A stretch of DNA of 40,841 nt from Muribaculaceae bacterium (GTDB taxonomy: Bacteria; Bacteroidota; Bacteroidia; Bacteroidales; Muribaculaceae). The stretch covers positions 1 to 40,841 of the forward strand of contig JAGANS010000034.1 of NCBI GenBank assembly GCA_017624155.1, given 5' to 3'. The first letter of the stretch is position 1; each line of letters starts with the position of its first letter. The translations under genes were made by a program, and so were the position numbers. The notes under the pieces were generated by a model. It searched no databases. It saw nothing but the letters and a program-made list of their open reading frames with translations, and was not told the DNA's origin. Below, piece after piece: positions 1 through 40,841 of this stretch.

Positions 1-2
1 TC

Positions 3-134
3 GGCAGCGTGGCCGCCGACACCGCCGCCCCTGCGCAGTACTTCAACCTCCAGGGTCAGCCCGTCGACAACCCCGCCTCCGGCCTCTACATCCGTCGCCA
101 GGGCACCAAAACCACAAAAGTAATTATCAAATAA
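3..134 (+). CDS. C-terminal end of a secreted protein with a type IX-like sorting tail (partial)
   Basis: Only the last 43 codons are in the window; the gene begins before base 1 and stops at the TAA at 132-134. The visible part ends in YFNLQG-x-PV-x-NP-x-SGLYIRRQG followed by a Lys/Val-rich end, nearly the same tail as the complete protein that follows. Such tails are the C-terminal sorting domains of Bacteroidales secreted proteins, and a PorV gene is present at 19890-21104, so export through the type IX system is a reasonable inference. Codons are strongly C/G-ending. The next gene starts 9 bases downstream, so the two are probably co-transcribed. The passenger domain is outside the window, so function cannot be stated. 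Confidence 0.8.
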   Translation, partial: GSVAADTAAPAQYFNLQGQPVDNPASGLYIRRQGTKTTKVIIK

Positions 135-143
135 ACCAATCAT

Positions 144-2624
144 ATGAAAAAAATTCTACTAATCCTCGCCCTGGCCCTCGCCACCGCCCTCCCCTCCGTG
201 GCGGAAAGCAAGTTTATAGGGCAGGAAGATACGAATGAATATAGTTTGCCTGTTGATTTGGGCGCTAAATGGTCGGCTTCACAGTCGCTTTATACGTCTT
301 CTGAACTGGATGGACTTTATGATGTCGCCAATAATAAAACAGCAAATATTACGGCTATAACCGGTTATGTTAATGTAGCAAATGCATATTGGCTATATAG
401 CGTGACGGAATGGGATGTTACTCTGTATATTAAAAATGTTGATGAAACTGCATTCACAATGCAAAACGGTAAGGCTGTCCCTGTTGAATTTATCACGGCG
501 GTAAGTGGTAAATTCAGTTTTAATGAAAGCCTTTTAGAGCAAGATGGTTATCTTGAAGCTATTGAGGGCTATAATGCAGCTTTACCTGTAAAAATTGTTC
601 TTGACGAGCCTTTGCAGTACAATGGGAAAAGCTTGCTGTTAACATGGATGTGCCATTTTGCAGATTATGATACAGATACTTGTAATAATGGCTGCATGTC
701 TTGGACTCCCGGTTCAGGTGTGCGTACCTTAATTTGGTGTAACAGTCGTCAAGAACTTACAGCCGATAAAATTCTTGCGGTAGGTTCTACGAATGACGAA
801 TTGTCAATTCTTCCTAATATTACAATCGAATATGAAATGGTAGATCTCCCAAGTGAATCTACAGTAGAGCGTTTGCCAGATACAGATTTTGCTGTGGGTC
901 CGTATGATGAGCCGGTTCGAGAGGATGCATCTTTATCGTGTAAAGATGTCTTGCCTGTTGCGATGTGTTATAAATACTCCGGATCGCAGACCCTGTATAC
1001 ACCTGTTCAACTTGATGGGATAACCAAAGTAGACCAAAGCGCTGAGATCTCATCGGTTTCTTTTAAACTTAATTTTGAAGAAGGTTTAATTAATGCCTTT
1101 GGCTCATTCAATGTTAAATGCTTTGTGAAAGTTTTAGACGATGTGTCAGCCTTCCCAAAAAACGCATCTGGCGATATGAAATGGTTTGAGTATTCCACAG
1201 ATGACGCTATGGGTGAGTTTGAACTTGACTCAAATCAGATTGAACCTGATTCAGAATGGGAATATGCTTACTCATGGGGCATGGGTGGACAGTTTGATAT
1301 TACATTGTCATTGAATAAACCGGTAGAGCTAAAATACGGCCAGTCGCTTTTGATTACATGGATAGCAGAAGTTCAGGACGTTGATGGAGAATGGACAAAT
1401 TCTACCGCATCGTTTGCGGTAGCAGGCAATGAAAAATTGGCAATGAGTATAGCTGATGACGGTAAGACATTTGAAAGCTACTACAATGCCGGTGAGACCA
1501 ATGCACAGTTGACTTATAACTATCTCCCCGTCCTCAAGCTCCACTATACACCGCTTGTATACAAGGATGCCGAGCCTAAGAATCAGGTAAGCTTTGAGTC
1601 GGTTGTTCCTATGGTGCGTCGTATGACAGTTGATCCGGCTATTAGCGAGTCAACCGAATATGGTGTCAGCGATTTCAAGAGAATAGATGCAGTTAACGGT
1701 GTTAGCCTTGCTTATACTATTAAGGACGAGCAGGCTGGTGAAGGCAAACAATATGAGATTTCGCTCAACAATGAACCCCTTGCAACTGTTTCCGAACTTT
1801 CAGGTATAATCAACTTTGTAGACCCCGCACCCAAACAGGATATGCGCCTCATGGTTACTCCTACCGATGCGAATTCGGTCGGTTTACCCACCACAGTGGC
1901 AAAGGCCGATATAGAGGCCCTTCTGCCGCAATATGAGGTATCGGTGGTGAAATCTAAATATTATATGACTGATGGTGAGGGGGATAAGAAAAATATTCAT
2001 GCCGCTGCTAAGTTCCAGTTTGGTGTGCCTGAAGATATAATGGCTTCGGTAACAGTATCATCACCGACAGTGGCTTCATCGCGAAAGCTTCTCCATAATG
2101 GCGACGTTGGTGATGAATACACTATTGATTTTGACCCTGAATTCCTGTCGCTTGATGCTGATAACTGGAGTTGTCTCCACCTTAATGACCGTTGCGTATC
2201 GTTCTTCTATCCCAACGTGATGGAGGGTTCGATGAATGGCGGTGAACTTGTAATTCCCAACAAATCATTTAGTTCATCGATTAATTCCACAGTGAAGTAT
2301 TCGTTGGCATGGGCTGCTAAACCTAAAATTGAAGAAGGTGTGGCCGTAACGTTTGCAAACGATTACGATGTAGACCTTGCACTTGCACGAGAGCTTTCCA
2401 TTAAGTCTGTCGAAAAGACAGCCTCTAACAGCGGTTATAATGGAGTAAGTTTTGTCCTTGATCCTCCGCAGGCATCCGACCTCTCGGGCATTGAGTCGGT
2501 TGAGGTTGACGGTAATGCAGCTGTCGAGTATTTCAACCTGCAGGGTGTGCGTGTAGAGAACCCGCAGAGCGGACTATTCATCCGTCGCCAGGGCAACAAA
2601 GCCGCCAAGGTTTATGTGAAGTAA
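144..2624 (+). CDS. Large secreted protein with duplicated domain and type IX-like C-terminal tail
   Basis: 826 aa. The N-terminus is a classic signal peptide (MKKILLILALALATALPSVA, residues 1-20). Two related domains follow: SQSLYTSSELDG near residue 46 and GKSLLLTWM near 161 are matched by SQTLYTPVQLDG near 280 and GQSLLITWI near 399, so an internal duplication of about 235 residues is visible. The rest looks like beta-rich extracellular modules. It ends in YFNLQGVRVENPQSGLFIRR plus a basic tail, the putative secretion signal. I recognise no catalytic motif; adhesin or surface protein is a guess. Codons of the signal peptide and of the tail are GC-rich, whereas the passenger from about base 205 is AT-richer, a mosaic that suggests passenger exchange between conserved ends. 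The tail shares a 16-base identical stretch with that of the preceding gene. Confidence 0.85.
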   Translation: MKKILLILALALATALPSVAESKFIGQEDTNEYSLPVDLGAKWSASQSLYTSSELDGLYDVANNKTANITAITGYVNVANAYWLYSVTEWDVTLYIKNVDETAFTMQNGKAVPVEFITAVSGKFSFNESLLEQDGYLEAIEGYNAALPVKIVLDEPLQYNGKSLLLTWMCHFADYDTDTCNNGCMSWTPGSGVRTLIWCNSRQELTADKILAVGSTNDELSILPNITIEYEMVDLPSESTVERLPDTDFAVGPYDEPVREDASLSCKDVLPVAMCYKYSGSQTLYTPVQLDGITKVDQSAEISSVSFKLNFEEGLINAFGSFNVKCFVKVLDDVSAFPKNASGDMKWFEYSTDDAMGEFELDSNQIEPDSEWEYAYSWGMGGQFDITLSLNKPVELKYGQSLLITWIAEVQDVDGEWTNSTASFAVAGNEKLAMSIADDGKTFESYYNAGETNAQLTYNYLPVLKLHYTPLVYKDAEPKNQVSFESVVPMVRRMTVDPAISESTEYGVSDFKRIDAVNGVSLAYTIKDEQAGEGKQYEISLNNEPLATVSELSGIINFVDPAPKQDMRLMVTPTDANSVGLPTTVAKADIEALLPQYEVSVVKSKYYMTDGEGDKKNIHAAAKFQFGVPEDIMASVTVSSPTVASSRKLLHNGDVGDEYTIDFDPEFLSLDADNWSCLHLNDRCVSFFYPNVMEGSMNGGELVIPNKSFSSSINSTVKYSLAWAAKPKIEEGVAVTFANDYDVDLALARELSIKSVEKTASNSGYNGVSFVLDPPQASDLSGIESVEVDGNAAVEYFNLQGVRVENPQSGLFIRRQGNKAAKVYVK

Positions 2625-2662
2625 CATATTTTTCTTCATAAGTCGGCCATAAGGCCTCTTCC

Positions 2663-2691
2663 GCGCCCTCCGGCATCCCGCCGGAGGGCGC
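2663..2691 (+). terminator. Hairpin after the secreted-protein pair
   Basis: A perfect 12-bp stem (2663-2674 with 2680-2691, GCGCCCTCCGGC) closes a 5-base loop 39 bases after the stop of the 826-aa gene. There is no clear T run after it, so it may be a transcript-end stabiliser rather than a strong intrinsic terminator. Confidence 0.55.
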
Positions 2692-2779
2692 TCTGCATTA
2701 ATGTGAGTGTTGAATGTTGAAAGTTGAATGTTGAAGTTGCAGTCCTTAAACCTTCAACCCAAACTCTCAACTCACCGGT

Positions 2780-2873
2780 GGCGTGCGAAGCTCGCCGATT
2801 TACTCGTAACCGGGCCCGTCGAGCCTCAAAGGCGAGACGTGCCCGGACAGTCATCCACTCACGTACCGGCGCC
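2780..2873 (+). repeat. Dispersed intergenic repeat, copy A
   Basis: About 94 bases that recur with few differences at 30145-30236 (starting GGCGTGCGAAGCTCGCCGAT and ending CACGTACCGGCGCC). Bases 2794-2811 reappear as an exact 18-base inverted copy at 2998-3015, so the element is partly palindromic. Spurious reading frames cross it in several frames; none has protein-like character. Confidence 0.85.
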
Positions 2874-2919
2874 CGTAGGCCGCCGATTTGAACCACGATG
2901 TCAATGCGCCGTTGCTATA

Positions 2920-3069
2920 ATCGGCGGCCTGGGGGCGCCTTTCAGGGATGGGGGCTTCTGTCCGCGTGCACCTGCGCCTGACGGCTCCGGTGAACGCGGT
3001 TACGAGTAAATCGGCGGCCTGCGGGCGCCTTTCATGAATGGGGCTTCTGTCCGCATGCACCTTCGCCCG
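2920..3069 (+). repeat. Two direct units of about 58 bases within the repeat-rich spacer
   Basis: Unit 1 (2920-2977) and unit 2 (3010-3066) both begin ATCGGCGGCCTG, continue GGGCGCCTTTCA, and carry GGGGCTTCTGTCCGC then GCACCT, with scattered substitutions and one single-base length difference. The spacing between unit starts is 90 bases. With copy A and the 18-base inverted repeat they fill the non-coding stretch 2625-3151. I see no credible gene in this stretch; short T/G-rich runs (TTGAATGTTGAA type) at 2706-2740 are mirrored by CTCAACCC runs near 3119-3140. Confidence 0.75.
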
Positions 3070-3151
3070 ACCGCTACGCGGCCTCGCCTCATGGATGGGT
3101 TACATCTTCGCTTCTAAACCCTCAACCCAAACCTCAACCATTCAAGATAGC

Positions 3152-3565
3152 CTAAAGCGGTTTGCGCTCGACGAGTTCGGTGAAAAGGCGGTCGAAGGTG
3201 GAGTCGAGGTCATCGGTATGGCCAGGGTGGGGGCGTGTGGTGGTGATGCAGGCGCTGCGCACGGCGGTGAGCCAGCGGAATCGTTCGTGTGCCTCGAGGC
3301 TGCCGATCGGGCCGGGGCAGCCGGCGGCCACACTCTCGAACGATGCGAGCTGCGCCGCAAGCAGCTTGGCGTCCCAGCCCGGAGCAAACAGAGCCATCAG
3401 CTCCCGGTCGATATAGATGCGCGCACGCAGCCAGCGCCGGCGCTTGCACATCATCACAAGGCCCACGTTGAGGCATTCCCCGCGCTCCACGCGGGGGCAG
3501 AACTGCACCACGGCATATTCATAGAGACAGGAGTTGCTTACGGGCTGCGATTGCATGGTCGACAA
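3152..3565 (-). CDS. DUF3037 family protein, partner of the HipA-like kinase
   Basis: 137 aa. The pattern YEYAVVQFCPRVERGECLNVGLV near the N-terminus is characteristic of DUF3037, a small family of unknown biochemical role usually encoded beside a short HipA-like kinase. That is the case here: its start lies inside the 3' end of the kinase gene (47-base overlap), so the two are translationally linked. An internal ATG at codon 4 is an alternative start and would still overlap. No catalytic residues can be named. Last gene of the minus-strand unit starting with the prenyl synthase at 5333. Confidence 0.8.
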   Translation of the reverse strand: MSTMQSQPVSNSCLYEYAVVQFCPRVERGECLNVGLVMMCKRRRWLRARIYIDRELMALFAPGWDAKLLAAQLASFESVAAGCPGPIGSLEAHERFRWLTAVRSACITTTRPHPGHTDDLDSTFDRLFTELVERKPL

Positions 3566-4328
3566 ATATTCGTGAGTTTTCGAGGCGTGTGGTGAGGAAG
3601 GTGCGGTATACGCGGCGTTGCTCCTCGGGGGCGATGCCGGGCTCGGCCTGGGCGAGCCATTCGTCGGGGATCATGCCGACGATGCCGGTGATGAGTTCGG
3701 GTGTGATGAGCGAGCGCATCACGGCGTCGGCCTCGAGCATGCGTGATGCCCGGCGCAGCAGGGCGTGATCCTTCACGTAGGGGAACGGCGACAGGGCAGC
3801 CTGCTCCCAGCCCGTCCAGTTGTGGTGGAAATAGAGCGATGCGCCGTGGTCGATAAGCCACAGGGCGCCGTTCCACAGCAGCATGTTGGTATTGCGGGCG
3901 GTGCGGTCGACATTGGTGAGGAAGGCGTCGATCCACACTATCTGCGAGGCCTCCTCGGGCGTGGTGTCGTTGACCGAGACGTCCCATGTGAGGGCGCCGC
4001 TGAGGAAGTGCATGCCCAGGTTGAGGCCGCGGCTGGCCTGCAGCAGGTTCTGGATCTCCTCGTCGCCCTCGGTGCGGCCGAAATCTTCGTCGAGGTCGAG
4101 CAGCATCAGTTGTGGCACACGCAGATCGGTGGCCGAGGCGATGAGACCGCCGATGAATTCCGAAATCAGGGCTTTGGCGCCGTGGCCGGCTCCGCGCAGT
4201 TTTACCACATATTTATATCCGTCGTCGCCCTCGGCGAGTGCAGGCAGCGATCCGCCCTCGCGCAGCGGAGCGATATAGCGTGCCACGGACGAGCGTCGCA
4301 GCTTCAGCAGTTCGAGATCTATAGCCAT
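3519..4328 (-). CDS. HipA-like kinase domain protein (HipA_2 type)
   Basis: 269 aa, much shorter than HipA of E. coli (about 440 aa), lacking the N-terminal HipA lobe. Kinase signatures are present: YVVKLRG with a likely ATP-binding Lys near residue 40, a Glu in LISEFIGG, the catalytic-loop pattern VDRTARNTN (Asp, Asn) near 140-148, and LIDHGAS (metal-binding Asp) near 156. So it looks catalytically intact. No HipB-like DNA-binding antitoxin is encoded nearby; instead the neighbour is DUF3037. Whether it phosphorylates a protein (as HipA does for glutamyl-tRNA synthetase) or a small molecule is unknown. It follows the prenyl synthase gene by 30 bases. Confidence 0.8.
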   Translation of the reverse strand: MAIDLELLKLRRSSVARYIAPLREGGSLPALAEGDDGYKYVVKLRGAGHGAKALISEFIGGLIASATDLRVPQLMLLDLDEDFGRTEGDEEIQNLLQASRGLNLGMHFLSGALTWDVSVNDTTPEEASQIVWIDAFLTNVDRTARNTNMLLWNGALWLIDHGASLYFHHNWTGWEQAALSPFPYVKDHALLRRASRMLEADAVMRSLITPELITGIVGMIPDEWLAQAEPGIAPEEQRRVYRTFLTTRLENSRIFVDHAIAARKQLLSL

Positions 4329-4358
4329 GACCTGTAAACGTCCGGGGACAGCAGAAAG

Positions 4359-5333
4359 TTAATAATCGCGGGCGATGATGTAGTCGAAAATCTGCATCAG
4401 CGGGGCGGAGGCTTCGGGGCGGGGCAGGGTAGCGGCTATGGCCGTGGCCTCGTCGCGCAGGTCGTTCATGCGGGCGTAGGCATATTCGATGCCGCCGTTG
4501 TCGCGCGCATAAGCCTGTAGGACGGCTATCTCGCCGTCGGTGAGCTGCTCGCGGGCGGCGAGAGCGTTCATGGCCTCGTGGCAGGGGGCATCGGGGTCGA
4601 GCAGCACATGCAGCAGGGGGAGTGTCACCTTGCCTTCGCGCAGGTCGTTGCCCGTGGGTTTGCCCACCTTGTCGGGCTCGTAGTAGTCGAACACGTCATC
4701 GCGGATCTGGAAGCACAGACCCAGCAGTTCGGCTATGCGCGACAGCTTGTCGGTGCTGTCCTCGTCGGCGCCGACGGCATAGCAGCCCATGCGGGCGCAG
4801 GCCACGAACAGTGAGGCCGTCTTGAGGTTGATAATCTTGAAGTACGCTTCCTCGGTGAGGGTATGCTCGCGGGCATTGTAAATCTGGTCGATCTCGCCGA
4901 GCGACAGCAGCTTGCCGAGACGCCCGATGGCCTCGATGATGCGCATGTCGCCGGTATCGATGGCCCGCTGGAGCGATGTTGACACGAAAAAGTCGCCGAC
5001 GAGCACTGCGATATGATTATCCCACACGGCATTGATTGTGGGTTCGTTGCGGCGCAACTTGGCCTCGTCCACCACATCGTCGTGAATCAGGGATGCGTTG
5101 TGCAGCAGCTCCACGGCGGCTGCGGCGTCGAGCACGCGGCGGTCGATGTCGCCGAACATCCGTGCGCACAGCATCACGATAATGGGCCTTATCTGCTTGC
5201 CTTTGCTGGTGAGATACGATTCGATAACCTTGTCCATCAATGGATTATCGGCATGCAACTGAGTACGGATAAGGGTGTTGAGCCGCGCTAAGTCGGGGGC
5301 GATAACTGCTTTGATGGAGTCGAGTGAGGTCAT
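4359..5333 (-). CDS. ispB: All-trans polyprenyl diphosphate synthase
   Basis: 324 aa, full family length. Both aspartate-rich motifs are present: HDDVVDEAKLRR near residues 84-95 and IRDDVFDYYEP near 208-216, which bind Mg and the allylic and isopentenyl diphosphates. It also has the GKQIRP motif near residue 49. The product is probably the C35-C40 chain used for menaquinone; chain length cannot be read with confidence. First gene of a three-gene minus-strand unit with the HipA-like kinase and DUF3037, an association with no obvious metabolic logic. A TAATTTTG box lies 19 bases upstream of the start. Confidence 0.9.
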   Translation of the reverse strand: MTSLDSIKAVIAPDLARLNTLIRTQLHADNPLMDKVIESYLTSKGKQIRPIIVMLCARMFGDIDRRVLDAAAAVELLHNASLIHDDVVDEAKLRRNEPTINAVWDNHIAVLVGDFFVSTSLQRAIDTGDMRIIEAIGRLGKLLSLGEIDQIYNAREHTLTEEAYFKIINLKTASLFVACARMGCYAVGADEDSTDKLSRIAELLGLCFQIRDDVFDYYEPDKVGKPTGNDLREGKVTLPLLHVLLDPDAPCHEAMNALAAREQLTDGEIAVLQAYARDNGGIEYAYARMNDLRDEATAIAATLPRPEASAPLMQIFDYIIARDY

Positions 5334-5352
5334 TAATCTGCAAAATTTGGTG

Positions 5353-5360
5353 CAAAATTA
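5353..5360 (-). promoter_or_regulatory. -7 box of the ispB unit
   Basis: TAATTTTG on the minus strand, matching the Bacteroidota TAnnTTTG element, 19 bases before the ispB start. No well-spaced -33 TTG is visible. The 111-base gap 5334-5444 otherwise holds AT-rich sequence with no gene. Confidence 0.5.
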
Positions 5361-5444
5361 CGAAAATACTTCAATATGCACGCTTTTATAATATAGAATT
5401 TTGAATTTTGAGGGTTGAATTGGCCATTTGAATTAGTTATCCGC

Positions 5445-5939
5445 TTATTCGCGGCTGAGGGTGACGAAGCGATAGGAGATGCCGCTGCGCGGGTCGGTCT
5501 CGGTGGCCGATTCATCGGTGTGGTGCCATTCGGGGCCAATGGGTGGGAAATATGTGTCGGCCTCGGCGGCTGCGTCCACCTCGGTGAGGTAGATGCGTGC
5601 GGCTACGGACATAGACTCGGCATAGATGCTTGCGCCGCCGATGACGAATGCCTCGCCGGTGCCGGCCGTCATGGCCAGGGCCTCGTCGAGCGAGCCTGCC
5701 ACCTCGATGCCGGGGGCCGTGTAGGCGGCGTTGCGGCTTATCACGATGTTGCGGCGCCCTGGCAGAGCTCCCTTGGGCAGCGATTCGAATGTGCGCCGCC
5801 CCATGATGACGGGGTGGCCCATGGTGAGCTGTTTGAAACGGCGCAGATCGGCCGAGATATGGTAGAGCAGGTCGCCGGCGCGGCCTATGCCGCCATCGCG
5901 GTCGACGGCCACGATTATCGACAGGTCGGGGTGTGTCAT
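5445..5939 (-). CDS. folA: Dihydrofolate reductase
   Basis: 164 aa. Family signatures run through the protein: [17 protein letters not shown] at the N-terminus, [20 protein letters not shown] (NADPH/folate core), [18 protein letters not shown], and [12 protein letters not shown]. It reduces dihydrofolate to tetrahydrofolate. The start is the ATG at 5937-5939, because upstream codons in the same frame lie wholly inside thyA; the ATG overlaps the thyA TGA (ATGA). The pairing fits metabolism: thymidylate synthase makes dihydrofolate and this enzyme recycles it. Last gene of the 8818-5445 operon. Confidence 0.95.
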
Positions 5940-6730
5940 ACGCTTACTGTGGCTTTGATGTGGGGATGCGGGTCGTAGCCCTCGAGTGTGAAATCCTCGT
6001 AGTTGAAGTCGAGGATGTCCTTTACGTCGGGATTGAGAATCATGCGGGGCAGCGGGCGCGGTTCGCGCATAAGCTGCAGGCGGGCCTGGTCGAGGTGGTT
6101 GAGATACAGATGCGCGTCGCCCAGGGTGTGCACGAAGTCGCCCGGCCGCAGGCCGCATACCTGAGCCATCATCATGGTGAGCAGGGCATACGACGCGATG
6201 TTGAAGGGCACACCCAGGAAAGAATCGGCGCTGCGCTGATATAGTTGCAGGCTCAGGCGCCCGTCGGCGACGTAGAACTGGAAGAAGGCGTGGCATGGAG
6301 CCAGGGCCATCTCGGGCAGCTGGGCCACGTTCCATGCGCTCACGATGATGCGTCGCGAGTCGGGATTATGCTTTATATCCTCCACGGCTTGGCGTATCTG
6401 GTCAACGTGTCCGCCGTTGTAGTCAGGCCACGAGCGCCACTGATAGCCGTATATCGGGCCGAGGTCACCGTCGGGCCGCGCCCATTCGTTCCAGATGCGC
6501 ACACCGTGCTCCTGCAGGTATTTCACATTGGTGTCGCCTTTCAAGAACCACAGCAGCTCATAGATTATCGACTTGAGGTGAAGTTTCTTGGTGGTGACGA
6601 GCGGGAAGCCCTCCTCGAGGTTGAATCGCATCTGATAGCCGAAGGTTGATATTGTGCCGGTGCCGGTGCGGTCGCCTTTCACCACGCCGTTGTCGAGGAT
6701 GTGGCGCAGCAGGTCGAGATACTGTTTCAT
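5936..6730 (-). CDS. thyA: Thymidylate synthase
   Basis: 264 aa, the normal length of bacterial Thy[17 protein letters not shown] near the N-terminus binds dUMP phosphate; the nucleophilic Cys is in [12 protein letters not shown] near residue 145; [20 protein letters not shown] follows. It methylates dUMP with methylene-tetrahydrofolate. The start at 6730 is the ATG overlapping the xseB TGA by four bases; the longer upstream frame runs inside xseB and is not used. Downstream it overlaps folA in the same ATGA way, implying translational coupling. Confidence 0.96.
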
Positions 6731-6933
6731 TGCTGTGTGGATTGAAGTGATGCGAGGACACCGCGCAATTCCTCCTCGGTGGCGGTGAGGCGCGAGCGGC
6801 AGAATGTGAGAAGCTCTACGGCGCGGCGTGTGCGCTGCACGAGCGTGTCGACGTCGCATGAGTCGGAGCGGAGTTCGGCAAGGATTTTCTCGAGCTCGGC
6901 GAGCGACTGGTTGAATGACGGTTGCTGTTCCAT
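6727..6933 (-). CDS. xseB: Exodeoxyribonuclease VII small subunit
   Basis: 68 aa. The sequence [17 protein letters not shown] followed by a helix with [20 protein letters not shown] is the XseB coiled-coil pattern. Several copies bind one XseA to form exonuclease VII, which degrades single-stranded DNA into short oligonucleotides. It lies 17 bases after the xseA stop and overlaps the thyA start by four bases. The start ATG (6931-6933) gives a standard-length protein; longer readings of this frame lie in xseA. Confidence 0.92.
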
Positions 6934-6950
6934 GGTTTTTAAACAAGCTC

Positions 6951-8186
6951 TTATTTGACGGTGGAGGTGAGAGTGCCTGAGGCAAGTGTGGTAGTGATGT
7001 TGGTGCCGGGCGAGGCCTGAGCCACATCGGTGATGGCGTGGCCGTCGAGGCGTGTTATCGAGAATCCGCGGCGCAGGGTGGCCTCGGGCGACAGGGTGTC
7101 GATAATGGCGGCGAGGGCATCGAGGCGGTCGGTGCGTCGGCGCAGCAGGTTTTCGATGCTTTGTACCATGGCGTCGGCGGCCATCGGGCCTACCCGCATG
7201 GCTGCGCGGCCTGTCACGGCGGCGGTGAGTGCCGGCAACTGGCCGGTGATGTATTCGAGGCGCCGGTGTGCGGCGTTTATTCGTGCGGCGGCCGCGTCGA
7301 GAATGTCGGCGCCGAGGCCGTGCAGCCGCTCGAGCATGGCTGTGCCGCGGCCTATGAGCCATTCGGCGGCCGCGGTGGGGGTCTTCACGCGCATGTTGGC
7401 CACATAGTCGAGCAGGGTCACATCGCGTTCATGCCCTATGCCTACGATTACAGGCAGTGGGAAAAGGGCGATGTTGGCCGCGAGCTCGTAGTTGTCGAAG
7501 GCAGCGAGGTCGCCGGTGGCACCGCCTCCGCGGATTATCACCACGCAGTCGTAGTCCTCGCCGGCGGCGATGTCCTCGAGTGCCGCTATGATACTCGGCG
7601 CTGTATCGTCGCCCTGCATCCGTGCCTCGAAGAGTCGCGTGGCAAAGCGAAGCCGCCGCGGATTGGTGTAGAGCTGATTGATGAAATCGCCGTATCCGGC
7701 AGCGCCTGCCGCAGATATCACGGCTATGCGCCACGGCACGGCAGGCCATTCCAGCTCGCGGTTGCAGTTGAGGATGCCCTCGGCCTGCAGGCGTGCGAGC
7801 ATCTCGCGGCGCCGGCGCAGCAGGTCGCCGAGGGTATACTCGGGGTTGACATCGGTGATATTGAGCGACAGCCCGTACACCGGATGGTAGGTGACCGATG
7901 CCTGCACCATTATCTTGATGTTGGACGACAGAGGCGAGCCCGTGGCCGCGCGGAACTCGGCATTGAGCCTCGCAAACCTTGACGCCCATATCGTGGCACG
8001 GGCACGGGCCCGCGGGGTGCCGGTGGCCGGATCCTTGTCGATGAGCTCCATATAGCAATGGCCGCCAGTGGAGCGGAGGTCGGATGTCTCGGCTACGATC
8101 CACACGTTGCCAAGCCCCGGAGCCGAGGCGATGGCATCGGCGATGCGCCGGTTGAGGTCGAGCAGGGTGAGGGGTGCGATATTCAT
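6951..8186 (-). CDS. xseA: Exodeoxyribonuclease VII large subunit
   Basis: 411 aa. An N-terminal OB-fold (residues about 5-110, with [22 protein letters not shown]) is followed by the catalytic domain: [40 protein letters not shown] and [18 protein letters not shown] are hallmark stretches. The start is the ATG at 8184-8186, which overlaps the TGA of the DUF3256 gene; earlier codons in the frame lie inside that gene. Together with xseB this supplies complete exonuclease VII, acting on single-stranded DNA in repair. Confidence 0.95.
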
Positions 8187-8818
8187 TTGCGTAGCATGAA
8201 TTTGCCGTCGGTGATGTCGTAGACCCTGGACGCGACGATCCGGGGCGCGATGGAGTCGCGGCGGCTCTTGTCGAGGTATTCGGGAGCCTGGTTGGAAAGC
8301 ATCAGCATCCGTGCCTCGGGGTCGAACTCGGCGCTTACCGGCATAAAAGGCAGCTCGGTGTGTACGTCGTCGCTGTGCCTCAGCCCCTCGGCCGACAGCC
8401 ATTCGGCATATAGCGGCATTGAGAAAGGTGCTTTGGATGCAGGCTCCCATCCGGTGGTGAAGAATTGTACATCACTGTCGGCCACGGGCATCCGCAGGGT
8501 GGTGACGAGGGCAAGCAGGGTATCGGCCTTGGCTGTCGGTATCACGGCGATCTGCACGTTCACATCCTTGTCGGTGTCGAAGGCAAGCACGGCGTCGGAC
8601 AGCGCGGTCATACGCGCCTCGCCGCCAAAGGCATTGGTCGACGGACGTGTGCTGCCGAAGGCGAAATAGTCGAGCATGTCGAGCCGGACCGACTGAGGCA
8701 GCAAGGGCAGCACATCATCGGGCGCGGCCACAAAGAAATCGCGGGCCGTGCGGGCGGTCGCGCCGAGCCATGCGGCCAATGCCATACATAATATAAGGAC
8801 GGCTTTTTTCATCATCAT
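8183..8818 (-). CDS. DUF3256 family exported protein
   Basis: 211 aa. A signal peptide (MMMKKAVLILCMALAAWLGATA) precedes a domain with FFVAAPDDVLPLLPQSVRLDMLDYF and DVNVQIAVIPT, which I recognise as DUF3256, a Bacteroidales-specific periplasmic family without known function. Three consecutive ATGs give a small start uncertainty. It heads the operon and overlaps xseA by four bases, so despite being exported it is transcribed with cytoplasmic DNA-metabolism genes. A TACCTTTG box lies 12 bases upstream. Confidence 0.8.
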   Translation of the reverse strand: MMMKKAVLILCMALAAWLGATARTARDFFVAAPDDVLPLLPQSVRLDMLDYFAFGSTRPSTNAFGGEARMTALSDAVLAFDTDKDVNVQIAVIPTAKADTLLALVTTLRMPVADSDVQFFTTGWEPASKAPFSMPLYAEWLSAEGLRHSDDVHTELPFMPVSAEFDPEARMLMLSNQAPEYLDKSRRDSIAPRIVASRVYDITDGKFMLRK

Positions 8819-8830
8819 CGTATTTGTTTA

Positions 8831-8838
8831 CAAAGGTA
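8831..8838 (-). promoter_or_regulatory. -7 box of the DUF3256-xseA-xseB-thyA-folA operon
   Basis: TACCTTTG on the minus strand, a full TAnnTTTG match 12 bases before the first ATG. No TTG at the ideal spacing; one candidate is 13 bases upstream and another 25. Confidence 0.55.
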
Positions 8839-8952
8839 GCTAAAAATACGACAACCGACACCACAATTTGTTTTTTTCGGTTCATGAAATGTCAGGCCTT
8901 GACCTTTTCCGTAACTTTTTAAAGAAAATTTCGTTTTTAGTTCCAAAAGTAC

Positions 8953-8960
8953 TATCTTTG
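8953..8960 (+). promoter_or_regulatory. -7 box immediately before the 117-aa gene
   Basis: TATCTTTG on the plus strand, ending only four bases before the ATG at 8965. A transcript starting at the usual distance would begin at or next to the start codon, so the message would be leaderless. Confidence 0.5.
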
Positions 8961-8964
8961 CAAT

Positions 8965-9318
8965 ATGGTATTAAGAAATAAACAGGAAGTCGTTGGTATA
9001 AAGCAATATCTCCTCGATAAACTCAAGGAGGAGGATGCTTTTTGGTCATATTCCCCGGCGTCAATATCCTTGTCGACAATCGATGATGACAATCTTATCG
9101 CTTATACCATGCGTTTTCTTGATTTGGTTGAAATTAAGTTGCTTTTCAGGATTTTTGCCAAATCAAAAATAAAAAGAGCCTGGCATAGACTGCTTGTCCC
9201 CGAAGGTGAGTATCTTTATACCCTTAATCGCTTTTTTGTCTGGTATTATTTTAGGGCAAAGTGTCCTGATTCTTATCTGAAATCTCTCTACACCCGCCAT
9301 CTTAATCGCACCATTTAG
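8965..9318 (+). CDS. Small conserved-looking Bacteroidales protein of unknown function
   Basis: 117 aa, no signal peptide or membrane segment. The core EEDAFWSYSP then DDDNLIAYTMRFLDLVEIK, followed by Ile/Lys and RAWHRLLVP and LNRFFVWYYF, resembles the small helical DUF6922-like proteins found alone or near nucleotidyltransferase toxins, but no toxin gene adjoins it. Codon use is AT-richer than the flanking operons. It stands alone between divergent and co-directional operons. The N-terminal part of the motif begins within 25 residues of the ATG, supporting this start although the promoter box is only four bases away. Function unassigned. Confidence 0.6.
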   Translation: MVLRNKQEVVGIKQYLLDKLKEEDAFWSYSPASISLSTIDDDNLIAYTMRFLDLVEIKLLFRIFAKSKIKRAWHRLLVPEGEYLYTLNRFFVWYYFRAKCPDSYLKSLYTRHLNRTI

Positions 9319-9360
9319 GGCTGATTTTCTTGCTTATGTTGTAAAACATAATGTCGGCGC

Positions 9361-9391
9361 TTGGAGATGAGGTGGCTTATGGTTAAATTTG
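9361..9391 (+). promoter_or_regulatory. Promoter of the iorAB operon
   Basis: TTG at 9361-9363, 20 bases, then TAAATTTG at 9384-9391: a textbook Bacteroidota promoter. The predicted leader is about 34 bases, with no room for a riboswitch. Confidence 0.75.
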
Positions 9392-9431
9392 CAAACGGCA
9401 ATATTTTGCTCTTTAACCTGCCTAACCTAAC

Positions 9432-11054
9432 ATGAAAACGAAGAAACTACTGCTTGGTGACGAGGCCTTTGCCTTGGGCGCCATCGATGCGGGGCTCTCG
9501 GGTGCCTATGCTTATCCCGGCACGCCCTCGACCGAAATTCTCGAGTATGTGCAGTCGAGTCCGCTTGCCCGCGAGCGCAAGATCCATTCACATTGGTCAA
9601 GTAATGAAAAGACGGCGATGGAAGAGGCCCTCGGCATGTCGTTCTGCGGCAAGCGCGCCATCGTGTCGATGAAGCATGTGGGCCTCAACGTTGCCGCCGA
9701 CCCCTTTGTCAACTCGGCGATGACCGGTGCCAACGGCGGCCTTATCGTCGTTGCCGCCGACGATCCGTCGATGCATTCGTCACAGAACGAGCAGGACTCG
9801 CGTTTTTATGCTAAATTTGCCCTTATCCCGACTCTTGAACCATGCGACCAGCAGGAAGCTTACGATATGGCCCGCTATGGCTTTGAACTGTCGGAAAGTA
9901 TGAAGATACCTGTATTGCTACGCCTCGTGACCCGCCTGTCTCACTCGCGTGCAGTCGTTGAAACAGAGACCGAGCCGATGCCCGAAAACAGCCTGTCATA
10001 TCCCGCCAATCCCCGTCAGTGGGTGCTCATGCCCGCTAATTCGCGCGTGCGCTACCGGCAACTGCTGGCCGACCGCGACAATATGGAGGCTCTGTCCGAA
10101 TCATCGCCGTTCAACCGCATTGTCCCCGGCACCGACCGCCGGCTTGGCATCATTGCCTCGGGCATCGCGTATAATTATGTACAGGAAGCTTTTGGCGGCA
10201 AGTGCCCGTTTCCGTTACTCAAAATTTCGCAATATCCTGTGCCGCGCGCACTTGTCGACGAGCTTGTCGGCATGTGCGACGCCATACTTGTGGCCGAGGA
10301 AGGCCAGCCCTTCATCGAGGACATGCTGCGTGGCCTTCTCGACCGCGGCCCCAAGGTCTACGGCAAGATCGACCATCTGATTCCCACCGACGGCGAGCTT
10401 ACGCCCGACTCTGTTGCTGCTGCCGTGGCCACCCTGCTGCCCGATTTCGACCGTCTGCGTCCGGCCGCCGGCCGGCGTGCGCAGAACGTCACATCGCGGC
10501 CGCCGGCATTATGCCAGGGATGCGGCCACCGCGACGTCTATGCAGCCCTCAACGCCGCCCTCGAAGGGTTTGAGTCGCCAAAGGTATTCGGTGATATCGG
10601 CTGCTATACGCTCGGGTTCCTCTCGCCTTTCAACGCCATCGATACCTGCGTTGACATGGGCGCGTCGATAACCATGGCCAAGGGCGCCGCCGACGCCGGT
10701 CAGCATCCCGCAGTTGCCATAATCGGCGATTCCACATTCACACACTCGGGTATGACCGGCCTCCTCGATGCCGTTAACGAAAATTCGCCCGTCACAGTCA
10801 TCATATCCGACAACCTCACCACCGGCATGACCGGCGGCCAGGACTCGCAGGGCACCGGCAAGCTCGAGGCTATATGCCTCGGCCTCGGCGTCGATCCCGC
10901 CCACCTGCACACTATCGACTCGCTGCCCAAAAAGTTTGACGACATGAAGGCATTGTTCACCGCCGAGATGTCCTACGACGGCCTATCGGTGATAATCGCA
11001 CGCCGCGAGTGCATACAGACGGCGCGCCGCCATGCAAAAGCCAAATCCAAGTAA
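9432..11054 (+). CDS. iorA: Indolepyruvate:ferredoxin oxidoreductase, alpha subunit
   Basis: 540 aa. N-terminal pyrimidine-binding thiamine diphosphate domain (KKLLLGDEAFALGAIDAG, YPGTPSTEILEYV), a middle domain, then the diphosphate-binding domain with CQGCGHRDVY near residue 359 and GDSTFTHSGMTGLLDAVNEN near 432. It decarboxylates aryl-pyruvates oxidatively to aryl-acetyl-CoA with IorB. The classical archaeal enzyme is longer and ends in a two-cluster ferredoxin domain; here the protein stops shortly after IIARRECIQTARR, with no Cys-x2-Cys clusters, so electrons must leave by another route. The first gene of a four-gene operon with its own promoter. Confidence 0.92.
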   Translation: MKTKKLLLGDEAFALGAIDAGLSGAYAYPGTPSTEILEYVQSSPLARERKIHSHWSSNEKTAMEEALGMSFCGKRAIVSMKHVGLNVAADPFVNSAMTGANGGLIVVAADDPSMHSSQNEQDSRFYAKFALIPTLEPCDQQEAYDMARYGFELSESMKIPVLLRLVTRLSHSRAVVETETEPMPENSLSYPANPRQWVLMPANSRVRYRQLLADRDNMEALSESSPFNRIVPGTDRRLGIIASGIAYNYVQEAFGGKCPFPLLKISQYPVPRALVDELVGMCDAILVAEEGQPFIEDMLRGLLDRGPKVYGKIDHLIPTDGELTPDSVAAAVATLLPDFDRLRPAAGRRAQNVTSRPPALCQGCGHRDVYAALNAALEGFESPKVFGDIGCYTLGFLSPFNAIDTCVDMGASITMAKGAADAGQHPAVAIIGDSTFTHSGMTGLLDAVNENSPVTVIISDNLTTGMTGGQDSQGTGKLEAICLGLGVDPAHLHTIDSLPKKFDDMKALFTAEMSYDGLSVIIARRECIQTARRHAKAKSK

Positions 11055-11078
11055 CATAGAACACATCACGATACCGAT

Positions 11079-11657
11079 ATGAAAACCGACATAATCCTGG
11101 CCGGCGTGGGAGGACAAGGCATCCTCTCTATAGCCACCATCCTCGGCGAGGCCGCCCTGCGCCGTAATCTATATCTCAAGCAAGCCGAAGTGCACGGCAT
11201 GAGCCAGCGCGGCGGCGATGTGATGTCGTGCCTGCGGCTCAGTTCCGATCCTATCGCATCCGATCTTATCCCTTCGGGCAAGGTCGACCTTATTATATCC
11301 CTTGAACCGATGGAAGCCCTGCGCTATGTGCACCTGCTCGTTCCCGAGGGCCGGGTGATCACATCCACCGAGCCATTTGTCAACATTCCCGACTATCCTG
11401 ACATCGAGGCCGTGATGGCCGAACTCGCCGCCCTGCCGCGGGTAGTGACACTTCCCGCCGAGGCCATTGCCCGCGAGGTGGCTTCGCCGCGTTCGTCCAA
11501 CATGGCCCTGCTCGGTGCTTCGGCCCCATATATAGGGCTGCCCGTCGACGTGCTCGAGGACAGCATCGCCGCAGTCTTCGGCGCAAAGGGCGAGAAAATT
11601 GTCGCCGACAATCTGGCCGCATTCCGTGCCGGCCTTGAATATACTCAGTCGCATTAA
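11079..11657 (+). CDS. iorB: Indolepyruvate:ferredoxin oxidoreductase, beta subunit
   Basis: 192 aa, usual length. The gamma-type 2-oxoacid oxidoreductase pattern is clear: DIILAGVGGQGILSIATILG near the start, then AEVHGMSQRGGDV, SDLIPSGKVDLIISLEPMEA. It forms the second subunit of the aryl-pyruvate oxidoreductase and binds part of the CoA/TPP site. Lies 24 bases after iorA and 13 before the aminotransferase. Confidence 0.93.
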   Translation: MKTDIILAGVGGQGILSIATILGEAALRRNLYLKQAEVHGMSQRGGDVMSCLRLSSDPIASDLIPSGKVDLIISLEPMEALRYVHLLVPEGRVITSTEPFVNIPDYPDIEAVMAELAALPRVVTLPAEAIAREVASPRSSNMALLGASAPYIGLPVDVLEDSIAAVFGAKGEKIVADNLAAFRAGLEYTQSH

Positions 11658-11670
11658 GAGCTTGTAAGTC

Positions 11671-12984
11671 ATGAACCCCGTATCGGCAGAATTTCTAAAA
11701 AAAGAGATGTCGGCGATGAATATCGACGACATCTCGTCGGCCACAATACGCCAGATCCTGGCGCTGGCCAACCGCCTTGAAGCATACCTCGGCGATTCTT
11801 TCGTACACCTTGAGATGGGCAATCCCGGGCTGCCGGCCTCCGAGATAGGTATCGAGGCCGAGCGCGCGGCCCTGTTGCAGGGCATCGCCAACCAGTATCC
11901 AAATATTGCCGGCATCAAGCCGCTCAAAGATAATGCCTCGGAATTCCTCAAGGCATTCCTTGACATCGACATCCCTCCGCGCTGCATCATGCCTACGGTC
12001 GGTTCGATGCAGGCCACGTTCACATTGTTCCTCCTGCTGGCCCAGCGCCTGCCGGGCCGCGATACACTGCTGTTTCTCGATCCGGGCTTCCCGGCCCAGC
12101 ACAATCAGGCCAAGGTACTGGGCGTGAAGCAGGAATCCATCGACATTTATGACTGCCGCGGCGAGGCCCTTGAGGCCCGCCTCGAAGAAAAGCTCTCCAA
12201 GGGCAATATCACGGCCATTGTATATAGTAATCCCAACAATCCGGCATGGTTCAACCTAACCGACACCGAGTACCGTATACTGGCGCGAATGGCCGACAAG
12301 CACGACGTCATCATAGTCGAGGATCACGCCTATATGGGCATGGACTTCCGTGTGCGCTACGGAGTGCCTTACTGCGAGCCCTTTGTTCCCACGGTAGCCC
12401 GCTATACCGGCAACTGCATGTTGCTGGTGTCGGCGTCCAAGATATTCAGTTATGCCGGTCAGCGTATCGCGGTGGTGTGCATGACTCCCGAGCTGTACGA
12501 CAGACAGTATGACTTCCTGCGCGAGTTCTACGATATGCCGGCGTTTGGCGACGCATATACCTTCGGCGTGCTCTACTGCGCCTCGTCGGGCGTGGCCCAC
12601 TCCGTGCAGTATGGCCTTGCCGAGATGTTCAAGGCCGCAGTTGACGGCCGGCTTGACTTTGTCAAGGAGGCCCAGGAGTATGGCCGAAGGGCGGCTTTGG
12701 CCAAAAAAGCCTTCACCGACAACGGATTCCATATCGTATACGACCGTGACGGCGACCGCCCCATATCCGACGGCTTTTTCTTCACGGTCGGCTACCCCGG
12801 CTTCAGAAGCGCCGAACTGCAGAAGACCCTCCTGCGCTATGGCGTGTCAACAATCTCCCTTCCCTCGACCGGCAGCCGTCAGGAAGGCCTGCGCGTATGC
12901 GTGTCCTTACTCAACGATCCGGCAACATTCGAGCGCTTGCGCACGCGTCTTGAAGCATTCCACCGCGACCATCCCATATCGTAA
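11671..12984 (+). CDS. PLP-dependent class I/II aminotransferase
   Basis: 437 aa. Fold-type I features: a YSNPNNPAWF motif near residue 190 (the substrate-binding Asn), VEDHAYMGMDFRV (cofactor Asp/Tyr) and the Schiff-base lysine in SASKIFSYAGQRIAV near residue 258. Substrate cannot be read from the sequence, but placement between iorB and the CoA transferase suggests it converts Phe, Tyr or Trp to the aryl-pyruvates consumed by IorAB. Gaps of 13 and 12 bases on either side support co-translation in one operon. Confidence 0.85.
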   Translation: MNPVSAEFLKKEMSAMNIDDISSATIRQILALANRLEAYLGDSFVHLEMGNPGLPASEIGIEAERAALLQGIANQYPNIAGIKPLKDNASEFLKAFLDIDIPPRCIMPTVGSMQATFTLFLLLAQRLPGRDTLLFLDPGFPAQHNQAKVLGVKQESIDIYDCRGEALEARLEEKLSKGNITAIVYSNPNNPAWFNLTDTEYRILARMADKHDVIIVEDHAYMGMDFRVRYGVPYCEPFVPTVARYTGNCMLLVSASKIFSYAGQRIAVVCMTPELYDRQYDFLREFYDMPAFGDAYTFGVLYCASSGVAHSVQYGLAEMFKAAVDGRLDFVKEAQEYGRRAALAKKAFTDNGFHIVYDRDGDRPISDGFFFTVGYPGFRSAELQKTLLRYGVSTISLPSTGSRQEGLRVCVSLLNDPATFERLRTRLEAFHRDHPIS

Positions 12985-12996
12985 ACCTTTACCGTA

Positions 12997-14301
12997 ATGT
13001 CAGCAATACCCAATCTGATGTCGGCCGACGAGGCCGTCAGAATCATAAAAAGCGGCGACCATGTGTTCATACAGGGCAGCACCTCTGTGCCCGAGACGCT
13101 TGTGGCCGCGATGACACGCCGCGGCCACGAGCTGCGCGGTGTGACGCTCTACTCGGGATTCTCGGTCACCGACCGTGAGGCCCCCTACTGCAAGCCCGAA
13201 TATAAGGACTCATTTCTTGTCGACACCTGCTTTGTGTCGTCCAACGTGCGCAGGTGGATAGCCGAGGGCTACGGCGCCACTACGCCCCGTTTCCTCGGCG
13301 AGGTTCCGGCGCTCTTCCGCGACGGCACATGGCCTGTCGACGTATGCCTGCTCAACTGCTCGCTGCCCGACAAGGACGGCTATGTCAGTTTCGGCGTATC
13401 AGCCGACCTTGCCACCTCGGCCATGAAATGCGCCCGCGCAGTCATCGCCCAGATCAATCCGCACATGCCATACAGTTTCGGCGATCCGTTGATACATGTG
13501 TCGCAGCTCACGGCCGCGGTCCTTGTCGACGATCCCCTTGTAGAGGTGCCGACGCCCGAGCCGGGGCCGGTTGAGACTGCCATCGGCAACGCCATTGCCG
13601 AGCTTATCCCCGACGGCGCCACACTCCAGATAGGTGTGGGCGGCATACCCAATGCCGTGATACGCGCTCTCGCCGACCACAAGCACCTCGGCCTGCATAC
13701 CGAGGCCATGACCGATGGTGTGCTCCCTCTCATCGAGAAAGGTGTCATCGATAATTCTCTCAAGAAAGTGATGCCCGGCAAGTCCGTAGCCTGCCTGGCG
13801 CTGGGTTCGCGCGGCCTGTACGACCTCATGCATTATAACAAGGATATGATATTCAAGGACGTTGCCTGGACCAACGATCCCTTCATCATCGCCCAGAATC
13901 CACGCATGATGGCCATCAACAGCTGCCTCGAGATCGATCTTACCGGTCAGATATGCGCCGAGTCGATAGGCACACGCATCTTCTCGGGTATCGGCGGCCA
14001 GCACGACTTTGTCTATGGCGCCTCACGCAGCGAGGGCGGCCGCTCGTTCCTTGCCATGACTTCAACTACAACTAAGGGCATGGGCAAGATCAAGCCCGTG
14101 CTTACTCCCGGGGCCGGCGTAGCTACCACACGCTTTCAGGGCAACTATGTGGTCACCGAACACGGAGCCGTCGACCTGCGCGGCCGCTCCCTCCCCGAGC
14201 GGGCCAAGCTGCTGATATCAATCGCCAATCCCGCCGACCGCGAGGACCTCGACCGTGCCGCCTTCGAGCGCTTCGGTTACTCCTACTCCCGCCTCCGCTG
14301 A
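12997..14301 (+). CDS. Acetyl-CoA hydrolase/4-hydroxybutyrate CoA-transferase family protein
   Basis: 434 aa, matching butyrate/4-hydroxybutyrate CoA-transferases. N-terminal part has SGDHVFIQGSTSVPETLV; QIGVGGIPNAV and HTEAMTDG near residue 236 hold the Glu that forms the acyl-glutamyl thioester; the C-terminal domain has GIGGQHDFVYGA near 330 and VVTEHGAVDLRGRSLPERAKLL. In this operon the simplest role is moving CoA from aryl-acetyl-CoA to acetate or another acid, releasing aryl-acetate and conserving the thioester. Acceptor acid is unknown. Last gene before a hairpin at 14333-14354. Confidence 0.88.
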   Translation: MSAIPNLMSADEAVRIIKSGDHVFIQGSTSVPETLVAAMTRRGHELRGVTLYSGFSVTDREAPYCKPEYKDSFLVDTCFVSSNVRRWIAEGYGATTPRFLGEVPALFRDGTWPVDVCLLNCSLPDKDGYVSFGVSADLATSAMKCARAVIAQINPHMPYSFGDPLIHVSQLTAAVLVDDPLVEVPTPEPGPVETAIGNAIAELIPDGATLQIGVGGIPNAVIRALADHKHLGLHTEAMTDGVLPLIEKGVIDNSLKKVMPGKSVACLALGSRGLYDLMHYNKDMIFKDVAWTNDPFIIAQNPRMMAINSCLEIDLTGQICAESIGTRIFSGIGGQHDFVYGASRSEGGRSFLAMTSTTTKGMGKIKPVLTPGAGVATTRFQGNYVVTEHGAVDLRGRSLPERAKLLISIANPADREDLDRAAFERFGYSYSRLR

Positions 14302-14332
14302 GCAATTCATCCCTACTACGTATAAATAAAAT

Positions 14333-14354
14333 CGCCCGGCATTCGTGTCGGGCG
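14333..14354. terminator. Bidirectional hairpin terminator with TTCG loop
   Basis: A 9-bp stem (14333-14341 with 14346-14354, one G-T pair) around TTCG. On the minus strand it is followed by ATTTTATTTAT, a good U-rich tail, so it probably ends the tiny transcript from 14545; on the plus strand it lies 31 bases beyond the CoA-transferase stop and may also end that operon. Confidence 0.65.
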
Positions 14355-14401
14355 TGTCGTTTGTTGATGTTAACTTGAATCGGGTTGACTGTTGTCTGCG
14401 G

Positions 14402-14473
14402 TCATTCGTGTTCATACACGTGGGCACTGGTCTCGCAGTACCATTCAATGGCCTTTTTGAACCATCTAAGCAT
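14402..14473 (-). CDS. Candidate 23-residue small protein
   Basis: ATG to TGA encodes 23 residues beginning MLRWFKKAIEWYCE and ending VYEHE, amphipathic with an aromatic, basic first half and an acidic end. It is too short to judge by coding statistics. Supporting it: a TAACTTTG promoter box upstream at 14545-14552, about 65 bases of leader, and the TTCG-loop terminator 48 bases downstream, so a discrete minus-strand transcript of roughly 200 bases is predicted. The same unit could instead be a non-coding small RNA. Confidence 0.45.
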   Translation of the reverse strand: MLRWFKKAIEWYCETSAHVYEHE

Positions 14474-14544
14474 AACAGTAAGTTTTAATTAAACAATCTT
14501 TTTGAATCAGTTTATTAATTGTACCTTTTGCTATTTCAACGCTG

Positions 14545-14552
14545 CAAAGTTA
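14545..14552 (-). promoter_or_regulatory. -7 box of the tiny minus-strand unit
   Basis: TAACTTTG on the minus strand. No TTG at 19-21 bases; the nearest, at 14578-14580, is 25 bases away. The rest of the 344-base gap 14302-14645 is AT-rich, with a weak ATGTT/AACAT hairpin near 14568-14581. Confidence 0.45.
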
Positions 14553-14645
14553 TAAAAAGTTTGATAAATATGTTCTACAACATGCTTATTTAACATTTAT
14601 AAAATAGGTAAAAGTCTGAGATACAGTATATTGATGGAGTTGACG

Positions 14646-15359
14646 TCAAAGGCGATCGGCAGCGATAATCTTCGGTATGTCGGCGAGGGTGCAGGGCGTC
14701 GGGGCATCGGCCGGGATTGCGTCGCCGCGCCATTGACGTCCTCTTATCCAGGCCGTCCGACAGCCTATCGATGCCGCCGGCGCTATGTCCTTGCTGAGCG
14801 AATCTCCCACTACGAGCACATTCGCAGGCTCAAGACCCAGAATGATGCATCCCACGCCGAATATGCGCGGGTCGGGCTTGCGGATGCCGAGCACGGCAGA
14901 TTCGGCGATGCCGGCGAAGAGGTGGCGGATATGGAAATCGCGCAGCACCTCGTCGATATTGCCGTAGAAGTTGCTCACAAGTGCGAGCGGCAGTTTATCG
15001 GCAAGATCTTCAAGCACGCCGCGGGCCTCGGCAACTGCCGCCCGTGCGGCCTCGTAACATCGTGCGGCAATGTCGGCAGCGACAGAATCGGCATCTACAC
15101 CTTGCAGCATACCTTGAGATTTGAGATATTCCATCTGCACTGTGGCCTTGCGGAGCATCACGTCGTGAAAATTGTGCCATGGCATAATCACCCGCGCCCG
15201 GGCGAGAGCGCGCTCGCCCTCGATGTAGGCCGGCCTGAATTGCTCATAGCTTACTGGCAGACCGAGAGCCATGTACTGGTCGAATATCACCTCGCTCCAA
15301 TGGTCACCGCGCGAGTCGATGGTGCCGCCGTAATCAAATATTATTCCGCGGATCATCAT
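14646..15359 (-). CDS. HAD superfamily hydrolase
   Basis: 237 aa. The four HAD motifs are in order: IIFDYGGTID (nucleophile Asp; the usual second Asp is Gly, as in FDxGG-type members), LALVSNFYGN (Ser/Thr motif), KPDPRIFGVG (Lys), and VLVVGDSLSKDIAPAASIG (acidic motif). A helical cap lies between motifs I and II. Probably a phosphatase; in a lipid head-group operon it might dephosphorylate a lipid precursor or head-group phosphate, but this is inferred from position only. Its start overlaps the preceding CDP-alcohol transferase by 26 bases. Last gene of the 19413-14646 operon. Confidence 0.82.
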   Translation of the reverse strand: MMIRGIIFDYGGTIDSRGDHWSEVIFDQYMALGLPVSYEQFRPAYIEGERALARARVIMPWHNFHDVMLRKATVQMEYLKSQGMLQGVDADSVAADIAARCYEAARAAVAEARGVLEDLADKLPLALVSNFYGNIDEVLRDFHIRHLFAGIAESAVLGIRKPDPRIFGVGCIILGLEPANVLVVGDSLSKDIAPAASIGCRTAWIRGRQWRGDAIPADAPTPCTLADIPKIIAADRL

Positions 15360-16293
15360 ATTCCCCTTCCTTAATTTCGGCGATAAGAGTGCGGCACAGG
15401 TGCTCGTGGCGGCTCATCATGTATACCAGCAGGGCGTTGAGCACAATCAGCTCGAACATGAAATAAAGCCAGGGCTGGCCGATAAACAGCGATGTGAACA
15501 GCGCTATCGTGCGCCAGTTGAACGACAGGATGTTGGTATACTTCATCAGCGGAAGGCTCAGAGAACGGAAACGGGCCTTGAATTTCGGCGGATATTTCCC
15601 GTCGGGCCATTGCGATGCGATCTCGCGCCTGAGAGCCTGCATTGCCGGTGTCCAGGCTTCCTGATTGACGGTATACTGAGTGTAGAAGGTCTGAGTGATC
15701 TTTTGCCAGAAATTGTGGCGCCACGACAATGCTGCCACACGGCGCTTCAGCTCATCGGCGCGGTCGAGTTCGCTGCCCTCCTTGCCGTTGACAAAGAACA
15801 GGTGGAACTGCCTGTAATAGTCGGCCATGGCAGCCTGTTTGGCATGGCACACCCCGGTCACAGCCGCTATGACCCAGATGAGCCACGGATGCGACATGAA
15901 GAATGGCGAGAAGGTGTCTTCGCGCAGGCATATCGCGGCATAGATGGTTATGAACCACAGGTCGCCGCTCAGGCCGTCGAGTATGCGCCCAAGGGGCGAA
16001 TACCGGCCTGTCATTCGGGCGAGCTGTCCGTCGGCCGAGTCATACGAATTGGCCCATATAAGCAGCAGCATGCCTATGCAGTTGATGGCCAGACTGTCGT
16101 AGTAGAAGCATATACCGGCGGCGATACCAAGGACTATCGAGGCAATGGTGACGGCATTGGGCGTGATGCCGAGCCTGCGGAACAGGTAGGCCCAGACAAA
16201 TCCTATCGGGCGATAGAACGCCAGGTCTATGCCCTCCTCGGTGTCCATTGATTTGAGCGATTGCCGATATTGCTTCTTGAGGTCTACAAACAT
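15334..16293 (-). CDS. CDP-alcohol phosphatidyltransferase family membrane protein (second copy)
   Basis: 319 aa, longer than usual (about 200-230) because of a soluble insert near residues 150-230. The family motif D-x2-DG-x2-AR-x8-G-x3-D-x3-D is complete: DSADGQLARMTGRYSPLGRI then LDGLSGD, near residues 83-109. Several membrane segments surround it. Such enzymes move a phospho-alcohol from a CDP-linked donor to an acceptor hydroxyl. Presence of two different members side by side with a PAP2 protein suggests a two-step lipid head-group pathway. Substrate unknown. Confidence 0.85.
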   Translation of the reverse strand: MFVDLKKQYRQSLKSMDTEEGIDLAFYRPIGFVWAYLFRRLGITPNAVTIASIVLGIAAGICFYYDSLAINCIGMLLLIWANSYDSADGQLARMTGRYSPLGRILDGLSGDLWFITIYAAICLREDTFSPFFMSHPWLIWVIAAVTGVCHAKQAAMADYYRQFHLFFVNGKEGSELDRADELKRRVAALSWRHNFWQKITQTFYTQYTVNQEAWTPAMQALRREIASQWPDGKYPPKFKARFRSLSLPLMKYTNILSFNWRTIALFTSLFIGQPWLYFMFELIVLNALLVYMMSRHEHLCRTLIAEIKEGEYDDPRNNI

Positions 16294-16300
16294 TTGCTAA

Positions 16301-17266
16301 TCATTCTTTTCTTGGGCTGATATATTCCGCATACCGGTCGGTGAAGCGGCGAAACGCGCGGATGGCCATCAGTCCGTATTCGAATATAATGTATCCGGCA
16401 AGTGTCACACCTATGCCGCCCAGCACATCGAGTATATAATGGTGAGAGCTGTACACGGCCGTGAACCATATTCCCAAACAGATGACTGCACAGGCGATGC
16501 GCATCCACAGCGGACAGCGCGCACGCAGCGAGTAGATGAAGGCTATGAGCATATAGGCCGAGTGGAGCGACGGCATCGCTGCAAATACATTGGCGTTGCG
16601 GGCATACAGCCCGTGGAAGATCCCCAGGCCGGTAAGTTCGTCAAATCGTCCCAGACCGGCTACTTCGCCGGGAGTGCCTTCCATGAATCCGAAGCCGTGC
16701 GAGGCTACATACCATGGCGGTGCGGCCGGATGCACATAGTAGAGCGCAAAGCCCAGCAGGTTGACAAACAGGAACACCATCGCAAAATGAAGGTACTCAC
16801 GGCGCTGACCGTCGAAGTAAAGCCACAGTCCGAACAGTATCGGCACCGGCACCCAGCACAGATAGAAGAATCCGGCAAGGATGTCCATTACGGCCGAGTG
16901 GTGGATTGCAAAAAATTCGTTGGGGGTAAGCACCTCGGCCGAGGCCATCGTGATGCCGAACAGACTCTTCTCTGCTTCATACAGACCCTGAATGTCCACA
17001 GGGTTCACCTTGTAGTTGGGCAGCAGGTTCATCCAGTCGTAGCTGATACCGAACAGCGCGAACGGCACCAGCGCCACCACCATGCGCCGGGTGGCGGGAT
17101 TGGCGATGAACAGCGCGGCCAGCAGCGCGGCCATCACAAGGTGCTCGGGCCGGAAGCCTATGCACAGAGCGGTTACGCCCAGCCATACGGCCAGACTGAC
17201 GGCCATGATGATGCCCTCGCGCAGCGACGGCAGCCGGGATGCCTGCGTGTGTGTGCGTGCACCCAT
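16301..17266 (-). CDS. PAP2-superfamily membrane protein (AUR1/inositol-phosphorylceramide synthase-like)
   Basis: 321 aa with about eight membrane segments. Two PAP2 motifs are seen: AAMPSLHSAYMLIAF near residue 230 and SSHHYILDVLGGIG near 272, each with its catalytic His. The layout fits the PAP2_3 group that includes fungal Aur1, which transfers phospho-inositol between lipids, rather than simple phosphatases. Bacteroidota make sphingolipids, and inositol-phosphoceramide pathways with such a protein beside a CDP-alcohol transferase are known from Bacteroides. Start ATG shares one base with the preceding TAA (TAATG), implying coupling. Confidence 0.8.
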   Translation of the reverse strand: MGARTHTQASRLPSLREGIIMAVSLAVWLGVTALCIGFRPEHLVMAALLAALFIANPATRRMVVALVPFALFGISYDWMNLLPNYKVNPVDIQGLYEAEKSLFGITMASAEVLTPNEFFAIHHSAVMDILAGFFYLCWVPVPILFGLWLYFDGQRREYLHFAMVFLFVNLLGFALYYVHPAAPPWYVASHGFGFMEGTPGEVAGLGRFDELTGLGIFHGLYARNANVFAAMPSLHSAYMLIAFIYSLRARCPLWMRIACAVICLGIWFTAVYSSHHYILDVLGGIGVTLAGYIIFEYGLMAIRAFRRFTDRYAEYISPRKE

Positions 17267-17955
17267 TATTTTTTGCTTAGCTCCTTGCGGCAGTGAGCCA
17301 CACGCACAAAGGCAGTGATATTGGCGAGCACTGCGATGATTCCCATCGCTACTATGAGGATGTACATTGCGTCGAATTTCATCGGGTCGGCACTCATGCC
17401 GGTGATACCGGTGGCAAGGGCGCCAAGGCTGGTTACCACCACGCGCTCGGGTCGCTGCATGAAGCCCACCTTACACTCAATGCCGATGCCCTCGGCGCGG
17501 GCGCGTACATAGCTCACCATCACCGAGCCTATCAGAGCGAGGAAGGTGATGAGGGCTCCCCATGCATAGCCGGTGCATATCAGGTAGTAGGCGATGCCCC
17601 CCAGGGTCAGCAGTTCGCAGTAGCGGTCGAGCACCGAGTCGTACAGTGCGCCGAACCGCGTTGTCATGTTGCCGAGGCGTGCCACCTGCCCGTCGAGCAT
17701 GTCGAAGAGCGAGAAAGCGATAGTCACGGCGCCTGCAAGGGTCACAAGACCGTAGTGCAGCTCGCCGGGCCATGCCGTGAGGGCGGCGTATACAAAGATG
17801 GCGGCTGCGGCAAGGTTGCCCAGCAGCCCTATGGTAGTGACTGTGTTGGGGGTGACTCCCATGCGGATAAGCAGCCGCACGAAGGGGTTGATCACGGCGT
17901 AGATACCCTGTTGCAGGGCGTCGCGCATCTTGTTGAATGTACTTTTCTGTTCCAT
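17266..17955 (-). CDS. CDP-alcohol phosphatidyltransferase (phosphatidylinositol-phosphate synthase-like)
   Basis: 229 aa. Motif DMLDGQVARLGNMTTRFGAL then YDSVLD near residues 84-109 gives all catalytic and metal-binding residues. GFMQRPERVVV later resembles the basic patch by which prokaryotic phosphatidylinositol-phosphate synthases hold the inositol phosphate. Six membrane segments. The start at 17955 (MEQKSTFNK) is preferred: longer readings of this frame run inside the GtrA gene, and the ATG overlaps its TAA by one base. No myo-inositol-phosphate synthase gene is present in the window, so the inositol assignment is inference. Confidence 0.85.
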   Translation of the reverse strand: MEQKSTFNKMRDALQQGIYAVINPFVRLLIRMGVTPNTVTTIGLLGNLAAAAIFVYAALTAWPGELHYGLVTLAGAVTIAFSLFDMLDGQVARLGNMTTRFGALYDSVLDRYCELLTLGGIAYYLICTGYAWGALITFLALIGSVMVSYVRARAEGIGIECKVGFMQRPERVVVTSLGALATGITGMSADPMKFDAMYILIVAMGIIAVLANITAFVRVAHCRKELSKK

Positions 17956-18524
17956 TATGCTTTTGAGGTATCGCCGCCGGAGCCGCGACGGCTTTTCTTG
18001 GTTGAGAAGAAATCTATGAATGATATGGCGTAGCGGTCGAAGGGCGACGGCCGGTATACGAAGTTGCGCTGGAGCACGAAGTTCCATGCCAGCGACACGA
18101 TGAGCGACACCAGGAGGGTCGAAGCGGCGAATATGCCGTCGGGCTTGAAGCCGAGGCTTATGAGCCACTCCCAGTGCGACAGCATCATGGTCACGAAGGT
18201 GGTGCCGTACATGTTGAGCAGCAGACTGCCTGTCCATACCAGCAGATACTTCACCCCCACCGCCTTGACACTCTGTCCCTTGGCGTGGAATGTGAAGCGG
18301 TAGTTGATGCAGCAGTTCACGATACCGCCAACCACAGCGCCCACTGCCACCGACAGATTGGAGCGGTAGAAGGGCTCGAGCGCGGCAAACACAAACGCAT
18401 AGAACACCATGCGGATGCCCATATCGGTCCACGACGCTATCTGCGCAGCCACCGACGAGCGGAGAAATGTGAACAGGCCGCCCCCGTTTACAATCTTGTC
18501 CTTTATATTATCTATCGAAGCCAT
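17955..18524 (-). CDS. GtrA-family membrane protein
   Basis: 189 aa with four predicted membrane segments and the GtrA pattern: FLRSSVAAQIASWTDMGIR, then VGGIVNCCINYRFTFHAKG, and a C-terminal LAWNFVLQRNFVYR. GtrA-like proteins are proposed to move polyprenyl-linked sugars across the membrane, though many are of unknown substrate. Here it lies between an ATP-grasp enzyme and a phosphatidyltransferase, pointing to head-group or glycolipid handling. A Lys/Arg/Ser/Gly-rich tail follows the last segment. Confidence 0.82.
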   Translation of the reverse strand: MASIDNIKDKIVNGGGLFTFLRSSVAAQIASWTDMGIRMVFYAFVFAALEPFYRSNLSVAVGAVVGGIVNCCINYRFTFHAKGQSVKAVGVKYLLVWTGSLLLNMYGTTFVTMMLSHWEWLISLGFKPDGIFAASTLLVSLIVSLAWNFVLQRNFVYRPSPFDRYAISFIDFFSTKKSRRGSGGDTSKA

Positions 18525-18543
18525 AGGTAGAGCGGTGTGAGGC

Positions 18544-19413
18544 CTATTTGTGACGGTTCTTGATTTCGTTGATCACCATGCGTGCTATCACGGGTGCGGC
18601 TTCGGCGCGGCACGGCGCGAACGACGGCCAGTCGTTGAAGTCGATGATGCGTATCTCGCCCTCTTCCGATATGATGCAGTCGCCGCCGTAGATCTTGATG
18701 TCGAGCACGTCGGATGCCTTGGCACAATAGCGCTTCAGCGTGTCGACGTCAAACTCTATGTGCTCCGAAGGGCCGTTGACCGATTCCGCGCCATATTTGG
18801 AATGGCCGGCCTCGAAGGGGTTGAACCAGTAGAAGAACGGAGTGCCGGCCACACCGTAGAATTTCACCAGGTCGCCCTCGAGGTGGCGGTTGATGACGGC
18901 TCGCTTTATCCCGCGCAGGAAGAACTCCTGCAGCAGTTCCTGAGCCTCCTGCGCGTGGCGTGCGTAGGTCACGTCCTCGCGGTGCTTGGTGTGGCTTTCA
19001 CCGCGTTTGATCCAGCAGCGGCTGATGCCGGCGCGCTGCAGGCGGTCCTTCACCACTTCGTCGGTGTCGGCGATGAAGCTGTCGGGGTAGGGAATCCCCG
19101 AGCCCATCAGTATGCGGGTCATGCGTTCGCGGGTACAGTTTTCGATGCCGTAGCCCGAATTTATCACCAGCGTGCCCTCGTCCTCGAGCTTCTGCAGCAG
19201 TTCGATCGACCGCGGCTCGCGGCACATGTTGAGCACCACCGGCTCGATATGCGCTTCGCCCGATATGAACTGCTCCTCCGACCATATATTGATGATACAG
19301 CCACGTTTGCGCAACTGCTCAGCCACCATATTGAATATCGTGGCGTCGTTGCCGATATGGTTGGGCGAGAATGCGCCCGAGCGCATCACGCCTGTTATCT
19401 TTATTTCAGCCAT
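18544..19413 (-). CDS. ATP-grasp domain protein, first gene of the lipid operon
   Basis: 289 aa. The C-terminal half has the ATP-grasp signature DIKIYGGDCIISEEGEIRII followed by DFNDWPSFAPCR, in which the Asp/Asn residues bind Mg-ATP as in RimK; RCWIKRGESHTKH gives the ATP-binding Lys. Such enzymes join a carboxylate to an amine. In this operon an amino-acid or similar group might be added to a lipid head group, but no substrate can be read. The gene is preceded by a -7 box and a palindrome in the leader. No signal peptide, so cytoplasmic. Confidence 0.72.
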   Translation of the reverse strand: MAEIKITGVMRSGAFSPNHIGNDATIFNMVAEQLRKRGCIINIWSEEQFISGEAHIEPVVLNMCREPRSIELLQKLEDEGTLVINSGYGIENCTRERMTRILMGSGIPYPDSFIADTDEVVKDRLQRAGISRCWIKRGESHTKHREDVTYARHAQEAQELLQEFFLRGIKRAVINRHLEGDLVKFYGVAGTPFFYWFNPFEAGHSKYGAESVNGPSEHIEFDVDTLKRYCAKASDVLDIKIYGGDCIISEEGEIRIIDFNDWPSFAPCRAEAAPVIARMVINEIKNRHK

Positions 19414-19444
19414 AAAAGGTGAAAAATGTAGGTTTATGTTGGCT

Positions 19445-19460
19445 CGCGCCGGCCGGCGCG
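19445..19460. promoter_or_regulatory. Perfect 16-base GC palindrome in the lipid-operon leader
   Basis: CGCGCCGGCCGGCGCG reads the same on both strands. It lies between the -7 box (19470-19477) and the first ATG (19413), so it is either an operator for a dimeric regulator or a hairpin at the very 5' end of the message. Confidence 0.5.
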
Positions 19461-19469
19461 TTGAGCCTA

Positions 19470-19477
19470 CAAATTTA
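19470..19477 (-). promoter_or_regulatory. -7 box of the lipid head-group operon
   Basis: TAAATTTG on the minus strand, 56 bases before the ATP-grasp start. No well-spaced -33 element is seen. Confidence 0.5.
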
Positions 19478-19567
19478 CTAATTTTTTTCGACCTGTGATA
19501 AAAAATCAGGCATTATGGCCAACTTTATGTCTGTATCGGACGTTTTTACTGAAAATATTCAACGATT

Positions 19568-19804
19568 ATGAAAGACATATTGACGCACGACGAACGCAAG
19601 ATACTCCCCGACGACATATACGGGCTGCCCCAGAGGCACGAATACCCAATGCCCGACGCGGCCCATGTGCGTGCCGCCGAGGCTTATTTCAGATATTGTC
19701 CCGAAGATTTGAAACCACAACTTGCCCGCGCTATCCTTATGCGCGCCCGAGAGTATGGCGTCGACGTAAAGTCGCCCGTCGTGCTCAGCTATGCCGGGCA
19801 GTAG
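19568..19804 (+). CDS. Small protein of unknown function (DUF6582-like)
   Basis: 78 aa, soluble, without signal peptide. The pattern LPDDIYGLPQRHEYPMPDAA then HVRAAEAYFRYCPEDLKP and an Ala-rich helix resembles short Bacteroidales proteins and the prophage-associated DUF6582 type, in which a conserved 'xHVRAA' follows a proline-rich segment. No phage gene is near. It is convergent with porV and shares with it the strong hairpin at 19826-19868. Codon use is like its neighbours. Function unknown. Confidence 0.65.
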   Translation: MKDILTHDERKILPDDIYGLPQRHEYPMPDAAHVRAAEAYFRYCPEDLKPQLARAILMRAREYGVDVKSPVVLSYAGQ

Positions 19805-19825
19805 GCATAGCTGCATTCAGCCATA

Positions 19826-19868
19826 AAATCACACATGCGGCACGGATTCCGTGTCGCATGTGTGATTT
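19826..19868. terminator. Strong bidirectional terminator between convergent genes
   Basis: A 20-bp stem with one G-T pair (19826-19845 with 19849-19868) and a 3-base loop, with A/T runs on both sides (AAAA before, TTTAT after). It ends transcripts of the 78-aa gene on the plus strand and of porV on the minus strand. Confidence 0.85.
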
Positions 19869-19889
19869 ATATTATTATGACGATATGTC

Positions 19890-21104
19890 TTAGCGGCGAC
19901 GGCCGAACAGGTCCTTGAGGCCGTCCATGTCGAATGACAAGGTGAAGCGCAGCGTCTGATCGAGCGGCGATGACTGCGCCGTGGCCAGCATGTATGATGC
20001 ATCGAGGCGTACCACATTGAGCGAGAAGCCGGCACCCATCGCGAAGTACTGACGGTTGCCCTTGAACTCGTTCTCATAGAAATAGCCGGCGCGCAGGAAG
20101 AACTGGTTGTTGTAGCTATACTCGGCGCCGAGGCTCCATGTTATCTCGCGCAACTCCTCCTTCATGCCCCCGGGAGCATCGGAGAACGACTTGAAGATAC
20201 CAGTGAACGGCGACATGTCCTCCCACTTGGCCAGGGCGTCGGCATAATCCTTCTGTCCCTCGGGCGTATTCATGTCATAGTCGACCTGACGCGGGCGTGC
20301 CGGTACGAGCAGCTTGTTGGCGTCGAGGTTGATCGACAGGTTGTGATAGTCGGCCAGCGGGAAGGTGAACGATGTACCCAGACGCAGGTTGGTGGGCAGA
20401 AACGCCGGATCCTCGCCTTGATTATAGGCCACCTTGGTGCCGATATTGGATATATTCCAGCCCCACGACCACTGGCATTCGCTGCGGCCTACCATCGGAT
20501 AAGTGGTGAAATAGCCCGAGATGTCGGCCGAGAATGCCGAGGCACCGGTCGACTGATCGCCCGCATACGAGTCGGAGAATCCGAGGTCGGAATAGATATA
20601 GCGGAACACTACGCCCATCGAGAACTTCTCCGACAGCTTGCGCGAGTAGCCGATGTCAAACGACATTTCATACGGATTGAGGCTCTGCGTGATGTCGTCC
20701 ACGCCGTTGTTGGAAGTCACCTCGCCAAACGAGAAGTATCGCAGCGAGGCGCTCAGCGCCTGATTGTCCTGCGAGCCGATCTTCCAATATCCGGCCAGAT
20801 TGGCCAGGAAGATGTCGTTGACAAGTTTGCGCAGCCACGGCGTATAGCTCAGCGCCACCGAGGCATTGGAATATGCGAAGGCATACTTCGACGGATTCCA
20901 GAACTGCGAGTTGGCGTCGGGGTCGGTTGCCGCGCCGAGGTCGCCCATCGAGGCGCCGCGGGCGTCGGGAGCTATACTCAGCGATGTTACGCCTGTCTGG
21001 ATAGGGTTGAATTCATTCTTGATGCCGTTGGCCTGTGCCGACGCCACGGGCATCGACAGCAGCACGGCCAGGATGAGGAGAGTTATATTGCGTATTGCTT
21101 TCAT
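19890..21104 (-). CDS. porV: Type IX secretion outer-membrane protein PorV (LptO)
   Basis: About 404 aa. A signal peptide starts MKAIRNITLLILAVLLSMPV; the mature part has the PorV hallmark SIAPDARGASMGDLGAATDP and FWNPSKYAFAYSN, then a FadL-like beta-barrel with repeated aromatic beta strands. PorV receives cargo by its C-terminal tail at the outer membrane and passes it to the attachment complex. This fits the two tail-bearing proteins at 3-2624. The start at 21104 gives a normal signal peptide; an upstream ATG at 21122 would add six residues. Stand-alone gene with a near-consensus box (AATATTTG) at 21144-21151. Confidence 0.88.
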   Translation of the reverse strand: MKAIRNITLLILAVLLSMPVASAQANGIKNEFNPIQTGVTSLSIAPDARGASMGDLGAATDPDANSQFWNPSKYAFAYSNASVALSYTPWLRKLVNDIFLANLAGYWKIGSQDNQALSASLRYFSFGEVTSNNGVDDITQSLNPYEMSFDIGYSRKLSEKFSMGVVFRYIYSDLGFSDSYAGDQSTGASAFSADISGYFTTYPMVGRSECQWSWGWNISNIGTKVAYNQGEDPAFLPTNLRLGTSFTFPLADYHNLSINLDANKLLVPARPRQVDYDMNTPEGQKDYADALAKWEDMSPFTGIFKSFSDAPGGMKEELREITWSLGAEYSYNNQFFLRAGYFYENEFKGNRQYFAMGAGFSLNVVRLDASYMLATAQSSPLDQTLRFTLSFDMDGLKDLFGRRR

Positions 21105-21164
21105 TCGTAGATAGATTGACAAGTATATAACTCAAAAACTCGGCAAATATTGCCCCCGCGATAC

Positions 21165-21203
21165 AAAAAATGCCCCGGAGCCATTTGCTCCGGAGCATTT
21201 TTT
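21165..21203 (-). terminator. Intrinsic terminator of rpmE2
   Basis: A6-TGC, one mismatch, then CCGGAGC pairs with GCTCCGG-GCA-T6 around a short loop. On the minus strand the stem is followed by a T6 run, 67 bases after the rpmE2 stop. Confidence 0.85.
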
Positions 21204-21269
21204 ATGCTTTTTACACCTTGGGAGTTGAATTCTTTGCGCGGACTCCCGGGCTGTAATGTCGTGGCAGAA

Positions 21270-21524
21270 TTACTTCTTGCCGCGGTTGCCGTAGCGGCTC
21301 ATGAACTTGTCGACGCGGCCTGCGGTGTCGACGAGCTTCTGCTTGCCGGTGAAGAAGGGGTGCGACGAGCTGGTGATTTCAAGCTTCACCAGGGGATATT
21401 CCTTACCGTCGATGGTGATAGTCTCGCGGGTAGCGATAGTCGAGCGGGTGATGAAAGTTTCTTCATTCGACATATCTTTGAACACAACTTCGCGATAGTT
21501 GGCGGGATGGATGTCTTTTTTCAT
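21270..21524 (-). CDS. rpmE2: 50S ribosomal protein L31 type B
   Basis: 84 aa. [19 protein letters not shown], then [20 protein letters not shown] and [19 protein letters not shown] are unmistakable for L31. It lacks the CxxC zinc ligands of type A L31, so it is the zinc-independent form. Single-gene unit with a full promoter at 21600-21631 and its own terminator. A leader of about 70 bases contains a GGGCG/CGCCC hairpin that might allow autoregulation. Confidence 0.96.
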
Positions 21525-21599
21525 TTTAGTATAACGTTATAGCTTTAATATTCAGACGATTTGCGGGCGCTGGTAGGACGCCCCGTTCGTAATGGCTTG

Positions 21600-21631
21600 C
21601 AAATTTACGACTTTTTCCCCAATCCACCAAA
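21600..21631 (-). promoter_or_regulatory. Promoter of rpmE2
   Basis: On the minus strand: TTTG (21628-21631), 20 bases, TAAATTTG (21600-21607). The best-fitting promoter on this strand in the window. Confidence 0.75.
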
Positions 21632-21708
21632 TCTTTACCAAAATTCTTGTTCAATGACCAGTCCGACAAGTCAGACTCGTCCGACGGGTCAGACAGGTCG
21701 TTTCGTCG

Positions 21709-22209
21709 TTATTTATTGCGGTGGTCGGTGCGGGCACGGTACATCAGTTCTTTTATACCTCCCTTTTCAACAAATTGCCGCTGCTGTGTTTCAATCAGTT
21801 TGCGCAGCAGATAGGTGGTCTGGTTGATTAACGTGATGCAAAGGTTGCAATATTCCTCAGCTGTATAAATACCTGCATAATGCATGGGATCTTTCATGAA
21901 ACTGTCACTCTGCACATAAGCGCGTAATCTCGCGGTGCGTGGATTTCCTTTGTCCCATTGTGATAAGCCATGCTGACGCAGGTAGTCCTCGTAATCAAGC
22001 AACAATTCTTCAAGAGAAGCCTTTGCTACGTTGGTGAGCTTTATCTCGGTCTCTTTTGAGGTAGATGAGGCTACACTCCCCTCTGCTATATTCTGTTTGC
22101 CTGAGCGCGCAGCCTGCTCCATTTGGTCGCGGGTGCGGCTGCCGCGTGGTATATATTTCACAGTGAATAGTGCCGTGAGATCGCATATAATTTCGACAAG
22201 TTTATACAC
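21709..22209 (-). CDS. Four-helix-bundle 'suffix' family protein (true start uncertain)
   Basis: 166 aa from a GTG. DQMEQAARSGKQNIAEGSVA then SSTSKETEIKLTNVAKASLE and ELLLDYEDYLRQHGL are characteristic of the S23-like four-helix-bundle family with C-terminal suffix domain; function unknown, often inserted near rRNA or other genes. Members normally have FLPxGGGYRxL upstream: here VFLPQGGGYRKLRV is found in frame before the GTG, so the real protein starts earlier. No ATG exists there; the codon where one would be expected is ACG at 22282-22284, overlapping the CLC stop. It is the last gene of the greA operon. Confidence 0.8.
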   Translation of the reverse strand: MYKLVEIICDLTALFTVKYIPRGSRTRDQMEQAARSGKQNIAEGSVASSTSKETEIKLTNVAKASLEELLLDYEDYLRQHGLSQWDKGNPRTARLRAYVQSDSFMKDPMHYAGIYTAEEYCNLCITLINQTTYLLRKLIETQQRQFVEKGGIKELMYRARTDHRNK

Positions 22210-22276
22210 TCGGAGTTTTCTGTAACCACCGCCTTGGGGGAGAAAGACGTTCAGGGTAATCTGGTATTGCTCGTGT

Positions 22277-24085
22277 TCAGTCGTCGCAGTAGTGGCGGAG
22301 GACGCGGCGGTAGGAGTTGAAGATCTTGCTCTTGGAGATGAAGCCGTAGTAGTGGCCGGCTTCGTCGACCACGGGCAGGTTCCACGCTCCCGTACGGTCG
22401 AATTTGTGCATCACCGAGTCCATTGCCTCGCCGATGAGCAGCTTGGCCGGCGGCATTGTCATGAACGACGCCACGTTCATCTTACGGTACAGGTCTGGCC
22501 GGAACATGATGTTGCGGATATCGTCGAGCTGCACCACTCCCTGCAGCTCGCCGGCGGCATTGAGCACCGGGAAGAGGTTGCGGTTGGACTTGGATATCAC
22601 ATCGACCATTTCTTTTAGAGTCATCTCCGGCCGCACGCTCATGAATTCGGTCTCGATCACCGAGTCCATCTTGAGCAGGGTAAGCACGGTCTTGTCCTTC
22701 TGGTGGGTGAGCAACTTGCCCTGCTTGGCCAGGCGCATGGTGTAGAGTGAGTAGGGTTCGAATATCTTGATGGTGCCGTAGGATATTGTCGACACGATGA
22801 GCAGCGGCAGGAACAGATGGTAGCCGCCGGTGAGCTCGGCGGTGAGGAAGATGGCCATCAGCGGGGCGTGCATCACTCCGCTCATCACCCCGGCCATGCC
22901 GATCAGGGCGAAGTTCTTGTTGGACACCGCGATGTCGAAGCCCAGCATGTTGTAGGCATACGCAAAGAGGAATCCGGCCATGCAGCCCACATACAGCGAG
23001 GGGGCGAATGTGCCGCCCACGCCTCCGGCACCGTTGGTGGCCGATGTGGCGAATGCCTTCATCAGCACTATCAGGGCTATGTACATTACGATGAACCATA
23101 CATGGGAGCCGTCGCTGTAGAATATCGAGCCGTCGACTATCGAACGCGGATCGCCGGCGAGCAGTCCCATTATCGACTCGTAGCCCTCGCCGTAGAGGGG
23201 CGGGAACAGGAACACAAGTCCCGACAATATCACGCAGCCTATGGCGGTCTTTACCCAGGGGTGGCTCTTGAAACGGCCGAAGAAGTTCTCCATCATGTTC
23301 ATCACGCGGGTGAAGTAGAGTGATACCAGCCCGCATACCACGCCGAGCGCTATGGCAAGCGGAATCTTGGCCACCGAGAAGTCCTCGCTCTGCACGAAGA
23401 AGAATTCAAACGAATACCCCGTGTACATGTAGGCGATGGTGGCCGATGTGATCGATGATATGAGCAGCGGCATCACCGACACAGTGGTGAGGTCGAGCAT
23501 CAGCACCTCGAGCGTGAACAGCATACCCGCGATCGGAGCCTTGAATATGCCCGCTATGCCTGCGGCGGCGCCGCAGCCTACCAGTATCATCAGTATCTTG
23601 GGTGACATGCGGAACATCGAGCCGAGATTCGAGCCGATGGCCGCGCCTGTATACACTATCGGACCCTCGGCGCCGACCGATCCGCCGAAGCCTATCGTCA
23701 CCGACGACGCCACCACCGATGTGTAGATATTGTGGCGCTTGAGGCGGCTCTTGTTCTGCGATATGGCCCACAGCACTCGTGTCACGCCGTGGCTTATGTT
23801 GTCCTTGACCACATATCGCACATACAGCGCGGTAATCACAACGCCGAGCGTGGGCAGCAGGATGTACAGGTAGTTGCCCGAGTGGAGGTCGATATGCGAG
23901 GTGAGAGCCGACGATATGGTGTGTATCAGAAATTTGAGCAACTGGGCGGCCAGGCCGCCGAATACGCCCACGAGCAGTGCCAGGAATATCAGGAAAGTGC
24001 GCTCCGAGATGTGGTGCTCGCGCCACACCAGAAAACGCATGAACATGTCGTTGAAGCGGTTGTTGTGTATATATTTCTGCGACAT
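22277..24085 (-). CDS. CLC-family chloride channel/transporter with CBS domains
   Basis: 602 aa. The membrane part (about residues 30-440) has GSVGAEGPIVYTGAAIGSNL near 130 (the GxEGP filter with gating Glu) and GGVGGTFAPSLYVGCMAG near 355 (the GxFxP filter). Two CBS domains follow from about 470, typical for regulation by adenine nucleotides. It moves chloride, perhaps in exchange for protons or as fluoride export; which one is not decidable. Thirteen bases after the sugar transferase gene. Confidence 0.92.
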   Translation of the reverse strand: MSQKYIHNNRFNDMFMRFLVWREHHISERTFLIFLALLVGVFGGLAAQLLKFLIHTISSALTSHIDLHSGNYLYILLPTLGVVITALYVRYVVKDNISHGVTRVLWAISQNKSRLKRHNIYTSVVASSVTIGFGGSVGAEGPIVYTGAAIGSNLGSMFRMSPKILMILVGCGAAAGIAGIFKAPIAGMLFTLEVLMLDLTTVSVMPLLISSITSATIAYMYTGYSFEFFFVQSEDFSVAKIPLAIALGVVCGLVSLYFTRVMNMMENFFGRFKSHPWVKTAIGCVILSGLVFLFPPLYGEGYESIMGLLAGDPRSIVDGSIFYSDGSHVWFIVMYIALIVLMKAFATSATNGAGGVGGTFAPSLYVGCMAGFLFAYAYNMLGFDIAVSNKNFALIGMAGVMSGVMHAPLMAIFLTAELTGGYHLFLPLLIVSTISYGTIKIFEPYSLYTMRLAKQGKLLTHQKDKTVLTLLKMDSVIETEFMSVRPEMTLKEMVDVISKSNRNLFPVLNAAGELQGVVQLDDIRNIMFRPDLYRKMNVASFMTMPPAKLLIGEAMDSVMHKFDRTGAWNLPVVDEAGHYYGFISKSKIFNSYRRVLRHYCDD

Positions 24086-24098
24086 TTGGTTTATCTGT

Positions 24099-25484
24099 TT
24101 ACAGGCCCTTGCCGGTGATGACGGTGGCGACGGTATGGAACAATATCTTCATGTCGACGCCAAACGATATGTTCTCGAGATACAACAGGTCGTACGGCAG
24201 TCGTTCTATCATCTGGTCAATATCTGTGGCGTATCCGTATTTCACCATACCCCACGATGTTATACCCGGGCGCACCTGATGCACGAGTGAGTAGTAGGGT
24301 ACACGCTCCACGATGCGGTTCACATAATGCTCGCGCTCGGGCCGCGGGCCTACCAGCGACATGTCGCCGACCAGGACGTTGGCAAACTGCGGCAGCTCGT
24401 CAAGCCGATATTTGCGCAGAAACCGTCCCGTGCGGGTGATGCGGGGATCGTCGGGGCTGCTCAGCTGCGGACCGTCTGCCTCAGCGTCGGTTCTCATCGT
24501 GCGGAACTTTATTATGTTGAAAGGCCGTTTGAACCTGCCTACGCGCTGCTGACGGTAAAACACCGGTCCCGGCGAGTCGAGTTTTACGGCCACGGCGATG
24601 GCGGCGTATACCGGCGCCAGGACCACCAGTGCAAGTGCCGACACTACTACATCGCTGATCCGCTTGATATTGGCGGTGGAAGCCGGTATGTGTGCGCGGG
24701 ATATGTCGATGAGCGGCTCCGACGTCACGTCTGATATGCGGGTGCGGGAGGTGATGAGGTTGTACACCTCGAGCGGCACATATATATTGATGCCATGCCT
24801 CAGGAGCGGCCCTATGATGTCGATTGTGTGCCGGACTCCGCCCTCTACGGGCATCACTATTATAGCCTGGGGCTGCAGCCGTGTTATCGCGGCATCGATG
24901 GCATCCGTCGGCTCGGCGGGCGGTATGTGTCCCACGACGTCAAACATCGGTATAGAGCGGCTGTTGTCGGGCGCGAGCCTGCGTTGCATGCCGCGGGCGG
25001 CTTCAGGACTGCCGACTATCAGGCAGCGGTATATGCCGCCGCTGCGGCGCAGGTGTCTGCGGCGCGTAGCGGTGATCACGGCGCGCCCTGCATATACCGG
25101 CAGCCACAGACACAGCCATAGTACAACGATAAGTTCATAATTGTGGATGCGATGGGGCAGATAGTCATCGATCATTGCGGCAAAATACACCATAAGGGTA
25201 CCCAAGGCCGCCGTGACCATCGAGTTGCGCAGGTCGTCGAGACGGCTCTTGGCCAGCACCTCATTGTAGTAACCTGATATGGCGAATACCACGGCCATTA
25301 CAAGCGGCATCGCTATCAGTGCACCCCACACGTGCGGATTATGGAATATCCAGACTTGAAGGGTTGTACTTGTTCCTGACGGCAGGTAACACCAGCGTAT
25401 GACATCGAAAACCAACATGCCTGCGAGCGACATCATTATGTCGCTCGCCGCATATAGGCTCCGGAGTCGTGCGGTGATGCTCAT
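24099..25484 (-). CDS. Polyprenyl-phosphate sugar-phosphotransferase (WcaJ/PglC type)
   Basis: 461 aa. Four N-terminal membrane helices (about 10-150), a CoA-binding-like middle part, then the bacterial sugar-transferase domain from about 270: KRISDVVVSALALVVLAP, VFYRQQRVGRFKRPFNIIKF, RKYRLDELPQFANVLVGDMS and LVGPRPERE. It starts repeat-unit assembly by placing a sugar phosphate on undecaprenyl phosphate for exopolysaccharide or O-antigen. No glycosyltransferase cluster is near, so it is an orphan priming enzyme. Three bases after Sua5. Confidence 0.9.
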   Translation of the reverse strand: MSITARLRSLYAASDIMMSLAGMLVFDVIRWCYLPSGTSTTLQVWIFHNPHVWGALIAMPLVMAVVFAISGYYNEVLAKSRLDDLRNSMVTAALGTLMVYFAAMIDDYLPHRIHNYELIVVLWLCLWLPVYAGRAVITATRRRHLRRSGGIYRCLIVGSPEAARGMQRRLAPDNSRSIPMFDVVGHIPPAEPTDAIDAAITRLQPQAIIVMPVEGGVRHTIDIIGPLLRHGINIYVPLEVYNLITSRTRISDVTSEPLIDISRAHIPASTANIKRISDVVVSALALVVLAPVYAAIAVAVKLDSPGPVFYRQQRVGRFKRPFNIIKFRTMRTDAEADGPQLSSPDDPRITRTGRFLRKYRLDELPQFANVLVGDMSLVGPRPEREHYVNRIVERVPYYSLVHQVRPGITSWGMVKYGYATDIDQMIERLPYDLLYLENISFGVDMKILFHTVATVITGKGL

Positions 25485-25487
25485 GTA

Positions 25488-26072
25488 CTACTTTCGGATG
25501 ATTTTGAAAAGCCCTCCGCTCGAGATTTTGATTACCGACGAGGCTTTGGGCGCCGGTGGATCATCGCGACGGCTTTCGCACACATAATCCACGGCATCGC
25601 GGATCTCGGGAGTTATGGAGGCGAAGTCGAGCGGAGCCGGCTCGCCGCTGATATTTGCCGAGGTCGACACAACCGGTCCCCGCATCATGTGGCACAGTGC
25701 CGCCGAGAAAGGCTCGCGTGTGAGGCGGATACCTATGCTGCCGTCGGGGGCGAGGAGTTCGGGCGCCACGCCGCGACCGTGGTCGTATATTATTGTCACC
25801 GGGTCGACAGCAGCTTCAATGAGCTGCTCGGCCACCTCGGGTACTTCCTCTACCGTGGCGTCGAGCATGGCGAGCGAGTCGACGAGGGTGATTAGGGCTT
25901 TGGAATCGGCCCGGCGCTTGATCTCGAACACATGCCTTACCGCTTCGGAATTGCGGGCGTCACAGCCCAGGCCCCATATAGTGTCGGTAGGGTAAAGAAT
26001 GACCCCGCCGCGCCGCATCGTATCTACGGCACGGCGCAGGTCATCCTGTACCTTTTCGTCGCGCAGGTTCAT
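25488..26072 (-). CDS. tsaC: Threonylcarbamoyl-AMP synthase (Sua5/YrdC)
   Basis: 194 aa, the YrdC-domain-only form. GGVILYPTDTIWGLGCDARN near the start, KRRADSKALITLV, SIGIRLTREPFSAALCH and VVSTSANISGEPAP are family hallmarks. It makes threonylcarbamoyl-AMP from Thr, bicarbonate and ATP for the t6A modification of tRNAs. Four bases after the thioredoxin-like gene in the same operon. Confidence 0.93.
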   Translation of the reverse strand: MNLRDEKVQDDLRRAVDTMRRGGVILYPTDTIWGLGCDARNSEAVRHVFEIKRRADSKALITLVDSLAMLDATVEEVPEVAEQLIEAAVDPVTIIYDHGRGVAPELLAPDGSIGIRLTREPFSAALCHMMRGPVVSTSANISGEPAPLDFASITPEIRDAVDYVCESRRDDPPAPKASSVIKISSGGLFKIIRK

Positions 26073-26076
26073 GCTG

Positions 26077-27168
26077 TCACATGTACTTGGCCACAGCCTT
26101 TTCGAGCTGGGCGGGGTCGCTTACCCTTTCGGCAAGCGCGCCTTCGCGGTCGATGATGAAGGTGGTTGGCAGTACACCTACATTGTATTTCACCAGGGGC
26201 TCGTTGCCGCCGGTGGTGGTGTTCCATACGGCGATCCATGGCAGGTTGGCCGCTGTCTGGCGCCATGAGGTCTCGTCCTCGTCAAATGCTATCTGATAAA
26301 TCTGCAGTCCTGAATCCTTATACTTGTCGTAGATTTTGAACAGCAGCGCGTTGTAGGCCGGTGAGGCCTCCATCGCATAGGATGTGAAGCTTAGCACGGT
26401 GACACCGCCCTTTGTGGCCGTTTCACTGAGTTTGTGTACGGTGCCGCGGGCGTCGGCGCGTTCGATTTCAAAGAGTGCGGTCTCGGGTACTCGGATCTCG
26501 CGCTGCTGGCTGTACTGGCCCTGGCGGCCGCGCTTGAACATGGCGGCGAGGTATCCGGTGCGCGGGTCATCGGGTCGTTCGGTGGCGAAGCGCTGGGCCA
26601 CGGCGCCATAGAGGCGCAGGTCGTTGGCATTGGCGAGGTCAAACAGCTGACGGCCGCCCACCGATTTATTTATAAGGTAATATACCGATGCCACCGAGGG
26701 GTCGGCGAAGGCCTTGTTGAAGAGCTCGCGTTTGAGAGCCTCGTCGGCTATAGTCGCTTCGACTCCCTTGGCGGCCAGCGATGCGGCCACGATGCTGTCG
26801 AGGCTCTTGACCGTGCGGGCCTGAACGGTGCCGTCGAGGGTATAGTTATGGTCAAAGTCGAGCGTATCCGACACAATGTTTACAACGTCGACCGAGTCGA
26901 TGGGGAAGTAGATGTACTTGCCGTCGAGGTTCAGACGCATGATGTCGGGGTACTGCGCCGGAGCAGCGGCGCGATACTCGAATTTGCCGCCGGTGGCCTT
27001 CACCGAGTCGACAAGATACCAGTTGCCGTTGTTGAACCCTTCGATATACAGGGTGTTGTCGGCGCCGTCGTTGAGGCGGCCGTCGATGCCCCAGCCGTTA
27101 TTGCTGTGCGAGCATGCGCCTGCAATTATGGCGATACCGGCTACTGCGGCGATATGGAGTTTTTTCAT
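26077..27168 (-). CDS. Lipoprotein with DUF4369 and a thioredoxin-like domain lacking CxxC
   Basis: About 363 aa. The lipobox is IIAGACSHS (Cys near residue 17 of the MKKLHIAAVAG start). DUF4369-type beta domain follows (GRLNDGADNTLYIEGFNNGN), then a C-terminal thioredoxin fold of TlpA type with the cis-Pro in VGVLPTTFIIDREG near 330. The active-site CxxC is missing: the equivalent stretch is LSFTSYAMEASPAYN near 262, so it cannot act as an ordinary disulfide reductase. The start at 27168 is preferred over the ATG at 27186, because the upstream one arises from an 18-base tandem duplication. Confidence 0.85.
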   Translation of the reverse strand: MKKLHIAAVAGIAIIAGACSHSNNGWGIDGRLNDGADNTLYIEGFNNGNWYLVDSVKATGGKFEYRAAAPAQYPDIMRLNLDGKYIYFPIDSVDVVNIVSDTLDFDHNYTLDGTVQARTVKSLDSIVAASLAAKGVEATIADEALKRELFNKAFADPSVASVYYLINKSVGGRQLFDLANANDLRLYGAVAQRFATERPDDPRTGYLAAMFKRGRQGQYSQQREIRVPETALFEIERADARGTVHKLSETATKGGVTVLSFTSYAMEASPAYNALLFKIYDKYKDSGLQIYQIAFDEDETSWRQTAANLPWIAVWNTTTGGNEPLVKYNVGVLPTTFIIDREGALAERVSDPAQLEKAVAKYM

Positions 27169-27198
27169 AGATAATCTTATTTTCATAGATAATCTTAT
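27163..27198. repeat. Tandem 18-base duplication at a gene boundary
   Basis: TTTCATAGATAATCTTAT occurs twice without spacing (27163-27180 and 27181-27198). On the minus strand each copy supplies an ATG-AAA; the second copy overlaps the HIT stop codon at 27195-27197. Confidence 0.9.
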
Positions 27199-27593
27199 TT
27201 GTTAAAGCAGGCGGCGATGCCGTCGGCAATTTCTTTCATGCGTTCGGGCGACAGCTGCAGTTTGGGGCGGCGGAAGTCCATGTCGCCCTCGGTGCGCAGC
27301 GGGATAAGGTGGATGTGTGCGTGCGGCACTTCCAGTCCCAGCACGGCCATGCCCACCTTCTTGCAGGGAATAGCCTCCTTTATGGCCTCGGCGACACGCT
27401 TGGCGAATACGTGCAGGGCTGCAAGCTCGTCGTCGGGGAGATCGAATATGTAGTCGACCTCATGCTTGGGAATCACCAGCACGTGGCCCTCGGCCACGGG
27501 GTTGATGTCGAGAAAGGCATAGTGGTGCTCGTCCTCGGCCACACGATACGAGGGTATCTCGCCGGCGGCTATGCGTGAGAATATCGATGCCAT
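27195..27593 (-). CDS. HIT-family (histidine triad) hydrolase
   Basis: 132 aa. FSRIAAGEIPSYRVAEDEHH and AFLDINPVAEGHVLVIPKHE, then VPHAHIHLIPL near residue 89-98 carrying the catalytic H-x-H-x-H. Hint-like enzymes hydrolyse nucleoside phosphoramidates and related compounds; the in vivo substrate is usually unknown. Three bases after greA, a common Bacteroidota neighbour. Confidence 0.93.
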   Translation of the reverse strand: MASIFSRIAAGEIPSYRVAEDEHHYAFLDINPVAEGHVLVIPKHEVDYIFDLPDDELAALHVFAKRVAEAIKEAIPCKKVGMAVLGLEVPHAHIHLIPLRTEGDMDFRRPKLQLSPERMKEIADGIAACFNK

Positions 27594-27596
27594 GGC

Positions 27597-28067
27597 TCAG
27601 TATGAAATTTCAATGATCTCGAATTTCATCATGCCCGACGGCACACGGATCTCCACCACATCGCCGATCTTGTGGCCGAGCAGGCCCTGCGCGATGGGGG
27701 TCGACGAGGCGATTTTCTTCTCCTTGAGGTTGGCCTCGGAGTCGGCAACGATGGTGTATTCCATCATCATGCCGTTGGCGATGTTCTTGATCTTTACACG
27801 GTTGAGAATCTGCACTTCGTCGCAGTTGAGCTTTGTCTCATCGAGTATGCGGGCATTCGCCACAAGGTCTTTGAGCTGCGCGATTTTCATCTCGAGCATG
27901 CCCTGTGCCTCCTTTGCAGCATCATATTCTGCGTTCTCGCTGAGGTCGCCCTTGTCGCGGGCCTCGGCTATGGCGCGTGATATCTCGGGTCGCTTCACAC
28001 TTTCCAGGTAAGCGATTTCTTCCATCTTTTTCTTATAACCCTCCTGGGTCATGTAGGTTATTGCCAT
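27597..28067 (-). CDS. greA: Transcription elongation factor GreA
   Basis: 156 aa. N-terminal coiled coil with YMTQEGYKKKMEEIAYLESV, RPEISRAIAEARDKGDLSEN and AEYDAAKEAQGMLEMKIAQL (the acidic DLSENAEY tip that enters RNA polymerase), then an FKBP-like C-terminal domain with SSTPIAQGLLGHKIGDVVE. It stimulates cleavage of backtracked RNA. First gene of the operon reaching to 21709; a TAACTTTG box lies at 28184-28191, leaving a 110-base leader. Confidence 0.96.
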   Translation of the reverse strand: MAITYMTQEGYKKKMEEIAYLESVKRPEISRAIAEARDKGDLSENAEYDAAKEAQGMLEMKIAQLKDLVANARILDETKLNCDEVQILNRVKIKNIANGMMMEYTIVADSEANLKEKKIASSTPIAQGLLGHKIGDVVEIRVPSGMMKFEIIEISY

Positions 28068-28183
28068 AATATTAAGGTGAGGTTTTAAATTACTGAATTA
28101 GTGACGGCAGAATAAAAAATGAAGAAACTCCACCGCTAAGGCCGAGTCTCCGCACGTTGCTTTATTCTTTAGATTTTGCATGG

Positions 28184-28191
28184 CAAAGTTA
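28184..28191 (-). promoter_or_regulatory. -7 box of the greA operon
   Basis: TAACTTTG on the minus strand. The leader of about 110 bases to greA has no recognisable riboswitch; the -33 element is not clear (nearest TTG is 27 bases away). Confidence 0.5.
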
Positions 28192-28275
28192 AGGCTTATT
28201 TGATAGAAAAAGAAATTGCAATCTTTAAAATTAGTTAAAACAACAATTTATCGGCCTTTTTAGCCACTTGTTTGC

Positions 28276-28283
28276 TAATTTTG
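28276..28283 (+). promoter_or_regulatory. -7 box directly before the B3/B4 gene
   Basis: TAATTTTG, ending five bases before the ATG at 28289. With the usual initiation distance the message would have no leader. Confidence 0.5.
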
Positions 28284-28288
28284 CCCTT

Positions 28289-28978
28289 ATGAAAATCAAT
28301 GTGAACATATCGCCCGAGGTAGCCCGGGTAGCTCCCGGCCTTAAAGTCATTGCTGTTGAGGCAAATGTATCCAACGGCCCTACGACCGACGTCCTGTGGA
28401 ACGAAATCTGCCGCGCCGCCGCTGATATACGCGCCTCCATGCCTATGGAAGGCATCAACAAGCGGCCGGCCATCGCTGCCACCCGTGCGGCCTACAAGGC
28501 CCTCGGCAAGGAACCCAACCGCTACCGCCCGTCGGCCGAGGCTCTGTGCCGCCGTTGTGTCAAGGGGCTTGAACTGTATCGCTCCCTGGCAGTTATCGAC
28601 CTTATCAATCTGCTCTCGATTGTCACTGGCCATTCGATCGGAGGTTTTGACCTCGATGCCATCGCCGGCCCTGACCTCACCCTTGGCGTGGGCCGCGAGG
28701 GAGAGCCTTACGAGGCAATAGGCCGCGGGCAGCTCAATATCGCCTGTCTGCCGGTGTTTCGCGATGCTGTCGGCGGCGTAGGCACACCCACGAGCGATAA
28801 CGACCGCACCAAGCTGTCGCTATCCACTTCGCGCCTGCTGATGACTATAAACATGTACGGCCCCTCCGAGATGGACGAGGCCGCCGTGATTGAGCTCACC
28901 CGCAGGCTGCTGCATGATTATGCCGGCGCACGTGATGTCGAGTTCCGCACGGTCATTCCGCCTGCTCCCGGGGCATGA
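28289..28978 (+). CDS. Stand-alone B3/B4 tRNA-binding domain protein
   Basis: 229 aa. KINVNISPEVARVAPGLKVI, NRYRPSAEALCRRCVKGLEL and VDLINLLSIVTGHSIGGFDL match the B3/B4 domain of phenylalanyl-tRNA synthetase beta, which binds and edits mischarged tRNA. Free-standing members are common but little studied; an editing role is inference. A TTG 21 bases upstream in frame would add seven residues but lies inside the promoter box, so the ATG at 28289 is chosen. Its 3' end overlaps the convergent thioesterase gene by 26 bases. Confidence 0.87.
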   Translation: MKINVNISPEVARVAPGLKVIAVEANVSNGPTTDVLWNEICRAAADIRASMPMEGINKRPAIAATRAAYKALGKEPNRYRPSAEALCRRCVKGLELYRSLAVIDLINLLSIVTGHSIGGFDLDAIAGPDLTLGVGREGEPYEAIGRGQLNIACLPVFRDAVGGVGTPTSDNDRTKLSLSTSRLLMTINMYGPSEMDEAAVIELTRRLLHDYAGARDVEFRTVIPPAPGA

Positions 28979-29720
28979 AGTGAAGCTTCACTCCCACGGC
29001 ACGCCGGCCTTCGGCATGTATTTCGGTCACCGATGATTCGGCTTCGCGGGCCGCAGGGCCTGTGAGCAGACGCACGGTTTCGCCGAAATAGCATTCGTGA
29101 TCAAAGCTTACCGACAGCCGGTCAATGCTATTGTGGTCATAAAATTCGAGCGGACGCTGGTTCAGCACCAGGTCGAGATATCTGATGGTGTTGACGTGGC
29201 GGTTGAAATCTATATCACAATATCTGAATGTATATGTGCCGGCCTCTACGACGGCGTCCTTCTCGATGGCCGGAATACGATCCTTGGCCACCGGGCACGG
29301 GCGATCCACTATCGGGTAGCGACCGGTCTCTACCTGCGTGAGGTCGGCCATGGCGCGTGTTTCCATATCGATGGCCACCCACATCGAGCGGATGTTGGCC
29401 ACTGTGTTTCCGTCGGCGTCAGTCATCTCGAAGCAACGGTCGCTGAACCGCCGGTTATATCCCTCGATCCAGGTCGACATGGTATATGTCTCGTTGATGC
29501 GGGGGTAACGTTTCATTTCTATTGTGAGCCGGGCCAGCACCCAGCCCAGGCGGTGTTCCTTCAGATCGGCATATCCGATGCCGAGTACATTGGCATGCTC
29601 GGTGGCCACCTCAATGGCCCGGGCTGCCACGAGTGTCACGGGCATCAGTCCGCGGGCATCAGTCTCGCCGGCGGTCAGAAACCAGCTTTTGGTAAGAACC
29701 GACTTATTTTCGTCGGTCAT
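28953..29720 (-). CDS. Acyl-ACP thioesterase
   Basis: About 255 aa, two hot-dog domains. YADLKEHRLGWVLARLTIEM, RINETYTMSTWIEGYNRRFS and YCDIDFNRHVNTIRYLDLVL (with the Asn/His active-site pair) are family signatures. It hydrolyses acyl-ACP to free fatty acid. Start choice: MTDENKSV at 29720 aligns with the usual family N-terminus and leaves a leader of about 30 bases; ATGs at 29750 and 29738 are alternatives, the former only five bases after the promoter box. Long upstream reading to 29810 is rejected because it crosses the promoter. Confidence 0.85.
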   Translation of the reverse strand: MTDENKSVLTKSWFLTAGETDARGLMPVTLVAARAIEVATEHANVLGIGYADLKEHRLGWVLARLTIEMKRYPRINETYTMSTWIEGYNRRFSDRCFEMTDADGNTVANIRSMWVAIDMETRAMADLTQVETGRYPIVDRPCPVAKDRIPAIEKDAVVEAGTYTFRYCDIDFNRHVNTIRYLDLVLNQRPLEFYDHNSIDRLSVSFDHECYFGETVRLLTGPAAREAESSVTEIHAEGRRAVGVKLHFMPREQAE

Positions 29721-29755
29721 AAAGTCGTTGTGTTGCATATTTTCTGTCATTGTGA

Positions 29756-29787
29756 CAAAGTTAAGCATTTTTTGTAAAAGATTACAA
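29756..29787 (-). promoter_or_regulatory. Promoter of the acyl-ACP thioesterase
   Basis: TAACTTTG at 29756-29763 and TTG at 29785-29787 on the minus strand, spaced by 21 bases. Confidence 0.6.
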
Positions 29788-29962
29788 ACCCTTTTGTAGA
29801 TAAGTGTCACTTATTCGACCTTTATACGAAGAATTCTGTATAAATTCGCCTATCTGACAGTAAATTAGTTATCTTTAAATGTTAAAATGGTTAATAGTTG
29901 CAAAAACTACTTTAAGAGTTTGTCATCAAATATTAATATATGTTAAAATTTGAGACAAGCTA

Positions 29963-29993
29963 TTGCATAAACTGCTGATTCATATTACCTTTG
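29963..29993 (+). promoter_or_regulatory. Promoter of the candidate small RNA
   Basis: TTG at 29963-29965, exactly 20 bases, TACCTTTG at 29986-29993. No coding sequence follows on this strand until 32660, so it must serve a short RNA. Confidence 0.75.
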
Positions 29994-29999
29994 TGCGTG

Positions 30000-30066
30000 T
30001 GTTTTTTATAGTATTAGATTAAGATAAAGGTTTACAGAGAAAGCCGGGCTGTGAAGCTCGGCTTTT
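30000..30066 (+). ncRNA. Candidate small RNA of about 67 nt
   Basis: Predicted from a consensus promoter at 29963-29993 and a terminator hairpin at 30041-30064 (AAGCCGGGCT, loop GTGA, AGCTCGGCTT, then TTT). Between lies an unstructured AT-rich stretch without any ATG. So the transcript is very likely non-coding. Start and end are estimates (start about seven bases after the promoter box). The flanking gap 29751-30269 otherwise holds the thioesterase promoter and the dispersed repeat copy B. Function and targets unknown. Confidence 0.6.
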
Positions 30067-30067
30067 T
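30041..30067 (+). terminator. Intrinsic terminator of the small RNA
   Basis: Ten-base stem with one G-T pair, GTGA tetraloop, followed by a T5 run. Confidence 0.8.
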
Positions 30068-30144
30068 CGCACTTTGGACAAAATTGGCCCTTGGTGATTC
30101 AAACCTGAATCAGTGAATCACAGAATCACCGATGCGAGCCTGTG

Positions 30145-30236
30145 GGCGTGCGAAGCTCGCCGATTTACTCGTAACCGGGTTCGTCGAGCCCAAAGGCGAG
30201 ACGTACCCGGACAGTCATCCACCCACGTACCGGCGC
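30145..30236 (+). repeat. Dispersed intergenic repeat, copy B
   Basis: Same element as at 2780-2873, about 92 bases, same orientation, differing at a handful of bases and one deletion. Located between the candidate small RNA and the end of the esterase-GH28 gene. Confidence 0.85.
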
Positions 30237-30269
30237 CTGCGTTTACGAATTGCTGAAATCGGAGTTGCG

Positions 30270-32561
30270 TTACGGTACTCTTCGGGGCGAGGACTGATTG
30301 CCAAGATCGCCGGCGTCGTAGTTGAGGGCCGCTTTCATGGCCTCGTCGGCCGGCAGGACGACCGGTGCATGGCCGTTGACAGTAAAGTCGGCGAGGCGTA
30401 CCCCGGGATAATTGCAGCGCAAGGTGTCGCTTTTGGCCTTGAGCGACACGTTTTCTATCGTGAAGTCTTTGACTGTGTCGCCGGCATTGGCCGCAATGAC
30501 TCCGGGTCGGTCGCATTTCAATATGGCATTGCGGATTGTCACTCCGGCGATGATACCGTGTGGACGCATGTCGCTCCCCTCAAGATCGAAGAACTGCTTC
30601 CACGGCAGAATCTCCACCAGGCTGCCGCAGCGCCCCGTGATGTTTTCCACAAGAATATTCTCGTAGATCTGATATGTATCGGGCCGCATCTTCATGCGCA
30701 GCAGCGGGCAGCGGGTGTCGGCCCGGCAGTTGCGCATCACAATGTGCGAGGCTCTGATACACTCGCTGCCGAGAGTAAGCATACCATGCAGATTGGGGCC
30801 GAATACGCAGCCATCTACGGTCACATCGGTCACGGGTCCGTTTTCGGGCGAGAGATGCGCGCGCACGCCTTTGCCGCCCTTGATGCACACGCCGTCATCG
30901 TCGCAGTCGAGCAGACAGCCGCGTATCGTCACCCGGCTGCAATAATCAAGGTCGATGGCATCGCTGCTCGGCGCCCTGACGGGCTCGGCCGGCGCGCGAA
31001 ACTCACAATTCTCTATAAGCAGGTCGTTGCACATATAATAATGAGAAGTCCAGAACGCGGAGTTCACCAGTCTCACCCCGCTGAGCCGGGCGTGGTCGCA
31101 GCCCCAGAGGAACACCAGCCTGGGGCGTTCCACCTCGAGATTGGTCCACGGGCGTCCCTCGGCGTTGGCCGCGGCCACATTGTCCCAGAATTGGCGCCAG
31201 AAGCGGTGTCCGTTGCCATTGATGGTTCCCGGACCCGATATCTCGAATCCGTCAACAAAATATGCGTTGACAAGTGCCGGCCGGTACCAGATATTGCGGC
31301 CTTCCATGCGCGACGGTAGCGGCGGATAGTCGGCAATGTCATCCGACCCCTTTAGCACGGCACCCTCCTCGAGAATCAGGCGTGTGCCCGGCTTGAAGAA
31401 AAGTGCGCCCGAGAGGAATGTTCCGCAGGGTATCACGATATCGCCCCCGCCCGATGCCGAGGCCATGTCTATTATACGCTGGATAGCCGGTGTCTGCACC
31501 CGGGTGCTGTCGGCTGCCACATCGTGGTCGGTGATTACATAGCGCCGAGGTATCGGGGCTTTTTCAGGCTTGAACATGCGGTCGAGGAAAGTTGCCGCAC
31601 GGTCCACGGTGGTGTCGACCCAAGGATGGAAGAACCAGAAGGGATGTACGTCGACCGGTATACGGTGGCGCTCGGTGTAGATGCCCAGCGAATCGTATAT
31701 TTCCACCAGGCGGTCGCGACCGTCGCTGTAGCGGGGCAGCCCGCTGCTGATGAAGCATATCGGCGCCGACTGCGGGCCGGCCCACAGCAGGGCCGATGCT
31801 TCCTGCCAGTTGCGGGGCGAGTCCTCATACAGGCCGCCGAGCCACCGGGCGTTCACCGGCAGCTCGCCCTTGCTTTCATAGCGGTCACGGGCTTCGGCGA
31901 TATTGCTCTCCGACACGAAGGTGGCTATGCCGTCCATATTGATTATCGCCTGTACATCGCTCGGGGTCTTATTCCACTGTCCCTTGCCCTCGTGGCGACG
32001 TGAGCCGTTGGTGACGCCGGCGAGTGTGGCGAGCTGCGCTCCGGCCGAGCATCCCGATATGGCGATATGGTCCGGGTCGATGCCATAAGTGTCGGCGTTG
32101 GCGCGCGCCCAGCGTACAGCTGTCTTCACGTCGTGCAGTCCCGCCGGGTACAGCGCCTCGGGTATCAGTCGGTACTCAACGGGTATCGTCACATATCCGC
32201 GGGCGGCGATCATCCGGGCCATCGGTCCCTGCAGCGATTTGTCGCCTGAATTCCATCCGCCGCCATGGATCATTATCAGCGCCGGGTAACGTTCATTGTC
32301 GTCGGGGCGGAATACATCGGCGTGCAGTTCGCGCCGGCCGTAAGGTGTGCGTGGCAGCGTGGTGTACACCACGTCGCGGTATTCGCGCACATCCGGTGGC
32401 AGCGTCGGCAGTGCGAGCACGGCTTCGGGATGTTTCTTATGGATTTTTCGGGCGGTGGAATATGTAGTGAACGATGTGTCGCGGGGCACTGCCGGCACGG
32501 TGCACCATGCGCCGGGCAGACATATCACACACAGCAGCGACAATATGATAAGGTGTTTCAT
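30270..32561 (-). CDS. Secreted esterase fused to a GH28 polygalacturonase
   Basis: 763 aa from the ATG at 32561 (signal peptide MKHLIILSLLCVICLPGAWC). Residues about 50-330 are an alpha/beta-hydrolase: HGGGWNSGDKS near 97 (oxyanion hole) and ISGCSAGAQLATL near 169 (nucleophile Ser), like acetyl-xylan or feruloyl esterases. From about 345 it is a GH28 beta-helix: SSDAIDLDYC near 532, CDDDGVCIKGG near 552 (catalytic Asp residues) and RMKMRP near 622 (the RxK motif); the usual GHG is LHG. It should remove acyl esters and cut pectic chains in the same molecule. Single gene, no SusCD pair nearby. Confidence 0.88.
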   Translation of the reverse strand: MKHLIILSLLCVICLPGAWCTVPAVPRDTSFTTYSTARKIHKKHPEAVLALPTLPPDVREYRDVVYTTLPRTPYGRRELHADVFRPDDNERYPALIMIHGGGWNSGDKSLQGPMARMIAARGYVTIPVEYRLIPEALYPAGLHDVKTAVRWARANADTYGIDPDHIAISGCSAGAQLATLAGVTNGSRRHEGKGQWNKTPSDVQAIINMDGIATFVSESNIAEARDRYESKGELPVNARWLGGLYEDSPRNWQEASALLWAGPQSAPICFISSGLPRYSDGRDRLVEIYDSLGIYTERHRIPVDVHPFWFFHPWVDTTVDRAATFLDRMFKPEKAPIPRRYVITDHDVAADSTRVQTPAIQRIIDMASASGGGDIVIPCGTFLSGALFFKPGTRLILEEGAVLKGSDDIADYPPLPSRMEGRNIWYRPALVNAYFVDGFEISGPGTINGNGHRFWRQFWDNVAAANAEGRPWTNLEVERPRLVFLWGCDHARLSGVRLVNSAFWTSHYYMCNDLLIENCEFRAPAEPVRAPSSDAIDLDYCSRVTIRGCLLDCDDDGVCIKGGKGVRAHLSPENGPVTDVTVDGCVFGPNLHGMLTLGSECIRASHIVMRNCRADTRCPLLRMKMRPDTYQIYENILVENITGRCGSLVEILPWKQFFDLEGSDMRPHGIIAGVTIRNAILKCDRPGVIAANAGDTVKDFTIENVSLKAKSDTLRCNYPGVRLADFTVNGHAPVVLPADEAMKAALNYDAGDLGNQSSPRRVP

Positions 32562-32576
32562 GGCAGAGAATTTTTG

Positions 32577-32584
32577 CAAAGGTA
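32577..32584 (-). promoter_or_regulatory. -7 box of the esterase-GH28 gene
   Basis: TACCTTTG on the minus strand, 15 bases before the ATG at 32561. This also supports the shorter start over the ATG at 32597, which lies upstream of the box. Confidence 0.55.
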
Positions 32585-32607
32585 CGCAAATAATCAAAAA
32601 ATAGAAA

Positions 32608-32629
32608 GAGGCAGTCTCACGATTGCCTC
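32608..32629 (+). promoter_or_regulatory. Hairpin in the leader of the 31-residue peptide gene
   Basis: GAGGCAGT pairs with ATTGCCTC (one G-T pair) around CTCACG, 30 bases before the ATG of the small membrane peptide. No T run follows, so it looks like a leader structure rather than a terminator. Confidence 0.45.
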
Positions 32630-32659
32630 AGTCCGTAAAAACCTTAAAAATCTAATCCT

Positions 32660-32755
32660 ATGAAAAAACTAATTCAAATTGTACTTCTTTCTGCTGTTGC
32701 TTGGTTGCTTGTTGTACTACTAATACGTTTCCGTGGGAGGAATGTTGCAAAATAG
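32660..32755 (+). CDS. Candidate 31-residue single-span membrane peptide
   Basis: ATG to TAG encodes MKKLIQIVLLSAVAWLLVVL followed by LIRFRGRNVAK: a basic start, about 20 hydrophobic residues and a basic tail, an ideal single membrane helix with positive residues at both ends. It lies in the divergent space between the esterase-GH28 gene and the outer-membrane barrel gene, preceded by a hairpin and the A-rich stretch AACCTTAAAAATCTAATCC. No TAnnTTTG box of its own is visible, which lowers confidence. Role unknown. Confidence 0.5.
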   Translation: MKKLIQIVLLSAVAWLLVVLLIRFRGRNVAK

Positions 32756-32876
32756 CAATAGATTATACATTTTTGACACTGGTTAACGCATCAGCGGGCC
32801 ATCTGGCACCTTTGAAACCGCGCATAGGGGGCCTCTTGCCGTTTGTCGGTAAAATCCGCCGATTTGTCTATTAAAC

Positions 32877-32907
32877 TTGCACAGATGCACAAGTATTCTT
32901 AATTTTG
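32877..32907 (+). promoter_or_regulatory. Promoter of the outer-membrane barrel gene
   Basis: TTG 32877-32879, 20 bases, TAATTTTG 32900-32907; leader about 19 bases to the ATG at 32933. Confidence 0.75.
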
Positions 32908-32932
32908 TACTCGTAAAGTTTCAACTAAGACA

Positions 32933-35749
32933 ATGACCCGCATCACTCTCTCCATCATCATCACGCTGCTCTGCACGCTGTACGGCGCCGCTGCCAACAT
33001 CACCGGCCGCGTCATCGATACCGCGGGCGAGCCGCTTATCTCTGCTTCTGTGCGGCTGTTGGCTTCGAAGGATTCTACGGTTGTGAAGGGTACCGTCACC
33101 GATGCCGACGGTAACTTCTCTTTCCCCGTCAGCAAGCAGGGCAGATACATTGTCGAAACCTCCTATGTGGGTTTCGAAACTAAGTATAATAATGTGCGCG
33201 TGGCCGACAAGAATGTCGCCCTCGGCAATATTGCCCTTTCGGAAAGCGCCATCATGCTCAAAGAAACCACGGTGGTCGGCATCAAGACTCCTATAACTGT
33301 CAAGGAGGATACCGTGGAGTTCAACGCCGATTCCTACAAGACTCGTCCCAATGCCGTGGTCGAGGACCTGCTCAAGCGCCTGCCGGGCGTGGAAGTCGGC
33401 ACTGATGGCTCCATTACGGCCAACGGCCAGACTGTTACTAAGATACTTGTCGACGGTAAGGAGTTCTTTGGCGACGATCCTACCGTGGCTTCGCGCAATC
33501 TGCCCGTCGACATGGTCGACCGCCTGCAGGTGGTCAACCGCAAGAGCGAACTCTCGCGCATCACCGGCGTCGACGACGGCGAGGACGAGACAGTCATCAA
33601 CCTCACTGTCAAGAAAGGCATGCAGACCGGCTGGTTTGGCAACGCCGAGGCCGGCTACGGCACCGACGACCGCTACAAAGGCAACTTCAACGTCAACCAC
33701 TTCTGGGACGGCAATCAGATCACCCTCCTCGGTTCCATCAACAATATCAACGACCTCGGCTTCACCGACGGCATGAGCGGCCGCTTCCGCGGATTCGGCG
33801 GCTCAAACGGCATCACCAAGTCGCAGGCTCTCGGCCTCAACTTCAACATCGGCAAGGAGGAAAAATTCCGCGTGGGCGGCAACGTGATGTACTCCCGTTC
33901 CGACCGCTACACCGCCCAGCAGTCCGAGCGTCAGTATCTCTTCGCCGACTCGTCGTCATACATCAGCTCGGGCAAGCGTGCCCGCGACATAGGCAACAAC
34001 GTCCGCGCCGATTTCCGCATACAGTGGAAGCCCGACTCGCTCAACACATTCGACTTCCGTCCCCGCATGAGCTACAATCATGCCAACTCGTGGTCGGCCG
34101 ATTCGTCGCTCACATCAGCCGGCGATGCCCTCCGCTCGCCCGTCACCCGCTCGATCAACAACCAGTCGTCGCACGGCGACTCCTGGGAATTCGGCGGCAC
34201 GATGATCTACAACCACCGCTTCCGCTCGCGTCCCGGCCGATCGTTCTCGATCTACGCCAACTACAGCTTCAGCAATGTGCGCGAGAAGGCCGACAACTAC
34301 TCCTGGAACAAATTCTATCAGATCAACGACTCAGTCGACCTCTACGACCAGTTTGCCGACAACCACACCTGGACTAATAATGTGTCGGCACGCCTGAGCT
34401 GGACCGAGCCTCTCGGCAACCCCGCCAACGGCAACTACCTCAACTTCGCATACCGCTTCCAGTACCGCTGGAACAATGCCGACAAGCTCACCTACGATCA
34501 TCCCGTCAGCTTCCCCGACGGCTGGGACGGCGACGCCGTTATCGATCCCGAGCTCGTATTCAGCGAGGAGCTGTCCAACCGCTTCCGCAACGACTACATG
34601 AATCAGGATATCCGTGCCGGATTCAAACATGTGCAGAAGAAGTCGACCATCGACGTCGGACTCTCACTTGTGCCGCAGCGCTCCAAATCGATCGACCTCA
34701 TCAACTCGGCCCGCAACATCCCCGAGCGCTGGGTGTGGAACTTCGCCCCCTATCTGCGCTACCGCTGGAAACCCTCCAAGTCGCATGCGCTCAACCTCGA
34801 CTATTCAGGCCGCTCGTCGCAGCCCTCGATGGCTCAGCTCCAGCCCGTGGCCGACATGAGCAACCCGCTCAACATCGTCATCGGTAATCCCGACCTTGAT
34901 CCTACCTTCACCCACAACGTGCGCCTCCGCTTCCACAACTTCAACCCCGAGGCACAGCGCTCGATAATGACGATGCTCAATGCACGCCTCGTGCAGAACT
35001 CCATAGTGTCGCGCACCACCTTCGACCCTGCCACCGGCGGTCGCACCACCACCTACGAGAACGTCAACGGCGTGTGGAACGTCCGCGCCATGAACATGGT
35101 GTCCTTCCCCTTCCGCAACAAGCTGTGGACATTCAACAACCACGTCATGCTATACTATGCCAACTCCATCGGTTTCAACAACGGCGAGCGCAACCGCTCG
35201 GGTTCTTTCTCGGCCAACGAGTCATTCGGCATAGCATTCCGCCCCGACCGCCTCGAGCTTGAGCTGCGCCCCCGCTACGGCCTCCAGACAGTTCACAATA
35301 CCGTACAGACTACCGGCAACCGCACCGTCCACACCTACGGCGGCATGTTCAACGCCACATACGAGACACCCATAGGCATCGTCCTCAACACCGACCTCTC
35401 CTTCTCGGCCACACGAGGCTATGCCGCCGGATACGACGAAGACAAATGGATGTGGAACGCATCCATATCATACGAATTCCTGCGGGGACGCAACGCCACC
35501 GTCACCCTTCAGGCCTACGACCTGCTGCGGCAGAACTCCAACATCCGCCGCTCAGTTACCGCCAACTATATCGACGATGTGCGCTACAACTCGCTCGGCC
35601 GCTATTTCATGGTGTCCTTCGCCTACAAGTTCAACACCTTCGGCAAAGGCAACACCCCGCGCGATCGCAACGCCCGCGAATTCGACGGCCCCGGAGGTCC
35701 GCCTCCAGGAGCACCCCGTGGTCCGCGCGGTGGCCGTCCACCATTCTAA
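32933..35749 (+). CDS. TonB-receptor-like outer-membrane beta-barrel protein
   Basis: 938 aa. Signal peptide MTRITLSIIITLLCTLYGAA; carboxypeptidase-regulatory-like domain (GRVIDTAGEPLISASVRLLA, about 25-105); plug-like domain (VEDLLKRLPGVEVGTDGSIT and ILVDGKEFFGDDPTVASRNL, about 135-200); then a long beta-barrel of the outer-membrane barrel family 3 type. The C-terminus ends in a Gly/Pro/Arg-rich tail (GPPPGAPRGPRGGRPPF). No SusD partner is next to it, so it is not a classic SusCD transporter. Substrate unknown; codons are strongly C-ending as for a highly expressed gene. Followed by a hairpin terminator. Confidence 0.9.
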   Translation: MTRITLSIIITLLCTLYGAAANITGRVIDTAGEPLISASVRLLASKDSTVVKGTVTDADGNFSFPVSKQGRYIVETSYVGFETKYNNVRVADKNVALGNIALSESAIMLKETTVVGIKTPITVKEDTVEFNADSYKTRPNAVVEDLLKRLPGVEVGTDGSITANGQTVTKILVDGKEFFGDDPTVASRNLPVDMVDRLQVVNRKSELSRITGVDDGEDETVINLTVKKGMQTGWFGNAEAGYGTDDRYKGNFNVNHFWDGNQITLLGSINNINDLGFTDGMSGRFRGFGGSNGITKSQALGLNFNIGKEEKFRVGGNVMYSRSDRYTAQQSERQYLFADSSSYISSGKRARDIGNNVRADFRIQWKPDSLNTFDFRPRMSYNHANSWSADSSLTSAGDALRSPVTRSINNQSSHGDSWEFGGTMIYNHRFRSRPGRSFSIYANYSFSNVREKADNYSWNKFYQINDSVDLYDQFADNHTWTNNVSARLSWTEPLGNPANGNYLNFAYRFQYRWNNADKLTYDHPVSFPDGWDGDAVIDPELVFSEELSNRFRNDYMNQDIRAGFKHVQKKSTIDVGLSLVPQRSKSIDLINSARNIPERWVWNFAPYLRYRWKPSKSHALNLDYSGRSSQPSMAQLQPVADMSNPLNIVIGNPDLDPTFTHNVRLRFHNFNPEAQRSIMTMLNARLVQNSIVSRTTFDPATGGRTTTYENVNGVWNVRAMNMVSFPFRNKLWTFNNHVMLYYANSIGFNNGERNRSGSFSANESFGIAFRPDRLELELRPRYGLQTVHNTVQTTGNRTVHTYGGMFNATYETPIGIVLNTDLSFSATRGYAAGYDEDKWMWNASISYEFLRGRNATVTLQAYDLLRQNSNIRRSVTANYIDDVRYNSLGRYFMVSFAYKFNTFGKGNTPRDRNAREFDGPGGPPPGAPRGPRGGRPPF

Positions 35750-35840
35750 AGAGACAACATGACACAATTTTTGGGATTATTTTTTGGACCTGTGATTCAA
35801 AAGTTTCAAATGGAAATAAATTCATAAGTTGATTTGTGTG

Positions 35841-35870
35841 AAGCCGGAAGCCGTGAGGCCCCCCGGCTTT
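35841..35870 (+). terminator. Terminator of the outer-membrane barrel gene
   Basis: AAGCCGG (35841-35847) pairs with CCGGCTT (35863-35869), with a smaller inner stem, followed by TATTCTTTT. The remaining spacer to 36048 contains nothing I can assign. Confidence 0.7.
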
Positions 35871-36048
35871 ATTCTTTTCAACCACCACGCCGTAGTACAC
35901 CGATTTCACGGATTCACACATCATGTTGTTTTTACTTCGCACAGGTGAAAGAGCAGGGCTAAGAACCGTCCGGAGGCGTCATGTGTTGATAGCGATGCCT
36001 CTATCAAAAATTTATCTATTTGAGTTTCCAAGTTTTTTAAAGCAAAAA

Positions 36049-36079
36049 TTGTTTTTTATAAATATTAAGAATATATTTG
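36049..36079 (+). promoter_or_regulatory. Promoter of the first BF3164-like lipoprotein gene
   Basis: TTG 36049-36051, 20 bases, TATATTTG 36072-36079. Confidence 0.75.
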
Positions 36080-36108
36080 CGTTCTTTTCAGTTTGCAATG
36101 GCTATTAT

Positions 36109-37176
36109 ATGAAAAAAAGAATATTTCCGGCTGTACTTATAACTGTAACAGCTGTTTGCGGACAGCTGGCCTGCAATGGTACATGGCAGGATGACGATGC
36201 GCCTGTTGTATCGCTGAGCGGTACGGTTGTGAATGCTCCGCCCGATTATATCGAGGGCTTATTGTGTATGGTTTATGGAGATACCCTCATTCAGAATAAC
36301 GGGCATATAGACTCTCTGCTTACTCTTTTCAAATTTGTTGATGATTCTCTCATCGTTGTTGATAATTTTGGCAGTTATGGCTCGGGGCCTTCCGAGATGA
36401 TCAGCCCCGTTGCAACTAAAACACCTGCCGGGCATCTTATAATTATGGATGTGCCTACAGGAACCAATATCTATGATATCCCACCCGGAGCTGAGCACAA
36501 CTCGGGGCGGTGGTCGCGCGTATCTATGGACTCTGTCATGATGATGCCGTCCAAATTTGTCGCGGTAAGCGACACTGTGATTATGATTGCCGCTGCCCCG
36601 TTCGGCCGCGAAACATCAATCTTTTCACTTATCGACTTTAGAAACGGTAATTGGCAGCCGGCTGAATATTGGCCCGAAGACGGGTACAATGGCCCGGCTA
36701 CACCAAAATCCTACATGTACAGTGTAAATTCCAATCTGTGTAAAGGCCCTGCGGGACGTTACTTCTACGCATCAGGCTGTCGGCGTTATGCCTTTATATT
36801 TCGTCTTGAAGGCAACATGGTTGAGGACGTAAACATTATTATAGATGACAACGCTCTGTATAGCGCAAGCAGTAACGGCATGATGTCGACAATACCAAAT
36901 GATGGACATCGAATCAAAACCACTGCAAACTCTTCGCATATTTATGTGCTGCATCAGCGAAAAAAAGAGGACGGCTCCATATCAGACAATCTTGTCAATA
37001 CCCGTGGAGGCAATGAAATTGATGTTTACGATTGGGATGGTAATTTGCAAGTGCGATATATACTTGATCATCAAGGCTATTTTCCTTATGTAAACAGCGT
37101 TGATAAAGATTTGTATGTCATGGGCGTCAATCCTGATTCCGGAGCCTATGAGTGGATACATTACAGACTTGAATGA
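36109..37176 (+). CDS. BF3164-like lipoprotein (TolB-like beta-propeller)
   Basis: 355 aa from the ATG at 36109, which follows the promoter box by 29 bases; longer readings cross the promoter. Signal peptide with lipobox QLAC (Cys near residue 22). The body shows repeated beta-blade patterns (LFKFVDDSLIVVDNFGSYGS, HLIIMDVPTGTNIYDIPPGA, EIDVYDWDGNLQVRYILD), as in the TolB-like propellers of Bacteroidales lipoproteins named after BF3164. Outer-membrane anchored, role unknown. It is AT-richer than genes to its left and heads a group of similar genes. Confidence 0.78.
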   Translation: MKKRIFPAVLITVTAVCGQLACNGTWQDDDAPVVSLSGTVVNAPPDYIEGLLCMVYGDTLIQNNGHIDSLLTLFKFVDDSLIVVDNFGSYGSGPSEMISPVATKTPAGHLIIMDVPTGTNIYDIPPGAEHNSGRWSRVSMDSVMMMPSKFVAVSDTVIMIAAAPFGRETSIFSLIDFRNGNWQPAEYWPEDGYNGPATPKSYMYSVNSNLCKGPAGRYFYASGCRRYAFIFRLEGNMVEDVNIIIDDNALYSASSNGMMSTIPNDGHRIKTTANSSHIYVLHQRKKEDGSISDNLVNTRGGNEIDVYDWDGNLQVRYILDHQGYFPYVNSVDKDLYVMGVNPDSGAYEWIHYRLE

Positions 37177-37258
37177 CGTCGCAAAGGCTTTATGGCGCCT
37201 TTAGCCGATCGCGTGATAACCGGTATCAGAAAGTGATGAATGATGAATCAATTTTTAT

Positions 37259-37289
37259 TTGGAAATTTGATATATATATATTAGCTTTG
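37259..37289 (+). promoter_or_regulatory. Promoter of the second lipoprotein gene
   Basis: TTG 37259-37261, 20 bases, TAGCTTTG 37282-37289; leader about 72 bases. A weak AAAGGC/GCCTTT hairpin at 37183-37202 may end the previous transcript. Confidence 0.75.
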
Positions 37290-37367
37290 CAAAAAAATAA
37301 TAAACCAATATTACAGCATGGATATATGATTGGTATTTATGCTAAATATATGACCATTTGAAGAATA

Positions 37368-38396
37368 ATGAAACGTTTAAGCCTTAACATGGCCGTTGTA
37401 ATAGCAACGGCTGCTATCGTTTGTTCTTGTCACAAAGAACCGATTCCTGAAACTATCGTGGCCACAGATTTTCCCGTTAAGGAAAACCTCGTGGGCGAGC
37501 GTGTCGAACTTGACAGGGCCGAATGCCTGTCGGGCATGGTAGAACCGGCAGGCAACTACTTAGTGTTTAATGCCATCCGTTCGGCATACTGCTTTCAGGT
37601 CTATGACCGGGACTTTAAACTTGTCGATACATTGTTTACCAAGCTCGGTGGCCCAGATGAATTTCCTGACGGTGCTACTTATTATGGACAGTGGCATGGA
37701 AAAGAAACAGATCCGTCGCTGCTGGTATTCTGCGCTGCCAGAAGGCAGTTGGCATCCATAACCATACCTCGTGATTCGGCAATTACCACAGTGATGGATG
37801 TGCCGGTTTCCGAGGATCTGACGCCGTCAAGCATATATCAGCTCAGCGATTCCACCTATGCCGGTATAACATTGGCAATCAGTGAAGGCGCCTCGCCATT
37901 TATATATAACGCGGAGACAAATTCGGTGCGCAAACCCCAGCCGCCGTTTACTTTCGCTGAAAACGCGAATATGTTCTATATGACGCAGCAGACATTGGGC
38001 GTGGATTATGCCGCCGGGCGACTGTGTACGGCTTATAATCGACTCCCATGGATGGTGATGTACGATTTCGACTTCAACGTAATAAGAAAGATTGCTGTAA
38101 TGGGCGAGGTCGATACTGCCACGGCAACTTTGGATCAGCGCTATCCCGGTCTTATTCATCCGTCGTTCTATAACGGCCATCTTATGGTGATTTATGTCCC
38201 TGCCGACGGCAAGAACTGTAGCCTGCTTGTATTTGATAAAGAAGGTGTGCCGGAGGCCTCATTTATGGTCGACGATGCTATATGGTATTTGATCGATGAA
38301 AGCGGCGATCGCTTGCTTACCGTGCATTACGATAATGAAAAAGATTTCATTTATCTGCGCTCAAATCCTATCCCCGCTCTTTTGACAGCTGATTAA
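37368..38396 (+). CDS. BF3164-like lipoprotein, second copy
   Basis: 342 aa. Signal peptide MKRLSLNMAVVIATAAIVCS with lipobox IVCSC. Blade-like repeats follow (AYCFQVYDRDFKLVDTLFTK, MVMYDFDFNVIRKIAVMGE, CSLLVFDKEGVPEASFMV), each with a hydrophobic strand, an acidic turn and another strand, as in the TolB-like/6-bladed propeller lipoproteins. It has its own full promoter despite being in tandem with the first copy, so each copy may be expressed under different conditions. Function unknown. Confidence 0.78.
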   Translation: MKRLSLNMAVVIATAAIVCSCHKEPIPETIVATDFPVKENLVGERVELDRAECLSGMVEPAGNYLVFNAIRSAYCFQVYDRDFKLVDTLFTKLGGPDEFPDGATYYGQWHGKETDPSLLVFCAARRQLASITIPRDSAITTVMDVPVSEDLTPSSIYQLSDSTYAGITLAISEGASPFIYNAETNSVRKPQPPFTFAENANMFYMTQQTLGVDYAAGRLCTAYNRLPWMVMYDFDFNVIRKIAVMGEVDTATATLDQRYPGLIHPSFYNGHLMVIYVPADGKNCSLLVFDKEGVPEASFMVDDAIWYLIDESGDRLLTVHYDNEKDFIYLRSNPIPALLTAD

Positions 38397-38410
38397 ACAG
38401 TCGTTTTTAG

Positions 38411-38497
38411 ATGCGTAAACATATATCCGCAGCGGCAATGGCATTTTTTGCTATTGCCGCTGTTGTCGTCCATACAACTATCATTGCCTTATCATGA
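38411..38497 (+). pseudogene. Possible NVEALA-type leader remnant (28 codons)
   Basis: ATG to TGA gives MRKHISAAAMAFFAIAAVVV plus eight more residues, a signal-peptide-like sequence resembling the restored leader of the NVEALA gene at 39792-40089, with no mature part or NVEALA site after it. The same bases form a 14-bp stem (38430-38443 with 38449-38462) with a T5 loop, which may be the real feature, a terminator of the preceding lipoprotein gene. So coding status is doubtful. Confidence 0.25.
38430..38462 (+). terminator. 14-bp hairpin after the second lipoprotein gene
   Basis: CAGCGGCAATGGCA pairs with TGCTATTGCCGCTG (one G-T pair) around TTTTT, 34 bases after the stop. No T run follows. 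Confidence 0.5.
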
Positions 38498-38591
38498 ATA
38501 CCCCTAATAATTACATGGAGAATTAAGTCAGAGAGTTGGGCTGATAGTTACTCCTTGGCCTATTAGGATTTATCGTGATGTAGTGTTAGAA

Positions 38592-39656
38592 CTATAAATT
38601 CCAACGTATTATATAATATGACTCGTTATCGTTATTTATTTGATTGATAATGCCATATAAGCAACCATTATCTATGCAGAAATTCAAAAGATCGTTTGGT
38701 AATTGATAAACGGCAGATGGGATGCCCTCCCAGTCGGTCTTGATTAATTGCTGAGATAAGGTTATCGTTTCGTCTTTGTTCAAGTCCGCTCTGTTTTTTA
38801 TACGTTTAAGCCAACAGTCCTCGTTTGTCGCGAATCCGATGCTATATCGCCAAAATTCCTGGCCGGAAAAAATGTTTTCAATGGATTTGTTAATATCAAT
38901 AGACTCAGAGCCAAGAGAAACGCACCTTTTCAGATTTCCATTGAAGTCAAAAACATTATAGATGTCAAAATAATACATCGAGGAAATTATGCGATCTTTT
39001 TCTTCATTTGCGAATATGTTAGAGCTCATAAATGTCTGTAATCCTGCCCCAAGCATATTTATATTGTCTTCAGATAATTCAAATGGGAATTTTACATCAT
39101 GTGAGGAGTTTTCTGAGATATCATATATCATAAACATATTATCAGTGTTTCCTACTTTTGAAGCTACCATTTTATCACTGAAAAGGTTGATATATGCCAT
39201 TCCTCTCATGTATTTGGGTAAAGGCGTCTGGTTGATATTTCCGTCTGTGATATTTAAACGTAGCAGCTTGCCTGCATTCACATCGGTCATTATCAGTTCT
39301 TTACTATTGCTGACGATCGGATTGTTCAACATTCTCGGCATCAGCACGTCTTTTGGGCCGATTCCTACAAGCCCGATATTGAAGAGCGGTTTTCCGGATT
39401 TTTTATCAATAATGATGATTGCTGAGTCGCTATGAATCTTAGTAACTATAATGGCATCATCAATAACACGTAAAGCTACAGGATAGTCTTTCTTAAACTC
39501 AAAAATGGTATCAGGATTCTGAAGTATTAATTCGGTGATATTAGGATATTCTGAAATCCCTATATCGTCCAACGATATCTGCTTATTGTCGGATTCTCGT
39601 GCGCATTGGCAAAAGGCTATCAATGTTAAAATCGATATTAAAATTCTATTCCACAT
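38592..39656 (-). CDS. BF3164-like lipoprotein, third copy
   Basis: 354 aa, AT-rich. Signal peptide MWNRILISILTLIAFCQC with lipobox AFCQC. Propeller-like blades include AIIIIDKKSGKPLFNIGLVG, FMIYDISENSSHDVKF and NVFDFNGNLKRCVSLGSES; the early VGIGPKDVLMPR is like the 'GxGP' turn of the other two copies (GSGPSEM, LGGPDEF), which links the three genes. On the opposite strand to those, downstream of the NVEALA gene, from which it is separated by a 20-base inverted repeat. Function unknown. Confidence 0.78.
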   Translation of the reverse strand: MWNRILISILTLIAFCQCARESDNKQISLDDIGISEYPNITELILQNPDTIFEFKKDYPVALRVIDDAIIVTKIHSDSAIIIIDKKSGKPLFNIGLVGIGPKDVLMPRMLNNPIVSNSKELIMTDVNAGKLLRLNITDGNINQTPLPKYMRGMAYINLFSDKMVASKVGNTDNMFMIYDISENSSHDVKFPFELSEDNINMLGAGLQTFMSSNIFANEEKDRIISSMYYFDIYNVFDFNGNLKRCVSLGSESIDINKSIENIFSGQEFWRYSIGFATNEDCWLKRIKNRADLNKDETITLSQQLIKTDWEGIPSAVYQLPNDLLNFCIDNGCLYGIINQINNDNESYYIIRWNL

Positions 39657-39677
39657 CGCATAGATAATTTATTGTAT

Positions 39678-39764
39678 AATAACTATATATGTTGGCTAAA
39701 TTAATTGAGTCAGAATTTTGGTTCGGATCATTCGTAAATATAAAGCCAACATTATATAGTTATT
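39678..39764. repeat. Near-perfect inverted repeat flanking 48 bases
   Basis: Left arm 39678-39696 (AATAACTATATATGTTGGC) and right arm 39745-39764 (GCCAACATTATATAGTTATT) are reverse complements with a single extra base. It lies between the third lipoprotein gene and the NVEALA gene. No TAnnTTTG box sits inside. Confidence 0.8.
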
Positions 39765-39791
39765 AAAGAGGTTAATTATGATAGATTTCGT

Positions 39792-40089
39792 TTATTCACT
39801 ATCTCCGTCCGGGCAATAGGATGTGTGTATAATTATGCCGGGATAATGGGGCTCAACAGTGCATGGGTTACCGCAAACGACGGCGTCGGGGGAATTAATG
39901 TCATAATGCCCTGAGGTATAGCAAGGCGCACCTGGTCTAATCTTAAATTCAGAAGGATCCGCCAGTGCTTCGATGTTGGCGAGTGTCACGTTACTGACCT
40001 TCTCGCCCGGATGATGGCTTTGGACAGCGATATAGCTGCCGAGAGCCAGGATAGCCACCAGGGTGGCTGCAAAGATACGTTTTTTTCAT
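39792..40089 (-). CDS. NVEALA-family secreted peptide, frameshifted at an A7 tract
   Basis: The body encodes LGSYIAVQS-x-..-NVTLANIEALADP, the NVEALA processing motif, then a Cys-containing mature part (four Cys, e.g. GAPCYTSGHYD and VVCGNPCTVEP). As sequenced, the ATG at 40087-40089 is followed by seven A, which puts it out of frame and gives a 32-codon nonsense reading. With six A the protein would start MKKRIFAATLVAILALGSYI, a normal family leader of about 98 aa. So this is either a pseudogene, a phase-variable gene, or a sequencing error. A truncated GTG start at 40058 would lack the basic leader end. It sits 28 bases downstream of the DUF1573 gene. Confidence 0.75.
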
Positions 40090-40117
40090 GATCTTTGATT
40101 TTAGGTTAATGATATTG

Positions 40118-40841
40118 TTATTTATTGAATCCGTAGACTTTGAGTCTTATCGGATTCTCTTTTTCATCGATGAAAACGTCAACATACCTGCTGAAACCGC
40201 CCGGGATACTGTCGCCGGTATAATATACAGCGATTACGGCTGTGGCGCCGGGTACAATGGAGTCGGCACGCACTATGGCACGGGTACAATCGCACGAAGG
40301 AACAGTACCTTGTATGTGATAGACATAATTGTCGGTATTGTTGAAATAGAAATTTGTCTTGACTGTGTGGCCTTTGGCCACAAGTCCGAGGTTATGTGAC
40401 AGACATTGCGCAGATGCGTCAGTGACGGTGGAAGGGGAGATGGTGTCGCCCCTGAGTATATTGAGATAAAGGTTCTTGATTTTAGGATTCATTACCGGGT
40501 TGCCTATGGCCAGTATATTGCAGTCGGCATCGAGCAGAAATGTGTGGAAGGACTCGCTCGAGGGCAGGGTATTGACTGTGGCGAATGTGCAGCTGCTGTC
40601 GACTGCCACTGCGTGTCTGAAATCATCGCGGCGGAGAGTGAAATCGAGTTTGTCGCGATCAAAGGAGTTGAGTATCATCAGGAAGTCAACATCGGCCACA
40701 GAGTTGAAAATGTCGATAGTCTCGGCCCATTCCGAAAGTTTCATTCGGCATGATGTGCAGCCGGCCGAGTCGATATATGTTATAACCGTAAAATCAGCGT
40801 TGGTCATCGTCCGGTCCACATTTTCTCCAAGGATGCTGAAA
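40118..40841 (-). CDS. Thioredoxin-like/DUF1573 protein (5' part beyond the window)
   Basis: At least 241 codons; the frame is open to the window edge, so the N-terminus is missing. The visible part begins with a thioredoxin-like domain with AGCTSCRMKLSEW (CxxC-type Cys pair) and a predicted LLDADCNILAIG strand, then a C-terminal DUF1573 beta-domain (HNLGLVAKGHTVKTNFYFNN, SCDCTRAIV, FIDEKENPIRLKVYG). This two-part layout is frequent in Bacteroidales next to NVEALA and propeller lipoproteins. Probably periplasmic or membrane-anchored; redox role is inference. Confidence 0.82.
   Translation of the reverse strand, partial: FSILGENVDRTMTNADFTVITYIDSAGCTSCRMKLSEWAETIDIFNSVADVDFLMILNSFDRDKLDFTLRRDDFRHAVAVDSSCTFATVNTLPSSESFHTFLLDADCNILAIGNPVMNPKIKNLYLNILRGDTISPSTVTDASAQCLSHNLGLVAKGHTVKTNFYFNNTDNYVYHIQGTVPSCDCTRAIVRADSIVPGATAVIAVYYTGDSIPGGFSRYVDVFIDEKENPIRLKVYGFNK

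Follow-up and report, generated by a model that had tools for sequence, protein, structure and literature searches.

The peptide gene at the end of this contig raises the question of whether a run of seven adenines directly after its start codon works as an on/off switch, or whether the gene is merely broken, or wrongly assembled, at that run. The window (the whole stretch of DNA analysed, 40,841 nucleotides) is contig C64 of a draft Muribaculaceae genome (2.44 Mb, 97 contigs, 87.83% complete, 0.82% contamination), and the run lies 752 bases from the contig end.

The peptide gene and its start codon

On the minus strand we read directly an ATG, seven A and then CGTATCTTT (Table 1). The NVEALA frame opens just past a TGA that overlaps this ATG and ends with TAA at 39794-39792; its translation contains LANIEALA and, in the tail, four cysteines. 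The first-pass annotation had described an NVEALA-family peptide gene with four Cys, its frame shifted by one base at an ATG followed by seven A and otherwise undamaged. The sequence and the translation of both frames confirmed the ATG, the run and the frame error, and the PF14055 match together with the Cys pattern bore out the family assignment. The remainder of the frame is undamaged as well, with 97 open codons and no second lesion. The marks of an old pseudogene, namely internal stops and lost family residues, were not found in the frame, which matches the profile and keeps its four Cys.

Table 1. Features of the locus, in window coordinates
Feature	Position	Strand	Basis
Upstream gene, CxxC motif (CTSCRMK) and C-terminal DUF1573, 5' end beyond contig	40118..40840	-	PF07610 6.1e-16
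Probable original start (ATG), NVEALA gene	40087..40089	-	sequence and motif distance
A7 tract at codons 2-3, site of the one-base frame error	40080..40086	-	sequence
Assembled ATG frame, stopping after 32 residues, without NVEALA motif	39991..40089	-	translation
NVEALA frame, 97 codons and stop, signal-peptide-like leader, NVEALA motif, four-Cys tail, no ATG	39792..40085	-	PF14055 profile
NIEALA (the NVEALA motif)	39960..39977	-	translation and motif offset
Strong hairpin between peptide and lipoprotein genes	39677..39765	-	13-nt perfect inverted repeat, fold z -5.19
Downstream lipoprotein-like gene	38592..39656	-	position as that of the 6-bladed propeller lipoproteins at other NVEALA loci

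An open frame of 97 codons alone is weak evidence of a gene; such a frame arose in 293 of 20,000 base shuffles. The PF14055 score just passes in a six-frame search (27.3 bits, cut-off 27), and it is only 24.4 bits when the GTG-initiated 88 aa are scanned. We took the gene as real because of the profile match and the Cys pattern, not the frame length alone, and on these sequence grounds we assign 39792-40085 to the NVEALA family (PF14055) as a true peptide gene. The window gene shares the tail pattern C[YW]..G.YD...P....VC.NPC with G142 (L072) and G183 (L074), and part of it with G124 (L075); these three belong to one other genus (g32) and all have in-frame starts. Two more NVEALA genes were found in the same genome, one on C95 (34.1 bits, above the cut-off) and one on C2 (25.1 bits, below it), both with in-frame ATG. 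The window gene departs from family membership at its start, where the ATG is off by one base.

For comparison, we assembled 77 distinct NVEALA genes from 27 genomes, through PF14055 searches of 397 family and 247 order genomes and an alignment search of 397 family genomes, plus the gene of L007; the two draws of 397 overlap in many genomes and are not additive. An in-frame ATG is present in 75 of the 77 genes. The distance from ATG to motif is 33-40 codons in 73 of them (72 by script, one by hand), where the script picked the ATG nearest 40 codons from the motif if there were several candidates; L110 and L138 have an in-frame ATG and failed the motif pattern. In the window, the ATG lies about 37 codons from the motif, inside the family range, and is therefore very probably the original start of the gene. 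The earliest start listed in the NVEALA frame itself is a GTG at 40058. One other gene lacks an in-frame ATG (G417:C88:39482-39685, L056 / L146), its leader being broken just after the ATG. That leader contains no long A run and differs from the intact sister L081 on the same contig.

Gene neighbourhood and occurrence in relatives

A lipoprotein gene follows the peptide gene (38592-39656), as is usual in the family. Its protein has no Pfam match, and it carries the invariant Cys and the near-invariant G.GP of 42 aligned downstream neighbours. The CxxC motif of the upstream gene is common to the upstream genes of other NVEALA loci; a search by sequence found no solved-structure relative of the upstream protein.

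For 47 of the 77 genes, chosen for longer flanks, the neighbourhood was compared by looking for a same-strand gene of at least 100 aa close by; order-level loci and short stretches were left out, and L072 stands for G142:C23. Such a neighbour occurs upstream at at least 28 and downstream at at least 42 of the 47 loci. These counts are lower bounds, because part of the loci are truncated and the test overlooked, at L046, an overlapping gene for a propeller-type lipoprotein. Among the 28 upstream proteins, 16 match DUF1573, five TolB_like, three Redoxin and one a competence family, and C..C.MK is present in 14. The 42 downstream proteins include 19 matches to TolB_like, 13 to DUF5128, four to DUF4934 and one to DUF4221 (multiple matches per protein are possible), and one Cys is common to all 42.

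Two loci were noted by eye. In L074 (G183) neither neighbour is adjacent, and a CxxC/DUF1573-type gene lies at 2358-3251, about 0.7 kb downstream of the NVEALA gene. In L072 (Isolate-104), near-identical ends of two DUF1573-like proteins, at 1-222 and 2922-3143 of L072 and seen in its ORF list, flank the NVEALA and lipoprotein genes, which suggests a duplication.

The G+C content of the window is 0.39-0.44 at 36-40 kb versus 0.51-0.62 over 2-36 kb. This low-G+C segment at the contig end (36000-40841, G+C measured to 40 kb) holds the lipoprotein and peptide genes. Considering the low G+C and the presence of these genes in few relatives, we suggest that it is an accessory, perhaps acquired, segment. 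The hairpin between the two genes was considered as a mobile element and rejected, because its genome matches were its own arms and chance-level pieces only, with no second full copy. An Rfam miRNA match of the hairpin (27.9 bits, gathering threshold 97) was judged to be chance.

The gene is rare among relatives. In a search of 61 genomes two matched, the window's own and G004, and the latter match was dropped as a homologue, being weak and in another kind of frame. A search of genome contigs with the NVEALA peptide found no relative, and a two-row alignment search of genome contigs found one, Muribaculaceae bacterium Isolate-104 (L072). No copy was found in viral contigs searched with an exact 26-mer, nor in the plasmids or the phages searched. 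A second genome of the same species did not turn up in any of these searches. Within the genus, NVEALA passes E 1e-4 in two of 49 genomes and the upstream protein passes 1e-20 in two of 49, the own genome being included in both counts. The other genome with the upstream protein is G010, which is the sole other one of the 49 with both genes; it has the same gene order and an intact peptide gene. At 39% identity, G010 is too distant for dating the frameshift.

The adenine tract among the starts of the genome and the family

An ATG followed by at least seven A was found at 35 sites in the genome, versus four for the reversed control pattern. All 35 were read individually, and their status as gene starts is the reader's judgement. 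Twenty-seven begin open frames of at least 109 residues and are in-frame starts of other genes; six were judged non-starts (L016, L021, L023, L025, L148, L149), one is ambiguous (L015) and the last is that of the window. Seven A at codons 2-3 is thus a normal start in this genome, and such runs are not generally misassembled. Compared with ordinary gene starts of this genome, the tract of the window is unremarkable. Within predicted genes of the window, four further 7-base A runs leave their frames open.

At the ambiguous site (L015; G000:C2, site 37000), a short gene with the in-frame ATG-A7 leader MKKTLAIITMLIMLNIAIFAQ stands directly before a lipoprotein-like gene, and a Cys-rich tail, CTNDCGAGEYSCCGPNGCGCIKIN, lies in another frame. 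It is possibly a second frame-broken peptide gene of this genome, or possibly chance.

Runs of A are also frequent in the family. In codons 2-5, at least six A in a row occur in 21 of the 75 in-frame NVEALA genes and at least seven in 12; directly after the ATG the numbers are eight and four of 75. Apart from the window gene, 12 NVEALA genes carry A7 or A8 in codons 2-5, and none of these is off frame. With the window gene included, 12 of 13 are in frame, for which free length drift gives a binomial P of 1.7e-5; this value overstates the case, because seven of the 12 share the leader MNKKMF, many being paralogues, and the genes are not independent. For runs of at least seven A directly after the ATG, the in-frame fraction is four of five (P 0.045, calculated by hand). 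The first-pass annotation had treated the position of the run at codons 2-3 as the mark of a switch. This claim found no support, since the same run stands at 27 other in-frame starts and the 12 family genes with such runs are all in frame.

Readings of the frameshift and known systems

Our best reading, held with a probability of about 0.5, is that a one-base slip recently made a null allele, either fixed or polymorphic, in a gene that has not decayed further. The A tract of the Lys-Lys leader would have changed in length by one base and put the start out of frame, and therefore the peptide would not be made from the A7 allele. The change is probably recent, because nothing else in the NVEALA gene has decayed. 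The tract itself may be an ordinary by-product of ATG-AAA-AAA leaders, mildly slippery and not built as a switch. The allele could have gone to fixation or be one variant at a polymorphic site, and reversion would be possible in principle. Judging from gene order only, the intact peptide would probably be exported by its signal peptide, the CxxC partner may handle its cysteines, and the surface lipoprotein may bind the product. Three points count against the null allele. The site lies close to a contig end in a draft genome. The absence of further decay is equally expected from a reversible switch, and passages of PMC2831843 argue that 5' poly(A) tracts are in general selected for reversible inactivation.

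Phase variation, in which the A tract would be a contingency locus toggling a secreted peptide through slipped-strand mispairing, we consider unlikely. A frame-shifting tract is indeed present within the 5' coding region, at codons 2-3 of a gene whose remainder is intact, and 5' poly(A) tracts of about this size do act as switches in some other bacteria, according to the passages of PMC2831843. The same passages report an excess, in coding genes, of poly(A) runs no longer than seven bases and place poly(A) runs near 5' ends, and they argue that this pattern serves reversible inactivation, which favours the switch. Against it stand the 27 other starts of the genome with the same tract, the 12 in-frame family genes and, among the rates quoted in that source, a lowest value of about 1e-7 for a tract of this size (six to seven A, Listeria). 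The same source gives 7e-6 and 3e-4 for Campylobacter (a tract of seven/eight T) and 1e-3 to below 1e-4 for Mycoplasma (seven/eight A), and slow and fast switching are therefore both on record (about 1e-7 to 1e-3). The fuller proposal is decidedly doubtful, namely that slippage turns on and off a secreted four-Cys peptide of a CxxC/DUF1573 - NVEALA - lipoprotein operon, with a gut population mixing producers and non-producers.

An assembly or consensus error, under which the real gene would be in frame and ordinary, is also rather unlikely. The incomplete draft in 97 contigs, the nearness of the site to the contig end and the in-frame ATG of 75 of 77 NVEALA genes all speak for such an error, but the 27 in-frame ATG-A7 starts elsewhere in the genome look correct and the four 7-base A runs of the window lie in open genes. 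As a whole, the sequence comparisons tend to favour an ordinary slip or an error of assembly over a switch.

It is very improbable that the A7 gene is still expressed, whether by transcriptional slippage or frameshifting on the slippery run (slippage rescue in Buchnera is mentioned in a passage of PMC2831843) or by initiation at the in-frame GTG, for this run stands in frame in 27 other genes, and the GTG lies only 27 residues before the motif, against measured ATG distances of 33-40, and would remove Lys-Lys-Arg.

If the null-allele reading is right and this is only a slip, the locus adds another broken copy of an accessory gene that is patchily distributed; if the switch were true, it would mean tract-based control of a secreted NVEALA peptide family. 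Of greater use is a side result, the recurring arrangement in which Cys-containing NVEALA peptides are preceded by a CxxC/DUF1573 gene and followed by a gene for a propeller-type lipoprotein. A literature search for the family name NVEALA gave no mention in the papers searched; matches for PF14055 were mostly malaria-parasite titles, which we took as gene-name collisions, and BF3164 was absent among the literature matches listed for propeller lipoproteins.

Compared with known systems, the window gene resembles the PF14055 family in its signal-peptide-like leader, NVEALA motif, Cys-containing variable tail and downstream lipoprotein gene, but as assembled it is without the in-frame ATG that nearly all compared members have. 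It resembles the 5' poly(A) phase variation treated in passages of PMC2831843, where a one-base change in a poly(A) run at the gene start truncates the product, whereas the window tract is known from one assembled length and the run is shared with the in-frame starts counted above. As in an ordinary recent homopolymer-frameshift pseudogene, a one-base frame error lies in an otherwise intact gene; unlike the ordinary pseudogene, the window gene is without a second lesion and has not yet decayed.
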